NCBI GenBank assembly: GCA_944336125.1
Contig: CALVLA010000003.1
Location: forward strand, 62,001 to 126,000
Source: an uncultured Clostridia bacterium
GTDB lineage: Bacteria > Bacillota > Clostridia > Christensenellales > CAG-314
Length of the DNA stretch: 64,000 nucleotides
Direction: 5' to 3'
The translations under genes were made by a program, and so were the position numbers. Below the pieces are notes generated by a model. The model saw only the letters and a program-made list of their open reading frames with translations. It did no database searches and had not been told where the DNA came from. Positions 1 to 64,000 of the stretch are shown in pieces (the stretch's first letter is position 1; each line of letters opens with the position of its first letter).

Positions 1-93
1 ATTTTGCTCATTTTCAACAAATTCCTTTTTGCCGCTGTATATCAAGTGTAACAAAAATACGGGCTATGACCCTTGACATAAAGGATAATTGAC

Positions 94-822
94 ATGAAAA
101 AAACATTGCGATTTTGTTTGATTTCCTGCGCGGCGGTATTTTCGCTTTTCGCATTGACCGCTTGCTCGGGAACGACTCTTGAGAGCATTTCCATAACAAC
201 AAACCCCAACAAAACCGAATATGTCGTCGGCGAAAGCTTTGACGCCGAAGGCATGGTAGTTACCGCAAGTTATTCCGACGGTACTGTTGAAGTCATTGAC
301 GATTACACCGTGGACAAAACAGGGCCTCTCGAGGCAGAAGATACTTCGATTACCGTTTCATACCAAGGCAAAATAGCCGAAGTGAAAATAGTAGTTAAAG
401 AAAGTGAAAACGATTTGCATTCGGCTTACGACATCATAGTGGGCGAGTTTGACGAAATTAAGGCGGGCGTTGACAACGTAATAGGAATTACCCTTAAATC
501 CACCGACGTAAAAGGTCTCGGTTATGACAACGTTCTCGTGTTTTTCGAAGTTAACTCAAAACCTGAAAACGCAAACGTAACGCTAACCGCTACCGACAGC
601 AACGACAACGTAGTCGATTTGATTGAAACAGGTTTTTGGGGACCTTCGGGCGGATTTGAATTGCCTAACGCTTACAACGAAACTACCGACGTAACGGCAA
701 ACTTCTCAACGGAAGGAACTTACACTTTTATGATTAAAGTTTGCACTGTTGACAGCGGAAACAACATCCTCAGCACAGTCTGCGCGGAAACAATCACGGT
801 AAACGTTTCTGCCGCTGCTTAA
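94..822 (+). CDS. Lipoprotein with a bacterial Ig-like domain
   Basis: This is a 242-residue secreted lipoprotein. The N-terminus has two lysines, a hydrophobic stretch and a lipobox (LTAC, Cys at about residue 24), so it should be lipid-anchored on the outer face of the membrane. Residues 30-105 read as a Big_3/Ig-like fold, with the typical 'Y.VGESFD..GMVVTASYSDGT' pattern and a closing 'VSYQGK..EVKI' strand. Residues 120-240 form a second beta-rich domain that I do not recognise. The start is chosen because AAGGA lies eight bases upstream of the ATG. A hairpin terminator follows the stop. The likely role is a surface adhesin or carbohydrate-associated module, but no catalytic motif is visible and the function is unknown. 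Confidence 0.8.
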   Translation: MKKTLRFCLISCAAVFSLFALTACSGTTLESISITTNPNKTEYVVGESFDAEGMVVTASYSDGTVEVIDDYTVDKTGPLEAEDTSITVSYQGKIAEVKIVVKESENDLHSAYDIIVGEFDEIKAGVDNVIGITLKSTDVKGLGYDNVLVFFEVNSKPENANVTLTATDSNDNVVDLIETGFWGPSGGFELPNAYNETTDVTANFSTEGTYTFMIKVCTVDSGNNILSTVCAETITVNVSAAA

Positions 823-841
823 CATATATTCCTCATAAAAA

Positions 842-872
842 ACAAAAGCGCGTAAATGCGCTTTTGTTTTTT
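842..872 (+). terminator. Rho-independent terminator
   Basis: A 10-bp stem (842-851 with 858-867, ACAAAAGCGC) encloses a six-base loop and runs into a T-rich tract. It closes the first lipoprotein gene. Confidence 0.8.
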
Positions 873-931
873 GTTTTGTAATTTTTTTATTTGTCCTTTC
901 ATAAAATTTAAAAAAACGAGAGGACAAAATC

Positions 932-1609
932 ATGCAAAACAGAAAAATCAACATTTTTTTAATTTTGGCTTTGTGCGTAACTTTGGTTTTGGGGCTTGTG
1001 GGCTGTCAAAACGTAAACAGGGCATTGGAAGAAAGCGTCAGCGAAATTCATGAGACGGTGCTTAACGGAAGCGACGATGACTTTTTTGTGGAAGCGATCG
1101 GAGGAAAGATGGAGGCGGAATACGCTCTTGACGGAGTAAAAAATCCTTCGCGAGAGTTTGTCTCGATAAGGGTGCGCGAAACGGGTGACGAAAACGTCGA
1201 CACTCTTTCGGCGGTATTTACTCTTGAAAACAACGACTATGACCTTTCGCTCAAACGTTCGCCTGTGGACAGCAGCGTGTGGACGGTTTACATCGAAAGT
1301 TCTCTTCCCGTTGAAACGCTTGACCTGACTCTTGTGTACGGTGAAGACAGCAGAAACTTTCAGCTTAAAAAAGTAGTGGCAGGGGAGGTAAAACCTCTCG
1401 ACATACTTAAAACCAACTTCGAAAACGAGCTTATGCAGTGTTACGAAAACGGAAAATTCAACTGCGAAATTTCCGTACGCCTTGTAAGATCGCCTAAAAA
1501 GCAGGACGAAAAATACTTTTGGCACGTAGTCGTTTACAAACCCGACAAAACCTTTTTCGGCCTTATGATTGACGCTTCTACCGGGGAAGTTCTTTCCAAA
1601 AAAAGCTGA
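932..1609 (+). CDS. Putative lipoprotein with C-terminal PepSY-like segment
   Basis: This is a 225-residue protein with a signal peptide and lipobox (LVGC, Cys at residue 25). The start is supported by GAGAGG upstream of the ATG. Residues 30-150 are acidic and beta-rich with no family I recognise. The last 70 residues, ending in 'FFGLMIDASTGEVLSKK', resemble a PepSY domain, a secreted module often found in peptidase inhibitors and small lipoproteins; that assignment is by eye only. It lies between another lipoprotein and a membrane-anchored protein, which suggests a small group of envelope proteins. The function is unknown. Confidence 0.7.
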   Translation: MQNRKINIFLILALCVTLVLGLVGCQNVNRALEESVSEIHETVLNGSDDDFFVEAIGGKMEAEYALDGVKNPSREFVSIRVRETGDENVDTLSAVFTLENNDYDLSLKRSPVDSSVWTVYIESSLPVETLDLTLVYGEDSRNFQLKKVVAGEVKPLDILKTNFENELMQCYENGKFNCEISVRLVRSPKKQDEKYFWHVVVYKPDKTFFGLMIDASTGEVLSKKS

Positions 1610-1625
1610 AAATTTTGTTTTTTTG

Positions 1626-1654
1626 TTGTCAAAATCGGGTATCGCGTTTATAAT
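1626..1654 (+). promoter_or_regulatory. Sigma-A type promoter, very close to the start codon
   Basis: TTGTCA (1626-1631) and TATAAT (1649-1654) are separated by 17 bases. The next ATG is at 1666, so the predicted transcription start (about 1661) leaves a leader of only about five bases. Confidence 0.75.
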
Positions 1655-1665
1655 AAAATATAACT

Positions 1666-2439
1666 ATGCGTATATCCGATAACAACAAAACCAGCTCAAC
1701 TTCATCATTGATTTTAAAAACCGCGGGCAAAACCTCATTGGTTTTGGTGGTGTTGCTTGTGTTGGTTTGCGCGCTTTTTTTGTTGCTTGCGCCTATGAGG
1801 GCAAGCGACTTTTTCTATTCTATGGGAATGAAAAAAACGGCGACTTCACTTGCTTACAACGCCGCATCCTCTTCAAACGAATTTGACGACTGGTGGGACG
1901 TGCTTGTCAAAGGAGTCAGCGCAAATTGTTACGACAAAGCTTATGAGGCGGCGGACAGACTTGAAAAAAACGAGGATTATTCCTCGCTTATTTCAAAAAA
2001 GACAATCCTTGTGGGCGACGTCAGATACAACGCGGAGTTTTACGTATCTTACAACAAAGCCAAATGCGGACTGCTTGCTTATTCCTCGTCGGAAACGGAC
2101 AGAAAAGGCATTTGGAATTACGTACAGGATTGGCTGCTCACAAACGGTTGGGGCGATTACGTAACAGAGGGCGGGTCGACAAATTACAACTTCTTTTCGC
2201 TCAATCCTATGAAAGGTTACATCGACGCACTTTGTACCGACACTTCGATTCCGCTTGACAACTTTTTGAAGGAAGCCAAGGATTTGTACAACGATGTCGG
2301 CAAGTATGCAAATGTTCCTGTGTGGCCGACTCCTTCAAAAAGGAAAGACCTTGCTTACTACATGAAAAAGCTGTGCGACGCAAGAACCGGTCAGATTGAT
2401 CAGGATACCGTGGCGTTCTGGACCGAAAAGGCTGCTTGA
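1666..2439 (+). CDS. Membrane-anchored protein of unknown function
   Basis: This is a 257-residue protein with one clear membrane segment at about residues 22-45 after a polar N-terminal tail, and a soluble alpha-helical remainder. The pattern 'FFYSMGMKKTATSLAYNAA' after the anchor suggests a helical repeat-like region, but I recognise no family. No ribosome binding site precedes the ATG. A good promoter ends only 11 bases upstream, so the transcript is probably leaderless. The gene precedes guaB with a 57-base gap and no visible terminator, so some read-through into guaB is possible. Confidence 0.65.
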   Translation: MRISDNNKTSSTSSLILKTAGKTSLVLVVLLVLVCALFLLLAPMRASDFFYSMGMKKTATSLAYNAASSSNEFDDWWDVLVKGVSANCYDKAYEAADRLEKNEDYSSLISKKTILVGDVRYNAEFYVSYNKAKCGLLAYSSSETDRKGIWNYVQDWLLTNGWGDYVTEGGSTNYNFFSLNPMKGYIDALCTDTSIPLDNFLKEAKDLYNDVGKYANVPVWPTPSKRKDLAYYMKKLCDARTGQIDQDTVAFWTEKAA

Positions 2440-2481
2440 ATTACGTTTTTAATTTTTCTTTTTTAATATACTATTACTTAA

Positions 2482-3957
<1,476 letters not shown>

Positions 3958-3968
3958 CAGAGGTCACT

Positions 3969-5501
3969 ATGAACAAACAGACCGTTTTGGTTATCGATTT
4001 CGGTGGTCAGTATAATCAGCTTATTACACGCCGCGTAAGGGAAAACAACGTTTATTGCGAAATGTTGCCTTACACGGTCAGCCTTGAAAAAATTAAATCA
4101 TACAATCCTGTGGGTCTTATCTTCACCGGCGGACCTAACAGTGTTTATCTCGAAACCTCCCCGTCTCTCGACAAGGGAGTTTTTGAGATTGGTGTTCCTA
4201 TTTTAGGTATCTGCTACGGTGTGCAGTTTATTGCGCACGCCCTCGGAGGAAAAGTTTCGCCTGCCGTCAACAGAGAGTACGGAAAACAGGAAATGACCGT
4301 CAAAAACTCCACGCTTTTTAAAGGTATTCCCGAAAAAAGCGTTTGCTGGATGAGCCATACCGATTATATTTCTCAAGTACCTGAAGGGTTTGAAGCTACT
4401 GCCGTTACCGAAACTTGCCCCGTCGCAGCCATGGAAAACGACAAACGCAAAATTTACGGTGTTCAGTTTCACCCTGAAGTAATGCATTCGCAATACGGCG
4501 CAAACATACTCAAAAACTTTTTGTACGACGTTTGCAAATGCGACGGCAGCTGGACAGCCGAAAACGTTGCGCAGCAGACTATTTTGCAAATTAAGGAAAA
4601 AGTCGGGGACAAAAAAGTTCTTTGCGCCCTTTCCGGCGGCGTTGACAGTGCGGTAGCCGCGCAGCTTGTTTACAAAGCAGTAGGCAATCAGCTCACTTGC
4701 ATTTACGTCGACCACGGCATGATGAGAAAATACGAGTCGGAAGAAATCATGAGGGTTTTCAAGCAGGAACAAGGCATGAACCTCATAATGGCTGACGCAA
4801 AAGACAGGTTTTTGTCAAAACTTAAAGGCGTCATTGACCCCGAAGAAAAAAGAAAAATCATCGGCGCGGAATTTATCAAAGTTTTTGAGGCTGAAGCACA
4901 AAAAATCGGCGCCGTGGATTTCCTCGTTCAAGGTACTATCTATCCCGACGTAATCGAAAGCGGAAGTCCTACTTCCGCCGTTATCAAAAGCCATCACAAC
5001 GTGGGCGGATTGCCTGACGTGGTGGATTTTAAGGAAATTATCGAACCGCTCAGAGATCTGTTTAAAGACGAGGTCAGGGAAGTGGGCAGACAAATCGGCC
5101 TTCCTGATTCAATCGTTCAAAGACAGCCTTTCCCGGGTCCCGGACTTGCGATTAGGATTATCGGTGAGATAACAGAGGAAAAACTTGAAATACTTCGCGA
5201 CGCCGATTTCATTTTCCGCGACGAAATAGCAAAGGCAGGACAAGCTCCGCTTATCTGGCAATACTTTGCGGTGCTTACGGACAACAGGTCTGTAGGAGTC
5301 ATGGGGGACGCAAGAACCTATGACTATACCCTTGCTCTTCGCGCCGTGACAAGCGTCGACGGTATGACTGCCGACTGGGCTAGGATTCCTTATGACGTGT
5401 TGGAAAAAATTTCAAACCGCATTGTAAACGAAGTAAAAAATATAAACCGTGTCGTTTACGACATCACAAGCAAGCCGCCTGCAACCATCGAGTGGCTGTA
5501 A
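3969..5501 (+). CDS. guaA: GMP synthase (glutamine-hydrolysing), full length
   Basis: GuaA converts XMP to GMP using ATP and ammonia taken from glutamine. The 510-residue protein has all three domains. The class I glutaminase comes first (residues 1-190), with nucleophile Cys in GICYG and the His/Glu pair in QFHPEV. The ATP pyrophosphatase domain has the P-loop SGGVDS near residue 220. The C-terminal dimerisation domain ends in 'KPPATIEWL'. It is directly downstream of guaB and 24 bases upstream of a second guaA-like gene. With all motifs intact it should be a self-sufficient enzyme. Confidence 0.97.
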
Positions 5502-5525
5502 TTACCATTTTACGGGAGAAAAATT

Positions 5526-6506
5526 ATGCAAAACGACAAACGTCCTGAAAACATGAAACGTATCAATACTCCTGAACTTGCCGAAGAATTTATTCGTGAG
5601 CAGGTTGAGGCTATTCGTGCCGAAGTGAAAGACAAAAAAGTTCTTTTGGCTCTTTCCGGCGGCGTTGACTCGTCGGTAGTGGCGGCACTTCTCATCAAGG
5701 CAATAGGCAAACAGTTGGTGTGCGTCCACGTAAACCACGGCCTCATGAGAAAAGGTGAAAGCGAGCAGGTTATCGAAGTGTTCGGCAAAAATCTCGACGC
5801 AAACCTTATTTACGTCGACGCGACTGACCGCTTCCTCAGTTTGCTCGAAGGAGTAAGCGATCCTGAAAGAAAACGTAAAATTATCGGCGGAGAATTTATC
5901 AAAGTTTTTGCCGAGGAAGCAGCAAAACTTCAAGGCATATCCTTCCTCGCCCAGGGAACTATTTATCCGGATATTTTGGAATCAGACGGCGTAAAAGCCC
6001 ATCACAACGTTGGCGGTCTTCCTAAAGAAATGAATTTCGAATTGGTTGAACCTATCAAACTTCTCTACAAAGACGAAGTTCGCGTAGTGGGCGAGGCTTT
6101 GGGACTTCCTCACGACATGGTTTATCGTCAGCCGTTCCCGGGCCCTGGTCTTGGCGTGCGTTGCCTCGGAGCTATCACTCGTGACAGGCTCAACGCTTTG
6201 CGCGAAGCAGACGCAATCCTCAGAGAAGAGTTTGACAACAGCGGACTTGCAGGAAAAGTATGGCAATACTTCATCGCAGTGCCTGATATGAAAAGCACAG
6301 GCGTCAAAGACGGAAAACGTTACGAAGGTTGGCCTGCTATTATCCGTGCGGTAAACACAACCGACGCCATGACCGCTACTATTGAGGAAATTCCTTATCC
6401 TTTGCTTCACCTTATCACAAAACGCATAACAGCCGAAGTCAACGGCATCAACCGCGTTTTGCTTGACCTCACTCCGAAGCCTGTCGGAACAATCGAATGG
6501 GAATAA
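5526..6506 (+). CDS. GMP synthase paralogue lacking the glutaminase domain
   Basis: This 326-residue protein matches only the synthetase part of GuaA: a short N-terminal helix region (about 35 residues), the ATP pyrophosphatase domain with an intact SGGVDS P-loop, and the complete C-terminal dimerisation domain with 'PFPGPGLGVR' and the ending 'KPVGTIEWE'. There is no glutaminase module. It has its own GGGAGAAA-type ribosome site and sits third in the guaB-guaA run. It is intact, not a decayed copy. It may use free ammonia, borrow a glutaminase subunit as archaeal two-subunit GMP synthases do, or have a modified substrate. The exact role is open. Confidence 0.85.
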   Translation: MQNDKRPENMKRINTPELAEEFIREQVEAIRAEVKDKKVLLALSGGVDSSVVAALLIKAIGKQLVCVHVNHGLMRKGESEQVIEVFGKNLDANLIYVDATDRFLSLLEGVSDPERKRKIIGGEFIKVFAEEAAKLQGISFLAQGTIYPDILESDGVKAHHNVGGLPKEMNFELVEPIKLLYKDEVRVVGEALGLPHDMVYRQPFPGPGLGVRCLGAITRDRLNALREADAILREEFDNSGLAGKVWQYFIAVPDMKSTGVKDGKRYEGWPAIIRAVNTTDAMTATIEEIPYPLLHLITKRITAEVNGINRVLLDLTPKPVGTIEWE

Positions 6507-6510
6507 TAAA

Positions 6511-6538
6511 AAAAAGAGCCAAATGGCTCTTTTTTATT
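6511..6538. terminator. Bidirectional terminator
   Basis: A 10-bp stem (6511-6520 with 6525-6534) and an AAAT loop are flanked by A and T runs. It serves both the gua operon and the converging relQ gene. Confidence 0.85.
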
Positions 6539-7202
6539 TTGTTTTTTGTTCGAGTTTTTTCCTTACCGCGTCCATTCGCGCGTCGAGCTGGGCGGACAGT
6601 TCCGCGCACTCGAAAAGCTCCGTCGCGATTTCCTGCGTGTTGTTGACTTTCTTTTTGTATTTTATCTGATGTTCCAGACTTGCCCAAAAATCCATCGCGA
6701 TGGTGCGCAGTTGAACCTCGACTTTCATCGGTTTCTTTTTCTTTTCCAAAAATATCGGGATTTGTACGATGAGGTGGAGGCTCCTGTATCCGTTGGGTTT
6801 AGGATTTGCTATGTAATCTTTCCTTTCGATAAGCTCAATGTCATCCTGACTCAACAATGCGTCGGCTATGGTATAAACGTCTTCGGGGAAAGAACATATT
6901 ACTCTTATTCCCGCTATGTCTGTCAGCTCGTTTTCCATCATTTCAACCGACACAGGAAGATTTTTGCTTTCCAGTTTCTTTTTTATGCTGACCGGACTTT
7001 TTAAACGCGTCTTAATGGACTGTATCGGGTTTCTGTCGTGCTGCAGCGAAAACTCCTCGTTTAGTACGTTAAGTTTTGTTTCCACTTCCATGATGGCGCA
7101 TTGATAGTATGTCATAAGCGTCAAAAATTCACGGAATTTTTCGCCCAGCAGCTCTATAGCGGTGTCGCTTAGTAAATTATTATCATTGTTTATTATTGCC
7201 AT
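6534..7202 (-). CDS. relQ: Small alarmone synthetase (GTP pyrophosphokinase, RelQ/YjbM type)
   Basis: This enzyme makes (p)ppGpp by transferring pyrophosphate from ATP to GTP or GDP. The 222-residue protein consists of a single RelA/SpoT synthetase domain with no hydrolase or TGS/ACT domains, typical of RelQ. Visible motifs include 'SPVSIKKKLESK', 'DIAGIRV', the G-loop with 'GYRSLH' and 'EVQLRTIAMDFWASLEH'. The start follows GGAGG on the minus strand. It converges on the gua operon, whose GTP supply and product pathway are classical targets of (p)ppGpp. A C-terminal helix near the end probably mediates oligomerisation. Confidence 0.92.
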   Translation of the reverse strand: MAIINNDNNLLSDTAIELLGEKFREFLTLMTYYQCAIMEVETKLNVLNEEFSLQHDRNPIQSIKTRLKSPVSIKKKLESKNLPVSVEMMENELTDIAGIRVICSFPEDVYTIADALLSQDDIELIERKDYIANPKPNGYRSLHLIVQIPIFLEKKKKPMKVEVQLRTIAMDFWASLEHQIKYKKKVNNTQEIATELFECAELSAQLDARMDAVRKKLEQKTK

Positions 7203-7234
7203 TTTTCCTCCGTAAAGGGCTTTCGCTTTTTTGA

Positions 7235-7263
7235 ATTATATCAATTTTGCCGCAACACGTCAA
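7235..7263 (-). promoter_or_regulatory. Promoter of relQ
   Basis: On the minus strand, TTGACG (7258-7263) and TATAAT (7235-7240) are separated by 17 bases, about 32 bases before the relQ start codon. Confidence 0.8.
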
Positions 7264-7309
7264 TGCGGCTTTTTTAAGATATAACCCTTATGTTTTTTAT
7301 CTCTTTCGT

Positions 7310-7339
7310 TTGTTAAATAACTTTTCTTTATGGTATAAT
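7310..7339 (+). promoter_or_regulatory. Promoter abutting the exonuclease gene
   Basis: TTGTTA (7310-7315) and TATAAT (7334-7339) are separated by 18 bases. The ATG at 7352 follows the -10 box by 12 bases, which predicts a leader of about six bases. Confidence 0.75.
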
Positions 7340-7351
7340 ACCAAAGTTGTT

Positions 7352-8299
7352 ATGAAATATTTAGCTTTTGACATCGAAGCCGCAAACGGTTTTAATCCTG
7401 CAAGTATTTGTTCGGTGGGTATTGTTATCGCGGACGAAAATTTTAATCTCGTCGAAAAGCAAAACCTTTGGATTAATCCTAAATCAAAATACAATTTGGA
7501 CGGAACAAGACCTAACGTCGGCATTAATCTTCATCTTGACAAAAAACTTCTCGACGCTTCTCCCGATTTTGCGGGACGGTACGAGGAGATTAAAAAGCTT
7601 TTGACAGCGCCTGACACATGTGTTTTGGGACACGCCGTAGACAGCGACGTTCGTATGCTAAACGCCGCTATAAAAAAATACAAACTGCCGCCAATCAACT
7701 TTGATTTTGTGTGCTCGCAGCTTTTATACAAGTGCTACAAAGGTGACAAGGACGTCATGGGGCTTGACAAAATCGCCGCAGAGCTTGGCGTTACAATTAA
7801 TCACCACGCTTCTGACGAGGACGCATACATGTCGCTTTTGACTTTGAAGTTTTTGTGCGAAACAAACAATCTCGACGTTGAAGGATTACTCAAAAAATAC
7901 AACGTCCGCAAAGGTAAAAACTTTAACGGTGAAATTACTCGCTCGGTTTGTCTTTCCGGACAAATAAGCAAAAAAAATATAACTAAAGTAAGCATAGAAA
8001 ATATTCAAAAATTTATTGCCGGCTTTAAATATCAAAAAAGCGCATCCCTTTCGTTAAAAGGCAAAAAAATCGCCTTGTCGCGTGAACTGGAAGTGGCGGA
8101 GCAGTCGGTATGGCAGCCGATTGTGGAAAAAATACTTTCCGAAGGAGGGGAATATACCCCCAAAGCAGGAAAGTGCGACGTTTACGTTTTTGATAAAACC
8201 AAAAACCGCGGAGACAAAATGCGCGAAAACTATATAGACAACGTTATTAAAGACGGAAAAAATATTGTAAAAACAGAGTTGACGGAATTTTTGAAATGA
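7352..8299 (+). CDS. DEDDh 3'-5' exonuclease fused to a BRCT-like domain
   Basis: The N-terminal 170 residues are a DnaQ/RNase T superfamily exonuclease. ExoI is FDIEA (Asp7, Glu9), ExoII is GHAVDSDVRM (Asp97), and ExoIII is an HHASDED motif with His152 and Asp157. A linker leads to a C-terminal region (about 225-315), 'LKGKKIALSRELE...EGGEYTPKAGKCDVYVF...KNIVKTELTEFL', which reads as a BRCT domain. The likely role is DNA proofreading or repair. The start at 7352 gives the exonuclease fold its natural N-terminus. An in-frame extension upstream would run through the promoter. There is no ribosome binding site before this ATG. Confidence 0.82.
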   Translation: MKYLAFDIEAANGFNPASICSVGIVIADENFNLVEKQNLWINPKSKYNLDGTRPNVGINLHLDKKLLDASPDFAGRYEEIKKLLTAPDTCVLGHAVDSDVRMLNAAIKKYKLPPINFDFVCSQLLYKCYKGDKDVMGLDKIAAELGVTINHHASDEDAYMSLLTLKFLCETNNLDVEGLLKKYNVRKGKNFNGEITRSVCLSGQISKKNITKVSIENIQKFIAGFKYQKSASLSLKGKKIALSRELEVAEQSVWQPIVEKILSEGGEYTPKAGKCDVYVFDKTKNRGDKMRENYIDNVIKDGKNIVKTELTEFLK

Positions 8300-8312
8300 C
8301 GTCGGAGGAAAT

Positions 8313-8768
8313 ATGGATAAACTTTTGGCTAAAAAATTGTTTTTGGAAGGTTACAACTGCGCGCAGGCAGTTGCCGTTGCTTTTGCGGATGACTGCGGAC
8401 TTGAAGCAGACGTTATGAAAAAAGCCGCAATCGCATTTGGGGGCGGTTTTGCGCATACTCATCAGCTTTGCGGAGCGCTCACCGGAGCTGCTATTGCTGC
8501 CGGTCTTCTTGTTGCAGGCACTCATGCAAACGCTAAAATAGAGTTTTACGAAAAAATGCAGGATGTTGCAAAAAAATTTGAAGAAACCTACGGCTCGATG
8601 ATTTGCAAAAATCTGCTTGACGAAAAAAACTTTTTGCAAAAACGTGATCTTTCTTTTGCTACCCAAGAGGAATATGCTGCGCGCCCTTGCCTCGTTTTGG
8701 TTTCAGGAGCAATAGACCTTTGCAAAGATTTTGCTTTGAATAACGGAGTTAAGCTTAAAAACTGCTGA
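8313..8768 (+). CDS. C_GCAxxG_C_C family protein
   Basis: This is a 151-residue protein of the small redox-type family named for its conserved cysteines. It shows GYNCAQAV near the N-terminus, a glycine-rich stretch leading to LCGALTGA, and later single cysteines in 'MICKNLL' and 'RPCLVLV'. The family is common in anaerobes and is thought to bind a metal or cluster, but no reaction is established. A GGAGG site fixes the start. It begins 13 bases after the exonuclease gene, so the two are probably co-transcribed. Confidence 0.85.
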   Translation: MDKLLAKKLFLEGYNCAQAVAVAFADDCGLEADVMKKAAIAFGGGFAHTHQLCGALTGAAIAAGLLVAGTHANAKIEFYEKMQDVAKKFEETYGSMICKNLLDEKNFLQKRDLSFATQEEYAARPCLVLVSGAIDLCKDFALNNGVKLKNC

Positions 8769-8789
8769 TAAAATAACCTTTGTTTATTA

Positions 8790-8818
8790 TTGACAGCAAT
8801 GGGCGTTTTTGGTATCCT
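8790..8818 (+). promoter_or_regulatory. Promoter of the TetR-family gene
   Basis: TTGACA (8790-8795) and TATCCT (8813-8818) are separated by 17 bases, just upstream of the ribosome site at 8824. Confidence 0.65.
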
Positions 8819-8835
8819 TTTTACGGAGAAAAACA

Positions 8836-9405
8836 ATGCAATACTTAAAAGACAGCGTAAGAAAAAACATCTATTCGGCGGCTATCGAAGAATTTAAAAC
8901 CTTCGGTTATCAAGACGCTTCAATCAGGAACATCGCGACAAACGCGGGCATTTCGCTCGGCAACATTTACCGCTATTACAAAAACAAAGAGGATTTGTAT
9001 ATTGCGGTCATTCAGCCTCTCGTCGATAGCGTAAAAGAGTTTGTCGAAAACAAATATTTCGTCGAGGGCGACAGCATGCAGACTGTCGCGGAAAATATTT
9101 TGGATTTTCTTGTGGAGCATGACGACGAAATTATTATTTTGCGAAGAGGAAACACTAAATATTACAAGCAGTTTTCCGAATATCTCGACAACGTAACGGC
9201 GGAAAAAATCGAGTACATAATGAGGGACAGCCTCGAACAGTCAAAAATCAAAAATCCTGACCTTACGAAAATTATCGCTCGCTCATTCCTTCACTGTATG
9301 TTTGACATTTTGGGCAGTACAAAAGACAAGGAAACACGAAAGATTTACGTGCACGAAATAATAACGTTTTATTTCGGAAATCTCGAAACTCGTTTCGGAA
9401 AATAA
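8836..9405 (+). CDS. TetR/AcrR family transcriptional regulator
   Basis: This is a 189-residue repressor-type protein. Residues 8-55 carry the TetR helix-turn-helix ('AAIEEFKTFGYQDASIRNIA', then 'GISLGNIYRYYKNKEDL'), and the rest is a helical ligand and dimerisation domain. The start at 8836 follows ACGGAGAA; an upstream in-frame codon would lie within the promoter. It has its own promoter and terminator and no obvious divergent target gene, so its regulon cannot be inferred from position. Confidence 0.88.
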   Translation: MQYLKDSVRKNIYSAAIEEFKTFGYQDASIRNIATNAGISLGNIYRYYKNKEDLYIAVIQPLVDSVKEFVENKYFVEGDSMQTVAENILDFLVEHDDEIIILRRGNTKYYKQFSEYLDNVTAEKIEYIMRDSLEQSKIKNPDLTKIIARSFLHCMFDILGSTKDKETRKIYVHEIITFYFGNLETRFGK

Positions 9406-9408
9406 TTT

Positions 9409-9436
9409 AAGCCTTCCTTCGGGAAGGTTTTTTTAT
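9409..9436 (+). terminator. Terminator with UUCG tetraloop
   Basis: CCTTCC (9412-9417) pairs with GGAAGG (9422-9427) around a TTCG loop, followed by seven Ts. Confidence 0.85.
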
Positions 9437-9478
9437 AATTTTTTTTAAATTGCTCATACTTCTTTTAGCGGAGGAAGT

Positions 9479-10816
9479 ATGGAAAAAAAACAAAAAAATT
9501 CTCAGCAGGATGAAAAAAAGGTAAAAAAACAGCCTGTCAAAAAACAAAAACAGACAGAAGAAAAACCGGTTGAAAAAAAATCCGCCGTAAAGACAAAACA
9601 GGAAGTCAAAACGACGGAAGAAAAAACCAAACCTGAAGTAAAAACCGAAAAAAGCCAACCTACAAAAAGCGAAATGCCCAAAAAGAAAAAAAGCGGGTTG
9701 TTTAAAGCAGCCATGGCTACTTTTGCGGTTGCCGCTGCGGTTGCTTTGTCAATTTTCGGTATAACCGAGCTGACTAAGGTTTCGCCTGAAAAAGCCGTTT
9801 CGGAAATTACTCAAAACGGAGAAATCAGGTACGGCAAAGTCAACGAGCTTGTTCTTTCATTTGACAAAAACGTTTCGTTTGACAAAGACGGCGACGTAGT
9901 GTGGATTCTTGACGGCAGCGAAGTACAAAGGGGAAGCGTTAAAAACGGCGACTCTTTTGTTTTGAAACATGAGCTTGGCAGCGTAGGTCTTCATGACGTG
10001 CGAGTGGAAGTATGTGACTACCAGAACCTGACGGCGGAAAAAAGAGTGGAGGTTTTGAAACCTCTGCTCATCGTCAAGGCTTCCGACGCCGTCAAAATTT
10101 ACGGTCAGAAAAATCCCGTCGTGAAGTATTCCGTTTCGGGATTTGTCGACGGTGACGGAATGGACGCTGTTTCTCAAACGGTAAATCCCGTGTTTGACGC
10201 CGACGAAACTTCAGGCGTAGGAGAATACTGTATCAAAAAAGATTTTTCCGACGAAAAATATGACGTGACGGTAGAAGGTGGGAAGCTTACCGTACTTCCA
10301 AGACCCGTAGTAGCAAAAGCCGACGCTGTTTCAAAAGTTTATGACGGAACGGCTGACGCAGGCAGCGTAAACCTCCGTGCAGAAGGACTCATCAACGGTG
10401 ACGTTGTAACGTTGACTTACGCTACTGCTTCGTTTGCCGACAAAAACGTAGGGCAAAAAAAGCAGATAACTTTTTCCCAACTTAAACTCACGGGCGAGGC
10501 GGCAAAAAACTATTCTCTTTTAAACAACGTAAAAGCCGAAGGGGAAATTGTTCCCAAAACCATACGTCTTAAAGACGTTAAAGTTAACGACAAAGTTTGC
10601 GACGGCAACACAAACGTAACTTTCAGCTCTCTAGGGATTTTTGACGGTATTGAAGAAAACGACGACGTTCAGATTGCCGACATTAAAGCACATTTCGAGG
10701 ACGAAAATGTCGGAACAAACAAAAACGTAATCGTTGACAGTTGCCTGTTAAAAGGTAAGGACGCACAAAATTATCGTTTGTCAATGCCTGACGGGTTGGT
10801 TGCCAACATTAATTAA
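9479..10816 (+). CDS. Membrane-anchored protein with MBG/YDG repeat domains
   Basis: This is a 445-residue single-pass protein. Residues 1-75 are an extremely Lys/Gln/Glu-rich, probably disordered cytosolic tail. Residues 78-100 form one membrane segment. The outside part holds an Ig-like strand region, an MBG-type repeat ('YGQKNPVVKYSVSGFVDGD') and two YDG-type repeats ('SKVYDGTADAG...', 'NDKVCDGNTNV...'). These repeats are usually found in large adhesins. Here they sit on an anchored protein with no export signal other than the internal membrane helix. GGAGGAAG fixes the start. Function unknown; a cell-surface or envelope-linking role is plausible. Confidence 0.78.
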   Translation: MEKKQKNSQQDEKKVKKQPVKKQKQTEEKPVEKKSAVKTKQEVKTTEEKTKPEVKTEKSQPTKSEMPKKKKSGLFKAAMATFAVAAAVALSIFGITELTKVSPEKAVSEITQNGEIRYGKVNELVLSFDKNVSFDKDGDVVWILDGSEVQRGSVKNGDSFVLKHELGSVGLHDVRVEVCDYQNLTAEKRVEVLKPLLIVKASDAVKIYGQKNPVVKYSVSGFVDGDGMDAVSQTVNPVFDADETSGVGEYCIKKDFSDEKYDVTVEGGKLTVLPRPVVAKADAVSKVYDGTADAGSVNLRAEGLINGDVVTLTYATASFADKNVGQKKQITFSQLKLTGEAAKNYSLLNNVKAEGEIVPKTIRLKDVKVNDKVCDGNTNVTFSSLGIFDGIEENDDVQIADIKAHFEDENVGTNKNVIVDSCLLKGKDAQNYRLSMPDGLVANIN

Positions 10817-10842
10817 GAGCCGATTTTCGGCTCGTTTTTTTT
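10817..10842 (+). terminator. Rho-independent terminator
   Basis: GAGCCGA (10817-10823) pairs with TCGGCTC (10827-10833) around a TTT loop, followed by a run of eight Ts. Confidence 0.85.
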
Positions 10843-10857
10843 GTGAAAAATAGCAAT

Positions 10858-10886
10858 TTGCAAAAATTTGTTTTTTTTGTTATAAT
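10858..10886 (+). promoter_or_regulatory. Promoter of citrate synthase
   Basis: TTGCAA (10858-10863) and TATAAT (10881-10886) are separated by 17 bases. AAAGGAGG follows before the ATG. Confidence 0.75.
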
Positions 10887-10916
10887 ATCCTTCAGTAACA
10901 AAAAAGGAGGTCTGTT

Positions 10917-12284
10917 ATGTCCAAAAATCCCTATTCGAAGTTGACCCCTTATATCGAAAATCTTTCTAAAAAATGTCTCGACTGCTATCAGATCGCTCCC
11001 GAAAATTACGTTAAATACGACGTTAAAAGAGGACTAAGAGACGTTGACGGAAAAGGCGTCCTCGCAGGACTTACGAATATTTCCGAAATTAAATCTTTCG
11101 AAATATTTGACGGTAAACCTCGTCCGTGTCAGGGCGAACTTTGTTACCGCGGCATCGACGTAAAAAAAATAGTCAAAGGTTTTGTTTCGGAAAACCGCTT
11201 TGGTTTTGAAGCGGTGTGCTATTTGCTTTTGTTCGGCGACCTTCCTAACAAAAAGGAACTTGATGATTTTTGCAAACAGCTTGGCAGCTTCCGCGACTTG
11301 CCTCACAATTTTGTGGAAGACGTTATTTTGAAAGCTCCGCCTGCCGATATGATGAATACTCTTGCCAGATGCGTTTTGACAATGTATTCATACGATGACA
11401 ACCCTGACGATACTTCAATCGCAAACGTTGTCAGACAATGTATGTCGCTTATTGCGACTTTTCCGCTGTTTTCTGTTTACGGCTATCATGCCTACTGCTA
11501 CGACAGGGGAAACAGCAGCTTGTACATACACGCTCCGCAACCGCATCTTTCTACCGCGGAAAATATTTTGTATCTTCTTCGTCCCGACAAAAAATATACC
11601 GACCTTGAAGCGCACATTCTCGACATAGCTCTCGTACTTCACGCAGAACACGGCGGCGGCAACAACTCGACTTTTACTACCCACGTAGTAAGTTCGTCGG
11701 GCACCGACACGTATTCCGCTATCGCGGCGGCATTGGGTTCGCTCAAAGGACCTAAGCACGGCGGTGCTAACATCAAAGTCGTGCAGATGTTTAACGACAT
11801 GAAGGAAAACATCGACAACTGGGAAGATGAAAAGCAAGTCGCCGATTATCTCAGAAAATTGCTTAAAAAAGAGGCGTTTGACAAAAAGGGACTTATTTAC
11901 GGTATGGGACACGCCGTATATTCTCTCTCTGACCCGAGGGCTGACATTTTCAGAAGCTTCGTTCAGAAACTGTCCGAAGCAAAAGGCAGGATGAAAGAGT
12001 TCGGTCTCTATTCGCTTGTTGAAAAACTCGCGCCTAAAATCATTGCCGACGAAAGACGCATTTACAAAGGCGTCAGCTGCAACGTCGACTTTTACAGCGG
12101 CTTTGTTTACAGCATGCTGGATTTGCCGCCTGAGCTTTACACTCCGCTTTTCGCAACTGCAAGAATCGCCGGCTGGTCGGCTCACCGCCTCGAAGAACTT
12201 ATCAACGGCGGAAAAATCATTCGTCCTGCTTACGAAAGCATTTGTCCGAGAAGAGAGTACATACCTCTTGACCAAAGAAAGTAA
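10917..12284 (+). CDS. gltA: Citrate synthase
   Basis: This enzyme condenses oxaloacetate with acetyl-CoA to citrate. The 455-residue protein has the family's key segments: 'HAEHGGGNNSTFTTHVVSS' around the first catalytic His, 'GPKHGGANIKVVQMF' and 'GMGHAVYSLSDPRADIF' with the second His. It is longer than the roughly 430-residue Gram-negative enzyme because of an extended N-terminal part. No other TCA-cycle gene is nearby, so in this probable fermenter it more likely feeds 2-oxoglutarate and glutamate synthesis than a full cycle. Strong Shine-Dalgarno sequence, own promoter and terminator. Confidence 0.94.
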   Translation: MSKNPYSKLTPYIENLSKKCLDCYQIAPENYVKYDVKRGLRDVDGKGVLAGLTNISEIKSFEIFDGKPRPCQGELCYRGIDVKKIVKGFVSENRFGFEAVCYLLLFGDLPNKKELDDFCKQLGSFRDLPHNFVEDVILKAPPADMMNTLARCVLTMYSYDDNPDDTSIANVVRQCMSLIATFPLFSVYGYHAYCYDRGNSSLYIHAPQPHLSTAENILYLLRPDKKYTDLEAHILDIALVLHAEHGGGNNSTFTTHVVSSSGTDTYSAIAAALGSLKGPKHGGANIKVVQMFNDMKENIDNWEDEKQVADYLRKLLKKEAFDKKGLIYGMGHAVYSLSDPRADIFRSFVQKLSEAKGRMKEFGLYSLVEKLAPKIIADERRIYKGVSCNVDFYSGFVYSMLDLPPELYTPLFATARIAGWSAHRLEELINGGKIIRPAYESICPRREYIPLDQRK

Positions 12285-12288
12285 ATTA

Positions 12289-12318
12289 AAAAGCGTTGCT
12301 TATGCAACGCTTTTGTTT
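12289..12318. terminator. Bidirectional terminator
   Basis: AAAAGCGTTGC (12289-12299) pairs with GCAACGCTTTT (12304-12314) between the converging citrate synthase and upp genes. Confidence 0.85.
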
Positions 12319-12319
12319 T

Positions 12320-12952
12320 TTATTTTGTGCCGAACAGCCTGTTGCCCGCATCTCCCATTCCCGGAAGAATGTAACCGTTTTCGTTAAGGCATCTGTCTAT
12401 GTGCGCGATGTATATCTGCACGTCAGGGTGTTCCTTTTCGACTTTCTCGACACCGACAGGCGCGCCGAGTATCGACATGAGTTTAATTTTTTTGCATCCT
12501 TTTTCCTTCAAAATGCTTATCGCCTCGCAGGCAGAACCGCCTGTGGCAAGCATCGGGTCAAGAAGTATGCAGGTTTTTTCGGTTATGTTTTCAGGAAGTT
12601 TGCAGTAGTATTCCTTAGGTTCCAACGTGTCGTGATCGCGATATAATCCGATATGTCCCACTTTTGCCGTAGGAAGAAGAGCAAGCACTCCGTTAACCAT
12701 TCCAAGCCCCGCGCGCAGTATCGGCAATACTGCTACCGAGTTGTCTTTTACCAAGCGCTGCTTTACAGGCTCGAGAGGGGTGACGATTTCTTTCTCCACC
12801 GTATCGATGTCTTTAAGCGCTTCGTATGCCATAAGCATGGATATCTCTTCAATCAATTCGCGAAATTGTTTAGTGTCGGTATTGACGTCTCTTAGCAACG
12901 CTATTTTGTGTTCTATCAGCGGATGATCGCAAATTATTGTTTTCGTTTTCAT
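12320..12952 (-). CDS. upp: Uracil phosphoribosyltransferase
   Basis: Upp salvages uracil to UMP with PRPP. The 210-residue length is standard. Visible motifs are 'ILRAGLGMVNG', the PRPP-binding loop 'LLDPMLATGGSA' and the uracil-site ending 'GYILPGMGDAGNRLFGT'. AAGGAG precedes the ATG. It is a lone gene on the minus strand with its own promoter; I see no PyrR-type attenuator upstream. Confidence 0.97.
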   Translation of the reverse strand: MKTKTIICDHPLIEHKIALLRDVNTDTKQFRELIEEISMLMAYEALKDIDTVEKEIVTPLEPVKQRLVKDNSVAVLPILRAGLGMVNGVLALLPTAKVGHIGLYRDHDTLEPKEYYCKLPENITEKTCILLDPMLATGGSACEAISILKEKGCKKIKLMSILGAPVGVEKVEKEHPDVQIYIAHIDRCLNENGYILPGMGDAGNRLFGTK

Positions 12953-12994
12953 GTCGTCTCCTTAATTTTATTTCTTATGCGGTGTATATTAGTT

Positions 12995-13023
12995 ATTTTA
13001 CAATACGCCGAAAAAAATTTCAA
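12995..13023 (-). promoter_or_regulatory. Promoter of upp
   Basis: On the minus strand, TTGAAA (13018-13023) and TAAAAT (12995-13000) are separated by 17 bases, about 42 bases before the start codon. Confidence 0.65.
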
Positions 13024-13059
13024 TACGCAAGCCGATTTTTATGCCATACTTTTAACTGT

Positions 13060-13089
13060 TTTACATTTTTAAGCCTTTTATGTTACAAT
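13060..13089 (+). promoter_or_regulatory. Promoter of the deaminase/radical SAM operon
   Basis: TTTACA (13060-13065) and TACAAT (13084-13089) are separated by 18 bases; AAGGAG then precedes the ATG at 13115. Confidence 0.7.
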
Positions 13090-13114
13090 CATTGCGTATT
13101 TTTAAGGAGTTTTT

Positions 13115-14401
13115 ATGACTGTAAGATTTTTTAACGCTTACGTGCTTACCTTTGACGACAACAACACTGCTTTTAACGGCGAAGTTTGGGTTGAAAACGA
13201 CAAAATCGTTTATGCGGGGTTGCCTAAAAAAACAAACTTGTCTTTCGACAGGGAGATTGACCTTAACGGCAACATACTTATGCCGGGGTTTAAAAACTGT
13301 CATACCCATTCGCCCATGACTCTTTTCAGGAGCTATGCCGACGACTTGCCTCTCGACAAATGGCTTTTTGAAAAAATTTTTCCGCTTGAAGATAAGCTTT
13401 GCGGTGAAGACGTTTACTGGGGGACCCTGCTTGCCGTTTTGGAATATCTTTCGGGAGGCACTACTGCCGTTGCGGACATGTATTTTCTTGACGATTGGGT
13501 CATTAAAGCAATGGCGGACGGGGGTATGCGCTGCGTTTTCGTAAAAGGAATGAGCGACCTCGGCAAAAACACTCAAAAGGTGCTTGACGAATGCGAAAGT
13601 ATGTTCAACAAGCATAACGGAAAAAATCCGCTCATAAAATACGCACTCGGAGTGCATGCGGAATACACCGTGTCTCGTGATTTACTTGACGGGGCTGCGG
13701 CTTTGTCCAAAAAATATTGTGCTCCTGTTTCTATTCACCTTTCCGAAAGCAAAAAGGAAGTGGCGGACTGCAAGGAAAAATACGGGCGCACTCCTCCTTT
13801 TGAAATAGCAAGTCACGGCGTGTTTGACAACGGCGGAATGGCATATCATTGCGTTCACATAGACGAAAAAGACGCGGAACTTCTGAAAAGCAAAAACGTG
13901 TCGGTAGTCATCAACCCCGCAAGCAACCTTAAACTTGCAAACGGCATTGCTCCTTTGCAAATGATGATTGACAAGGGCATTAACGTTGCGATAGGTACCG
14001 ACGGGGCGGCAAGCAACAACGCGCTTGATATGTTCAGGGAAATGTATCTTGCGTCTGTTTTGCAAAAAGCGGCAACAGGAAAACCTGAGGCGTTACCTGC
14101 CGAAACCATACTGAAAATGGCGGTTAAAAACGGCGCGTATGCAATGGGGTTTGACGATTGCGACTGTATCGCAGAGGGAAAGCATGCTGACCTTATTGCG
14201 GTAGATATCAAAAAACCAAACATGCAGCCTATTGCAAACCTTCAAAAAAGCCTTGTTTTTTCAGCAGGCAAAAGCAACGTTTTCCTGACTATGATAGGGG
14301 GAAAAATACTTTATGAAAACGGAAAGTTTTTCATGGGTATCGATGAGAACACCGTTTACGCAAAATGCAACGAAATCGTAAGGCGCATCGTAAATGAGTA
14401 A
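13115..14401 (+). CDS. Amidohydrolase, MTA/SAH deaminase type
   Basis: This is a 428-residue cytosolic metal-dependent hydrolase of the TRZ/ATZ/MtaD group, which deaminates 5'-methylthioadenosine, S-adenosylhomocysteine or related adenosines. Metal ligands are visible: 'NCHTHSPM' (HxH), 'GVHAEYTVS' (His), 'YHCVHIDEKD' (His) and 'IGTDGAASNN' (Asp). 'HLSESKKEV' carries the proton-shuttling Glu. The gene overlaps by eight bases the downstream radical SAM gene. Radical SAM enzymes release 5'-deoxyadenosine, so this enzyme could recycle that by-product; this is inference. The exact substrate cannot be told from sequence. Confidence 0.85.
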   Translation: MTVRFFNAYVLTFDDNNTAFNGEVWVENDKIVYAGLPKKTNLSFDREIDLNGNILMPGFKNCHTHSPMTLFRSYADDLPLDKWLFEKIFPLEDKLCGEDVYWGTLLAVLEYLSGGTTAVADMYFLDDWVIKAMADGGMRCVFVKGMSDLGKNTQKVLDECESMFNKHNGKNPLIKYALGVHAEYTVSRDLLDGAAALSKKYCAPVSIHLSESKKEVADCKEKYGRTPPFEIASHGVFDNGGMAYHCVHIDEKDAELLKSKNVSVVINPASNLKLANGIAPLQMMIDKGINVAIGTDGAASNNALDMFREMYLASVLQKAATGKPEALPAETILKMAVKNGAYAMGFDDCDCIAEGKHADLIAVDIKKPNMQPIANLQKSLVFSAGKSNVFLTMIGGKILYENGKFFMGIDENTVYAKCNEIVRRIVNE

Positions 14402-15284
14402 TAAGTTTTGCAAAATGTGTCCGCGCGGCTGCCGCATTGACAGAACTTTGGACAAAGGGTTTTGCGGGGCCGGCGACAAAATAAAAGCGGCAAAGGCAAT
14501 GCTGCACATGTGGGAAGAACCTTATATTTCCGGCACAAATGGTAGCGGAACAATTTTCTTTTCACACTGCAACCTCAAATGCGTGTTTTGTCAAAATTAT
14601 GAAATTTCCCATCTCGGAAAAGGCATTGAAATTTCTTCCGACAACCTTTATGACATTATGAAGGGGCTGGAACAAAAGGGAGCGCACAACATAAATCTGG
14701 TGACGCCTACTCATTTTTGGGATTACATTTTGCCTGCTTTGGAAAAATTTAAAAAGACAAGCGACCTGCCCGTTGTTTGCAACACGGGGGGATATGAAGC
14801 CGTTGAAACTCTTAAAAAAGCCGAAGGGCTTGTCGATGTGTATTTGCCCGACATAAAGTACTTTGACGAAAGAATTTCAATGAAATATTCTGCTGCGGAA
14901 AATTATTTTTCAATTGCATCGGCAGCTCTTTTTGAGATGAAACGCCAGCAGCCAAACGATGTTTTTTTTGACGGATTGCTTAAAAAAGGCGTTTCGGTAA
15001 GACACTTGGTTTTGCCTACGCTTGTTGACCAAACGGTTAAAATTTTGCGTTTTTTGGCAGAAAATTTCGGGAGTAAAATTTTGCTTTCGCTGATGTCGCA
15101 GTATCAGCCTTTTTACAGGGCGGGAGAATTTAAGGAAATAAACAGAAAAATTACTCAAAGAGAATACGACAGAGTGTTGTACGCTGTTGAGGAACTGGGT
15201 TTTGAAAACGTACTTGTTCAAAAATTTGATTCCGCGGACGAAAAATACGTGCCGATTTTCGACTTTGAGGGGCTTGATTTTTAG
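14394..15284 (+). CDS. Radical SAM protein, PflX-like (COG1313 type)
   Basis: This is a 296-residue Fe-S protein related to pyruvate formate-lyase activating enzymes. The SAM cluster motif is CNLKCVFC (CxxxCxxC) at about residues 60-67. An N-terminal cysteine set ('CKMCPRGCR', 'GFCGAG') suggests an additional metal or cluster site, as in the PflX group. 'YLPDIKYFD' matches the barrel strand of these proteins. The target is unknown; no glycyl-radical enzyme is encoded in this window. The start codon lies inside the end of the amidohydrolase gene, so translation is coupled. Confidence 0.82.
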   Translation: MSNKFCKMCPRGCRIDRTLDKGFCGAGDKIKAAKAMLHMWEEPYISGTNGSGTIFFSHCNLKCVFCQNYEISHLGKGIEISSDNLYDIMKGLEQKGAHNINLVTPTHFWDYILPALEKFKKTSDLPVVCNTGGYEAVETLKKAEGLVDVYLPDIKYFDERISMKYSAAENYFSIASAALFEMKRQQPNDVFFDGLLKKGVSVRHLVLPTLVDQTVKILRFLAENFGSKILLSLMSQYQPFYRAGEFKEINRKITQREYDRVLYAVEELGFENVLVQKFDSADEKYVPIFDFEGLDF

Positions 15285-15294
15285 GAGGTATTTT

Positions 15295-15909
15295 TTGGAA
15301 AAACAAAAAGCAACGTTTAAAGACCTGATGATTATGTTTTGGACCTTTTTTAAAATCGGCCTTTTTACTTTTGGCGGCGGTTATGCGATGATTACCATAA
15401 TCGAAAAGGAAATCGTTCAAAAACACAGGTGGATTGAAGAGGAAACTCTTTCCGACATGATTGCCGTGGCGGAAGCTACCCCGGGACCTATTGCCGTCAA
15501 CATGGCAACGTTTGTGGGCTATAAAAAAGGACGAATATTGGGCGCGTTTTTTGCTACATTGAGCATCGTATTGCCGTCCTTTATCATTATTATCCTCGTG
15601 TCGATATTTTTGTCTTTCGTCAGCGGAAACATTTGGGTTGAAAGCGCTTTCAAGGGTATCCGCGCGGGGGTAGTGGCTCTTGTCATTCATGCGGGAATCA
15701 AAATGACCAAGCAGTTTGAAAAAACCGTCGTTACGGTACTCGTTATGCTGTTGGCTTTCGGACTTGCCACCTTTGTCGACGTTGACGTGGTTTGGATTAT
15801 TTTGGCGGGCGGAGTGTTCGGCGTCGTTTACCAGACTGTTTTGTCAAAAAGAAAGTCGCAGGAACTTGAAAAATCCTCCGACGAAAAAACAGAGGAGGAC
15901 AAAAAATGA
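15295..15909 (+). CDS. Chromate transporter family protein, first half
   Basis: This is a 204-residue membrane protein with one CHR domain, 5-6 hydrophobic segments and the motifs 'FGGGYAMI', 'EATPGPIAVN' and 'ATFVGY'. Many Firmicutes encode the two CHR halves as separate adjacent genes, as here. The start is a TTG at 15295, chosen because AGGAGG (15283-15288) sits six bases upstream and overlaps the previous stop codon; reading further upstream would extend into the radical SAM gene. The stop overlaps the next start by four bases. Substrate may be chromate or another oxyanion; it is not provable here. Confidence 0.87.
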   Translation: MEKQKATFKDLMIMFWTFFKIGLFTFGGGYAMITIIEKEIVQKHRWIEEETLSDMIAVAEATPGPIAVNMATFVGYKKGRILGAFFATLSIVLPSFIIIILVSIFLSFVSGNIWVESAFKGIRAGVVALVIHAGIKMTKQFEKTVVTVLVMLLAFGLATFVDVDVVWIILAGGVFGVVYQTVLSKRKSQELEKSSDEKTEEDKK

Positions 15910-16502
15910 TTTTGCTTCAACTGTTTTTGACATTCCTTAAAATAGGACTTTTCACCATAGGCGGCGGTTATGCGATGATTCCTATGATGAGGGACGAAAT
16001 TGTTTTGAACTACGCATGGATTACCGAGGAGCAATTCGTAAACTTTATCGGCATTGCTGAGTCAACTCCCGGTCCCTTTGCGATAAACATAGCAACCTTT
16101 GTCGGTTACAGTCAGTACGGAGTTCTTGGCGCCTTTTGCTCGACTTTCGGCGTGGTATTTCCGTCTTTCTTAATTATTCTCGTAATCGCAAAGCTGTTTG
16201 TTAAATTCAGCGAAAACAAAATAGTAAAAAGCGTGTTTTGGGGCTTTAAACCTGTTGTGGCAGGTTTGATTACGTCGGCTGCCTTCACGCTTACGGTATC
16301 GGCAATCTTCCCTAACATATCGTTTGAAACGCTTACCTTCGATTTCAGCGGTTTCGAAATTTTCTCCTTTGTCATTTTTGCTATAATTTTTGTATTGTCT
16401 ATGATAAAATTCAAAGGGAAAAAACTTCATCCGTTTGTTCTTATTTTCGGTTCCGCGGCGCTTGGCGTTGTGTTTTTCGGCGTGGTTCCTCAGTTTTTAT
16501 GA
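15906..16502 (+). CDS. Chromate transporter family protein, second half
   Basis: This is a 198-residue partner of the preceding gene, with the same CHR signature ('TIGGGYAMIPMM', 'ESTPGPFAIN', 'ATFVGY') and several membrane helices. The ATGA overlap with the upstream gene implies coupled translation and equal amounts, consistent with a heterodimeric transporter built from two half-size proteins. A gene for an unknown membrane protein follows after 13 bases. Confidence 0.87.
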   Translation: MILLQLFLTFLKIGLFTIGGGYAMIPMMRDEIVLNYAWITEEQFVNFIGIAESTPGPFAINIATFVGYSQYGVLGAFCSTFGVVFPSFLIILVIAKLFVKFSENKIVKSVFWGFKPVVAGLITSAAFTLTVSAIFPNISFETLTFDFSGFEIFSFVIFAIIFVLSMIKFKGKKLHPFVLIFGSAALGVVFFGVVPQFL

Positions 16503-16515
16503 TTAAGGAGTATTT

Positions 16516-17154
16516 ATGGACAAAAAGAAATTTATCATAGGATCTCTTTTGAGATCTGTTCCGTTTTTAATTTTGCTTGTAGTGACTTTGGTCATGAAGT
16601 TTTCGGGGTACGCGGCTGACGATTGGTGGGGCTGGTATCTCATGTACCTATTGATTTTTGCGGCTCTCATTTATTTCGGACTGTTTTTCGTGCGCAACGG
16701 CAAGGCCTTGGTAATTGAAAGTGTCATGGAAAAAATGAGATTTAATTCGTCAAAAGCCTTTTTGGAAAAATGGGACGCAGAGGGATACGACAAACAAAGC
16801 GTTTTGAATTACGTTTATCAAAGCGAGCATGACATGGACACTACCATGGCTTTTCATGAAAACGACGTAACCGTAAAAAGAGTAGTGCGTGACATGAACG
16901 GTGACGTTACCGGTGAAACGGAAGAAAAAACCTATGTCTACTCCGACGTAAAATCCTTGGCGGTAGTTGACATAGAGGGGATGGGAAGTGTTCACATTGA
17001 ATTTGAATTTTCTGACGGACAAAGCACTTTCGCTTATTTTGACGTAGATCTTGCAAAGTTTATGACTGAAAAAACAGGACTTGAACTTAAAAACATTTTG
17101 CAGCTGCAAAACCACGCGCGACAGCTCGTCGAAAGCAAAACTAAAAACAAATAA
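16516..17154 (+). CDS. Membrane protein of unknown function
   Basis: This is a 212-residue protein with two membrane helices near the N-terminus (about 10-28 and 38-58), the second following 'DDWWGWYLMYLL'. The soluble C-terminal half is acidic and beta-rich with repeated 'V..DMNGDVTGETEEKTYVYSDV' strands. I recognise no family. AAGGAG precedes the ATG. It is the last gene of the deaminase-radical SAM-chromate transporter run and is followed by a strong terminator. Confidence 0.7.
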   Translation: MDKKKFIIGSLLRSVPFLILLVVTLVMKFSGYAADDWWGWYLMYLLIFAALIYFGLFFVRNGKALVIESVMEKMRFNSSKAFLEKWDAEGYDKQSVLNYVYQSEHDMDTTMAFHENDVTVKRVVRDMNGDVTGETEEKTYVYSDVKSLAVVDIEGMGSVHIEFEFSDGQSTFAYFDVDLAKFMTEKTGLELKNILQLQNHARQLVESKTKNK

Positions 17155-17157
17155 ACA

Positions 17158-17192
17158 AAAAGGGCCGCGGCCGAGACCGCGGACCCTTTTTT
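17158..17192. terminator. Bidirectional GC-rich terminator
   Basis: AGGGCCGCGG (from 17161) pairs with CCGCGGACCCT, with one bulged base, flanked by A and T runs. It separates converging transcripts. Confidence 0.85.
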
Positions 17193-17210
17193 TAATGAAA
17201 AAGTTTTGGG

Positions 17211-17960
17211 CTAAATATGTTTGACTTTAGACAAAAATTCTTTAAGGCGAGGGGACTTCGGATTGTCGAAAAATTCGTCAGGCGTGTTTTGTTCTTCCAC
17301 GACGCCTTCGTCCATAAACATTACGCGAGTGGCTACCCGTTTTGCAAAGGACATTTCGTGAGTGACGACTATCATTGTCATACCCGTTTCGGCAAGTGCC
17401 TGCATTACGTTCAAAACTTCGCCTACCATTTCAGGGTCAAGCGCGCTTGTAGGTTCGTCGAAAAGTATTACTTCCGGCTCCATGTTGAGAGCGCGTACTA
17501 TTGCGACCCTTTGTTTTTGTCCGCCTGAAAGTTTGTTCGGGTACTCGTTTGCTTTTTCCACCAAATCAACCTTCTTTAAAAGTTCCAGCGCGTCCGCCTC
17601 CGCTTGTTCCTTTGTTTTAAGCTTAAGCTGAACAGGAGCGAGCGTCATATTTTGCATGACAGTCAAATGGGGGAACAGGTTGAAGTGCTGAAACACCATA
17701 CCCATTTTTTGCCTTACTTTTGTTATGTCGGTATTTTTATCAGTCAAGTCTACGTCGTTAAAATAGATATGTCCCTTTGTAGGAATTTCCATAAAGTTCA
17801 GACATCTCAAAAAGGTGCTTTTTCCGCTTCCCGAAGGACCTACGATAACGATTTTTTCGCCTTTATAGATGTTTTCGTTTATGCCTTTGAGAACATGAAG
17901 CTCACCGAAGTTTTTTTCAAGATTTTCGATTTTTAAAATCGGTTTTTTAGCGTTGTCCAC
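17211..17960 (-). CDS. Polar amino-acid ABC transporter ATPase
   Basis: This is a 249-residue ATPase of the GlnQ/HisP type. It has Walker [10 protein letters not shown] near residue 40, a Q-loop, the signature LSGGQKQR, Walker B with '[14 protein letters not shown]' and a switch His in 'VVTHEM'. It energises import of an amino acid. The start is a GTG at 17960, chosen for GGAGG upstream. It overlaps the end of the permease gene by 14 bases, so it is translated from the same mRNA. Third gene of a binding protein-permease-ATPase operon. Confidence 0.94.
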
Positions 17961-18648
17961 GTGCGAGCCTCCTTTCTACTTTTCTTAAAATTAACGTAAG
18001 TATTGTTATCAAAAGCAAATAAATAATTGCAGATATTATAAGCGGCACAAATGCGTCAAGCGTTCTCGATTGGATTTTGTATGCTGCGAAAGTTATGTCG
18101 AGAATTGCTATGTAACCCATAACCGAAGTTTCCTTTACAAGTGCGATAAATTCATTGCAAAGGGCAGGTAACGAGGTTTTTAATCCTTGAGGCACGATAA
18201 TTTTTGCCATTGTCTGTTTCGCGTTTAATCCGAGACTCAATCCTGCTTCGAGCTGTCCGTGGTCTACGGCTTCAAGGCCGCCGCGGAATAGTTCTGCAAC
18301 GTATGCGGCAGAGTTAAGTCCGAAAGTAATGATTGCGACTATAATTCCGTTAGGTATGAAAACGAGTACTACAAAGTACATTATCATAAGCTGCAAAACG
18401 ACAGGGGTTCCGCGGATAATATATATGTAGGCGTCGCAAATCGCTTTTAAAATTTTTAATCTTCCGAATTTTTTGTTTACGTAAAGTACAAGTGCTATAA
18501 GTAATCCCAGTATCAACCCTACGATTATTGCGCCGAGTGACGTGAGTATTGTATTGAAAAAACCTTCGATATAATACTTATACCTATCGTCTTTTATCAG
18601 CGTGTCGTAAAGCTGTTCGCCAAGGGTTTTTGCAAGAAACATATTCAT
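17947..18648 (-). CDS. Polar amino-acid ABC transporter permease
   Basis: This is a 233-residue inner-membrane subunit of the HisM/GlnP family with about five helices. The EAA-type loop is visible as '[28 protein letters not shown]'-like sequence at about residues 135-160, and '[20 protein letters not shown]' marks an early helix. It presumably works as a homodimer with the adjacent ATPase. It is separated from the binding-protein gene by about 80 bases containing a stable hairpin. Confidence 0.93.
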
Positions 18649-18675
18649 TGTTTTTTTCCTCTTTAAACGACATAA

Positions 18676-18699
18676 ACAGGACGGGGCAACCCATCCTGT
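18676..18699 (-). other. Intercistronic hairpin between binding-protein and permease genes
   Basis: ACAGGA and TCCTGT arms (18676-18681 and 18694-18699) extend by GGG/CCC pairs across one mismatch. There is no T-run, so it is more likely an mRNA-processing or stability element giving more binding protein than permease; that role is inferred. Confidence 0.5.
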
Positions 18700-18728
18700 A
18701 TTTTAATGCCGACATATTAAACTTGAAA

Positions 18729-19574
18729 TTATTTTGCCGATTTGGCAACCAAAGAAATTGCAGGAACGCTGTCGAGAACAATTGCTTTGATTGTACCTTT
18801 TTTGAGGTCTTCGAAAGCAACCGGAGCGTTTTTATATTCTTTCAAAGCTGCGCCGCTGTCTTTAAGTACACCTTCGCGGATTTCTTTGTCTACGAGAAGA
18901 GCACCTGTAGTGCCTGTTTGTGCGCCGATTGCAAGACCTTTCAAATCTTCAAGAGATTTGATTTCGGAGTCTTTAGCGCAAACGATATATTGTGTGGAAG
19001 TGAAGTAAGTGTCGGAGAAATCCATGGATTGTTTACGTTCGTCAGTAGCGGTAAAACCTGCCGCAATTACGTCCGCCCTCGAGAAAATCGAAGCTGTAAG
19101 GGATTCGAAGTTTACGTCGATGATTTCAAGTTTTTTGCCGAGGTTTTTTGCAACCTGACCCATAATAGCAACGTCAACACCTACAATCTGTTCACCGTCG
19201 ATAAATTCAAACGGAGCAAAACCTGATTCGGTAGCCATGATTATAGAGGAAGAAGCGTTTTCGTCACCTTTGAGGTAAACGGTGAAAGGTGCTTTTGCTT
19301 CATCGTTTTCTTCATAAACGTCCTGATAGTAGTCAACCAACTGGTCAATTTTGTTTTTGCCTTGTTCGCCTGCAGTCCAATCAGCGATGACTTTGTTGAT
19401 TTCAGCCAAAAGATCTGCGTCTTGTCCTTTTTCTACCGCAATGCCGTATGCTTCGACATCTGCGCCTACGATTTGAATTGCTTTGGCTTCAAAAGTGTTT
19501 CCGCAGCCGACCAACCCGAATACTGCCGTGAGTGTCATTACGGCAACGAGCATCATTTTCCAAAACTTTTTCAT
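18729..19574 (-). CDS. Amino-acid ABC transporter binding lipoprotein, apparently circularly permuted
   Basis: This is a 281-residue lipoprotein (lipobox LVGC, Cys24) whose gene leads the amino-acid ABC operon. Residues about 110-281 match a family 3 solute-binding protein from its normal beginning ('IIMATESGFAPFEFIDGE', 'DERKQSMDFSDTYF', 'SLEDLKGLAIGAQTGTTG') to the strand 'IKAIVLDSVPAISLVAK', and then stop. The part that normally follows ('...VEAYGIAVEKGQDADLLAEI', terminal helix) is found instead at residues 30-75, ahead of the domain. So the order of segments is permuted. The ATG at 19574 is chosen for GGAGG upstream and for the signal peptide. Ligand: probably a polar amino acid. Confidence 0.88.
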   Translation of the reverse strand: MKKFWKMMLVAVMTLTAVFGLVGCGNTFEAKAIQIVGADVEAYGIAVEKGQDADLLAEINKVIADWTAGEQGKNKIDQLVDYYQDVYEENDEAKAPFTVYLKGDENASSSIIMATESGFAPFEFIDGEQIVGVDVAIMGQVAKNLGKKLEIIDVNFESLTASIFSRADVIAAGFTATDERKQSMDFSDTYFTSTQYIVCAKDSEIKSLEDLKGLAIGAQTGTTGALLVDKEIREGVLKDSGAALKEYKNAPVAFEDLKKGTIKAIVLDSVPAISLVAKSAK

Positions 19575-19607
19575 ATCTTTGCCTCCTGATTTTGTAAAGA
19601 AAAATTG

Positions 19608-19629
19608 AATGATGAAAATATACATCATT
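19608..19629 (-). promoter_or_regulatory. Palindrome straddling the -10 box of the ABC operon
   Basis: AATGATG (19608-19614) and CATCATT (19623-19629) form a perfect inverted repeat with an 8-base centre. The -10 hexamer TATATT lies within that centre, a typical repressor position. Confidence 0.55.
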
Positions 19630-19645
19630 ACTTGTTTTTTGGCAA
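19617..19645 (-). promoter_or_regulatory. Promoter of the amino-acid ABC operon
   Basis: On the minus strand, TTGCCA (19640-19645) and TATATT (19617-19622) are separated by 17 bases. Confidence 0.7.
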
Positions 19646-19741
19646 GCATTTTATGCAAAATATTTTTAAAATTTTTGCATATTTTTTTCAAAATCAAATT
19701 TTTATGCAAAAAATTCCGCATATTATGCTATTTTATGCATA
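19646..19741. promoter_or_regulatory. Cluster of TATGCA/TGCATA inverted repeats (ARG-box-like)
   Basis: TATGCAAAA (19652-19660) with TTTTGCATA (19673-19681), TATGCAAAA again at 19703-19711, and an 18-bp TATGC...TGCATA palindrome at 19724-19741 lie just upstream of the -35 box of the ABC operon. Size and spacing resemble ArgR operator pairs. The identity of the regulator is inferred. Confidence 0.45.
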
Positions 19742-19792
19742 TTGTCTGCGCTTGTGAGCGAAAAAGCTTAAAAAGCGTCAAATTTACCTTGG

Positions 19793-19821
19793 TTTACAAA
19801 TATTTTACCAGGTGTTAAAAT
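19793..19821 (+). promoter_or_regulatory. Promoter of the DUF4438 gene
   Basis: TTTACA (19793-19798) and TAAAAT (19816-19821) are separated by 17 bases. The -10 box covers an ATG at 19820, which therefore cannot be the start codon; AAAGGAG at 19827-19833 serves the ATG at 19844. Confidence 0.65.
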
Positions 19822-19843
19822 GAAAAAAAAGGAGCTGATTTTT

Positions 19844-20695
19844 ATGATTAAAACAAATAAAGACAAACTGGTAAAACAATCCGCTTTGGGAGCAATTCAT
19901 CACCCTACGATGAAAAGTGCGACCAAAATCGCTCACGATTCCTCAATATGGGCAGTGCCTGCCGTCGGAGGTATTTGTTACAACGTTGAAGTGGGGGACA
20001 GTGTTTTCGGACTTGCCGGCGACCACATAGAACCCGGTGTTTCAATTAAAAACAATGACGTTACAGAAAACCTTGCTTTGAACTTTTTGTCATGCATAGG
20101 AAACGAGGCTACTGTTATCTCGGGTGACGCAAAGGGGGCAAAGGGAATTGTCACGGGAACTCACGGTGGCATAGAACACGTTTTGGTTTACTTTAAAAAG
20201 GAAGACATGGAAAACATGGCTCCTTGCGACAAGGTTCTTGTCAAAACTTTGGGTCAGGGACTTAAAATAGAGGGACATGAAAACGTCAAGGTCATGAACA
20301 TAGATCCGTGGCTTTTGGAAAAACTCGGCATTGAGGAAAGAAACGGCAAACTTTTCTTAAAAGTGGCTGCGGTTGTTCCCGCTCATCTCATGGGAAGCGG
20401 AATAGGAAGCGCAAACGCCTACACGGGGGATTACGACATAATGACCATGGACAAAAACGAGCTTAAAGCAAACGGGCTTGAAGATTTGCGTTTCGGCGAC
20501 GTAGTCGCTCTTCAAGACTGCGACACTACTAACGGCAGATGTTTCAGAAAAGGCGCCGTAACAATCGGCGTCGTAGTTCACAGTGATTGTGTGCTTAGCG
20601 GACACGGTCCCGGCGTAACTACTATTTTGACAAGTCAGACTTCTGAAATCGAGTTTGAGTTGGACAAAACCCAAAACATCAAAAAATATTTTTGA
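19844..20695 (+). CDS. DUF4438 family protein
   Basis: This 283-residue protein matches the uncharacterised DUF4438 family known from Thermotogae and Clostridia. Conserved-looking segments include 'VGGICYNVEVGDSVFGLAGDHIEPG', 'GIVTGTHGGIEHV', 'GSGIGSANAYTGDYDIM', 'LRFGDVVALQD' and 'HSDCVLSGHGPGVT'. The glycine- and His/Asp-rich loops suggest a small-molecule or metal site. It is cytosolic, with no signal peptide. No reaction is known. It lies between the ABC importer and an FGGY kinase but on its own promoter, so no pathway can be assigned. Confidence 0.85.
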   Translation: MIKTNKDKLVKQSALGAIHHPTMKSATKIAHDSSIWAVPAVGGICYNVEVGDSVFGLAGDHIEPGVSIKNNDVTENLALNFLSCIGNEATVISGDAKGAKGIVTGTHGGIEHVLVYFKKEDMENMAPCDKVLVKTLGQGLKIEGHENVKVMNIDPWLLEKLGIEERNGKLFLKVAAVVPAHLMGSGIGSANAYTGDYDIMTMDKNELKANGLEDLRFGDVVALQDCDTTNGRCFRKGAVTIGVVVHSDCVLSGHGPGVTTILTSQTSEIEFELDKTQNIKKYF

Positions 20696-20724
20696 TTTGT
20701 TTTCATTTGGCATTTTTAAAAACG

Positions 20725-20754
20725 TTTAACAAAAATTTGCCGTTGTGTTATCAT
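20725..20754 (+). promoter_or_regulatory. Weak candidate promoter of the FGGY kinase gene
   Basis: TTTAAC (20725-20730) and TATCAT (20749-20754) are separated by 18 bases. No terminator is visible before it, so read-through from the DUF4438 gene is also possible. Confidence 0.4.
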
Positions 20755-20791
20755 TTTTTTAATACTTCGCGTTTGGCATTGGAGATTTTTT

Positions 20792-22354
20792 ATGGGACAG
20801 CCATTGATTTTGACTTTTGACTGCGGCACGCAAAGTTTACGGTGTACCCTTATAGACAAAAAAGGAAACATTTTGGGTATAGAAAACTTTCGCTGCAAAC
20901 CATATCTTTCGGTAAAAAGAGGATACATCGAGCAATATGCCCAAGTGTATCAGGAAGGATTGTGTGAGGTCGCTCAAAAACTCAAAAAAAATTACGGTCA
21001 TCTTTGGAAAGATATAGTAGCCGTTACGTCCACCTCGGTAAGGGATACTTGCGTTTGCATGGACAAAGACGGAAACGCCGTTCGTCCTGTCATTTCATGG
21101 ATGGATCAGCGCGAAGCGAAGTTTGACATGAAAAAGAACTTGCCGTGGTATCAGAGATTTTTGTTTAAGCTTGTAGGCATGTCGGAAACGGCGCGCTTGC
21201 AGGGAAAACTTACCATGAGCAACTGGATAAGGGAAAACGAACCTGAAAACTGGGACAAAACTTACAAATATATGATGTTCAGCGGATTTATCACTCATTT
21301 TATGACGGGAAAATTCGTTGACTCAAAAGCAAACCAAATAGGGCATATTCCTTATCATTACAAAAAACGCAGGTGGAAAACTCCGCGCGACATTCAATAC
21401 AAAATTTTTAACGTCGAACCCGAAAAACTTTGTGACCTAGTGGAACCCGGCGAAGTACTTGGCTACGTAACCAAAGAATTTGCGGAAAAATCCGGCGTTC
21501 CCGAAGGACTTCCCGTCATCGCTACCGGCGCAGACAAAGGATGCGAACTTTTGGGATGCGGCATCGTAGACGAAAACACGGTTTCGTTGAGCTTCGGTAC
21601 CCAGTCCACAGTTCAGTTTTTGACGGAAAAATATGTTGAACCCGAACATTTTTTGCCTGCTTACACGGCAGTTATGCCGAACAGGTACAATCCCGAAATT
21701 CAGATTTACCGCGGCTACTGGATGGTAAGCTGGTTTACTCAGGAATTTGCCAAATACGAAGTGGAAGAAGCCGAAAGAAAAGGAGTGTCGGTAGAAAAAC
21801 TGCTTGACGATCACCTTAAAGAAATTCCGCCGGGATGCGACGGACTTATGCTTCAGCCTCTTTGGGCTCCGATGCTTAAATCGCCTGAGGGCAGAGGCAC
21901 GATAATAGGTTTTAACCACGTACATACAAAATGGCACCTTTACAGAGCCATTATTGAGGGAATTAATTACGCTTTGCTTGACGCATTCAAAAAAATTCAG
22001 AAAAAAGTCGGCAAAACCGTTAAAAAACTCATTGTGTCAGGCGGAGGAAGCCAAAGTGATTATGTCTGCCAAATGACTGCGGATATGTTCGGTCTGCCGG
22101 TGGTGAGGGTTCAGACTTGCGAGACAAGCAGCCTCGGCTCGGCTATCGCTGCTTTTGTTTCCCTCGGCGAATTTAATGACTATACGGATGCAGTCATAAA
22201 CATGGTTTCATACCGCGACTCCTTTGAACCGAATGCGAAAATCCACAAATATTACGACGAAATTTACAACGGTGTTTACAAAAATCTTTACAAAAAATTG
22301 AGGCCGGCTTATCTCAACCTCAAAAACATCGTTTGGGACAAAAGAGAACTGTAA
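20792..22354 (+). CDS. FGGY-family carbohydrate kinase
   Basis: This is a 520-residue sugar kinase of the ASKHA fold. The N-terminal phosphate-1 motif is 'LTFDCGTQSLRCTLID', followed by 'VISWMDQR' (substrate loop). The second FGGY domain carries 'TGADKGCELLGCGIV' and the adenosine motif 'LIVSGGGSQSDYVCQMTADMFGLPV'. It is somewhat longer than xylulokinase (about 490). The substrate (xylulose, gluconate, erythritol or similar) cannot be told. No sugar transporter or isomerase is adjacent, which is unusual for this family. Confidence 0.88.
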   Translation: MGQPLILTFDCGTQSLRCTLIDKKGNILGIENFRCKPYLSVKRGYIEQYAQVYQEGLCEVAQKLKKNYGHLWKDIVAVTSTSVRDTCVCMDKDGNAVRPVISWMDQREAKFDMKKNLPWYQRFLFKLVGMSETARLQGKLTMSNWIRENEPENWDKTYKYMMFSGFITHFMTGKFVDSKANQIGHIPYHYKKRRWKTPRDIQYKIFNVEPEKLCDLVEPGEVLGYVTKEFAEKSGVPEGLPVIATGADKGCELLGCGIVDENTVSLSFGTQSTVQFLTEKYVEPEHFLPAYTAVMPNRYNPEIQIYRGYWMVSWFTQEFAKYEVEEAERKGVSVEKLLDDHLKEIPPGCDGLMLQPLWAPMLKSPEGRGTIIGFNHVHTKWHLYRAIIEGINYALLDAFKKIQKKVGKTVKKLIVSGGGSQSDYVCQMTADMFGLPVVRVQTCETSSLGSAIAAFVSLGEFNDYTDAVINMVSYRDSFEPNAKIHKYYDEIYNGVYKNLYKKLRPAYLNLKNIVWDKREL

Positions 22355-22356
22355 CA

Positions 22357-22386
22357 AAAAACGCTTCTTTCGAAGCGTTTTTTTAT
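22357..22386. terminator. Bidirectional terminator
   Basis: AAAAACGCTTC (22357-22367) pairs with GAAGCGTTTTT (22372-22382) around a TTTC loop, between the converging kinase and TetR genes. Confidence 0.85.
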
Positions 22387-22964
22387 GTCGTAAGTATTTT
22401 TACCATTTGCGCCAAGTATTGCTTTTTAAAGTCTTCGTTTGTCATTGAGTATTCGCTGTCCGGCGGAAAAGCATACTGACAAAGCAACGGAAACATAAAA
22501 GACGATACTATAATCATGTATTTTGACATAAGCTCTGCTTTGTCGCGTACCCCCGTAAGCGAACTTATCTTCTCAAACACAAAGTCAATAAACTTTTTGT
22601 CCCAAAAAAGCGGCTGCAAACTTTTTCCGCCGGGGGAGTCAGGTTCGGAATACAGCATGTATTTCAGCGCTCCTGAGTACTCCGTCGCAAAATCGTATAT
22701 CAAATCCACAAACTGATATATCGCGTCTTCAGTGCTCTCAAAATTTTGCTCTGCCATCAAAACGACTTTTTCCTTCAATTCGTTGATTATCTGCTGCACC
22801 GCAAGGGTAATCAACGTGTCCTTATCGCCGAAATGATAGTTTACCGCGGCTATGTTTATATATGCCTTTTTGCATATGTCCTTAATAGTTATGCTTTCGT
22901 TTGTTTTTAACATCTCTATTACGGTGTCTATTATCTTTTTTGAAGTTTCTTCAGACTTTTTCAT
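22383..22964 (-). CDS. TetR-family regulator divergent from an MMPL exporter
   Basis: This is a 193-residue protein with an N-terminal TetR helix-turn-helix ('ITIKDICKKAYINIAAVNYHFGDKDTL', about residues 20-46) and a helical C-terminal domain with 'DSPGGKSLQPLFWDKKF'. GAGGAAG precedes the ATG. It is divergent from an MMPL/RND transporter, with a perfect palindrome in the shared 168-base region, so it most likely represses the exporter and itself and responds to an exported hydrophobic compound. That pairing is inferred from layout. Confidence 0.87.
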   Translation of the reverse strand: MKKSEETSKKIIDTVIEMLKTNESITIKDICKKAYINIAAVNYHFGDKDTLITLAVQQIINELKEKVVLMAEQNFESTEDAIYQFVDLIYDFATEYSGALKYMLYSEPDSPGGKSLQPLFWDKKFIDFVFEKISSLTGVRDKAELMSKYMIIVSSFMFPLLCQYAFPPDSEYSMTNEDFKKQYLAQMVKILTT

Positions 22965-22986
22965 ATCTTCCTCATTTTAAAATCCC

Positions 22987-23005
22987 TTTCAAATTTAATT
23001 TGAAA
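22987..23005. promoter_or_regulatory. Palindromic operator candidate
   Basis: TTTCAAATT-T-AATTTGAAA is a perfect inverted repeat with 9-base arms. It sits in the early transcribed region of the TetR gene, between its -10 box and start codon. An identical half site, AATTTGAAA, recurs at 23055-23063, just after the exporter promoter. Confidence 0.6.
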
Positions 23006-23016
23006 TGTTGTTCCTA

Positions 23017-23045
23017 TTGACATTATACCACCTCAAACATAAAAT
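23017..23045 (+). promoter_or_regulatory. Promoter of the MMPL exporter, facing the TetR promoter
   Basis: TTGACA (23017-23022) and TAAAAT (23040-23045) are separated by 17 bases. On the other strand an extended -10 (TGGTATAAT, hexamer at 23022-23027) serves the TetR gene, so the two promoters overlap. Confidence 0.65.
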
Positions 23046-23132
23046 TAAAATAGGAATTTGAAAAAATGTTTTTAAATTTAAAATTAAAATTGAAATTTTA
23101 AAATTAAAATTCATTTTTGGCGGGTGTTTAAA

Positions 23133-25826
23133 ATGAAAAAATTTACTGATTTTCTTTTTAAATTTCGTTTAGTCGTCATAATTGCCGTGTTTGCAATAAC
23201 AGGGCTTTGCGGTTACCTCATGACCAAAGTAAACATAAACTCCGATATTTCGTCTTATTTGCCGGATGACAGTACTGTCGCCGAAACGATGGACTTTTTG
23301 GAGGAGTCTTTCGGTTTGCAGGGGGACGCGATTGTGGTGTTTAAGGGCGACCTTAAAGACTTTGACAAAGCAAACGAAATAATGACTGAAATTTTTAACG
23401 TAAAAAACGTGACAGAGCAGGGCATGTGGCTGGGGTCGGTTGCTCAGATGAACGGCGGAAGCGATATGCTCAGTTTGCTTTACACTCCTGATTCGGCGCT
23501 TGAAGGAAACAGTCAGGCACAGGTCATGAAAAGCGTGCTTATGGAATTGGCTCCGACATTTTTCAGCGGGACGATTGACAAATCCTCAAACGCTTATTCG
23601 GGCGAAGGCTATTTCATTGCGTACCTTACCCTTGACTGTCCGTCAAACGACCAAAGGGCTTTTGACGCCATGGACGACATAGCCGCTTTGCTTGACAAAC
23701 AAAACGTTGAGTATCATTTGGGCGGCACGGCAATGGAAACAAAGGCAATGATGGAAAGCGCGCTGGGCGACATGCCGTCATTTCTTATCGTTGCGGTTAT
23801 AATCATTTTCATTATACTGTTGCTTACGACTGAATCGTGGATTGACCCGTTTGTCTTTTTGCTGACGATAGGCGTTTCAATCCTCATCAACATGGGAACC
23901 AACATTATTTTGCCTAGCGTTTCCAGCGTAACTTTTGCCGCCGCCGCGATTTTGCAGCTTGCGTTGTCCATAGACTACTCGATTTTCCTTACCCATGCTT
24001 ACAGCAATGAACTTAAAGAAGGCGGAACGGAATTTGAGGCAATGGGACGCGCCCTCAGAAAAACGCTGCTTACCGTTTCGGGAAGCGCGCTTACCACAAT
24101 CGCCGGTTTCTGCGCTTTGTTCGCTATGAGATTTACTCTCGGTTTTGACCTCGGTATAGTGCTTGCAAAAGGCATTTTGTTAAGTCTGTTTGCCGTATGT
24201 CTTTTTCAGCCTTGTCTTATACTTGCGCTCAGGAAAATCTCGGGAAAAACGAAACACAAGTGTCTCAATCTCAAATTCGAAAACATTTACAAAATTCCGC
24301 AAAAATTTAAATTTTTGCTTATAGGCGTCGCTGTTGTACTTTTGGTTTCCTCTTTTATAGTTCAGCTTAACGTCGATTATTACTATCTCACTACAGAATA
24401 TAACGAAAACGCAATCGGTGCGCAGTACGTTTATCAGGAGCTGGGAAGCCGACAGGTTATCGTAGTGCCTGAAGCCGAGAACGAGGAAAAACAACAGCAG
24501 TTTGTTGCCGAAATCGAGGGGCTTAAGGACGACAACGGAAATGATCTTGTTCTCGACGCCATAAGCATGCAAAACTTTTTGCAGCCTGTTTACAACTCGG
24601 TAAACAACATGATTGACGGTATGGTCCCCGAAGGTATGGAGGGAAGTTTTGACGTCGAAAGTCTTAAAATTCACAACACCGACGACTTGAAAAATATGCC
24701 TGCGACACTTGCTTCGGTAAGGGAAATGATTTTTACCGAAATAAACAATCAGATTTCTGACATGGGCTCGTTAATAGCAAGCATCATAGGTAAAGTCGAA
24801 ACCGTAGATGATATAGACAGAATACTGAATAGTTACGGATTGTTTTTGTCCGCCGAGCAAAAGGCAATGCTTACCGCGGCGAGGGACGCAGTGGTAATGA
24901 TTGACGAGTCTACTCCTATGGTGAGTCGGATTGCAGGCGTCGTTGACGCAATGAAAGGTCAGTTTGTCAAAGAACACGACGGCAAAAATTACACTTTCTA
25001 TTATATCTATACGGTAGGTCAGCCTGAAAGCGAGGCAGCTATTTCGACTCTCAACCAAATTCAAAGTATTTACGCAAAATACTTCCCAGGTCAAGAGGTT
25101 CTGTCGGCGGGCAGCACGCAAACCGTTATCGATATGGAAAAAATCACCGGCACCGACTTTACCATTATCGCGGCTTTGTCGGCGGCGTTGATTCTCATCA
25201 TCGTTACAATCGTGTTCCGCTCCTTGCTTAAAGCGTTGCTTGTTACCCTTGCCATCGAAACGGGTATCTTCATCAACCTCGCTATTGACGTAGTGATGGG
25301 GGTTTCGATCAACTTTGTAACTTACATCATCATAAGCGCTATTCAGCTTGGGGCTACCGTCGACTACGCTATTCTTATGGCAAACAAGTTCAGGGAAGCA
25401 AGGGCAAACGGTATGGACAAAATTGCTTCTCTCAAGTACGCTATGTCGCACAGTGTGTTCTCAATAATTGTCAGCGTAGCTATACTTGCTTCCGCCTGCC
25501 TCAGCGTTTACTTCATATCTTCCGATATGATCATAAGGGAAATCACTCTCATGATAGGCAGAGGCTCTATTTTGAGCGGCATACTTGTTATCTTTGTCGT
25601 ACCTTCAATTTTGCTTGTCATTGACGGAATAGGTTTCAAACGGCATCGCTCGCTTCCTCCTGCAGGCGGTCAGCCGCAGCTTGTTTCCGGTCTTTCCGAA
25701 GATTCACAGTCGGAAATATCCAAAATCGAAGCAAATGATTCTGAAATAAACGATAAAATCGACTATTCGGTGAAAGACGACTGCTCTTCCGATTCGGATT
25801 CGTCTTCATTTACTCCTTCTCCTTAA
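23133..25826 (+). CDS. MMPL/RND-superfamily exporter
   Basis: This is an 897-residue inner-membrane transporter with the two-fold RND layout: helix 1, a large outer loop, five helices, then the same again (second half from about residue 370). The proton-relay signatures 'LALSIDYSIF' in the first half and 'LGATVDYAIL' in the second carry the Asp-Tyr pairs typical of MmpL/YdfJ proteins. A Ser/Asp-rich tail ends the protein. Such pumps export lipids or hydrophobic drugs. The ATG at 23133 is preferred over a GTG nine bases earlier because GGCGGGTG lies at the right distance. Confidence 0.9.
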   Translation: MKKFTDFLFKFRLVVIIAVFAITGLCGYLMTKVNINSDISSYLPDDSTVAETMDFLEESFGLQGDAIVVFKGDLKDFDKANEIMTEIFNVKNVTEQGMWLGSVAQMNGGSDMLSLLYTPDSALEGNSQAQVMKSVLMELAPTFFSGTIDKSSNAYSGEGYFIAYLTLDCPSNDQRAFDAMDDIAALLDKQNVEYHLGGTAMETKAMMESALGDMPSFLIVAVIIIFIILLLTTESWIDPFVFLLTIGVSILINMGTNIILPSVSSVTFAAAAILQLALSIDYSIFLTHAYSNELKEGGTEFEAMGRALRKTLLTVSGSALTTIAGFCALFAMRFTLGFDLGIVLAKGILLSLFAVCLFQPCLILALRKISGKTKHKCLNLKFENIYKIPQKFKFLLIGVAVVLLVSSFIVQLNVDYYYLTTEYNENAIGAQYVYQELGSRQVIVVPEAENEEKQQQFVAEIEGLKDDNGNDLVLDAISMQNFLQPVYNSVNNMIDGMVPEGMEGSFDVESLKIHNTDDLKNMPATLASVREMIFTEINNQISDMGSLIASIIGKVETVDDIDRILNSYGLFLSAEQKAMLTAARDAVVMIDESTPMVSRIAGVVDAMKGQFVKEHDGKNYTFYYIYTVGQPESEAAISTLNQIQSIYAKYFPGQEVLSAGSTQTVIDMEKITGTDFTIIAALSAALILIIVTIVFRSLLKALLVTLAIETGIFINLAIDVVMGVSINFVTYIIISAIQLGATVDYAILMANKFREARANGMDKIASLKYAMSHSVFSIIVSVAILASACLSVYFISSDMIIREITLMIGRGSILSGILVIFVVPSILLVIDGIGFKRHRSLPPAGGQPQLVSGLSEDSQSEISKIEANDSEINDKIDYSVKDDCSSDSDSSSFTPSP

Positions 25827-25844
25827 TTTAAGTCGATTTTGGTT

Positions 25845-25876
25845 AAACGCCTGCAAAAGCAGGCGTTTTTCTTTTT
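25845..25876 (+). terminator. Rho-independent terminator
   Basis: AAACGCCTGC (25845-25854) pairs with GCAGGCGTTT (25859-25868) around an AAAA loop, followed by Ts. Confidence 0.85.
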
Positions 25877-25893
25877 GGCTTTTTCATTTGTAT

Positions 25894-25922
25894 TTGACAA
25901 CTGTTTAGCTTTGTTTTACAAT
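25894..25922 (+). promoter_or_regulatory. Strong promoter of metY-metA
   Basis: Consensus TTGACA (25894-25899) and TACAAT (25917-25922) are separated by 17 bases. Confidence 0.8.
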
Positions 25923-25951
25923 TTTAAAATACAATCATAATGGAGGAGTTT

Positions 25952-27220
25952 ATGAAAATCGAAACTATTTGCGTGCAGGGCGGTTATGACCCTAAAAGCG
26001 GAGATGCCCGTACTTTGCCGCTTTATCAAAGCACTACTTACTACTACAAAACTCCCGAAGAGTTGGCTCATCTTTTCGACGTGCCTAAAGACGGACACAT
26101 TTATTCGCGTATCAGCAATCCTACAACCAATGCTTTCGAAGAAAAAATAGCTATGCTCGAAGGGGGCGTCGGCGCTATGGCCACCGCGTCGGGTATGTCC
26201 GCTGTTATGGCTGCCGTTATGAACGTGGCGCACAAAGGCGACAACATCATTTCGCTTTCGTCTATTTACGGCGGTACTTTCAATCTTTTCAAAATTACTT
26301 TGCCTAAATTCGGCGTAAACACTAAATTTATTACCGACGACATGACTGACGAACAAATCGAAAGTCTTATCGACGAAAATACAAAAGCTATATTTGCCGA
26401 AACAATCGCAAATCCTGCGATGATTGTCTGCGACTTCGACAGATATGCAAAAATTTGCAAAAAGCACGGTATCTTGTTCATCGTCGACAATACTTTGGCA
26501 ACTCCGTGCCTCGTCAGACCTTTCGAACACGGCGCAAACGTCATCGTTCACTCAACTACAAAATATCTTGACGGACACGCTTCCTGCGTCGGAGGTATGA
26601 TCGTAGACGGAGGAAACTTCAACTTCAGGGGAAATCCTCGTTACCAAGAGTTTTACACTCCTGACGCAAGCTATCACGACGTAATTTACGTTGACGAGGG
26701 CGGAAGCGCGGCTTATATTCTTAAAGCGCGCATGCAGTACATGAGGGACATGGGTCTTTCGCCAAGTCCGTTTAACACCTGGTTCACCAATATCGGTACC
26801 GAAACTTTGCACCTGCGTATGGAGCGCACAAGTCAAAACGCTTTGGCTCTTGCAAAACTTCTCAAAAGCCACAAAAACGTGGAGTGGGTTTTGTATCCGG
26901 GGCTTGAAGACGACAAATTTCACGACATCGCCGTTAAGTACTACAAAGGCGGTTTCGGCGGTATGCTTGTTTTCGGCGTAAAGGGCGGAAGAAGCAATGC
27001 CGAAAAATTCATCAAAAATCTCAACCTTATCAAACAGGTTACTCACATTGCCGACGTCAGAAGCTGCGTTTTGCACCCTGCTTCGACTACGCACAGACAG
27101 CTTTCCGACGCCGACCTTATCAATGCGGGCATTACCCCTAACATGGTAAGGCTTTCTGTCGGTATCGAAAACATCGACGACCTTTCAAAAGACGTTTCAG
27201 ACGCTTTGGACAACATTTAA
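25952..27220 (+). CDS. metY: O-acetylhomoserine sulfhydrylase (Cys/Met metabolism PLP enzyme)
   Basis: This 422-residue PLP enzyme probably makes homocysteine directly from O-acetylhomoserine and sulfide. The Schiff-base lysine lies in 'HSTTKYLDGHASCVGG'. Other landmarks are 'YSRISNPTTNAFEEKIA', 'GMSAVMAAV' and 'FIVDNTLATP'. The long insert near 'DEGGSAAYILKARMQYMRDMG' and the total length favour MetY over the roughly 390-residue MetB/MetC enzymes; methionine gamma-lyase activity is an alternative. GGAGG sits inside an upstream in-frame reading, so the start is the ATG at 25952. metA follows nine bases later. Confidence 0.9.
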   Translation: MKIETICVQGGYDPKSGDARTLPLYQSTTYYYKTPEELAHLFDVPKDGHIYSRISNPTTNAFEEKIAMLEGGVGAMATASGMSAVMAAVMNVAHKGDNIISLSSIYGGTFNLFKITLPKFGVNTKFITDDMTDEQIESLIDENTKAIFAETIANPAMIVCDFDRYAKICKKHGILFIVDNTLATPCLVRPFEHGANVIVHSTTKYLDGHASCVGGMIVDGGNFNFRGNPRYQEFYTPDASYHDVIYVDEGGSAAYILKARMQYMRDMGLSPSPFNTWFTNIGTETLHLRMERTSQNALALAKLLKSHKNVEWVLYPGLEDDKFHDIAVKYYKGGFGGMLVFGVKGGRSNAEKFIKNLNLIKQVTHIADVRSCVLHPASTTHRQLSDADLINAGITPNMVRLSVGIENIDDLSKDVSDALDNI

Positions 27221-27229
27221 GGAGCAAAA

Positions 27230-28150
27230 ATGCCAATAGTAATTCAAAAAGATTTGCCGGCTTTCGACGTTCTCACCAAGGAAAACATCTTCGTTATGCC
27301 AACCAACAGGGCTTTGACGCAGGATATCCGTCCGCTTGAAATTGCCATAGTAAATCTTATGCCTACAAAAATCGAGACCGAAACGCAGCTTTTGCGTCTG
27401 CTGGGTAACACGCCGCTTCAGGTAAACATTACCCTTATTAACACCGCAAGTTACAAAAGCAGGCACGTTTCGGAAAACCATATGTCAAAGTTTTACAAAA
27501 GCTTCGACGAGGTCAAAAACAACAAGTTCGACGGTATGATCGTTACCGGCGCACCTGTCGAAACTATGAATTTTGAGGACATAGATTACTGGGAAGAGCT
27601 TACTCAGATTATGGATTATGCCAAAAAGAACATAACTACCACCATTTACATCTGCTGGGGGGCTCAGGCTGCGTTGTATCATTTTTACGGCATAGATAAA
27701 ATTCCTCTGCCTAAAAAAATGTTCGGCATTTTTCCTACCGTGGCTTTGCAGCACAACGAACTTTTGACAAAAGGCTTGAGCGACGTGTTTTATATTCCTC
27801 ATTCGAGGCATACCGCTCTTAACGAAAAAGAACTTTACAAGCATCCCGAACTCGTCGTTCTCGCAAAAAGCGACGAAGCAGGCGCGTCGATAATCAAATC
27901 AACCGACAACAGAAACATCTTTATTACGGGACACGTCGAGTATGACAGGGATACCCTTAAAAACGAGTATTTCCGCGACCTTAACAAGGGACTTGAAATC
28001 GAATCCCCTAAAAATTATTTCACCGACAACAAGTGCGAAAAGGTCAATATGAGCTGGACCAGCACCGCCAGTATCCTTTTCAGCAACTGGCTCAACTACT
28101 ACGTTTATCAGATTACGCCTTACGATATCGACGAAATCAACAACGATTAA
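27230..28150 (+). CDS. metA: Homoserine O-acyltransferase (MetA family)
   Basis: This 306-residue enzyme activates homoserine by acetyl or succinyl transfer. It has the MetA fold with the nucleophile Cys in 'YICWGAQAAL' and the His/Glu pair in 'GHVEYDRDTL'. Because metY, an O-acetylhomoserine user, is directly upstream, acetyl-CoA is the likely donor, as is usual for Firmicute MetA; the choice rests on one active-site residue that I cannot assign safely. Together the two genes carry homoserine to homocysteine. Confidence 0.94.
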   Translation: MPIVIQKDLPAFDVLTKENIFVMPTNRALTQDIRPLEIAIVNLMPTKIETETQLLRLLGNTPLQVNITLINTASYKSRHVSENHMSKFYKSFDEVKNNKFDGMIVTGAPVETMNFEDIDYWEELTQIMDYAKKNITTTIYICWGAQAALYHFYGIDKIPLPKKMFGIFPTVALQHNELLTKGLSDVFYIPHSRHTALNEKELYKHPELVVLAKSDEAGASIIKSTDNRNIFITGHVEYDRDTLKNEYFRDLNKGLEIESPKNYFTDNKCEKVNMSWTSTASILFSNWLNYYVYQITPYDIDEINND

Positions 28151-28153
28151 AAT

Positions 28154-28178
28154 AAACACCGCTTGCGGTGTTTTTTTA
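28154..28178 (+). terminator. Rho-independent terminator
   Basis: ACACCG (28156-28161) pairs with CGGTGT (28166-28171), with further A-T pairs and a T-run. Confidence 0.8.
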
Positions 28179-28191
28179 TTGAAAATTTATA

Positions 28192-28220
28192 TTGACTTTA
28201 ATCACTTCAAATGTTAATAT
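28192..28220 (+). promoter_or_regulatory. Promoter of rubrerythrin
   Basis: TTGACT (28192-28197) and TAATAT (28215-28220) are separated by 17 bases, then AGGAGG before the ATG. Confidence 0.65.
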
Positions 28221-28253
28221 TCTTAAAACATAATCATCTAGGAGGTTATTATT

Positions 28254-28787
28254 ATGGAACTTAAAGGCAGCAAAACCGAAAAAAACCTTATGACGGCTTT
28301 TTCCGGAGAATCGCAGGCAAGAAACAAATATAACTATTACGCTTCTAAAGCTAAAAAAGACGGCTTTGAACAAATTGCCGCTATTTTCAGCGAAACAGCC
28401 GACAACGAAAAAGAACACGCTAAACTTTGGTTTAAATACTTCCACGGTATCGGCGATACTTTGGAAAACCTTTTGGACGCTGCGGCAGGCGAAAACTACG
28501 AATGGTCCGACATGTACAAACAGTTTGCAATCGAAGCAAGAGAAGAAGGCTTTGTTGAAATTGCCGAACAGTTTGAAGGCGTAGCGGCTATCGAAAAACA
28601 ACACGAGGAAAGATACCGCGCTTTGGCTAAAAACATCAAGGAAGCAAAAGTTTTTGCTAAAGACGGCGACATCATGTGGATTTGCCGCAACTGCGGACAC
28701 GTTCACGTAGGCAAAACCGCTCCTGAAACTTGCCCTGTTTGCAAACATCCTCAGGCTTACTTCGAAGAAAGGAAAATCAACTACTGA
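28254..28787 (+). CDS. rbr: Rubrerythrin
   Basis: This is a 177-residue peroxide-reducing diiron protein of anaerobes. The four-helix domain has the Glu/His ligands ('[11 protein letters not shown]', '[15 protein letters not shown]', '[19 protein letters not shown]'). The C-terminal rubredoxin domain has two cysteine pairs (CRNCG and CPVCK). It probably protects the cell during oxygen exposure, with electrons from an NADH-rubredoxin system. Its stop codon overlaps the start of a small membrane protein gene. Confidence 0.95.
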
Positions 28788-29068
28788 TGGAAAACAAAAA
28801 CGCCTTGAATTTGTCTCCCGAACAAGTAGCGGAACTCAGAAAAATGGTTGTTCTGGCTAAACGCGTGAGGGCGGTGTTTTTGCTGTGCCTTGTAGTAGGT
28901 ACGGTTATCAGCATCGTTGCGGCGTTTTTGGGAGAGTCGACCGCCAAGTTTGCTTTGTATATGACAGGTCTCGGGATTTATCTCGTAGCCGTCATTTGTG
29001 CGGTGATTTTGTTTTGGAACATAAGGCGTATCAAAGCTTTTTGCCAAAAGGCAGGAATTAAAATGTAA
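28787..29068 (+). CDS. Small two-helix membrane protein
   Basis: This is a 93-residue protein with a polar N-terminus and two membrane helices (about residues 30-48 and 56-76), ending in a basic tail. The start ATG shares a base with the rubrerythrin stop (TGATG), so it is translationally coupled, and AAAGGAAA lies at the expected distance. I recognise no family. Co-expression with rubrerythrin hints at an oxidative-stress or membrane role, but this is speculative. Confidence 0.7.
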   Translation: MENKNALNLSPEQVAELRKMVVLAKRVRAVFLLCLVVGTVISIVAAFLGESTAKFALYMTGLGIYLVAVICAVILFWNIRRIKAFCQKAGIKM

Positions 29069-29076
29069 TTTTCAAT

Positions 29077-29103
29077 CGACCGGTTTCAGCCGGTCGTTTG
29101 ATT
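29077..29103 (+). terminator. Weak terminator
   Basis: CGACCGG (29077-29083) pairs with CCGGTCG (29090-29096), followed by a short interrupted T stretch. It partly overlaps the upstream region of the NUDIX gene, so read-through is likely. Confidence 0.5.
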
Positions 29104-29112
29104 TGGTGGGAT

Positions 29113-29643
29113 ATGAAGGAAACTACTAAAAAAACAAATTATATTTACAAGGGAAAAATCATAAACGTCAGGTGCGACGACATACTTCTCGCTGACGGGA
29201 AGGAACGCACGCGCGAGGTGGTGGAACACCGCGGCGGCGTATGCATTGTGCCTGTCGACGAAAACGGAAACATAATTCTCGTACGTCAGTTCAGGTATCC
29301 TTTTCAGGAAGAAGTGCTTGAAATTCCCGCAGGAAAACGCGAGGAGGGGGAAGACCCGTTTGAAACGGCAAAACGTGAGCTTTCGGAGGAAACGGGCTGC
29401 TCGGCAGGTAAATACGATTATCTCGGCAGCTATCTCGCAACTCCCGGCTACTGCAACGAAAAATTTTACATCTACCTTGCGAGGGAACTGACTTACCACA
29501 AGCAGCACCTAGACGAGGGAGAGTTCGTGGACGTAGTCAAAATGCCTTTTGAACAGGCTGTTGACATGATTTACGAAAACCGGCTTAACGACGGCAAATC
29601 AGTCATAGGTATTCTCGTTGCCAAAAATCTTTTGAAACTTTAA
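29113..29643 (+). CDS. NUDIX hydrolase, ADP-ribose pyrophosphatase type
   Basis: This is a 176-residue hydrolase with a perfect NUDIX box: G in 'AGKREEGEDPFETAKREL', then 'SEETGC'. The preceding 'VRQFRYPFQEEVLEIPAG' is typical of the ADP-sugar/ADP-ribose pyrophosphatase subgroup (NudF). It cleaves ADP-ribose or ADP-sugars to AMP and a sugar phosphate. A glycogen operon using ADP-glucose follows downstream, so an ADP-glucose activity is worth considering. The ATG at 29113 is preferred over an upstream TTG because GGTGGG lies just before it. Confidence 0.9.
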   Translation: MKETTKKTNYIYKGKIINVRCDDILLADGKERTREVVEHRGGVCIVPVDENGNIILVRQFRYPFQEEVLEIPAGKREEGEDPFETAKRELSEETGCSAGKYDYLGSYLATPGYCNEKFYIYLARELTYHKQHLDEGEFVDVVKMPFEQAVDMIYENRLNDGKSVIGILVAKNLLKL

Positions 29644-29647
29644 TTTG

Positions 29648-29678
29648 AGCCCGCTTTGAGCGGGCTTTATTTTTTTTC
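29648..29678 (+). terminator. Rho-independent terminator
   Basis: AGCCCGC (29648-29654) pairs with GCGGGCT (29660-29666), followed by a T-rich tract. Confidence 0.85.
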
Positions 29679-29765
29679 TTTAAGCGACTTTTTTTTGCAA
29701 AAATCGACGTGTTTAAACAGTTAAAATTTTGTGTAAATTGTTGGTAAAAATTGCCGTTTTATTTC

Positions 29766-29793
29766 AAAACACTCTATGCAACGTGTTTTTTTT
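29766..29793 (+). other. Hairpin with T-run immediately before the glycogen-operon promoter
   Basis: AAAACAC (29766-29772) pairs with GTGTTTT (29783-29789) across a ten-base loop, followed by further Ts. It could be a second upstream terminator or an operator; its stem is weak. Confidence 0.35.
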
Positions 29794-29794
29794 G

Positions 29795-29803
29795 TGATAA
29801 AAT
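29795..29803 (+). promoter_or_regulatory. Extended -10 promoter of the glycogen operon
   Basis: TG-A-TAAAAT (29795-29803) matches an extended -10 element; no good -35 is visible at the usual distance. AAAGGAG follows before the pgm start. Confidence 0.5.
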
Positions 29804-29836
29804 AAACAATAAAGATTTTTATAAAAGGAGTAATAT

Positions 29837-31495
29837 ATGGATTTCAAACAAAGATATCTGTTGTGGTGTGAAAAAGTCGATGACAAAGCCATCAAAGACC
29901 AACTTTTGGCTATGAAAGACGACGAAAACAAAATTCAGGACTGCTTCTTCAAAGACCTCGAATTCGGTACCGCCGGACAAAGAGGTATTCTCGGTGCCGG
30001 CACTAACTGTCTTAATATTTACACCGTCGGCAAAACTACGCAGGGCTTGGCAGATTATCTTTCGGCTATCGGAGGGAAAAAAGTTTTCATCAGTTATGAC
30101 AGCCGCATAAATTCGCAGCTTTTCGCAAAAACAGCCGCTTCGGTTTTCGCTCAAAACGGAATAAAAGTGTTTTTGACGCAAGAACTGCAGCCTACTCCTT
30201 TCGTGTCCTTCGGTACGCGTGAACTCGGTTGCGACGCAGGCGTCATGATTACCGCAAGCCACAACCCGAGCAAGTTTAACGGCTACAAAGTTTACGGCTC
30301 CGACGGCTGCCAGATTACCGACGAGGCGGCTGCCGCCGTTACCGCGGCAATCGACAAAGTAGACGCTTTCGAAGTTAAAAAAGCCGACTTTGACGAAGCT
30401 TTGAAAAAAGGCGACATTTCATACGTAGGCAAGGAAGTTTACGACAGCTTTTTCGCACGCGTCAAAAAACAGCATTTAAACGACTGCACCGACATAAAAG
30501 TAGTGTACAGCCCTTTGAACGGAACTGGCTGGAAATTCGTGCCTGAAATTTTGAAGGAAATCGGGGTGAAAAACTTGGTCATTGTGGACGAACAGTATTG
30601 CCCTGACGGAAACTTCCCGACTTGCCCTTACCCTAACCCTGAAAAGAAAGAGGCTCTTTCGCTTGGGTTGGAATATGCTAAAAAACACGATGCCGATTTG
30701 TTTATCGCGACAGACCCTGACGCCGACAGAGTGGGCGTCGCGGTCAGACACAACGGAAATTATCAGATACTTACCGGAAACGAAATGGGACTTTGCCTCA
30801 TGAGTTACGTTTTGGAATGCAGAAAAAACAACGGTACGCTTCCTGAACACCCTGTTACCGTAAAAACAATCGTTACCACAAACCTTGCCACCAAAATTGC
30901 CGAAAAATATGGCGCCGAAATGAGGAACGTCCTTACCGGCTTCAAATACATAGGCGACCAGATGAACAGGCTTGCGGCAGAGGGAAGAATTGACGACTTC
31001 GTTTTGGGCTTTGAGGAAAGCTGCGGTTACCTTGTGGGCGACCACGCGAGAGACAAGGACGCGGTGGTTGCAAGCATGATTCTCGTAGAGTGCGCTGACA
31101 TGCTCAAACGCCAAGGCAAAACGCTTGTGGACAAACTCAACGAAATTTACGCCGAGTTCGGAAGATATTCGCACAAACTTGTTTCCAAAGAGTTTGCGGG
31201 TGCGAGCGGCGCCGCTAAAATGAAGGAACTGTTGACTTCTTTCAGAAATTCGAGTTTCGACGAGGTGGGGGGCAAAAAGGTTTTGGAAAAAATCGACCTT
31301 CTCGGCAAAAACGTTTTGGGACTTCCTAGCTCAAACGTAATTATGCTCAACCTTTCGGACAACGCTCAGCTTATCGTAAGGCCTAGCGGTACCGAACCTC
31401 TCATCAAGTTTTACATGACTGCGGCGGAAAGCGATGACAAAAACGCCGTTACTTTTGAAAAAATGACACAGTTTATCGATAAAATTTTCGCGTGA
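29837..31495 (+). CDS. pgm: Phosphoglucomutase (phosphohexomutase superfamily)
   Basis: This enzyme interconverts glucose-1-phosphate and glucose-6-phosphate, the entry and exit step of glycogen metabolism. The 552-residue protein has the phosphoserine loop 'MITASHNPSKFNGYK', the metal loop 'DPDADRVG', the sugar loop 'FGFEESCGYL' and the phosphate-binding 'RPSGTEPLIKFY'. It belongs to the long PgcA type of Firmicutes. It is the first gene of the glycogen cluster and is followed by pgi after 13 bases. Confidence 0.95.
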   Translation: MDFKQRYLLWCEKVDDKAIKDQLLAMKDDENKIQDCFFKDLEFGTAGQRGILGAGTNCLNIYTVGKTTQGLADYLSAIGGKKVFISYDSRINSQLFAKTAASVFAQNGIKVFLTQELQPTPFVSFGTRELGCDAGVMITASHNPSKFNGYKVYGSDGCQITDEAAAAVTAAIDKVDAFEVKKADFDEALKKGDISYVGKEVYDSFFARVKKQHLNDCTDIKVVYSPLNGTGWKFVPEILKEIGVKNLVIVDEQYCPDGNFPTCPYPNPEKKEALSLGLEYAKKHDADLFIATDPDADRVGVAVRHNGNYQILTGNEMGLCLMSYVLECRKNNGTLPEHPVTVKTIVTTNLATKIAEKYGAEMRNVLTGFKYIGDQMNRLAAEGRIDDFVLGFEESCGYLVGDHARDKDAVVASMILVECADMLKRQGKTLVDKLNEIYAEFGRYSHKLVSKEFAGASGAAKMKELLTSFRNSSFDEVGGKKVLEKIDLLGKNVLGLPSSNVIMLNLSDNAQLIVRPSGTEPLIKFYMTAAESDDKNAVTFEKMTQFIDKIFA

Positions 31496-31508
31496 ACGGG
31501 GGATCAAA

Positions 31509-32909
31509 ATGAAAAAAGTTTTGACATTTGATTTTAACAACATGATGGCGGACGCAATAGGAAAACACGGTTTTTCCGACGGCGATATCGACGCAATAAA
31601 ACAAAAGGCGGCTGACGCCCACAAAAAAGTCATGTCCGAAGCGGGACAAGGCTGGCAGGGCTGGATGAATTTGCCTTACAACCAAAACGAAATTGCCGAC
31701 GACATCATCGAGTGCGCAAAGGGTGTGCGTGAAAAATTCGACGCTTTTGTCGTACTCGGAATAGGCGGCTCGGCGCTTGGTCCTTCGGCGGTATTCAACG
31801 CGTTGAAACATTTGCGTTACAACGATTTGCCTAAGGAGAAACGAGGCGGCCCTAAGTTTTACGTAGAGGATAACGTGGATCCTGAAAGGATGGCTTCGCT
31901 TTTTGACGTAATCGACGCGGAAAAAACCATGTTCAACGTAATCACCAAAAGCGGCGCGACAAGCGAAACGATGAGCCAGTTTTTGATTATCTACGACCTT
32001 TTGAAACAAAAACTCGGAGATAAAGCTGCAAGTCATATTATCGCAACCACCGACGAGAAAAAAGGCAACCTCATCAAAATAGCAAAGACGGAAGGTTTCA
32101 AAACATATTTCATTCCTGACGGAGTAGGCGGAAGGTTCAGCGAGCTTTGTCCTGTCGGACTTTTGCCTGCCGCGGTTTTGGGCATTGACATAAAAGCAAT
32201 GCTTGAAGGAGCAAAAGACATGGACGAATTGTGCAAATCAGACGATTTGTCGCAAAACCCTGCGCTTATGTCGGCGGCACTGCAATTTATGTCTATGGAA
32301 AGAGGCAAAAACATTTCGGTAATGATGCCTTACGCAGACAGTCTCAGGCTTATTTCCGACTGGTATTGCCAGCTTTGGGCGGAAAGCCTCGGCAAAAATG
32401 TCGACAACGACGGCAACCAAGTGTTTGTTGGTCAAACCCCGGTAAAAGCGCTGGGAGTTACCGACCAGCACAGTCAGGTGCAGCTTTACACCGAAGGTCC
32501 TTTTGACAAAGTGGTGACCTTAATCGGTGTGGAAAACTTCAGGAGCGAAGTGAAAATTCCTTACGGTTTCGACGAGCTTCCTGACGTGAATTTCCTTTGC
32601 GGCAGCACAATGAACAAACTCATCAACACCGAGCTTGACGCTACCGAATACGCTCTCATGAAAGCGGGACGTCCTAACTATCGCATTTCTATTTCAAAAG
32701 TGGACGAATACTCACTCGGTCAGCTGCTTTACTGCTTTATGCTGCAGACGGCTTACTGCGGAGCTATGCTCAACATCAACACTTACAACCAGCCCGGCGT
32801 AGAGGAAGGCAAAAATGCCACTTACGCAATGTTCGGCAAAAAAGGCTACGAAGCAAAAAAAGCGGAACTCGATTCCGCGCCCGCTAAAAACCAAAAATAC
32901 GTCATCTGA
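31509..32909 (+). CDS. pgi: Glucose-6-phosphate isomerase
   Basis: This 466-residue enzyme links glucose-6-phosphate with fructose-6-phosphate. The SIS folds show 'VVLGIGGSALGPSAVF' and 'VITKSGATSETMSQF', and the catalytic region 'GVTDQHSQVQLYTEGP' is clear. Placement between pgm and malQ ties glycogen turnover directly to glycolysis. The gaps on both sides are short (13 and 8 bases), which implies co-transcription. Confidence 0.96.
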   Translation: MKKVLTFDFNNMMADAIGKHGFSDGDIDAIKQKAADAHKKVMSEAGQGWQGWMNLPYNQNEIADDIIECAKGVREKFDAFVVLGIGGSALGPSAVFNALKHLRYNDLPKEKRGGPKFYVEDNVDPERMASLFDVIDAEKTMFNVITKSGATSETMSQFLIIYDLLKQKLGDKAASHIIATTDEKKGNLIKIAKTEGFKTYFIPDGVGGRFSELCPVGLLPAAVLGIDIKAMLEGAKDMDELCKSDDLSQNPALMSAALQFMSMERGKNISVMMPYADSLRLISDWYCQLWAESLGKNVDNDGNQVFVGQTPVKALGVTDQHSQVQLYTEGPFDKVVTLIGVENFRSEVKIPYGFDELPDVNFLCGSTMNKLINTELDATEYALMKAGRPNYRISISKVDEYSLGQLLYCFMLQTAYCGAMLNINTYNQPGVEEGKNATYAMFGKKGYEAKKAELDSAPAKNQKYVI

Positions 32910-32917
32910 GGGATTTT

Positions 32918-34360
32918 ATGAAAAAAGGCAGCGGTGTTTTGCTTCATCTCTCTTCTTTACCGGGGTACGGCATAGGCGGTTTCGGAAAACATGCTTTTAA
33001 GTTTTGCGATTTGCTTAAACGCGCCGGGTTTACGTACTGGCAGATTTTGCCGCTCAACCCTACGTCGCCCGGTTGCGGAAACTCTCCGTATTCTTCAATT
33101 TCGCTTTTTGCGGGAAATCCGTATTTTCTCGATTTGGATTTTTTCGTGCAAAACGGAATGCTTGACCAAAGCGATTTGAACATTCAAAACGGCGAGTTTG
33201 TAAACTATGACGAAGTCGATAGTCACAGAAAAAGCGTTTTGAAAAAGGCTTTTTCGCGTTGCGACGAAAAGACTTTGAAAAAAATCAGGCAGTTTGCAAA
33301 AAACAATCCTTACATAAAAAAATACGCCTTGTTTCAGGCGGCAAAAGACAAGTTTAACTCGCCATGGTACGAGTGGCCTGAAAAACTTGCAAATTTTGAC
33401 GAAAACGAGGTCAAAAATTTCGAAAAAGAAAATTCGGCTCAAATAACACTTTATCTTTTTGAGCAGTATTTCTTTTTCAAACAGGCGGCAGAACTAAAAA
33501 AATACGCAAAATCAAAGGGAATTCGGATAATAGGCGATTTTCCCGTTTACGCTTCCTTTGACAGCGCGGACGTGTGGGCTGACAGAAATTTGTTTGACGT
33601 CAAAGGTTTTAAGCCTAAAAACGTCGCGGGAGTGCCTCCCGATTACTTCTCCCAAGAGGGGCAGCTTTGGGGAAATCCCGTGTTCGACATTGCGGAACAC
33701 AAAAAAAACGGCTACGACTGGATGAAAGAACGTTTCCGCTATGCCCTCAAAACATGCGACGTTTTGCGCGTCGATCATTTCAGAGGTTATCACGAATTTT
33801 GGGCTGTACCTTACGGCGAAAAAACAGCCAAAAACGGAAAGTGGAAAAGAGGCTTCGGCAAAAAAATGTTTGACGCCGTGCTTGAAAGCACAGACGCGCA
33901 GATTATCGCGGAGGACCTCGGTATAATTACCAATGAGGTAACCTCCCTCAAAGACAAGCTGGGCTTTCCCGGTATGAACATTTTGCAGTTTGCTTTCGAC
34001 AGTTTTGACTGCAAGTATTTGACTAAAAATCACGCCAAAAACAGCGTCAGCTACATCGGTACTCACGACAACGACACCCTTGTCGGATGGCTGGAAAAAC
34101 TCACTCCTTGCCAAAAACACAACGTAGAGGAAATAGTGGGGTACGACGGCGATTACAAAATATTTTTCGACGAGCTTTTCAAAAGCAAAAGCGATGTCGT
34201 GATACTTTGCATGCAGGATATTTTGGGTTTAAACTCCCTTTATCGTATGAACACGCCGTCGGTGCCTTTCGGCAACTGGGCGTACGAAATGAAAGAAAAC
34301 GAGTTTGACGACGAAAAAATCAATTTTTTTGCTCAATTAAACAAAAAATACGGAAGGTGA
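32918..34360 (+). CDS. malQ: 4-alpha-glucanotransferase (amylomaltase)
   Basis: This is a 480-residue GH77 enzyme that moves maltodextrin segments between chains and releases glucose. The N-terminal 'GVLLHLSSLPGYGIGGFG', the nucleophile region 'VLRVDHFRGYHEFW', the acid 'IIAEDLG' and 'YIGTHDNDTLVGW' are all present. In this operon it would process short oligosaccharides left after phosphorylase and debranching action. glgB starts four bases after its stop. Confidence 0.96.
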   Translation: MKKGSGVLLHLSSLPGYGIGGFGKHAFKFCDLLKRAGFTYWQILPLNPTSPGCGNSPYSSISLFAGNPYFLDLDFFVQNGMLDQSDLNIQNGEFVNYDEVDSHRKSVLKKAFSRCDEKTLKKIRQFAKNNPYIKKYALFQAAKDKFNSPWYEWPEKLANFDENEVKNFEKENSAQITLYLFEQYFFFKQAAELKKYAKSKGIRIIGDFPVYASFDSADVWADRNLFDVKGFKPKNVAGVPPDYFSQEGQLWGNPVFDIAEHKKNGYDWMKERFRYALKTCDVLRVDHFRGYHEFWAVPYGEKTAKNGKWKRGFGKKMFDAVLESTDAQIIAEDLGIITNEVTSLKDKLGFPGMNILQFAFDSFDCKYLTKNHAKNSVSYIGTHDNDTLVGWLEKLTPCQKHNVEEIVGYDGDYKIFFDELFKSKSDVVILCMQDILGLNSLYRMNTPSVPFGNWAYEMKENEFDDEKINFFAQLNKKYGR

Positions 34361-34364
34361 AAAA

Positions 34365-36239
34365 ATGGACAACAATTTCCCTCTTTACCTGTTTCATCAG
34401 GGCACCAATTATCAGGCTTACAAATATTTCGGCTGCCACAGGGTAGAACAGTCGGATGACTGGGTGTTCAGAGTTTACGCTCCGCACGCCAAATCCGTTT
34501 CGGTAGTGGGTGACTTCAACGGCTGGAACGTTTCCGCCTCGCCTATGAAAAAATTGGCGGGCGGTACCTGGGAAGTTGTCATAAGCGGCGTCAAGCTTTT
34601 TGACGCTTACAAGTTTTGCATCACCAAACCCGACGGGAACAACGTCCTTAAAGCAGACCCGTACGCTTTCCACAGCGAAACAAACGGCGCTACCGCAAGC
34701 AAGGTGTATTCACTCGACGGCTACGACTGGCAGGACGGAGATTACCTCAAAAAGAAACGCAAAACTTCGGTTTACGAAAAACCTATCAACATTTACGAAG
34801 TGCATTTGGGCTCGTGGAGAAGGCATGCCGACGGCAACGTGTTTAGTTACACCGACCTTGCCGACCAGCTTGTGGATTACGTGTGCGATATGGGATATAC
34901 CCACATCGAACTCATGCCTATTGCGGAATTTCCTTTTGACGGCTCGTGGGGCTATCAGGTAACGGGGTATTACTCCATTACTTCGCGTTTCGGCACACCG
35001 CACGACTTCATGTACTTTGTGGACAAGTGCCACCAAAAGGGCATCGGCGTAATTGTCGACTGGGTGCCTGCGCATTTTCCTCGCGACGAGCACGGTCTCG
35101 CTTCATTTGACGGCACAAAACTTTACGAACACGACACTTTGGAGCATAAATCGTGGGGGACGCTAACTTTCGACTATTCCAAAAACGAAGTCAAGTCATT
35201 CCTCATTTCAAACGCGATGTTTATGCACGACATATATCACGTTGACGGTCTCAGGGTGGACGCCGTGGCTTCTATGCTTTACCTCGACTACGACAGGCGC
35301 GACGGGGAGTGGAAACCTAACAAATACGGCGACAACAAAAACCTCGAAGCGATTGAGTTTTTGCAGCAGACAAACGAGGCGATTTTCAAGTATTACCCTA
35401 ACACCATGATGATTGCCGAAGAATCTACCGCTTTTCCGCTTGTTTCAAAACCTGTGGACGTTGGGGGCTTGGGCTTCAACTTCAAATGGAATATGGGCTG
35501 GATGAACGATACTTTCGACTACTTCCGCTCTGACCCGTTTTTCAGAAAAGGCTGCCACAACAAACTTACTTTCTCCTTCTTCTACGCCTTTTCGGAAAAC
35601 TTTATTTTGCCTGTTTCCCACGACGAAGTGGTGCACGGCAAAAAAAGCCTCATCGAAAAAATGCCGGGTGACTACAAACAAAAATTTGCTAACCTCAGGC
35701 TGTTTTTCGCTTATATGACGGCGCACCCCGGTAAAAAACTCGTGTTTATGGGTACGGAATTCGCTCAGTTCAGAGAATGGAATTTCGCAGACAGCCTTGA
35801 ATGGTTTATGCTTGACTACCCTAAACACAGAGATACTCAGTATTTTGTTAAAACACTCAACGAATTTTATAAAAAGAACAAGGCTCTCCACCAAATTGAC
35901 TTTTCATGGGAAGGCTTTGAGTGGATTGCCGCCGACGACAACATTCAAAACGTAATAGCCTTTAAGCGTATCGACAAAAAGGGCAAGGAACTTATTTGCG
36001 TGTTTAACCTCGGCGACAAGGAAAGAGTCGATTACAAAATAGGCGTGGACGAAGGCAAATACCGCCTTGTGTTTAATACCGACGACGTCAAGTTCGGCGG
36101 CGAGGGAAGGAAACACAAAAAAACTGTGTCTGCCAAAAAAGTTCCTATGCACGGCAAAGATTTCAGCATAAGCTTGATTTTGCCGCCGCTTACCGCTTTG
36201 TTTTTGCAAAAAACTACTAAAAGGGAGGAGAATAATTGA
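34365..36239 (+). CDS. glgB: 1,4-alpha-glucan branching enzyme
   Basis: This is a 624-residue GH13/CBM48 enzyme that adds alpha-1,6 branches. The N-terminal CBM48 module (about 25-120, '[21 protein letters not shown]') is followed by the catalytic barrel with '[15 protein letters not shown]' (nucleophile Asp), '[10 protein letters not shown]' (acid Glu) and '[12 protein letters not shown]'. It is the shorter form without the extra N1 module. Its stop shares a base with the glgC start. Confidence 0.96.
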
Positions 36240-37441
36240 TGCTTACCAAAAAAGAATGTGTAGCGATGCTTCTGGCAGGCGGCCAAGGCAGCAGACTTTA
36301 CGCCTTGACCAATCAGGTCGCTAAACCTGCCGTTGAATTCGGCGCTAAAAACAGAATTATCGATTTTCCGCTTTCGAACTGTACCAATAGCGGTATCGAT
36401 ACCGTGGGCGTGCTGACTCAGTATCAGCCCCTCGTTCTTAACGAATATATCGGCAACGGCTCGCCGTGGGACCTCGACAGAACTTTCGGCGGCGTACATA
36501 TTCTCCCTCCTTATCAGGGAAAAAAGAAATCCGACTGGTACAAGGGTACGGCAAACGCAATTTACCAAAACCTTGGCTTTATCGACAGGTATCAGCCTGA
36601 ATACGTCCTCATCCTTTCGGGTGACCATATTTACAAAATGGATTACGACGAAATGCTTAAACAGCACAAGGAAAATCAGGCGGACTGTACAATCGCGGTA
36701 CTTACCGTTCCTATGGAGGAAGCAAGCCGTTTCGGTATCATGAGCCTTGACGAAAACGGACGCATAACCGAATTTGCCGAAAAGCCTAAACAGCCGAAAA
36801 GCGATCAGGCGTCAATGGGTATTTACATTTTCAGCTACGACGTTTTGAAAAAGTATCTCATTGACGACGAAAACAATCCTAAGTCAAGCAACGACTTCGG
36901 AAAAGACATCATTCCGAAAATGCTTGAGGACGGCAAAAAAATGTTCGGCTACCGTTTCAAAGGTTATTGGAAGGACGTCGGTACCATCAAAAGCCTTTGG
37001 GAAGCAAACATGGACTTGTTGGGTGACAAACCTAATTTTGACATCTTTGACTCAAAACGCAAAATTTACGCCAGAAACGTAGGGGATCCTCCGCAGTTTA
37101 TCGGAAGTGACGCTTGCATTCAAAACTCCATCATCGGCAGCGGCGTTGAAGTTTACGGAACGGTAATCAATTCGGTAATTTCAAACAGCGTTGTCATCGA
37201 GGAAGGCGCGATTGTACGCGACAGCGTGATTTTCACCAACTCCGTAATTAAAAAGAACGCTATTGTAGAGTTCTCGATTATTGACGAATTTACCGAAGTC
37301 GGTGAGGGCGCGGTAGTGGGAGCAGGCAACAAAAAACAAGACAACGACATTACCGTAATCGCCAGAAACGAAAAAATCCCTGCGAAAAGCGTTATCGAAG
37401 CAGGTACTATGTATGATACTTTAAGCGGAGGTGCAAAATGA
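36239..37441 (+). CDS. glgC: Glucose-1-phosphate adenylyltransferase, catalytic subunit
   Basis: This 400-residue enzyme makes ADP-glucose, the committed step of glycogen synthesis. The nucleotide loop '[14 protein letters not shown]', the catalytic Asp in '[11 protein letters not shown]' and 'GYWKDVGTI' are intact, and a left-handed beta-helix tail follows. The ATG at 36239 is chosen over a TTG one codon earlier because AGGGAGGAG is well spaced. It overlaps the next gene, glgD, by four bases, in keeping with a GlgC-GlgD hetero-oligomer. Confidence 0.96.
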
Positions 37442-38559
37442 AAGCTGTCGGGCTTATCCTCTCCAACATTCACGATAAAAATATCCCCGAACTGACAAGC
37501 ATTCGTTCAATTGGTTCGGTGCCTTTCGGCGGAAGATATCGCCTTATCGACTTTGCCTTGTCAAATATGGTAAACTCCGGCATCACAAGCGTCGGAATTA
37601 TTACCAAAAGCAACTATCAGTCTCTTATGGACCACGTGGGTTCAGGCAAAGAGTGGGACCTCGTCAGAAAAAACGGCGGTTTGTTTATGCTTCCGCCTTT
37701 CTCGGACAATCAGGACGAAGTTTATGAAACGCGTTTGCAGGCACTCAACAACGTCATGAATTTCCTTTACAGGACGCCTCACGAACTTGTCGTATTGTCT
37801 GACTCGGACATGGTGCTTAACATCGACATAGACAAAGTCATCGATTACCACATTGAAAAAAATGCAGACGTAACCTGCGTTTACAATGAAATGGTGCTTG
37901 ACGGCGACGAAGGCCGACTTGTGTCGGTAATCAAAACAAACGTAGACGGCAAAGTCGTTGACATCAAAACGGCAAAACCGGAAAAAGCGGTAAAAGCAAA
38001 AAGCGTCATAAACATTTGGGTTTTCAACAGGATGCTTTTGATTAACCTCATCAAGGAAACTCTTTCCCGCGAAAGCAGGGCGGATTTCGACCTCGACCTC
38101 ATCGGCAAAAACCTCAACAAAATAAACGTTGTGGGATACGCTTTCGAAGGCTATTTTGCTTGGATTACTTCGCTTTCAAAATACTTCAAACACAACATGG
38201 ATTTGCTTGACAAAAAAGTCAGGGACAATCTTTTCAACCAAAAATACATGGCGGTTTACACAAAAGTCAAAGACTCGCCTCCTACAAGCTACCGCGCAAA
38301 CGCTCAGGTCAAAAACTCCTTTGTTGCCGACGGCTGCGTTATCGACGGCTATGTTGAAAACAGCATTATTTTCAGGGGCGTAACGGTTGGCCGCGGCTGT
38401 GTAATCAAAAACAGCATTCTCATGCAGGACAGCATAGTTCTCGACAACGCTCAGCTTAACTGCGTTATCGCCGACAAAAACGTCGTAATTAAAAGCGGCA
38501 GAAATTTGTCGGGCTGCGAAAACATGCCGTTCTATATCGGTAAAAATTCTATTGTTTGA
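37438..38559 (+). CDS. glgD: ADP-glucose pyrophosphorylase regulatory subunit
   Basis: This is a 373-residue GlgC paralogue. The GGxGxRL nucleotide loop is replaced by '[14 protein letters not shown]', and the catalytic GDH motif by 'SDSDMVL', so it should be catalytically inactive. In Firmicutes GlgD raises GlgC activity in a mixed tetramer. The C-terminal beta-helix with repeating '[20 protein letters not shown]' units is retained. GGAGGTG and the ATGA overlap with glgC indicate coupled synthesis. Confidence 0.95.
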
Positions 38560-38571
38560 CGAGGTGTTATT

Positions 38572-40098
38572 ATGGCAAGAAAAATCAACAATACAAAGGT
38601 TTCGGCTCCTGAAAAGGTCGAAGCCGCAAAAAAATGCGACAAGGCAGTTGATGCCGAAATAAAGCCTGACAGACAACTTAAACTCCTTTTTGTCGCAAGC
38701 GAATGTCAGCCTTTCGTTGCTACCGGCGGTTTGGGTGACGTTATGGGCTCGCTGCCGCATACTATAAAAAAGGTTTGCGACAACTGCGACGTAAGAGTTA
38801 TGCTTCCGCTTTACGGCGACATAAAGCAGGAATACAGGGAACAAATGACCTTTTTGGGTTACACCAACGTGGAACTCGCTTGGCGTAACCAGTACTGCGG
38901 CGTTTTCGAACTTGTTAAAGACGGCGTTACATACTACTTCCTTGACAATGAGTACTACTTCAAGCGCGAAGGTCAGTACGGCTACTTTGACGACGGTGAA
39001 AGATATGCTTTCTTTTCAAAAGCAATTCTCTCGGTTTTGCCGCTCATAGGCTTTATTCCTACAATCATTCACGCAAACGACTGGCAGACGGCTCTCGTTC
39101 CCGTTTATCTCAAAACGATTTTCCACGACGAGTATTACAGAAACATCCGTACTGTATTTACCATTCACAACATCGCTTATCAGGGTAAATACGACCCGGC
39201 TATTTTGGGCGACGTTTTCGGCCTCGGCGAACAAAGCAGAAGCATTTTGTGCTATGACGGAATAATTAACCTTATGAAGGGCGCAATCGTGTGCTGTGAC
39301 GTTTTGTCTACCGTAAGTCCTACTTACGCGGAAGAAATCAAAACTCCCGAATATTCGTACGGGCTTCACTACATAATCAAACAAAACGCCTACAAGCTCA
39401 AAGGCGTAATCAACGGTATCGATACCAAATTTTACGATCCTTCCTCCGATGAGTCTATTTTTGTTAAATATGACAAAAATTCCGTCGAAGGCAAAATCCA
39501 AAACAAAATTCAGCTGCAGCAAATGCTCAGCCTCCCTGTCGACAGAAACATTCCTGTCGTTTCAATCATTACTCGTCTCGTCGATCACAAGGGTATCGAC
39601 CTGATTATTCAATCGATTGACGAATTGATGAAAAATCATTTACAATTAATCATTCTCGGCAAGGGCGATTTGCGCTACGAAGAAATTCTCAAAAATTTCG
39701 AAAGCCGTTATCCTAACAAAATCAGGGCTATCATCGCTTTCAATCAGGACCTTTCGAGGAAAATTTATGCCGCTTCGGACATCTATCTCATGCCTTCCAA
39801 ATCCGAACCTTGCGGGCTTGCGCAAATGATTGCAAGCCGTTACGGCGCTATTCCTATTACAAGGGAAACAGGCGGCCTCAACGACAGCATCGTGGACTTC
39901 GGTACGGGACACGGAAACGGCTGGACTTTTAAAAATTACAGCGCGCGTGACTTTATTTACGTTGTGAGAAATGCCGTCGAAGTTTTCCACAACCACAAGG
40001 AAGCTTGGAACGATTTGAGAAACATCGTTTTTTCTGTCGATTTCTCCTGGGAAAAATCCGCCGGCGAATATTTGAAAATTTATCATTCTTTAATGTAA
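38572..40098 (+). CDS. glgA: Glycogen synthase (ADP-glucose, GT5)
   Basis: This 508-residue enzyme elongates glycogen from ADP-glucose. After a 38-residue charged N-terminal tail not usual in the family, the GT5 core begins with 'LLFVASECQPFVATGGLGDVM', where the classical KTGGL lysine position reads Ala. The GT-B C-terminal half has 'TRLVDHKGIDLI' and 'KSEPCGLAQMIA', with the catalytic Glu. It is followed by glgP in the same operon. Confidence 0.95.
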   Translation: MARKINNTKVSAPEKVEAAKKCDKAVDAEIKPDRQLKLLFVASECQPFVATGGLGDVMGSLPHTIKKVCDNCDVRVMLPLYGDIKQEYREQMTFLGYTNVELAWRNQYCGVFELVKDGVTYYFLDNEYYFKREGQYGYFDDGERYAFFSKAILSVLPLIGFIPTIIHANDWQTALVPVYLKTIFHDEYYRNIRTVFTIHNIAYQGKYDPAILGDVFGLGEQSRSILCYDGIINLMKGAIVCCDVLSTVSPTYAEEIKTPEYSYGLHYIIKQNAYKLKGVINGIDTKFYDPSSDESIFVKYDKNSVEGKIQNKIQLQQMLSLPVDRNIPVVSIITRLVDHKGIDLIIQSIDELMKNHLQLIILGKGDLRYEEILKNFESRYPNKIRAIIAFNQDLSRKIYAASDIYLMPSKSEPCGLAQMIASRYGAIPITRETGGLNDSIVDFGTGHGNGWTFKNYSARDFIYVVRNAVEVFHNHKEAWNDLRNIVFSVDFSWEKSAGEYLKIYHSLM

Positions 40099-40119
40099 TT
40101 TAGTGTATCAAGAGGTATT

Positions 40120-42534
40120 ATGGCTGCGACGAAAGACAACTTGACTATTCAGGAACAAATTAACGACAAACTCAAAAGGTATTTTAACATTACCTTAAAC
40201 GAAGCTACAAAAAATCAGCTTTATTACGCAAGTGCTTCGGTTGTGAGAGATTTTCTCCTCACTAAGCGCAACGAGTTTTCTCACAGGCGCCATCTTAAAA
40301 AGGGCAAGCGCGTTTACTACCTTTGCATGGAGTTTTTGCTTGGGCAGTCTCTCAAAACCAACCTTTTCAATTTGCAGTTGACTGACTCCTTCAGAGAGGC
40401 GCTCGCTCCTTACGTGAAACTGGAAGAATTGTTTGACCTCGAACCCGACGCAGGTCTCGGCAACGGCGGTCTCGGCAGGCTCGCAGCTTGCTTTATGGAT
40501 TCGCTTGCCGCTTTGAGTTATCCTGCCATGGGGTACTCCATCCGTTACGAATACGGTTTGTTTAAACAAAAAATTATCGACGGCTGGCAGACGGAATTTC
40601 CCGACAACTGGCTCCCAGGCGGCGACGTCTGGATGGTTCAGCGCCAGGACGGTGCCGTTCGTGTGAAAATGGGGGGCTCCGTTTCGTACGACATGGTAGA
40701 CGGAAAATTTGTTCCTATTTACAAGGACTGCGACGAAATTATCGCTATGCCTTATGAAATGATTATTTCGGGCTACGGCGACGGGGCAAGTATTTTGAGG
40801 CTTTGGAGCGCAAAAAGCAGCCGCTCTTTCGACATGAAGTCTTTCGGCTCGGGCGACTATGCCAGAGTTATGCAGATGCAGAGCGAGGCGGAGCTTATTT
40901 CAAAAGTTCTTTACCCTGCCGACAACCACTCGGAAGGAAAAACCCTGCGTCTCAAACAGCAATACTTTTTGGTGTCCGCTTCAATTCAAAACATAATCAA
41001 CGACCACATGCGCCGTTGGAAAGACATAAGAAAACTGCCTGACATGGCGGCAATCCACATCAACGACACTCACCCTGCTTTGTGTATTCCTGAGCTTATG
41101 CGTATCCTCATGGACGAACACGGTCTCGGTTGGGACGAAGCTTTTGACATCGTGACAAAAACCGTTGCTTACACTAACCACACCGTTATGGCGGAAGCTT
41201 TGGAAGAATGGGATCAGTCACGTGTGAAAATGCTTTTGCCGCGTATTTACGACATTATTCTGGAACTTGACAGGCGTCACAACGAACACCTTCGTCAGCG
41301 TTTCGGCAACGACGAAGGTAAAATTAAAAGCTGCGCGATTTTGTACTACAACAAAGTGCGTATGGCAAATCTTTCCATCGTAGGTTCGCATAACGTCAAC
41401 GGCGTTTCGGCTTTGCACACCGAAATTATCAAAAATACGGTGTTTAAAGATTTTTATCTCGACACGCCTGAAAAATTCATCAACGTTACAAACGGCATAG
41501 CTTACAGAAGATGGCTTTGTCAGTCAAATACACGTCTTTCGGCACTTTTGAAAGACATAATAGGCGACAAGTTTTATAAATCGGCTGACGAACTTAAAAA
41601 GCTTGAAAAGTTCGTAAACGACAAAACGGTACTTGAAAAACTTTCAGACATCAAACTTGCCAACAAAATCGATTTTGCCGATTTCGTTTACAAGAGAAAC
41701 GGCATTGTCATAGATCCGAACACTCGTTTTGACGTTCAGGCAAAACGTATTCACGAATACAAACGTCAGCTTTTGAACGCGCTCAAAATTATCGCGATAA
41801 TGAACAAACTCAGGGATAACCCTGACGCCGACATTACTCCTCAAACATTCATTTTCGCGGGAAAAGCTGCTCCGGGTTATTACGTGGCAAAACAGCTTAT
41901 TCAGCTTATCTGCGCTTTGAGCCGCGAGATAGACCAAAATCCGCGTCTGAAAGAAAAAATCAACGTAGTTTTCCTTGAAGACTACTGCGTTACGGTTGCG
42001 GAAAAAATGATGCCTGCAAGCGAAGTCAGCCAGCAAATTTCAATGGCGGGTAAAGAAGCAAGCGGCACGGGCAACATGAAGTTTATGATTAACGGCGCGT
42101 TGACTATTGGTACTCTTGACGGAGCTAACGTCGAAATGGCAGAGGCTGTGGGCGACGACAACATTTTCATTTTCGGCCTTAAAGCAGACGAGGTTGAAAA
42201 CCTTTGGAAGAGCGGATATAACTCAACTCATTATTACAATCACAACGACGTTTTGAGAGGGGTTATCGAAAGGCTCAACGGCAATATCGGCGGTCAGAAC
42301 TTCTCGCATATCGCGCAGTATCTCATGACTCGTTCGCCTATCGCCGACCCTTACATGTGTCTTGCGGATTTTGACAGCTATATGAATATTCACGGCAAAA
42401 TGGACAGCGTTTACCGCAACAAGCTTGACTGGAACGCCAAATCGCTTGTCAACATTGCAAGAGCAGGAAGATTTTCCGCAGACCGAAGCATTGAAGAATA
42501 CGCTAAAAACATCTGGCATCTCAAAAAAATCTGA
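40120..42534 (+). CDS. glgP: Glycogen phosphorylase
   Basis: This is an 804-residue GT35 PLP enzyme that releases glucose-1-phosphate from glycogen or maltodextrin. The PLP-lysine region is 'GTGNMKFMINGALTIGTLDG'. Conserved early motifs include 'YYLCMEFLLGQSL' and 'GLGNGGLGRLAACFMDSLA'. Being in the same operon as glgA means synthesis and breakdown enzymes are made together, so control must be at the enzyme level. Confidence 0.96.
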   Translation: MAATKDNLTIQEQINDKLKRYFNITLNEATKNQLYYASASVVRDFLLTKRNEFSHRRHLKKGKRVYYLCMEFLLGQSLKTNLFNLQLTDSFREALAPYVKLEELFDLEPDAGLGNGGLGRLAACFMDSLAALSYPAMGYSIRYEYGLFKQKIIDGWQTEFPDNWLPGGDVWMVQRQDGAVRVKMGGSVSYDMVDGKFVPIYKDCDEIIAMPYEMIISGYGDGASILRLWSAKSSRSFDMKSFGSGDYARVMQMQSEAELISKVLYPADNHSEGKTLRLKQQYFLVSASIQNIINDHMRRWKDIRKLPDMAAIHINDTHPALCIPELMRILMDEHGLGWDEAFDIVTKTVAYTNHTVMAEALEEWDQSRVKMLLPRIYDIILELDRRHNEHLRQRFGNDEGKIKSCAILYYNKVRMANLSIVGSHNVNGVSALHTEIIKNTVFKDFYLDTPEKFINVTNGIAYRRWLCQSNTRLSALLKDIIGDKFYKSADELKKLEKFVNDKTVLEKLSDIKLANKIDFADFVYKRNGIVIDPNTRFDVQAKRIHEYKRQLLNALKIIAIMNKLRDNPDADITPQTFIFAGKAAPGYYVAKQLIQLICALSREIDQNPRLKEKINVVFLEDYCVTVAEKMMPASEVSQQISMAGKEASGTGNMKFMINGALTIGTLDGANVEMAEAVGDDNIFIFGLKADEVENLWKSGYNSTHYYNHNDVLRGVIERLNGNIGGQNFSHIAQYLMTRSPIADPYMCLADFDSYMNIHGKMDSVYRNKLDWNAKSLVNIARAGRFSADRSIEEYAKNIWHLKKI

Positions 42535-42547
42535 TATAGAGTGATTT

Positions 42548-44383
42548 ATGGTTTACTTCGACCCTTTGAACAAGGCTTGCAAAAGCGTTACCGGTGCGGT
42601 CGAAAAAGACGAAAAGTTTACGTTGGCATTGACGCTTGACAAACCGGTCAATGCCAATCGTTGTTTTTTGTGCTTTTACTCCGACAACGGTAAAATTTTT
42701 AAACGATTTATGACAAAAATACGAAACGGCGAGGGCAAGGACGTTTTTTCGGTTGATCTTTCCTTTCCTGTTTCGGGACTGTTTTTTTACTACTTCGAAA
42801 TAGAAACAGATTACGGACTTCATTTTGTCGTTTCGGACGAAAGCGCGAGAGGACACTTTTCGCGGGAGAACGGCAGGCATTTTCAGCTTACCGTGTTTGA
42901 GGCAGACAAGTTTGAAGCAAACTGGTTTAAAGGGGGACTGACTTACCATGTTTTTGTGGACAGGTTTTTCAAAGGACGCGAACACAGCTATCCCGACGGC
43001 GCGAAGGTGAATCCCGACTGGTATGCTCAGCCCGACCACCGTCCCGTAAACGGAATTGTGCTTAACAACGAGTTTTTCGGCGGAGATATTTCGGGTATTA
43101 CCAAAAAGCTTTCATACATCAAAAGCCTTGGGGTTACCGCAATTTATATAAGTCCTATTGTTGAGGCAAATTCAAACCACAAATACAATACTGGCGATTT
43201 TTTGAAAATTGACGAGGGCTTCGGTGACGAAAAGGATTTTGAAAACCTCATTTCATCCGCGAAAAAACTGGGGATTTCAATCATTATCGACGGGGTATTC
43301 AGTCACACGGGGGACGACAGCGTTTATTTCAACAAATACGGTCATTATGACAGCGTAGGAGCTTTTCAGTCAGAAAATTCACCTTATTTTAACTGGTACT
43401 CCTTTATTGATTACCCTAATGTTTACAAATCGTGGTGGGGAATAGACACTCTTCCCGAAATAGACAAAACAAACGAAAGTTATCGTGAATTTATTTGCGA
43501 ACAAGTCATTCCTAAGTGGCTTGAAATGGGAGTTGACGGAATTCGCCTTGACGTTGCGGACGAGTTGCCAGACTGTTTTTTGACTCCTTTGTGTCAAAGC
43601 ATAAAAAACTGCGGCGACAAGCTCATTATCGGCGAAGTTTGGGAAAACGCAACCGACAAAATTTCGTACGGGGTCAGAAGAAAATATTTTCAGGGCGGTC
43701 AGCTTGACAGCGTCATGAATTATCCGCTTAAAAACGCTATTTTGAGCTTTTTAAGCAACGGTGACGGAAAACATCTTGTTGACGTTATCAGAAATCAGAT
43801 AAACAATTATCCTAAACACGCGCTTGACAAGCTTTTAAACATATTGTCGTCGCATGATACGCCGAGAGCTATTACGGTGCTGGGCGGAAAACCTGCGGAT
43901 ACGCGTGATGTTCAGTCTGTCACATTTTTGAACGAAAGCGAATTTGAGCAGGCAAAACAAAAACTAAAAATCGCGGCGCTTTTGCAATATACTTTGTACG
44001 GCGTGCCTTGTCTTTTTTACGGCGACGAGGCGGGGCTTCAAGGCTACGGCGATCCGTTTTGCAGAAAGTGTTACCCTTGGGGCAGAGAGGACGCTGAACT
44101 TGTAAAGTTTTACGCTACTTTGGGAAAACTGAGAGCAAACGACATTTTTGTTTCGTCTGAAGTCGTTGACGTGCATTTCGATGACGGCATTTTCTCTTTT
44201 GAAAGACGCTTGAAAAACAAAATTTTTAAGGTATTTGTCAACATGTCGGGAGCAAAACGCGTCGTCGATTTGGAAAAAGGCTTTGTAAACGCTTTAAACG
44301 GTGAAAAACTGACTTCTGCAGTCACCGTAGACAATCAGGATTTTATTGCGGCGTTGTTTGACACTGACTTTTCGGTATGTTAA
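42548..44383 (+). CDS. Cytosolic GH13 glycosidase (neopullulanase/amylase type)
   Basis: This is a 611-residue protein without a signal peptide. Residues 1-130 form a beta domain resembling a starch-binding module. The catalytic barrel starts at 'GLTYHVFVDRFFKG' and carries 'GVDGIRLDVADEL' (nucleophile Asp), 'IIGEVWENA' (acid Glu) and 'LSSHDTPR' (third Asp). The pattern fits the neopullulanase/cyclomaltodextrinase group, which trims branched dextrins inside the cell. It likely acts as the debranching or dextrin-hydrolysing partner of GlgP, since no separate GlgX is present in this operon. Confidence 0.9.
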   Translation: MVYFDPLNKACKSVTGAVEKDEKFTLALTLDKPVNANRCFLCFYSDNGKIFKRFMTKIRNGEGKDVFSVDLSFPVSGLFFYYFEIETDYGLHFVVSDESARGHFSRENGRHFQLTVFEADKFEANWFKGGLTYHVFVDRFFKGREHSYPDGAKVNPDWYAQPDHRPVNGIVLNNEFFGGDISGITKKLSYIKSLGVTAIYISPIVEANSNHKYNTGDFLKIDEGFGDEKDFENLISSAKKLGISIIIDGVFSHTGDDSVYFNKYGHYDSVGAFQSENSPYFNWYSFIDYPNVYKSWWGIDTLPEIDKTNESYREFICEQVIPKWLEMGVDGIRLDVADELPDCFLTPLCQSIKNCGDKLIIGEVWENATDKISYGVRRKYFQGGQLDSVMNYPLKNAILSFLSNGDGKHLVDVIRNQINNYPKHALDKLLNILSSHDTPRAITVLGGKPADTRDVQSVTFLNESEFEQAKQKLKIAALLQYTLYGVPCLFYGDEAGLQGYGDPFCRKCYPWGREDAELVKFYATLGKLRANDIFVSSEVVDVHFDDGIFSFERRLKNKIFKVFVNMSGAKRVVDLEKGFVNALNGEKLTSAVTVDNQDFIAALFDTDFSVC

Positions 44384-44409
44384 ACTTTGTCTGTAATACG
44401 GAGGAAAAA

Positions 44410-45654
44410 ATGCTTATCAAAACACCGCCTAAGGGTATGCGCGACATCTTGCCTGCTGACCTTAAACTCAGACAGCAAATTTTGGACGTGATCACCAAAA
44501 TTTACAACTCTTACGGCTTTACTCAGATAGAAACACCTTGCGTCGAAGATATCAATACCTTGACTTCAAAACAAGGCGGAGACAACGAAAAACTTATTTT
44601 TAAAATTTTGAAAAGGGGCGAAAAGCTTGAAAACGCTTCGGCAGACAACATCTGCGACCTCGGGCTTCGCTATGACCTGACTGTGCCGCTTTCGCGTTAT
44701 TATGCTAACAACAGCGGAAATTTGCCTAACGTATTCAAAGCTATTCAAATCGGCAACGTCTGGCGCGCCGAAAGACCGCAGAAAGGCAGGTTTCGTCAGT
44801 TTGTTCAATGTGACATCGACATAATCGGCGAGGAAAGTCATCTTGCCGAGGCAGAGCTTATTTCGGCTACTACGACAGCGCTCAACGCATTGGGACTTGA
44901 CGGCTTTACGGTAAAAATCAACGACAGAAGGATTTTGAAAGGTTTGGCTCAAAAAGCAGGATTTGCCGAAGAAGATTTCGACAAGGTTTTCATTGCTTTG
45001 GACAAGCTTGACAAAATAGGTTTTGACGGTGTTGTAGGTGAACTTGTCGAGGAAGGTCTTGCCGAGGAAAAGGCAAAAACCGTTTTGAATTTTGCTTTGT
45101 CCATTTCAGCCGAAGGGCTTGAAAAGGCGAAGGAAGTGTTGAAGGGCGTCGTTGACGAAAAGGTTTTTGACAATCTTGCGGAAATCATTGCTATCAACTG
45201 CTGTGACAAATTTAAACTTAAATTTGACTGTACTCTTGTCAGAGGCATGAACTATTACACGGGACCTATTTTCGAAATCGAAGTTGACGGTTTCGGAGTT
45301 TCTGTCGCGGGCGGCGGAAGATACGACAACATGCTTGGCAAGTTTTTGAACAGAAGCGTGCCTGCGTGCGGATTTTCGATAGGTTTTGAAAGGATTTTTA
45401 CCGTCCTTAAAGAAAAGGGCGTTTCGTTTGGCGAGCAGCCTAAAAAGACCGCTTACGTAGTGGACTCTCGCTGCGGTGCCGACATAATTTCAAAAGTATT
45501 TAAAGAAGCGGAAAAAATTCGCTCACAGGGCGGAATATGCCTTGTTACAAAAAGAATCAAAAATTTCGGATTTTTGCTCGAACAGCTGAAAAAAGACGGT
45601 TATTCCGATATTTTTCAGGTAAACGAAAAGGGTGAAATCAGGATTACCGACTGA
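44410..45654 (+). CDS. hisS: Histidyl-tRNA synthetase
   Basis: This is a 414-residue class II synthetase. Motif 2 is 'VWRAERPQKGRFRQFVQCDID', the histidine signature is 'LVRGMNYYTGPIFEIE', and motif 3 is 'CGFSIGFERI'. The C-terminal anticodon domain is present, which argues against the HisZ paralogue. The start at 44410 follows CGGAGG. It sits between a glycogen-degrading enzyme and a P-type ATPase, in the same direction with short gaps, and there is no T-box leader in the 26 bases before it. Confidence 0.88.
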   Translation: MLIKTPPKGMRDILPADLKLRQQILDVITKIYNSYGFTQIETPCVEDINTLTSKQGGDNEKLIFKILKRGEKLENASADNICDLGLRYDLTVPLSRYYANNSGNLPNVFKAIQIGNVWRAERPQKGRFRQFVQCDIDIIGEESHLAEAELISATTTALNALGLDGFTVKINDRRILKGLAQKAGFAEEDFDKVFIALDKLDKIGFDGVVGELVEEGLAEEKAKTVLNFALSISAEGLEKAKEVLKGVVDEKVFDNLAEIIAINCCDKFKLKFDCTLVRGMNYYTGPIFEIEVDGFGVSVAGGGRYDNMLGKFLNRSVPACGFSIGFERIFTVLKEKGVSFGEQPKKTAYVVDSRCGADIISKVFKEAEKIRSQGGICLVTKRIKNFGFLLEQLKKDGYSDIFQVNEKGEIRITD

Positions 45655-45656
45655 CT

Positions 45657-48125
45657 ATGAACAATGATGTTGTTGAAGAAAAAGTAACGTCTGTTTCCCA
45701 AGACGAAAAAGCCGAAGTCAAAGAGGAAAAAAAGCAGGAAAACAAAAAAAAGCCTGCGGTTCCTCTCCATTTGGCGACCCGTTTTGAACCTGACCCCGCA
45801 AAAGGTCTGTCAGACGAACAAGTAGAAAGCAGAAAAGAAGACAGTCTTACCAACTATGTCGACAAAAACAACGGAAAAACCTACTTGCAGATATTTTTGG
45901 GTAACATCTTCACTTTTTTCAACCTCATTTACCTCATAGTTTTTGTGGCTCTTGCTTACTTCGGTTTGTGGAATCAGGTAATGTTTATGCTTGTCGTTGT
46001 CGCAAACACGGGCATTGCCATTATTCAGGAAATAAAATCCAAAAAAACAATCGCCAAGCTCTCGATAGTTTCCGCTCCTATGGCCACAGTTTTACGCGAC
46101 GGTCAAGAGCGAGAAATAAGCATTGACGATGTGGTGCTTGACGACATCGTCTTATACGGACTTGGAAAACAAATATGCGCCGACTCAATCGTCGTTTCCG
46201 GAAGTGTGGAAGTAAACGAATCCATGCTTACCGGTGAATCGGTGGCGGTAGTTAAAAAAGAAGGAGACGTGCTTTACGCCGGTAGTTTTGTGACCAGCGG
46301 CAGCTGTGTGGCAAAAACCGACAAGATAGGTCAGTACAACTACATCGAGGGGCTTACCGCGCAGGCAAAAAAATACAAAAAGCCGCGTTCCGAACTGCTT
46401 AAATCGCTTAACATCGTGCTTAAAGTCATTGCGGTTATCATCGTTCCTATAGCTTACTTTTCCTTTATGAACAATTTCAGGAACGCTCCTTCTGACGTGG
46501 ACGCAATTATTTTTGCCGTAAGTAAAACCGCGGGAAGCGTTGTGCCTATGATTCCTGCCGGACCGTTTTTGCTGACAAGCGTTACCCTTGCCGTAAGCGT
46601 CATCAGGCTTGCAAAACGCAACACTCTTGTGCAGGAACTTTACTGTATAGAGATGTTGGCGCGCGTGGATGTGCTTTGTCTTGACAAAACGGGAACCATA
46701 ACCGACGGAACAATGTCGGTTGAAGAAGTAATTGAAATTAAAAACGACAGTACAAAAACCATAAAGCAGATAGTGGGTAACATGATGAGGGCGCTTGACG
46801 ACAACAACCTCACTTCCATTGCTCTGCGTGAAAAGTTCGGAACGTCAAAGGGTATGAAAGTAGTTGCCACCATGCCGTTTTCATCGGCGAGGAAGTTTTC
46901 CGCAGTTTCCTTTGAAAACGAGGGGACTTACTTTTTGGGCGCGCCTGAATTCGTGCTTCCTGCGGGCAGCGCGCGTATCGACAAGACTGTCACCAAATAT
47001 GCCGAGCAAGGCTACCGTGTGCTTGTCCTTGCCAACGCTACTTCGCAAATTGCGGGGCAGGGAAAGGAAGTCAAGCTTCCTTCTTTAAGAAAGCCCGTTG
47101 CGCTTATCGTTATCGAGGACAGAATAAGACCCGACGCTCCCGAAACAATACAGTGGTTTAAGGACAACGGCGTCGAAATTAAAGTTATTTCGGGTGACAA
47201 CCCTATCACCGTATCGGAAATAGCAAGGAGAGTTGGCGTCGAGCACAGCGACAGATACATCAGTCTCGAAGGACTTTCCGACGAACAAGTGGCGGAAATT
47301 GCTCCGCATTACACGGTTTTCGGCAGGGTTACCCCTGACCAGAAAGCTATCCTCGTAAAAGCTCTCAAAAAAATAAAAAAGACCGTCGCTATGACGGGGG
47401 ACGGCGTAAACGACATACTTGCAATGCGTGAGGCAGACTGTTCCATCGCTATGGCGGCCGGCAGCGAGGCGGCAAGACACGTGGCGCACCTTGTGCTTAT
47501 TGACAACAACTTCGGGTCTATGCCGAAAGTCGTAGCAGAAGGAAGAAGGGTAGTAAACAACATTCAAAGCGTGGCTTCCATGTTTTTCATGAAAACCATG
47601 TATACCATAATTCTCACCGTTTCGGCTTTGCTACTCAACATAACTTATCCTTACTCGACAAGCAACATCATGCTTTTGGAAGTGGTGATTGTCGGATACC
47701 CCGCAATGGCTTTGGCACTGCAACCTAACACAAACATCATCAAAGGACGGTTTTTGTCAAACGTATTCAAAAAGGCGTTGCCTAACTCAATTACTTTCTG
47801 CATAGGTACGGCTTTAATTTACATCATCGCTCTTTTCTTCATTCCTGTGGAACAGACAAGTCTTGAAACTATTGCCGCTTATACCTATACCGCAGCGGTA
47901 TTTTTCGCACTATATTTCTCGTGCAAACCGCTCAATATTTTCCGTACGGCACTGCTTGCGTCATCCGCTTTGCTTACCATAATCGGCATCGTCACTCTCG
48001 GCGGATTTTTCGAATTTTCGCCGCTCAGCTACGTTGAAATTCTTATCGCTTTGTGCGTTATTCAAATTTCTTTCCCGATTATGTCGGTTCTTAACAAGGC
48101 GTTTGATAAAATCGAAATCAAATAG
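45657..48125 (+). CDS. P-type cation-transporting ATPase
   Basis: This is an 822-residue ion pump. It has an A-domain TGES loop, the phosphorylated Asp343 in DKTGT, a TGDGVND hinge and about ten helices. The overall shape is like the CtpE/Ca2+ and Mg2+ group. The helix-4 motif normally reading IPEGL is here IPAGP (Ala301), so the usual acidic cation ligand is missing. Residues 1-40 are a charged tail. Only two bases separate it from hisS and no ribosome site is clear, so translation is probably coupled. The transported ion is unknown. Confidence 0.87.
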   Translation: MNNDVVEEKVTSVSQDEKAEVKEEKKQENKKKPAVPLHLATRFEPDPAKGLSDEQVESRKEDSLTNYVDKNNGKTYLQIFLGNIFTFFNLIYLIVFVALAYFGLWNQVMFMLVVVANTGIAIIQEIKSKKTIAKLSIVSAPMATVLRDGQEREISIDDVVLDDIVLYGLGKQICADSIVVSGSVEVNESMLTGESVAVVKKEGDVLYAGSFVTSGSCVAKTDKIGQYNYIEGLTAQAKKYKKPRSELLKSLNIVLKVIAVIIVPIAYFSFMNNFRNAPSDVDAIIFAVSKTAGSVVPMIPAGPFLLTSVTLAVSVIRLAKRNTLVQELYCIEMLARVDVLCLDKTGTITDGTMSVEEVIEIKNDSTKTIKQIVGNMMRALDDNNLTSIALREKFGTSKGMKVVATMPFSSARKFSAVSFENEGTYFLGAPEFVLPAGSARIDKTVTKYAEQGYRVLVLANATSQIAGQGKEVKLPSLRKPVALIVIEDRIRPDAPETIQWFKDNGVEIKVISGDNPITVSEIARRVGVEHSDRYISLEGLSDEQVAEIAPHYTVFGRVTPDQKAILVKALKKIKKTVAMTGDGVNDILAMREADCSIAMAAGSEAARHVAHLVLIDNNFGSMPKVVAEGRRVVNNIQSVASMFFMKTMYTIILTVSALLLNITYPYSTSNIMLLEVVIVGYPAMALALQPNTNIIKGRFLSNVFKKALPNSITFCIGTALIYIIALFFIPVEQTSLETIAAYTYTAAVFFALYFSCKPLNIFRTALLASSALLTIIGIVTLGGFFEFSPLSYVEILIALCVIQISFPIMSVLNKAFDKIEIK

Positions 48126-48137
48126 GAGGAATTTAAG

Positions 48138-48443
48138 ATGGGATACGGAAGTAAGAAAATTTTGGATATCATAACTTCGCTTCTCGCTTTTTTGACGGTT
48201 TTGCTTTTTGCGTTTCTTTACGCAAACGCCGTGTTTGGTTTCGGCCTTGACGCCGAACTTGTTTCGACTTTGTACATAGTCAGAGAATATATGGTAATGG
48301 CTACCGTAATTCTCGTCGGACTTGAATTTGCCGTAACAAAGGGATTTTTGTTTTTGCTCATCTACTGCATTATTGCGGCTGTCGTCGTGATTTTCAGCTT
48401 TTTCCCTGAAGTTTCGGATCAGCTGGTAAACCTTGTAAAATAA
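48138..48443 (+). CDS. Small membrane protein downstream of the P-type ATPase
   Basis: This is a 101-residue protein with three predicted helices (about 10-30, 50-66 and 70-90). I recognise no family. AGGAGG precedes the ATG, and it starts 12 bases after the ATPase stop, followed by a strong terminator. Small membrane proteins next to P-type ATPases often act as regulators or accessory subunits, so that is a reasonable but untested guess. Confidence 0.7.
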   Translation: MGYGSKKILDIITSLLAFLTVLLFAFLYANAVFGFGLDAELVSTLYIVREYMVMATVILVGLEFAVTKGFLFLLIYCIIAAVVVIFSFFPEVSDQLVNLVK

Positions 48444-48452
48444 AAAAACAAC

Positions 48453-48486
48453 AAAAAGCCGAAGGCGTTTGCCTTCGGCTTTTTTT
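48453..48486. terminator. Bidirectional terminator at the end of the glycogen-hisS-ATPase run
   Basis: A 14-bp stem (48453-48466 with 48471-48484) and a GTTT loop; A and T runs flank it on both sides. Confidence 0.9.
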
Positions 48487-49060
48487 AATCCTTTTTACTT
48501 TCCTTTTTTTCCTTTGGCGGCGGAGGGGGAGTTTGCAGCTCGATAACTTTTTGCGCGTAAATCAAATTTGCTATCGCTATAGTACTGCTTTTCAAAGCGT
48601 AGTTTTCCTTGTCAAGAGGCGACTCATGACTTACCGCTTCCTTTTTGTTTAAAAGACAGCAATTTTTAAATGCCTGCTCCAAAGCTATACAAAAATAGGT
48701 GTATGCTTTAAATTCGTTGCTTTTTTCGATTTGGTTTTGAATAATCGCCTTTATTTCGTCCATCTTCAAAACTTGCTTCAAAAAGAAAACGGCACAGATA
48801 TACGCCAAATGAGTCCTACCGTATTTTTTGCCGACTGGCGGAGGCAAAATGCCGTGTTTGACGTAGTTGTTTATCATGGACGGGGTGATTACGTTTTCCT
48901 CCTTTTTGCTGAAAATGTTGAGATACTTGTTGACGTAAACTATCACCTGATCCATATAAAGTTCGATGTCCGGCAGTTCGCGGTACCTTGGCATATGGTA
49001 GTTTTGAAGCTGTTTTTCAAAGTCGGTCAGTTGTTTTTCAAATTCTTCGATGTTTATCAT
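48485..49060 (-). CDS. DUF1836 family protein
   Basis: This is a 191-residue protein of the DUF1836 family, seen in Firmicutes. The typical core is 'YHMPRYRELPDIELYMDQVI', then 'ITPSMINNYVKHGILPPPVGKKYGR', which looks like a winged or MerR-like DNA-binding element. The C-terminus is a proline- and lysine-rich tail. A regulatory role is likely, but targets are unknown. No ribosome site precedes the ATG, and a promoter ends six bases before it, so the mRNA is probably leaderless. It is divergent from an SGNH hydrolase gene. Confidence 0.85.
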   Translation of the reverse strand: MINIEEFEKQLTDFEKQLQNYHMPRYRELPDIELYMDQVIVYVNKYLNIFSKKEENVITPSMINNYVKHGILPPPVGKKYGRTHLAYICAVFFLKQVLKMDEIKAIIQNQIEKSNEFKAYTYFCIALEQAFKNCCLLNKKEAVSHESPLDKENYALKSSTIAIANLIYAQKVIELQTPPPPPKEKKESKKD

Positions 49061-49066
49061 GTTTAC

Positions 49067-49095
49067 AATATATCACTTTCGACAATTTATTTCAA
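49067..49095 (-). promoter_or_regulatory. Promoter of the DUF1836 gene, abutting the start codon
   Basis: On the minus strand, TTGAAA (49090-49095) and TATATT (49067-49072) are separated by 17 bases; the ATG begins at 49060. Confidence 0.65.
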
Positions 49096-49113
49096 CTTTT
49101 TTTATAAAAACGG

Positions 49114-49142
49114 TTGACATACTTAATAATAACGCATAATAT
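49114..49142 (+). promoter_or_regulatory. Promoter of the SGNH hydrolase gene
   Basis: TTGACA (49114-49119) and TAATAT (49137-49142) are separated by 17 bases. Confidence 0.75.
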
Positions 49143-49168
49143 AGTATTGTAAACTAGATGAGGCGATT

Positions 49169-49867
49169 ATGAATACAAAGAAAGTGGCTTTATTCGGGGA
49201 TTCGATATTGAAAGGGGTGGTGCTTGACACAAACGGCAGGTACCGTTTTGCCGATATCGACTGGAATTCAATCGAAAAGCGGCTTAACGTAGACATTGTC
49301 AACAAATCGAAGTTCGGATGCGAAATCAAAAAGGGCGGCAAAATTTTGTCAGACAGTATGTCGAGAGAAAGTTTTGACGTCGCGGTTATCGAGTACGGCG
49401 GAAACGACAGCGATTTTTGCTGGGGAGAGGTGGCTGCAACTCCTTTTGAGAGGCATACGTCAAAAACCGAAGTGGGCGAGTTTGAAATTAGGCTTGAACA
49501 CATGGTATCTGTCTTGCAGGACAAGGGGGTAAAAGTTGTTTTGATGAGCCTGCCTCCCATCGACGCCGAAAGATATTTTGATTGGATAAGTCAAAAGGAC
49601 GAGCAAAAGCAAAAAAACATAATGGCGTTTTTGGGTGACGTTTCGAGGATAAACAGGTATCAGGAAATGTATTCCAACGCAATCGTGCAGGTGGCTTTTA
49701 AAAAGCGGTGCGATTTTGTGGACGTCAGAAAGAAGTTTTTGCAAAGCGACGACTTCAAGGGGCTGATGTGTCTTGACGGCATACACCCGAACGAAAAAGG
49801 ACAGCGTGAGATAATAAGCGCGTTTGTCGAATATTTTAACGATACCGCATTGGCAAAAGCCAATTAA
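49169..49867 (+). CDS. SGNH/GDSL-family hydrolase
   Basis: This is a 232-residue esterase-type protein. Block I is 'LFGDSILKGV' with the nucleophile Ser, block III is 'YGGNDSDF' with Asn, and block V is 'DGIHPNEKGQ' with the Asp/His pair. There is no signal peptide, so it acts in the cytosol on an ester or acetylated substrate that cannot be named. It has a single-gene unit with its own promoter and terminator, and only a weak ribosome site (GAGG). Confidence 0.88.
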   Translation: MNTKKVALFGDSILKGVVLDTNGRYRFADIDWNSIEKRLNVDIVNKSKFGCEIKKGGKILSDSMSRESFDVAVIEYGGNDSDFCWGEVAATPFERHTSKTEVGEFEIRLEHMVSVLQDKGVKVVLMSLPPIDAERYFDWISQKDEQKQKNIMAFLGDVSRINRYQEMYSNAIVQVAFKKRCDFVDVRKKFLQSDDFKGLMCLDGIHPNEKGQREIISAFVEYFNDTALAKAN

Positions 49868-49896
49868 GGTAAATAAACAACATTATACACAAAGGG

Positions 49897-49936
49897 AAAA
49901 GCAAAGCGGCCATAGGCCGCTTTGCTTTTTGTTTTA
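49897..49936. terminator. Bidirectional terminator
   Basis: A 15-bp stem (49897-49911 with 49915-49929) around an ATA loop separates the converging hydrolase and aldo/keto reductase genes. Confidence 0.9.
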
Positions 49937-50947
49937 TTTTTCAAAAATTTCTTTTATTTCGCGCATTCGTTTGATTATGTCGAGGTTGTAAGGACAGCGT
50001 TTTTCACATTCGCCGCATTGTATGCAGTCTGCCGCAGTTTTTTTCATTGCGACATACCTTGATTTTGCCCAGTCGCCAAGACCGTATTTTTTAAGATAAA
50101 CCTGCAAAGTGAAAATGCCCGGAATATCTATTCCCGCAGTACACGGCGCGCAGTAAGAACAGCGGCGGCAAAAGTCGTTTCCCAGCTCGTTTTTTATTTG
50201 TTCGCATTTGGCTTTTTCCTCGTCGGTTAACGGCAAGTCGGAAAAAGAGGTGTCGGCACGACATTCGTCGATGTTTCCCATTCCCGGTATTGCGATGTCG
50301 ATAAAATCGTTTTGCAAAACGTACCTTAAAGCCAAACTTATGTCGTCTATGTTTCCGCCGCCCAACGGCTTCATGGCGATAGTTCCTATGCCGGCTTTTT
50401 TTGCCTGCCTGAACATTTCGACGCCTTGACTTTCCACAATGTTATAAGGAAACATTATCGTTTCGATTTTTTTGCCGTACTTTTCGATAGCGTATTCAAG
50501 CACTTCGCGCTTGTGGGCGGTTATACCGAAGTGGAGGACTTTGCCTTCTTTTTTAAGTTTTTCGAAGGCTTTGTATGCTCCTTTTTCGCTGAAAGCCAAG
50601 TCAATTTCCTTAACGGTTTTTACGTTGTGCAGCTGATAAAGGTCGATGTAGCTTGTGTCAAACGCGTCAAGAGATTTTTTTACTTCGCTTTCAAATCCGT
50701 CGTAATCGACGGGTGGGGCTTTTGACGCAAGAACTACCTTTTCGCGTCCGATTTGTTTAAGCGCTTTTCCGATAAAACTTTCCGAAACGGTGTAGCCGCG
50801 CGCACTGTCAAAATAGTTTACGCCGAGTTTTACCGCCTCGATAACCGTCTTTACCGCTTCGTCTTCGTTTACCCGTTGTACCGGTATTCCTCCGAAACCT
50901 ATGCTTTTGGTTTTTATTCCCGTTTTTCCTAAAATGATTTGCTTCAT
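49934..50947 (-). CDS. Aldo/keto reductase with C-terminal 4Fe-4S domain
   Basis: This is a 337-residue protein. The AKR barrel (1-260) has the tetrad region 'YFDSARGYTVSE' (Asp/Tyr), a Lys in 'VVLASKAPP' and a His in 'DLYQLHNV'. A C-terminal ferredoxin-type tail carries two cysteine clusters ('CRRCSYCAPC' and 'CIQCGECEKRCPYNL'), marking the Fe-S AKR group common in anaerobes. The natural substrate is unknown. The ATG at 50947 is chosen for GGAGAG upstream. Confidence 0.9.
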   Translation of the reverse strand: MKQIILGKTGIKTKSIGFGGIPVQRVNEDEAVKTVIEAVKLGVNYFDSARGYTVSESFIGKALKQIGREKVVLASKAPPVDYDGFESEVKKSLDAFDTSYIDLYQLHNVKTVKEIDLAFSEKGAYKAFEKLKKEGKVLHFGITAHKREVLEYAIEKYGKKIETIMFPYNIVESQGVEMFRQAKKAGIGTIAMKPLGGGNIDDISLALRYVLQNDFIDIAIPGMGNIDECRADTSFSDLPLTDEEKAKCEQIKNELGNDFCRRCSYCAPCTAGIDIPGIFTLQVYLKKYGLGDWAKSRYVAMKKTAADCIQCGECEKRCPYNLDIIKRMREIKEIFEK

Positions 50948-50967
50948 ATTTCTCTCCGTTTGTCTTG

Positions 50968-50996
50968 ATTTTAACATATTTCTCGTTTTTTTTCAA
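50968..50996 (-). promoter_or_regulatory. Promoter of the aldo/keto reductase gene
   Basis: On the minus strand, TTGAAA (50991-50996) and TAAAAT (50968-50973) are separated by 17 bases. Confidence 0.65.
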
Positions 50997-51033
50997 AAAT
51001 TCCTTAATTTTTTTTAAAATTTTATTCTACGTC

Positions 51034-51062
51034 TTGACACAAATCTCCTTTTTATTTATTCT
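51034..51062 (+). promoter_or_regulatory. Promoter of the NhaC-type antiporter gene
   Basis: TTGACA (51034-51039) and TATTCT (51057-51062) are separated by 17 bases. Confidence 0.65.
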
Positions 51063-51126
51063 AAAAACGTATTTTTATTTGGTTCGCCAGATTTAAGCAT
51101 TATTGTTTTTCCGGAGGATATGTGTT

Positions 51127-52758
51127 ATGGCACAAATTTTGGTTTTGCTGCCGCCTATTATCGCAATCGGACTCGCTCTGCTTACTAAAGAAGTGTATTC
51201 GTCGCTGTTTATCGGCGTAGTGGTGGGCGCGTTTATTTTCGTGTTGTCGGGCGGCGTTACCACTGTCGACGGCGTCGAAATGGGATACTTCCTCCTCGGT
51301 GAGCAACACGCCGAGTTCGCTTGGAATTTCTCCCTCATGGGTACCGCCGAAACTACTCTCAACACCGTCGTTAACAGCGTGGCCGACCCTTACAACGTCG
51401 GTATCTTGCTTTTCCTCGTTCTGCTCGGTATGCTGGTTTCCGTTATCACCAAAGCCGGCGGTTCGAAAGCTTACGGTAACTGGGCCGCAAGCAAAATTAA
51501 AGGCAAAAAAGCCGCGCTCCTTTCAACCAGCGCTCTCGGCGTACTTATCTTTATCGATGACTACTTCAACTGCCTTACTGTAGGTACCGTTATGAAACCG
51601 GTTACCGACAAGTTTAAAATTTCAAGGGCTAAACTTTCATACATCATCGACTCGACAGCTGCTCCTGTCTGCATCATTGCTCCTGTCTCCAGCTGGGGTG
51701 CGGCTATCACTTCCTGCATGAGTATGCAAAATCCTTTCCAGGTATTTTTGCAGACTATTCCTTTCAACTTCTACGCTCTTCTTACCATTATCTTCCTTGT
51801 GTCGATTACGCTGCTTAAAGAAGATTACGGTCTCATGAAAAAGCTGGAGGACCTTGCGGAACAAAAGGGCGAGCTCGGTAGTATCGAAACAATCGACCAA
51901 GGCCTTTCCGAACAGTCAACTGCTAAAGGTACCGTGTGGGATTTGATCATTCCTATCGTTGTGCTTATTATCGGCGCTATCCTCGGTATGATTTACACCG
52001 GCAACGGCTTTGACGGCTCTACCGACATTATGACGGCGTTTACCAACTGTGACGCTCCGACTTCACTTAACTACGGCGCTTTTGCGGCTCTTATCTGCAC
52101 CGCTATCATGTACTTGCCTAGAAAAATCATCAAACCTCGCGAATTTATGGAAGGTCTTACTCAAGGCTTTAAAGCAATGGTTCCTGCTATCACTATCCTT
52201 GCTCTCGCTTGGTCCCTCGGCGGTATCTGCAAAAACTCGCTTATGCTCGGAAACAACATTTCCGTTATCTTCGAAGGCAGCAACATAGACGTTATTCTCC
52301 CTGCCGTACTCTTTATCTTGGGTTCGTTTATCGGTTTCTCTACCGGTACAAGCTGGGGTACTATGGCTATCCTCATTCCGCTTGCCGAAGGTTTGCTCGG
52401 CGTTGTGGGCGGTGAGGCTACCACGCTTACCATCATCACTGTTGCCGCAGTTGCCGCAGGCGCGGTTCTCGGCGATCACATTTCGCCTATTTCGGATACT
52501 ACAATCATGGCTTCCACCGGCGCTCAGTGCGACCACCTGCAACACGTTACTTCGCAAATTCCTTACGCGTTGACGGTAGGCGCTGTGTCCGTAGTCGCTT
52601 TCCTTATTGCCGGTATCACTTCAAGCCTCGGCTTCGGATTGAGCTTGCTTATTTCGTGGATTGTGGCTCTCGTCGGTCTGTTCGGAGTTTTGTTCTTCAT
52701 CAAGTTCAGACAGAAAAAACATCAGCCTATTGTTTCAAGCGAAGCGGAAGTTAAATAA
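51127..52758 (+). CDS. NhaC-family Na+/H+ (or amino-acid) antiporter
   Basis: This is a 543-residue membrane protein with about 12 helices. Family landmarks are 'FIDDYFNCLTVGTVMKPV', 'AAPVCIIAPVSSWGAAI', 'STGTSWGTMAILIPLAEG' and 'LGDHISPISDTTIMASTGA'. Members exchange Na+ for H+, and some exchange amines or amino acids; the sequence does not decide. GGAGGA precedes the ATG at 51127. It has its own promoter and terminator. Confidence 0.88.
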   Translation: MAQILVLLPPIIAIGLALLTKEVYSSLFIGVVVGAFIFVLSGGVTTVDGVEMGYFLLGEQHAEFAWNFSLMGTAETTLNTVVNSVADPYNVGILLFLVLLGMLVSVITKAGGSKAYGNWAASKIKGKKAALLSTSALGVLIFIDDYFNCLTVGTVMKPVTDKFKISRAKLSYIIDSTAAPVCIIAPVSSWGAAITSCMSMQNPFQVFLQTIPFNFYALLTIIFLVSITLLKEDYGLMKKLEDLAEQKGELGSIETIDQGLSEQSTAKGTVWDLIIPIVVLIIGAILGMIYTGNGFDGSTDIMTAFTNCDAPTSLNYGAFAALICTAIMYLPRKIIKPREFMEGLTQGFKAMVPAITILALAWSLGGICKNSLMLGNNISVIFEGSNIDVILPAVLFILGSFIGFSTGTSWGTMAILIPLAEGLLGVVGGEATTLTIITVAAVAAGAVLGDHISPISDTTIMASTGAQCDHLQHVTSQIPYALTVGAVSVVAFLIAGITSSLGFGLSLLISWIVALVGLFGVLFFIKFRQKKHQPIVSSEAEVK

Positions 52759-52767
52759 TTTGTGTTA

Positions 52768-52798
52768 AAAAGCGGTCGTATGACCGCTTTTTTTATTG
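52768..52798 (+). terminator. Rho-independent terminator
   Basis: AAAAGCGGTC (52768-52777) pairs with GACCGCTTTT (52782-52791) around GTAT, then Ts. Confidence 0.85.
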
Positions 52799-52825
52799 AC
52801 TAGTTGACTTTTTTGGTGATATTCT
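52796..52825 (+). promoter_or_regulatory. Candidate promoter of the HD-cyclophilin-DUF3810 operon
   Basis: TTGACT (52796-52801) and TATTCT (52820-52825) are separated by 18 bases. A second TTGACT lies at 52804-52809. Confidence 0.5.
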
Positions 52826-52846
52826 CCTTTACAAAGAGGTGCTTTT

Positions 52847-53398
52847 ATGGACAGAAACACAGCATTTGAAATTTTGAACAAGTATACCAAAAACAAAAAT
52901 CTCGTCAATCACGGCATTGCGGTGGAAGGCGCTATGCGTCACTTCGCTTCCATTTACGGTGAGGACGAAAATTACTGGGGAAACATCGGACTTTTGCATG
53001 ACGTTGATTACGAAATGTATCCCGAAGAACACTTGCAGCATACGGAAGAATTGCTTAAACCTTTTGGGGCTACCGACGACGAAATTCACGCCATAAACAG
53101 TCACGGCTGGGGAATTTGCAGCGACGTGGAACCTGAAAAGCAAATGGAAAAAATCCTTTTTGCGGCTGACGAGCTTACGGGACTTATCGTGGCGTGCGCC
53201 CTTGTAACTCCTGATAAAAAGCTTGAAAACGTTACCGTGGAAAGCGTACTTAAAAAATGGAAGAAAAAAGACTTCGCGAGAGGGGCGAACAGGGAAGTTA
53301 TTTCAAAAGGCGCAGAACTTGCCGGTTTGGAACTTGAAAAACTTGTTGCCGAAACTCTCGAAGGAATGAAAAAAATAGCAGGCTCAATCGGGCTGTAA
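52847..53398 (+). CDS. HD-domain phosphohydrolase
   Basis: This is a 183-residue metal-dependent hydrolase. The HD core shows an early His ('NHGIAVEGAMRHFA'), the His-Asp pair in 'IGLLHDVDYE', 'HTEELLKPFG' and 'INSHGWG', with a final Asp in 'LFAADELTGL'. Relatives act on nucleotides or other phosphate esters; the substrate is not known. AGAGGTG precedes the start. A cyclophilin gene follows nine bases later, suggesting an operon. Confidence 0.87.
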   Translation: MDRNTAFEILNKYTKNKNLVNHGIAVEGAMRHFASIYGEDENYWGNIGLLHDVDYEMYPEEHLQHTEELLKPFGATDDEIHAINSHGWGICSDVEPEKQMEKILFAADELTGLIVACALVTPDKKLENVTVESVLKKWKKKDFARGANREVISKGAELAGLELEKLVAETLEGMKKIAGSIGL

Positions 53399-53407
53399 GG
53401 AGAAATT

Positions 53408-53932
53408 ATGCAAAACCCTAAAATCACAATAGAAATGCAAAACGGCAAAAAAATCGTTGCGGAGCTTTATCCCGACAAAGCTCCGAACACCGTAAACAAC
53501 TTTTTGTCGCTGGCTAAAAAAGGCTTTTTTGACGGACTTATTTTTCACAGAGTTATCAAAGGCTTTATGATTCAAGGCGGAGACCCGCTGGGCAAAGGCA
53601 CGGGTGGTCCCGGCTATTCGATAAAGGGCGAGTTTGCTTTGAACGGATTTAAAAACGACCTCAAACACACAAGGGGAGTGCTTTCAATGGCAAGGGCATT
53701 TATGCCTGACAGCGCGGGAAGTCAGTTTTTCATCATGCATGAAGACGCTCCGCATCTTGACGGACAGTACGCCGCTTTCGGAAAGGTTGTAGAGGGCATT
53801 GAGGTTGTCGACGAAATAGCCTCGGTAAAAGTGGATTTTTCCGACAGGCCTCTCAATGAACAAAAAATCAAAAAAGTGTGCGTAGAAACTTTCGGCATGG
53901 AATATCCTGAGCCGGAAATAATAAAACAATGA
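53408..53932 (+). CDS. Peptidyl-prolyl cis-trans isomerase, cyclophilin type
   Basis: This is a 174-residue cytosolic cyclophilin. It carries the active-site pattern 'FHRVIKGFMIQGGDPLGKGTGG', the 'SAGSQFFIM' segment and 'LDGQYAAFGKVVEG'. It speeds proline isomerisation in protein folding. It lacks a signal peptide. AAGGAG precedes the ATG, and its stop overlaps the next gene by four bases (ATGA). Confidence 0.94.
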   Translation: MQNPKITIEMQNGKKIVAELYPDKAPNTVNNFLSLAKKGFFDGLIFHRVIKGFMIQGGDPLGKGTGGPGYSIKGEFALNGFKNDLKHTRGVLSMARAFMPDSAGSQFFIMHEDAPHLDGQYAAFGKVVEGIEVVDEIASVKVDFSDRPLNEQKIKKVCVETFGMEYPEPEIIKQ

Positions 53933-54996
53933 AACTTTTTTGCAAAAAAAACATAGCCTATACGGTGATTTTTTCACTTGCGGCATTGGTTTTCGTTTTG
54001 CTTTGTTTTCCGAAATCGGGGGAAACCTTTGAGTTTTTAAACAGGTTTTTTATCCTCGTTTTCGGCTCGGTGTCAGCGTTTATTCCCTTTTCCGTGATGA
54101 CGCTTCTCATATGCCTTATTCCGCTGTTTTTGGCATTTGTCGTCTGGCGTTTTATTGTCAACAAAAGAAGGTATTCGCTTAAAAGGTTTTTTTTGAGAGG
54201 CGGCGCGGTTTTGTGCGTGATTTTCGTGCTTTTCGGGCTGATTCTGGGATTGGGCTACCGTCGCGAAAGCATTTATGCGAAAATGGATTTGCCTGATTTT
54301 GAAGTTGCCGACGGTGACGTAGTTGTGGCTGCCGATTTTTTGATTGACACACTTAACGACGCGGCGCTGAAGGTTGAGTTTTCCGACGAAAGCAGGGCAC
54401 TTGTTTTGCCTGACGGCTACGACGAACAAAAAATCGCTTCATTGGTTTACGAAGCTTTTGACAAACAGAATTTCGACTTTTTGTACGGCTTCGATTTCAG
54501 ATACAAAAAAACTTTTTCCGGTCTTTTGGAAGTTCTCGGCTTTGACGGCGTAGTTTTTCCGCTCACTGCTGAAATTAACATTGACGGAAACGTTTCGGGG
54601 GGAAACATTTGTGTTTTGCTGGCTCACGAGCTGCTTCACGTCAACGGAGTGCTTAACGAAGGGGAGGCAAATTTCCTTTCGCAGTATATCTGTATTTTTT
54701 CGGGGGACCCCGTGCTTTCATACTGCGGCGCTTACTCGGCGGTAATGAGCGCGCTTGATTATCTTTACATAACCGACTACAAGCTGTATTACGACACGCT
54801 GCAAAACATCTCTGATCCGTACCTGAGGATGCGTTTCGATTATTACGTCAGGCTTAACGCAAACACTCAACCATCGTTTTTTACGAAAGTTGCAAACTTT
54901 TTTTACGACATTTACTTGAAACTCAACTTTATGTCGGGAGCCGAAGTTTACTCGGAGAATGTTTTTGGTTGGGCGCGCTTTGCGTCAAATATTTGA
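53929..54996 (+). CDS. DUF3810-like membrane protein with HExxH motif
   Basis: This is a 355-residue protein with three N-terminal membrane helices (about 9-27, 42-76 and 85-105) and an extracytoplasmic domain. 'LAHELLHVNGVLNEGEANFLSQY' has HExxH at His233-His237 and a downstream Glu, the layout of a zinc peptidase and of the DUF3810 family. The family is uncharacterised; a membrane metalloprotease is plausible. It overlaps the cyclophilin gene, so the two are translationally coupled. The promoter for the next gene begins at its stop codon. Confidence 0.82.
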   Translation: MKLFCKKNIAYTVIFSLAALVFVLLCFPKSGETFEFLNRFFILVFGSVSAFIPFSVMTLLICLIPLFLAFVVWRFIVNKRRYSLKRFFLRGGAVLCVIFVLFGLILGLGYRRESIYAKMDLPDFEVADGDVVVAADFLIDTLNDAALKVEFSDESRALVLPDGYDEQKIASLVYEAFDKQNFDFLYGFDFRYKKTFSGLLEVLGFDGVVFPLTAEINIDGNVSGGNICVLLAHELLHVNGVLNEGEANFLSQYICIFSGDPVLSYCGAYSAVMSALDYLYITDYKLYYDTLQNISDPYLRMRFDYYVRLNANTQPSFFTKVANFFYDIYLKLNFMSGAEVYSENVFGWARFASNI

Positions 54997-55021
54997 CGGT
55001 TTTGTCTTTTTTTGATATAAT
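54993..55021 (+). promoter_or_regulatory. Promoter of the DUF4914 gene
   Basis: TTGACG (54993-54998) and TATAAT (55016-55021) are separated by 17 bases; the -35 box overlaps the upstream stop codon. Confidence 0.75.
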
Positions 55022-55047
55022 ACTCTAATAGAATTATGAGGTATCTT

Positions 55048-56925
55048 ATGAAGGAAAAACTAAAATTTTTTAAGGTGGAACAGGATATCAGCGAGGTTTT
55101 TGACAAAGCCCCTTCAGTTGTTTTGCCTTCAAGCAAGGAAGAACTCTTTGAAATGTGCTTCGGTGAAACGGGGAAAGACGTTTTTACCGTAGAATACAAA
55201 GTTAACGGAAAAATTATCAAGGAAGCCGAAGTAGTCAGATGTAAAAACGGCGTCAGCGTTAACTTTTTTGAAGATTATATGCGCCGCAGAGACCCTCACA
55301 GCATGGTTATCGGCGACGATTTCCCGACAGACAAACCTACTTACAAAGATATGTACGGCTGTCCTTTCGCCGAAACAAGACAGCAGTCTCTCGACTGGCT
55401 TGCTTCGCAGGATCTTGTCGTTGTTCCTTTTATGGCAGGCGGTAAAGAATACGGCTACAAATCGCTTCTCATCGCTCCGAAAAACGCTTCGTTTTTCGCT
55501 ATGAGCGTTGCAGATTTGCAAAGCTTCGTCTCCCCTGATACCATAAACGAGGAGTTTGAACCGAGAGCTATTCTTTTCCTCGTGCCTCCTATGAGACACA
55601 CGCACTTTAACGGCAGACAAATCGTAGTGCACAACAGGAAAGAAAAAGTTCACGAGTGCTTCGCTTACAACCTTTACATGGGTCCTAGTGCCAAAAAGGG
55701 CGTTTACGCGGTGCTTCTTGACATCGGTGAAAGTGAGGGATGGCTTACTGCTCACGCTTCGGCGGTAAAAGCCGTATCGCCTTACAAAAACCAAATCGTA
55801 ATTATGCACGAAGGCGCAAGCGGCGGCGGTAAATCCGAAATGCTTCAGGGCATTCGCCGTGAGGCAAACGGCAAAGTAAAAGTAGCTAAAAACACCGTAA
55901 CGGGCGACGAAGTTATGTTTGATATCAAAGATACTTGCTCGCTGTTCCCTGTTATCGACGATATGGCTCTTTGCCACCCTAAAATGCAAAATAACAGCAA
56001 AAAACTTGTAATCAAAGACGCTGAGGACGGTTGGTTTTTGCGTTTTGACAATATTCACGGTTACGGCGACGACCCGTATTTCGAAAAAATCTGCACGCAG
56101 CCTAGCGAACCTATCGTGTTCCTTAACATCGACGCCGTTCCTAAGGCTACCTGCCTGATTTGGGACCACACCCTTGATTCAAACGGCAAGCCTTGCTCTA
56201 ACCCTCGTGCAATCGTTCCTAGACACCTGATGCCTAACATCGTCAACAATCCTGTCGAGGTAAGCGTCAGAAGTTTCGGTGTCAGAATGCCTCCTTGCAC
56301 TAAGGAAAAACCTTCCTACGGTATTGCGGGTCTTTTCCACGTTCTTCCTCCTGCACTTGCATGGTTGTGGAGACTTATCGCTCCTAGAGGATACAACAAC
56401 CCTAGTATCGTAAGCGGCGGCAATGCTTTGTCCAGCGAAGGCGTTGGCTCTTACTGGCCTTTCGCTACCGGCAAAAAGGTAAAACAGGCTAACCTCCTTT
56501 TGCAGCAAATCATCGATTATCCTGAAACTAAATGCATACTTATTCCTAACCAGCACATCGGCGCATACAAAGTTGACTTTATGTCCGAATGGCTCACAAG
56601 GGAATTTATTACAAGGCGTAACGGCGCTCAGTTCGAAACAGAATACCTTATTCCGTCTCGCTGTTCAATCCTCGGCTATACCGTTGACGAGGTTAAGGTC
56701 GACGGCAACTCGATTCCTAACACTTTGCTGAGACCTGAAAATCAGCCTGAAATCGGACTTGAAGCTTATGACAAAGGCTCCAAAATTTTGTCGGATTTCT
56801 TTAAACAGGAAGTTTTGCAGTATATGTCGGCGGAACTTAATCCTATCGGCAGACAAATCATCAACCTCTGCCTGAGAGACGCTCCTGTGGAAGAATACGT
56901 TAAAGTAATTCCTTGGAAAAAATGA
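55048..56925 (+). CDS. DUF4914 family protein, PEP-carboxykinase-like
   Basis: This is a 625-residue cytosolic protein matching the uncharacterised DUF4914 family. The centre has a kinase-type P-loop, 'HEGASGGGKSEM' (Lys262), of the kind seen in phosphoenolpyruvate carboxykinases, followed by 'PVIDDMALCH' and 'EPIVFLNIDAVPKAT', which resemble later nucleotide and metal motifs of that fold. It is not a standard GTP or ATP PEPCK. The reaction is unknown; a nucleotide-dependent kinase or carboxykinase is likely. The start at 55048 follows GAGG; an ATG four codons earlier has no ribosome site and lies almost at the predicted transcription start. Confidence 0.85.
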   Translation: MKEKLKFFKVEQDISEVFDKAPSVVLPSSKEELFEMCFGETGKDVFTVEYKVNGKIIKEAEVVRCKNGVSVNFFEDYMRRRDPHSMVIGDDFPTDKPTYKDMYGCPFAETRQQSLDWLASQDLVVVPFMAGGKEYGYKSLLIAPKNASFFAMSVADLQSFVSPDTINEEFEPRAILFLVPPMRHTHFNGRQIVVHNRKEKVHECFAYNLYMGPSAKKGVYAVLLDIGESEGWLTAHASAVKAVSPYKNQIVIMHEGASGGGKSEMLQGIRREANGKVKVAKNTVTGDEVMFDIKDTCSLFPVIDDMALCHPKMQNNSKKLVIKDAEDGWFLRFDNIHGYGDDPYFEKICTQPSEPIVFLNIDAVPKATCLIWDHTLDSNGKPCSNPRAIVPRHLMPNIVNNPVEVSVRSFGVRMPPCTKEKPSYGIAGLFHVLPPALAWLWRLIAPRGYNNPSIVSGGNALSSEGVGSYWPFATGKKVKQANLLLQQIIDYPETKCILIPNQHIGAYKVDFMSEWLTREFITRRNGAQFETEYLIPSRCSILGYTVDEVKVDGNSIPNTLLRPENQPEIGLEAYDKGSKILSDFFKQEVLQYMSAELNPIGRQIINLCLRDAPVEEYVKVIPWKK

Positions 56926-56938
56926 TTGATTAATTTAA

Positions 56939-56970
56939 GGGCGAGAAACATCTCGCCCGATAATTTTTTT
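56939..56970 (+). terminator. Terminator touching the next start codon
   Basis: GGGCGAGA (56939-56946) pairs with TCTCGCCC (56951-56958), followed by GATAA and seven Ts ending at 56970; the CYTH gene ATG begins at 56971. Confidence 0.75.
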
Positions 56971-57522
56971 ATGTTTATCGAAAACGAACTTAAAATAAAA
57001 CTCGAAAAAAAAGAATTCGAATTTTTGAAGTCATTTACCGACAAGCAACCGGTAGTGCAAGTCAACCATTACTTCGACACTTTGCCTGTTTTGTCGATGA
57101 TGATAAGAATCAGAGAAAAAAACGGTCTTTTCGCTTTGCAGTTTAAAAAACGAAATTCTTTTTCCGACGGAGTTATCAACAGCGTCGAAAAGGGAATACA
57201 GGTCGATGAGGCTTTTTTTCGTGAAGCGGTAAAAAACGGACTTGACAAAAATTTTGTGAACAATTGCTTGGGCTGTAAGTTTGACAAAGACTTGAAATAT
57301 CTCGGCTATGCCGTTACCGAAAGAATCAAATTTGACCTTTTCGGTTTTCAGGTTGAGCTTGACAAAACTACTGCCGAGGGGCAAAGTGATTTCGAGCTTG
57401 AGTTCGAAGGAGATGACGAAGATATTTTGAAACTCAAAAAAAGGCTTGAGGAAAACGGAATAAAGTTAGTTGCCTCGCAGCCTAAATTTCAAAGGTTTTT
57501 GACTATCAGGGGTTTAATATGA
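56971..57522 (+). CDS. CYTH-domain (triphosphate tunnel) protein
   Basis: This is a 183-residue protein of the CYTH family. The N-terminal E-x-E-x-K motif is 'IENELKIKL', followed by tunnel strands such as 'MMIRIREKNGLFALQFKK', 'TERIKFDLFGFQVELDK' and 'DFELEFEGD'. Relatives hydrolyse inorganic triphosphate or thiamine triphosphate or act as cyclases. The ATG at 56971 gives the natural N-terminus but directly follows a terminator T-run and has no clear ribosome site. The stop overlaps the HAD gene start. Confidence 0.85.
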   Translation: MFIENELKIKLEKKEFEFLKSFTDKQPVVQVNHYFDTLPVLSMMIRIREKNGLFALQFKKRNSFSDGVINSVEKGIQVDEAFFREAVKNGLDKNFVNNCLGCKFDKDLKYLGYAVTERIKFDLFGFQVELDKTTAEGQSDFELEFEGDDEDILKLKKRLEENGIKLVASQPKFQRFLTIRGLI

Positions 57523-58196
57523 CAGACAACAAAACTTACGATACTTTTCTTCTCGATTTCGACGGAACAATTTCAAACACGTACAACGGCGTAACCAGAT
57601 GTCTGAAAGAAGCTTGCGTTAAGTTCGGAGGAAATCCCGATGACTTTGATTTTAAAAAATTCATCGGACCGCCGCTTACGTGGACCTTTAACATTATGTT
57701 TCCCGATGACTTGAAAAAGCAGGAAGAAGCTTTGGCGTATTACCGCGCGCTTTACATCAAAGACGGCCTTTTCGACTGCGAAATGTACGAGGGCATCGAC
57801 ACTCTTGTCAAATCCTTGAAAGAGGCAGGCGCGAGGGTGGGGGTTGCGACTTCCAAAAAAGAAAACTTTGCCGTCATGGTTTTGGAAAAACTCGGACTTT
57901 ACCAACATCTGGATTTCGTCAGCGGTTTTGCGGAAAACAGAACAGACAAAACGCAGGTTATTTGCCATGCAATTGAAACTTACGGCATAGACAAAGACAA
58001 ATGCCTGATGATTGGCGACACTTTTTACGACTTGCAGGGGGCCCAAAACGCAGGCATTGATGCCGTGGGTATTCTTTACGGCTTCGGCTCGAAAGAGGAT
58101 ATGCTTAAATTTCCGCATGTCGCTATACTTGAAACAGTTAAAGATTTGTCGGATTTTGTTTTGCAAAAAGTTGACAAATGTCCATCACGGAACTAA
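57519..58196 (+). CDS. HAD-family phosphatase, phosphoglycolate phosphatase-like
   Basis: This is a 225-residue HAD hydrolase with motif I 'FLLDFDGTISNTYNG', motif II Thr/Ser in 'VGVATSKKENF', and motif IV 'LMIGDTFYDLQGAQNAGIDAVG'. The alpha-helical cap after motif I places it in subfamily IA (Gph/PpaX/PgmB-like). The substrate is probably a small sugar phosphate or pyrophosphate. The ATGA overlap with the CYTH gene suggests joint action in phosphate-ester metabolism. Confidence 0.88.
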   Translation: MTDNKTYDTFLLDFDGTISNTYNGVTRCLKEACVKFGGNPDDFDFKKFIGPPLTWTFNIMFPDDLKKQEEALAYYRALYIKDGLFDCEMYEGIDTLVKSLKEAGARVGVATSKKENFAVMVLEKLGLYQHLDFVSGFAENRTDKTQVICHAIETYGIDKDKCLMIGDTFYDLQGAQNAGIDAVGILYGFGSKEDMLKFPHVAILETVKDLSDFVLQKVDKCPSRN

Positions 58197-58202
58197 TTTA
58201 TT

Positions 58203-58227
58203 AAAGACGGATTTACCGTCTTTTTTT
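58203..58227 (+). terminator. Terminator before the MATE gene
   Basis: AAAGACGG (58203-58210) pairs with CCGTCTTT (58216-58223), followed by Ts. It lies only 11 bases before the next start, so it may attenuate rather than fully stop transcription. Confidence 0.7.
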
Positions 58228-58237
58228 AGGGGGAAAA

Positions 58238-59572
58238 ATGACTAATCTTACGGAAGGTAAGCCAAGTAAAGTTTTGGTTGCTTTTACCCTGCCGGTTATT
58301 GCTAGCGCTATTTTTCAGCAACTTTACAATATCGCCGACACCGTAATAGTAGGCCAATTCGTGGGTGAGAACGCTCTCGCCGCGGTAGGTGCTTCTTATC
58401 CTATCACAATGATTTTTATGGCAATCGCCATGGGCTGCAACATAGGCTGTTCGGTAATCATATCGCAGCTTTACGGAGCAAAAAAACTCGCTCAAATGAA
58501 AACGTCGGTAAGCACTTCCTTTATCGCCTTTACCGTTTTGAGTTTGCTGCTTACCGGATTGGGACTTGCCTTGGCAACGCCTTTGATGCGGCTTTTGGGC
58601 ACGCCTGAAAACGTTTTTGCCGACAGCGTAACATACCTTAACATTTACATCGCTGGAATGGCGTTCGTATTCTTATACAACATCGCAACGGGTGTTTTTA
58701 CGGCACTCGGTGACTCCAAAACTCCGCTTTTGTTTTTGATTTTTTCGTCGGTTTTAAACGTCGGTCTTGACCTGTTGTTCGTCATTACCTTTAAAATGGG
58801 GGTAGCGGGCGCGGCGTGGGCTACCGTTATCGCACAGGGGCTTGCCTCGATACTTGCGATGATCACTCTCTTCGTAAAACTGTTCAAAATCAAAACCGAG
58901 GAAAAATACAAAAAATTCTCCTGGTCGATGCTTAAAAAGACAAGCTTCATTGCGGTTCCAAGCGTTTTGCAGCAAAGTTTCGTTTCGCTGGGAAACCTGT
59001 TCATTCAAGGACTGGTCAATAGTTTTGGCAGCTCGGTCATGGCAGGCTACACCGCCGCAGTTAAGCTTAACACATTTACCCTTACCGTTTTGACTACTTT
59101 GTCCAACGGCTTGTCAAGCTACTGCGCACAAAACATCGGCGCGGGAAAAACCGAGAGGCTGCCTCAAGGCGTAAAGGCAGGAGTCGTGATTTCGCTCTTT
59201 ACCGCTTTGCCGTTTTTCGTTGCGTTTTTCTTCTTCCCTTCGCAAATGACTATGATATTCCTCGACAGCGCAAGCGAGCAGGCTCTTGCTACGGGCTGCG
59301 AGTTTTTGAGAATGGTGGCTCCGTTCTACTTCGTCATCTGTCTGAAAATTATGGCGGACGGCGTGTTCCGCGGCGCCGGGGCAATGAAAATATTTATGTT
59401 TTCGACATTTTCCGATTTGCTGTTGAGAGTAGTGCTTGCCTACATCCTTTCACCGTCGATGGGGGCAACAGGTGTTTGGACTTCGTGGCCTATCGGCTGG
59501 TCGCTGGCTACCGTGTTTTCGGTATTCTGTTATCTCAAAGGAGTTTGGAAGCCGAAACGTTCTTTGGTATAA
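58238..59572 (+). CDS. MATE-family efflux transporter
   Basis: This is a 444-residue membrane protein with 12 helices in two similar halves. The first helix region has 'AFTLPVIASAIFQQLYNIADTV', and 'VGENALAAVGASYPI' is the typical loop. It exports cationic drugs or metabolites with Na+ or H+. AGGGGG precedes the ATG. It is followed by a strong bidirectional terminator. Confidence 0.94.
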   Translation: MTNLTEGKPSKVLVAFTLPVIASAIFQQLYNIADTVIVGQFVGENALAAVGASYPITMIFMAIAMGCNIGCSVIISQLYGAKKLAQMKTSVSTSFIAFTVLSLLLTGLGLALATPLMRLLGTPENVFADSVTYLNIYIAGMAFVFLYNIATGVFTALGDSKTPLLFLIFSSVLNVGLDLLFVITFKMGVAGAAWATVIAQGLASILAMITLFVKLFKIKTEEKYKKFSWSMLKKTSFIAVPSVLQQSFVSLGNLFIQGLVNSFGSSVMAGYTAAVKLNTFTLTVLTTLSNGLSSYCAQNIGAGKTERLPQGVKAGVVISLFTALPFFVAFFFFPSQMTMIFLDSASEQALATGCEFLRMVAPFYFVICLKIMADGVFRGAGAMKIFMFSTFSDLLLRVVLAYILSPSMGATGVWTSWPIGWSLATVFSVFCYLKGVWKPKRSLV

Positions 59573-59573
59573 A

Positions 59574-59606
59574 AAAAGCAAGGCAAACGCCTTGCTTTTG
59601 TTTTTT
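59574..59606. terminator. Bidirectional terminator
   Basis: AAAAGCAAGGC (59574-59584) pairs with GCCTTGCTTTT (59589-59599), between the MATE and oligoendopeptidase genes. Confidence 0.9.
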
Positions 59607-59607
59607 G

Positions 59608-61284
59608 TTATTTGGAAAGTATTTTTTCAAGTCCCAATGCAATTTCTTTCAATGTGCCTTGTTTGAGAGGGGACTTCATGCCGCATTTTTCAACAAGTTC
59701 CGGGAAAGGGAGAGTTCCTGCGTAGGACACAAGTTTGAGATAAGTTTCCCATGCTTTTTCGCGGTTTTCGTTCATCATTACGTAAAATTCAAGCGACATG
59801 GTTTGCGCGAGGCAGTAGTCGATGTAGTAGAAAGGATACTCGAAAATGTGAAGCTGGAACTGCCAGCGTGTGCCTTTGCAGTAATGCTCGATTTCGTCGG
59901 CATTGAGGTTCGGACAAAATTCTTCCACGAGTTTTTTGAAGGTTTCGTTCCTTTCGGCAGGCGTCATGTCGGGATTTTCGTAAACCAGCTCCTGGAAGTA
60001 GTCGACTATCGTGCCGTAAGGAATAAATGACAGCGACGAACTCAAATGCATATATTTGTAATCTTCCGCTCTGTTGCCGAAAAACAAATCCATCCATTTT
60101 TCCGCAAAAAATTCCATACTCATTGAGTGGATTTCCGCAGTTTCCATGCCCGGAGTCTGGATATCTTCCCAAGGCAGGTCAAAGGCTTTGTATGCGGCAA
60201 ACGCGTGTCCTGCTTCGTGCGTCAAAACGTCGATGTCTCCGCTGGTTCCGTTGAAATTTGCGAAAATAAACGGCATTTTGTATTTAGGAAGATTTGTGCA
60301 GTAGCCTCCGTTTGCCTTTCCTTTTCTCGACAAAACGTCAAACAATTCGTGTTCAAGCATAAAGTCGATGAATTCGCCCGTTTCTTTGGACATTTCGTGA
60401 TACATCTTTCTGCCGTTTGCAAAAATTTCCTCAGGAGTGCCTATCGGGGCAGGGTTTCCTTCTTTGAAAACGACAGGGTCGTCGATAATGGTGACTTTGT
60501 CTATCCCCAGTTCTTTTGCCTGCTCTTTTTTAAGTTTGTTTATGATTGGCACAAGGTCGTTTTTGACTTGCTCGCGGAAAGTCCTTATGTCGTCTATTCC
60601 GTAGCCTATGCGTCCCATACGGTAAACGGACATTTCGTGATAGTTTTTAAATCCTAGCTTTTTTGCCATTGCCGTGCGGACTTTTACCATTCTGTCATAA
60701 ATACCTTCGATTTTGTCCGACACGCTTTCAAGCCATTTGCCCTGTGCGTTGTATGCAGCGCGGCGTACTTCGCGGTCGGGGCTTTGTTTGTATTTTCCCA
60801 GCTGCGACAAAGTGAGTTTTTGTCCGTCGAAGTCGATGAGGGCGCATGCCGTAATTTGGCTGTATTCCGTTTCCAGTTTGCTTTCCTCGCGAAGCTCGTC
60901 GAGTATTTCGTCGTTGAAACACTTTTTGGCGTATTCCAACTTAGTGAAAATAAGCTCCGGCAAGGTCTTTTTCAGTTCGTCCTTAAACTCCGACTCCAAA
61001 AGGCAGTCGTTGAACCTTTGGGAAAGCTGCTGAACCTCAGGCATTATTTCGTTTAAATAATCCTTTTCCTTTGAGTAAAACTCGTCGGCGGTGTTGAGAG
61101 TGTACCTTATGTTCAAAAGCGAAAACATAGTGGATATCTCTTCGCCGTAATCACTGTAACTTTTGTAAACGTTAAGCTGCTCTTCTGCGTCTTTCGCGTT
61201 TTTGAAATCCGCAATGTATTTTTCCATCTTTTCGCGTATTTCGTTTAGCGTTATCCTTTTGTAAGGTATTTCAGATAATTTCAT
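59608..61284 (-). CDS. pepF: M3-family oligoendopeptidase F
   Basis: This is a 558-residue cytosolic zinc peptidase that degrades short peptides. The zinc motif is 'VLTHEAGHAFAAYKAF', with the third ligand Glu in 'GMETAEIHSMSMEFFAEKWM'. A Tyr/His-rich substrate segment near 'HYCKGTRWQFQLHIFEYPFY' is typical of PepF. It is near the usual family length. GAGGTG precedes the ATG. Single-gene unit on the minus strand. Confidence 0.94.
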   Translation of the reverse strand: MKLSEIPYKRITLNEIREKMEKYIADFKNAKDAEEQLNVYKSYSDYGEEISTMFSLLNIRYTLNTADEFYSKEKDYLNEIMPEVQQLSQRFNDCLLESEFKDELKKTLPELIFTKLEYAKKCFNDEILDELREESKLETEYSQITACALIDFDGQKLTLSQLGKYKQSPDREVRRAAYNAQGKWLESVSDKIEGIYDRMVKVRTAMAKKLGFKNYHEMSVYRMGRIGYGIDDIRTFREQVKNDLVPIINKLKKEQAKELGIDKVTIIDDPVVFKEGNPAPIGTPEEIFANGRKMYHEMSKETGEFIDFMLEHELFDVLSRKGKANGGYCTNLPKYKMPFIFANFNGTSGDIDVLTHEAGHAFAAYKAFDLPWEDIQTPGMETAEIHSMSMEFFAEKWMDLFFGNRAEDYKYMHLSSSLSFIPYGTIVDYFQELVYENPDMTPAERNETFKKLVEEFCPNLNADEIEHYCKGTRWQFQLHIFEYPFYYIDYCLAQTMSLEFYVMMNENREKAWETYLKLVSYAGTLPFPELVEKCGMKSPLKQGTLKEIALGLEKILSK

Positions 61285-61302
61285 TTTTTCACCTCGCTGA
61301 AA

Positions 61303-61331
61303 AGTATATCACCCGTGTCCGCTTTTTGCAA
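61303..61331 (-). promoter_or_regulatory. Promoter of pepF
   Basis: On the minus strand, TTGCAA (61326-61331) and TATACT (61303-61308) are separated by 17 bases. Confidence 0.7.
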
Positions 61332-61383
61332 ATTTCCTCGGACACTACAATTTATTTTTTACAATATTTTTATAATTCATTAA

Positions 61384-61412
61384 TTGACGGATTTTTTCCT
61401 CGGTGCTATAAT
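61384..61412 (+). promoter_or_regulatory. Strong extended -10 promoter of the acyl-CoA ligase gene
   Basis: TTGACG (61384-61389), 17 bases, then TG-C-TATAAT (hexamer 61407-61412). The predicted leader is about 85 bases and pyrimidine-rich; I see no recognisable riboswitch in it. Confidence 0.8.
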
Positions 61413-61504
61413 CTACGGAAATATTAACTTTTTTCTGCTATTTACGGCGGTTTTTCGCTTTTTTTGGCGTCTTTCTGCCGAATTTATTTTAGAGAGGGTA
61501 TTTT

Positions 61505-63151
61505 ATGAACGAATTGATGGAAATCACTTTGGGCGGTATCCTTGAACGCATGGCGGAAATGTATCCGAACCACCAATGCGTCAAGTATATCGAAAGGGAG
61601 TATGACATGACGTACTCCGAGTTCAACGAGGAAGTCGACAAGGTCGCTAAAGGTCTTCTCGGCTTGGGTCTTAAAAAAGGCGACCACATCGCTATCTGGG
61701 CTACCAACTATCCTGAATGGCTTTCGCTCCTTTTTGCGACCGCTAAAATCGGCGCCGTGCTTGTTACCGTAAACACTAACTACAAAATCGCCGAACTCGA
61801 ATACCTACTACGTCAATCCGATTCAAAAGCTCTCTTTGTATGCGACGGTCTTAAAGATATAGACTGTGAAAAAACTATTTACGAACTCTGCCCTGAACTT
61901 AAGGACAGCGAACCGGGTATCCTGCAATCCGCAAGGCTTCCTAAGCTTACCACCGTTGTTTCTATCGACAACAGGTACCCGGGCATGTACAAGTGGACTG
62001 ACCTTTACAAGTTCGGCGCACGTATCTCTGACGACTTTTATCAAAAGGTTAAAGATGCAGTTGACTGCCATGACGTTGTTAATATGCAGTACACTTCGGG
62101 TACCACGGGTTTCCCCAAAGGCGTTATGCTCACTCACTACAACATCGTAAACAACGGTATGACCATCGGCGACTGCATGAAGTTTACTCCGCGCGACAGG
62201 CTTTGCATTCACGTTCCTTTCTTCCATTGCTTCGGCCTCGTCCTCGCTATCATGGCTTGCGTGACTCACGGGTCTACCATGATTCCGCTTTTGTGGTTCA
62301 CTCCTATGAAAGCGCTTCACACAATCGAATACGAAAGATGTACGGCGGTTCACGGCGTTCCTACCATGTTTATCGCTATGCTGGAACACCGCGACTTTAA
62401 AAAATACGACCTCAGCTCTCTTCGTACCGGTATTATGGCTGGCTCTCCTTGCCCTGAAAAGGTTATGCAGCAAGTCGTTGACGAAATGCATATGCCTGAA
62501 ATTACAATTACCTACGGTCAAACAGAAGCTTCTCCCGGTTGCACGCAGACTACTACCGACGACCCGCTTCCGCTTCGCGTTTCTACAGTCGGCAAACAGT
62601 TCCCGCACATGGAAGTTAAAATCATCGATCCTGAAACAGGCGAAACTTTGGGGCCTAACCAAGACGGCGAGTTTTGCGTAAGGGGCTACAACGTCATGAA
62701 AGGTTATTATAACATGCCTGAAGCTACCGCAGAAGCAATTGACAAAGACGGCTGGCTCCATACAGGCGACCTTGCTTCGGTTGACGAAAACGGCTACTAC
62801 AAAATTACCGGTCGTATCAAAGACATGATTATCCGCGGCGGCGAAAACATTTACCCTAAGGAAATCGAAGAATTTTTGTACACCAACCCTAAAATTCAGG
62901 ACGTTCAGGTCGTAGGCGCTCCTAGCGAAGTTTACGGCGAAGAAGTTGCCGCTTTCGTTGTTCTCAAAAAAGGTGAAAAAATGACGGAAGCCGAAGTCAA
63001 GGATTACGTAAAAGTCAACATGGCAAGACACAAAGTTCCTTCTTACGTCATCTTCGTTGACAAATTCCCTATGACGGGCAGCGGCAAAATTCAAAAGTTC
63101 AAGCTCAGGGAAATGGCAAAAGAATACGTCGAATCAAGAACCAAAAAATAA
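61505..63151 (+). CDS. Acyl-CoA synthetase (AMP-forming)
   Basis: This 548-residue ligase activates a fatty or other carboxylic acid to its CoA thioester. Motif A3 is 'YTSGTTGFPKGVMLTH', A5 is 'YGQTEASPG', A7 is 'WLHTGDLASVDENGYY', A8 is 'GRIKDMIIRGGENIYPKEIE', and A10 is 'PMTGSGKIQK' with the catalytic Lys. The pattern fits the medium/long-chain FadD-like group. It stands alone with a strong promoter, so the acid cannot be named. GAGAGGG precedes the start. Confidence 0.93.
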   Translation: MNELMEITLGGILERMAEMYPNHQCVKYIEREYDMTYSEFNEEVDKVAKGLLGLGLKKGDHIAIWATNYPEWLSLLFATAKIGAVLVTVNTNYKIAELEYLLRQSDSKALFVCDGLKDIDCEKTIYELCPELKDSEPGILQSARLPKLTTVVSIDNRYPGMYKWTDLYKFGARISDDFYQKVKDAVDCHDVVNMQYTSGTTGFPKGVMLTHYNIVNNGMTIGDCMKFTPRDRLCIHVPFFHCFGLVLAIMACVTHGSTMIPLLWFTPMKALHTIEYERCTAVHGVPTMFIAMLEHRDFKKYDLSSLRTGIMAGSPCPEKVMQQVVDEMHMPEITITYGQTEASPGCTQTTTDDPLPLRVSTVGKQFPHMEVKIIDPETGETLGPNQDGEFCVRGYNVMKGYYNMPEATAEAIDKDGWLHTGDLASVDENGYYKITGRIKDMIIRGGENIYPKEIEEFLYTNPKIQDVQVVGAPSEVYGEEVAAFVVLKKGEKMTEAEVKDYVKVNMARHKVPSYVIFVDKFPMTGSGKIQKFKLREMAKEYVESRTKK

Positions 63152-63159
63152 AAAAAACA

Positions 63160-63185
63160 AAACAAGCCTTTTCGGCTTGTTTTTA
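63160..63185 (+). terminator. Rho-independent terminator
   Basis: AACAAGCC (63161-63168) pairs with GGCTTGTT (63174-63181), followed by Ts. Its 3' arm overlaps the -35 box of the next gene. Confidence 0.8.
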
Positions 63186-63205
63186 TTTTGTTTTTAGTGC
63201 ATAAT
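63177..63205 (+). promoter_or_regulatory. Promoter of trmN6-rsmI, abutting the start codon
   Basis: TTGTTT (63177-63182) and CATAAT (63200-63205) are separated by 17 bases. The ATG is at 63213, almost exactly at the predicted transcription start. Confidence 0.55.
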
Positions 63206-63212
63206 TTTTTTG

Positions 63213-63962
63213 ATGAACGTTTTTTTGAAAGATACCGAAAAGCTCGAAGACCTTCAGGTCGGCGGACTTAAAATTATTCAAGATAAAAACGAGTACCGCT
63301 TTACTTCCGACGCGGTGCTTCTGGCAAATTCCGTTTCGGTAAAGCCAACGGACACGGTGGTGGAGTTTGGCACTGGCAGCGGCGTGATTTCGATACTCAT
63401 TTCATACAAGCAAAAACCCAAACACATTTTGGCGGTGGAAATTCAGCCGCAGCTTGCCGACATGGCAAAACGCAGCATAGAGTTTAACGGGATGAAGGAC
63501 AAAATTTCCGTGTTAAACACAAGTTTGCAGGATTTTGCCCTCAGTTACGACGGGAAAAAAGTCGACGCGGTAGTATGCAATCCGCCTTACATAAAGCTTA
63601 ACGGCGGTGAAACGCAAATTAGCGAAAACCTTAAAATCTGCAGACACGAAGTGGCGGTTACCCTTGACGAAATATGTTTTGCGGCAGGAAGAATTTTGAA
63701 AAGCGGCGGAAAGTTTTTTTTGGTGCACAAAGCCGAAAGATGCGCCGAAATTTTTGAGCTTATGACAAAATACAAAATTCAGCCAAAGGAAATCACCACT
63801 GTTTCGGCAAGAGAAGGGGAGGCTCCTTACCTTGTGATTGTCTGCGGGGCAAAAGACGGCAAGGTGGGGCTTAAATGGAAAAAGCCAATTGTAATTTACG
63901 ACCAAAACGGAGTGTTTACTCAGACGATAGAAAAACTTTACGGGGAGGCGGAAAATGAGTAA
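63213..63962 (+). CDS. tRNA1(Val) (adenine(37)-N6)-methyltransferase-like protein
   Basis: This is a 249-residue SAM-dependent methyltransferase of the TrmN6/YfiC group. It has the SAM loop 'VVEFGTGSGVISILI' and the catalytic NPPY in 'VVCNPPYIKL'. The opening 'DTEKLEDLQVGGLKIIQDKNEYRFTSDAVLLAN' pattern is typical of this group. In Firmicutes this gene is regularly followed by rsmI, as here. The stop overlaps the rsmI start by eight bases. No ribosome site is visible before the ATG. Confidence 0.9.
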   Translation: MNVFLKDTEKLEDLQVGGLKIIQDKNEYRFTSDAVLLANSVSVKPTDTVVEFGTGSGVISILISYKQKPKHILAVEIQPQLADMAKRSIEFNGMKDKISVLNTSLQDFALSYDGKKVDAVVCNPPYIKLNGGETQISENLKICRHEVAVTLDEICFAAGRILKSGGKFFLVHKAERCAEIFELMTKYKIQPKEITTVSAREGEAPYLVIVCGAKDGKVGLKWKKPIVIYDQNGVFTQTIEKLYGEAENE

Positions 63963-64000
63963 GGTGTTTTTTGTTGCGACGCCGATAGGCAACCTCGGCG
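63955..64000 (+). CDS. rsmI: 16S rRNA 2'-O-methyltransferase RsmI (5' end only)
   Basis: Only the first 15 codons are inside the window (MSKVFFVATPIGNLG). The 'VATPIGNLG' start is the hallmark of RsmI, which methylates C1402 of 16S rRNA. GGGGAGG lies upstream. The gene is cut by the window edge, not broken. Confidence 0.88.
   Translation, partial: MSKVFFVATPIGNLG

Follow-up and report, generated by a model that had tools for sequence, protein, structure and literature searches.

A naturally occurring circular permutation in a family 3 solute-binding lipoprotein of an uncultured Clostridia bacterium

TpMglB-2 (Tp0684) of Treponema pallidum is a circularly permuted type I glucose-binding lipoprotein (PMC4990184). 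The first strands of its N-lobe are relocated to the C-terminus of a cluster B sugar-binding fold and a fourth crossing is added, and the protein retains ligand binding and conformational change despite the permutation (PMC4990184). Its authors put forward the designation ‘Type Ic / Cluster Bc’ and raised a possible connection with membrane tethering; this kind of permutation is also found in Gram-positive bacteria (PMC4990184).

P0001, encoded in the 64,000 nt stretch of DNA analyzed here (the window), is like TpMglB-2 in that both are natural circular permutations of a lipid-anchored ABC binding protein. Unlike TpMglB-2, it carries the C-terminal part at the front, appears to have had a crossing removed, and belongs to a type II amino-acid family in which several segment orders coexist. 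TpMglB-2 is the nearest described case and is of a different fold class; the leading Foldseek and sequence matches of P0001 are all to type II amino-acid solute-binding proteins (SBPs) and not to the type I (cluster B) fold. A search of the freely accessible literature found no described permutation in the type II amino-acid SBP family, and the preliminary description of this locus was likewise aware of no natural case in SBP_bac_3. By the TpMglB-2 scheme, ‘Type IIc / Cluster Fc’ would be a fitting name for permuted family 3 SBPs.

Canonical SBP_bac_3 proteins have the order D1a-D2-D1b, where D1a is the stretch of lobe 1 between the N-terminus and hinge 1, D2 is lobe 2 and D1b is the C-terminal segment that completes lobe 1. 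As read from its sequence, the P0001 chain is signal-D1b-linker-D1a-D2, with new termini at hinge 2 (Table 1). We assign a probability of about 90% to the reading that P0001 is a functional polar-amino-acid-binding family 3 lipoprotein (type II, cluster F) that has undergone a natural circular permutation. The preliminary description gave the same position, strand and sequence and called the protein a permutation rather than a duplication since each part is present once. The single copies are confirmed, and P0001 is classed as a circularly permuted SBP_bac_3 variant. The relocated piece does lie behind the lipobox, as described; however its extent, given earlier as residues 30–75, is larger and includes the terminal helix. 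The linker is also shorter than the approximately 35 residues first estimated. Block profiles for D1a and D2 score 107 and 79 bits, respectively. The lipobox LVGC, the expected export signal of the family, ends in Cys24, and this cysteine is invariant across 34 proteins with the P0001 order.

Table 1. Positions of the P0001 gene, its parts and its operon partners in the window
Feature	Position (nt)	Strand	Detail	Basis
Permuted SBP_bac_3 lipoprotein gene P0001	18729..19574	-	281 aa, stop included	
Shine-Dalgarno, upstream of the P0001 ATG	19582..19587	-	AGGAGG	sequence
Signal peptide and lipobox cysteine	19503..19574	-	residues 1–24, LVGC	sequence
D1b, relocated canonical C-terminal segment	19308..19493	-	residues 28–89	profile, model, PDB alignments
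Linker, old C-terminus to old N-terminus	19248..19307	-	residues 90–109	model confidence, dN/dS
D1a, canonical N-part of lobe 1 to hinge 1	18975..19247	-	residues 110–200	PF00497, block profile
D2, lobe 2, now C-terminal	18732..18974	-	residues 201–281	block profile
Permease	17947..18648	-	BPD_transp_1 (PF00528)	Pfam
ATPase	17211..17960	-	ABC_tran (PF00005)	Pfam

The PF00497 model matches P0001 at residues 111–242 with 80.4 bits (gathering cut-off 26.4), and the match breaks off at position 104 of the 132 in the profile. When P0001 is rotated to the canonical order the score rises to 86.6 bits and the match reaches position 118 of 132. The N-terminal segment alone gives no match to PF00497, a model of 132 positions that leaves most of the segment beyond its reach. 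A profile was therefore built from 85 canonical C-terminal segments only, with proteins of the window genus left out. This profile matches P0001 at residues 38–89 with 28.4 bits, and the best score among 1000 shuffles is 9.2 bits; elsewhere in P0001 it finds no match above noise. In the ortholog from G001, another genome of the genus, it matches residues 39–88 with 30.5 bits, and in other proteins of the same order the D1b scores are far higher than in P0001. Alignments to single structures are weak: residues 33–66 align with the C-terminal segment of AncQR (4zv1 183–216), and D1b by itself aligns with positions 418–455 of GlnPQ SBD2. Pairwise comparison of D1b with GlnBP alone is also weak (3 of 2000 shuffles are equally good), so most weight belongs to the profile test. 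The preliminary description would have abandoned the permutation if its residues 30–75 failed to align with the C-terminal part of SBP_bac_3; they lie largely within the profile match. The strand-strand-helix-helix segment that ends lobe 1 is thus present in P0001.

Structure prediction, which had been proposed as a check, gives a confident fold. The AlphaFold2 model of P0001, made with an alignment that includes 33 permuted relatives, has a pLDDT of 88.2 and a pTM of 0.81. The relocated segment is modeled as strands at residues 30–34 and 41–48 and helices at residues 53–66 and 75–89 (block pLDDT 77–96), which is the secondary structure expected of the C-terminus of a GlnH-like protein. Confidence dips at residues 81–100, around the linker. 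Foldseek places T. maritima ArgBP and AncQR first among PDB matches, with alignments of about 174 sequential columns that cover the D1a-D2 part only; without rotation the query-normalised TM to 4zv1 is about 0.55. D1b would pack against D1a to complete a canonical cleft. A search for an experimental structure of any permuted member found none.

With GlnH, HisJ, T. maritima ArgBP and AncQR, P0001 shares the sequence family, the predicted bilobed fold and the ligand-anchoring residues. GlnBP residues G68, T70, R75, F13 and F50 align to G173, T175, R180, F119 and F156 of P0001. Residues that would anchor the alpha-carboxylate and alpha-amino groups are G173, T175 and R180, from this alignment, and D268, placed at the GlnBP D157 position by inspection; R180 and D268 are invariant in the 34 proteins and T175 is nearly so. 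GlnBP K115 is replaced by Q219, and GlnBP D157 falls one residue off D268 in the pairwise alignment. Family membership points to a polar amino acid as the ligand. This amino acid would most likely sit in the cleft, bound through the carboxylate and amino contacts that are usual in the family, and pass to the adjacent permease and ATPase.

The proposed architecture is as follows. The old termini, both in lobe 1, would be bridged by the linker, and the chain would be opened just ahead of hinge strand 2. Lobe 1 (D1b, linker and D1a) and lobe 2 (D2) would each be contiguous, and hinge strand 1 would be the sole covalent crossing, unlike the two crossings of canonical SBP_bac_3 proteins. Opening and closing may thus proceed about a single covalent hinge. 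The lipid anchor would enter on the hinge side of lobe 1.

P0001 is the first gene of an SBP-permease-ATPase operon on one strand, and like GlnH-type SBP_bac_3 proteins (type II, cluster F) it is a lipoprotein accompanied by a PAAT permease and ATPase. The G001 ortholog is 66% identical and has the same segment order. Comparison of the two gives a dN/dS of about 0.18 over the mature protein, with 0.18 for D1b, 0.16 for D1a, 0.15 for D2 and 0.33 for the linker, which is the least constrained part. The relocated segment is as constrained as the remainder, so P0001 is almost certainly a functional protein. The earlier view that the gene leads a complete ABC operon and is probably functional is upheld by the Pfam matches and by the purifying selection. 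Together with the profile match, the predicted fold and the ortholog, these also back the circular permutation itself. Two neighbors of the operon may be mentioned. A 212 aa membrane protein (window positions 16516–17154) adjoins it and keeps its position in G002 and G003; it gives no Pfam match at E 1e-4. A DUF4438 protein (window positions 19820–20695) is the divergent neighbor of the SBP gene in four of four genus genomes and is 77%–79% conserved.

The locus is conserved in these four genomes with the order RND/MMPL, TetR, FGGY kinase, DUF4438, SBP, permease and ATPase, followed by genes that include chromate transporters, radical SAM and amidohydrolase. This order is complete in G002 and G003 and is present in the available part of G001. 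The SBP at this locus is permuted in G000 and G001 and canonical in G002 and G003. The window permease is 86% identical to that of G001, 53% to that of G002 and 49% to that of G003; identity of the ATPase across the genus is 78%–84%, and that of the ATPase and flanking genes overall is about 60%–84%. The permease tree also sets the permuted pair apart from the canonical pair. The SBP and permease genes either diverged jointly at this locus or were replaced through exchange of an SBP-permease cassette. Within window positions 17211–18648, permease divergence tracks that of the SBP, and a cassette exchange is possible.

Homologs with the same order, which the preliminary description had proposed to look for, are present in dozens of Clostridia genomes in addition to the G001 ortholog. 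In what follows, type A is D1b-D1a-D2 (the P0001 order) and type B is D2-D1b-D1a. Full-length collinear matches to the type A profile occur in at least 38 of 396 genomes of the order, and matches that cover only D1b-linker-D1a occur in at least about 30 genomes of the order among the matches listed. Open reading frames of the order that were classified with separate D1a, D2 and D1b profiles comprise 38 of type A, 21 of type B, 37 canonical and one with another cut. Type B is found in about 30 genomes overall and another cut in one genome. Outside the order, type A is found in about 35 genomes of the class sample, where one family has it in nearly all sampled members; the single-contig genomes G585, G613 and G732 are among these genomes. 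Sampled genomes of the phylum that lie outside the class showed no full-length type A and few type B-like matches. Named genome records, from gut and rumen Clostridia assemblies, add 17 further type A proteins. The SBP of G220 (L050) is identical to that of L103. The preliminary description did not foresee this scale: the arrangement is common in Clostridia, has arisen repeatedly, and occurs beside type B proteins and fused arrays.

Other explanations of P0001 have been considered. P0001 could be a deletion remnant of a tandem two-domain SBP of the GlnPQ type that is heading for loss. The D1b-linker-D1a junction is indeed also found between SBD1 and SBD2 of GlnPQ (6h30) and in Clostridial arrays, and the route at the DNA level probably passed through a tandem state. 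GlnPQ however has two complete canonical domains fused to its permease, whereas P0001 is a single unfused unit with the permease in a separate open reading frame. A decaying remnant is hard to reconcile with the low dN/dS across the mature protein, an intact ortholog and the maintenance of the protein across dozens of species, in some cases throughout entire genera, and we consider this explanation very improbable. The N-terminal segment could also have nothing to do with D1b and be helical material inserted into a truncated SBP, or it could stem from an assembly error or a frameshift, as its lack of recognition by Pfam alone might imply. The canonical-only profile match far above the shuffles, the much stronger D1b scores in other type A proteins, the in-frame ortholog and the many independent assemblies, some of them single-contig, leave practically nothing of this possibility. 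Artefact, chance and a truncated SBP are ruled out by the ortholog, the spread, the profile test against shuffles and the dN/dS value.

An explanation of another kind is a domain-swapped oligomer, in which D1b completes lobe 1 of a neighboring chain and the permutation serves assembly rather than a monomeric cleft. T. maritima ArgBP, which ranks first among the structural matches of P0001, is known to swap its C-terminal helix, and the type A cut leaves one of two hinge strands free. However a linker of about 20 residues should suffice for closure within a single molecule, and the monomer is modeled with confidence. A swapped assembly thus seems improbable, and the functional permuted SBP is retained as the preferred reading.

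The cuts in the chain fall at or near hinges, the positions of which we take from knowledge of GlnBP and alignment to it. Type A chains open immediately before hinge strand 2. Type B chains open in two ways: between hinge 1 and the first lobe 2 helix (L010, L075, L077 and L078), or past that helix, which is then left at the C-terminus (L061 and others). In both types the lobes would be contiguous and one of two covalent crossings would be lost. A type B protein gives an AlphaFold2 model with a pLDDT of 89.7 and a pTM of 0.78; Foldseek, which aligns sequentially only, does not align this model to canonical proteins and returns low-TM PDB matches to other folds with two lobes, in a shifted register. 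L010, reported as a 531 aa frame, was considered as a tandem SBP and rejected; it is a 273 aa type B protein.

Several variants are of separate interest. L088 (G150; L217 10845–11900) opens within lobe 1 after the first strand and keeps both hinges. Its C-terminal end is ...QLVVLTNVPFSPFEYLA and it lies within a complete operon. It is seen in one genome, and a search of the family of G150 for a second member of this type D gave none. L013 (784–2340) is a type A SBP joined directly to a permease in a 524 aa chain, where lobe 2 and not lobe 1 is membrane-tethered. Long, charged, lineage-specific insertions after Walker A are present in the ATPases of several such operons, at L217 8975–10072 (about 100 residues), L014 2–577 and L018 3–719.

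SBP trees were made from rotated sequences by quick searches with SH-aLRT support, and origin counts from them are approximate. The trees require at least about 14 changes of segment order, and the well-supported branches alone require six to seven changes for type A. AU tests reject a single clade for type A (p 2e-55) and for type B (p 1e-67). The permease tree, from an independent gene, gives about 18 changes of order. Since order may travel with SBP-permease cassettes, which have likely been exchanged between lineages, and the trees are quick, the exact counts are approximate; the recurrence of permutation should be trustworthy where the counts are not. Most of the proteins that group with P0001 are canonical, and this clade is far removed from the large type A clade; the P0001 permutation thus probably took place independently of the one in that clade. 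Two canonical proteins (L055 1306–2142 and L083 1957–2784) are nested inside a type A clade. Their C-terminal tails (FFDGTADYTYTNPAR) are similar to the type A linker (FFDGNAEFTYTNPS), which suggests a reversion from type A to the canonical order.

The most likely origin of such permutants would be a duplication in tandem, or a fusion, of SBP genes, after which the first copy lost its front and the second its end. Four open reading frames in Ruminococcus-like and other Clostridia assemblies carry D2-D1b-D1a units fused to a PAAT permease in chains of 774–1034 aa, three units in L108 (1333–4434) and L109 (688–3729) and two in L116 (1685–4006) and L141 (2988–5318). The D1b-D1a linker keeps its length in these arrays, and the exact point at hinge 1 where one unit passes into the next differs. 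G038 has two adjoining canonical SBP genes, 57% identical with 322 bases between them, whose proteins form the sister branch of a type A pair in the tree. The type A profile also aligns unbroken over the SBD1-SBD2 junction of GlnPQ. The arrays, the gene pair and this junction are consistent with permutation by duplication. For the Clostridia family 3 SBPs as a whole we regard as fairly likely a recurrent and reversible permutation, in which cuts are preferred at hinges, three rotations coexist, the arrays are likely intermediates and at least one reversal appears to have taken place.

To our knowledge, a natural circular permutation is typically one ancient event that separates distant proteins. 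The recurrence and the coexistence of all rotations are the more unusual part of the finding, beyond P0001 itself; SBPs that are closely related and presumably do the same work occur in each rotation of the three segments. Species of one genus differ at the same locus, thus the steps of permutation and the role of duplication become testable with natural sequences. Effects of the loss of one of two hinge crossings on opening, closing, lipid anchoring and docking likewise become testable. The permutation also explains why HMM annotation labels such proteins SBPs that begin with an unusual segment and lack a C-terminus, and the natural cuts are ready permutation sites for biosensors made from binding proteins.
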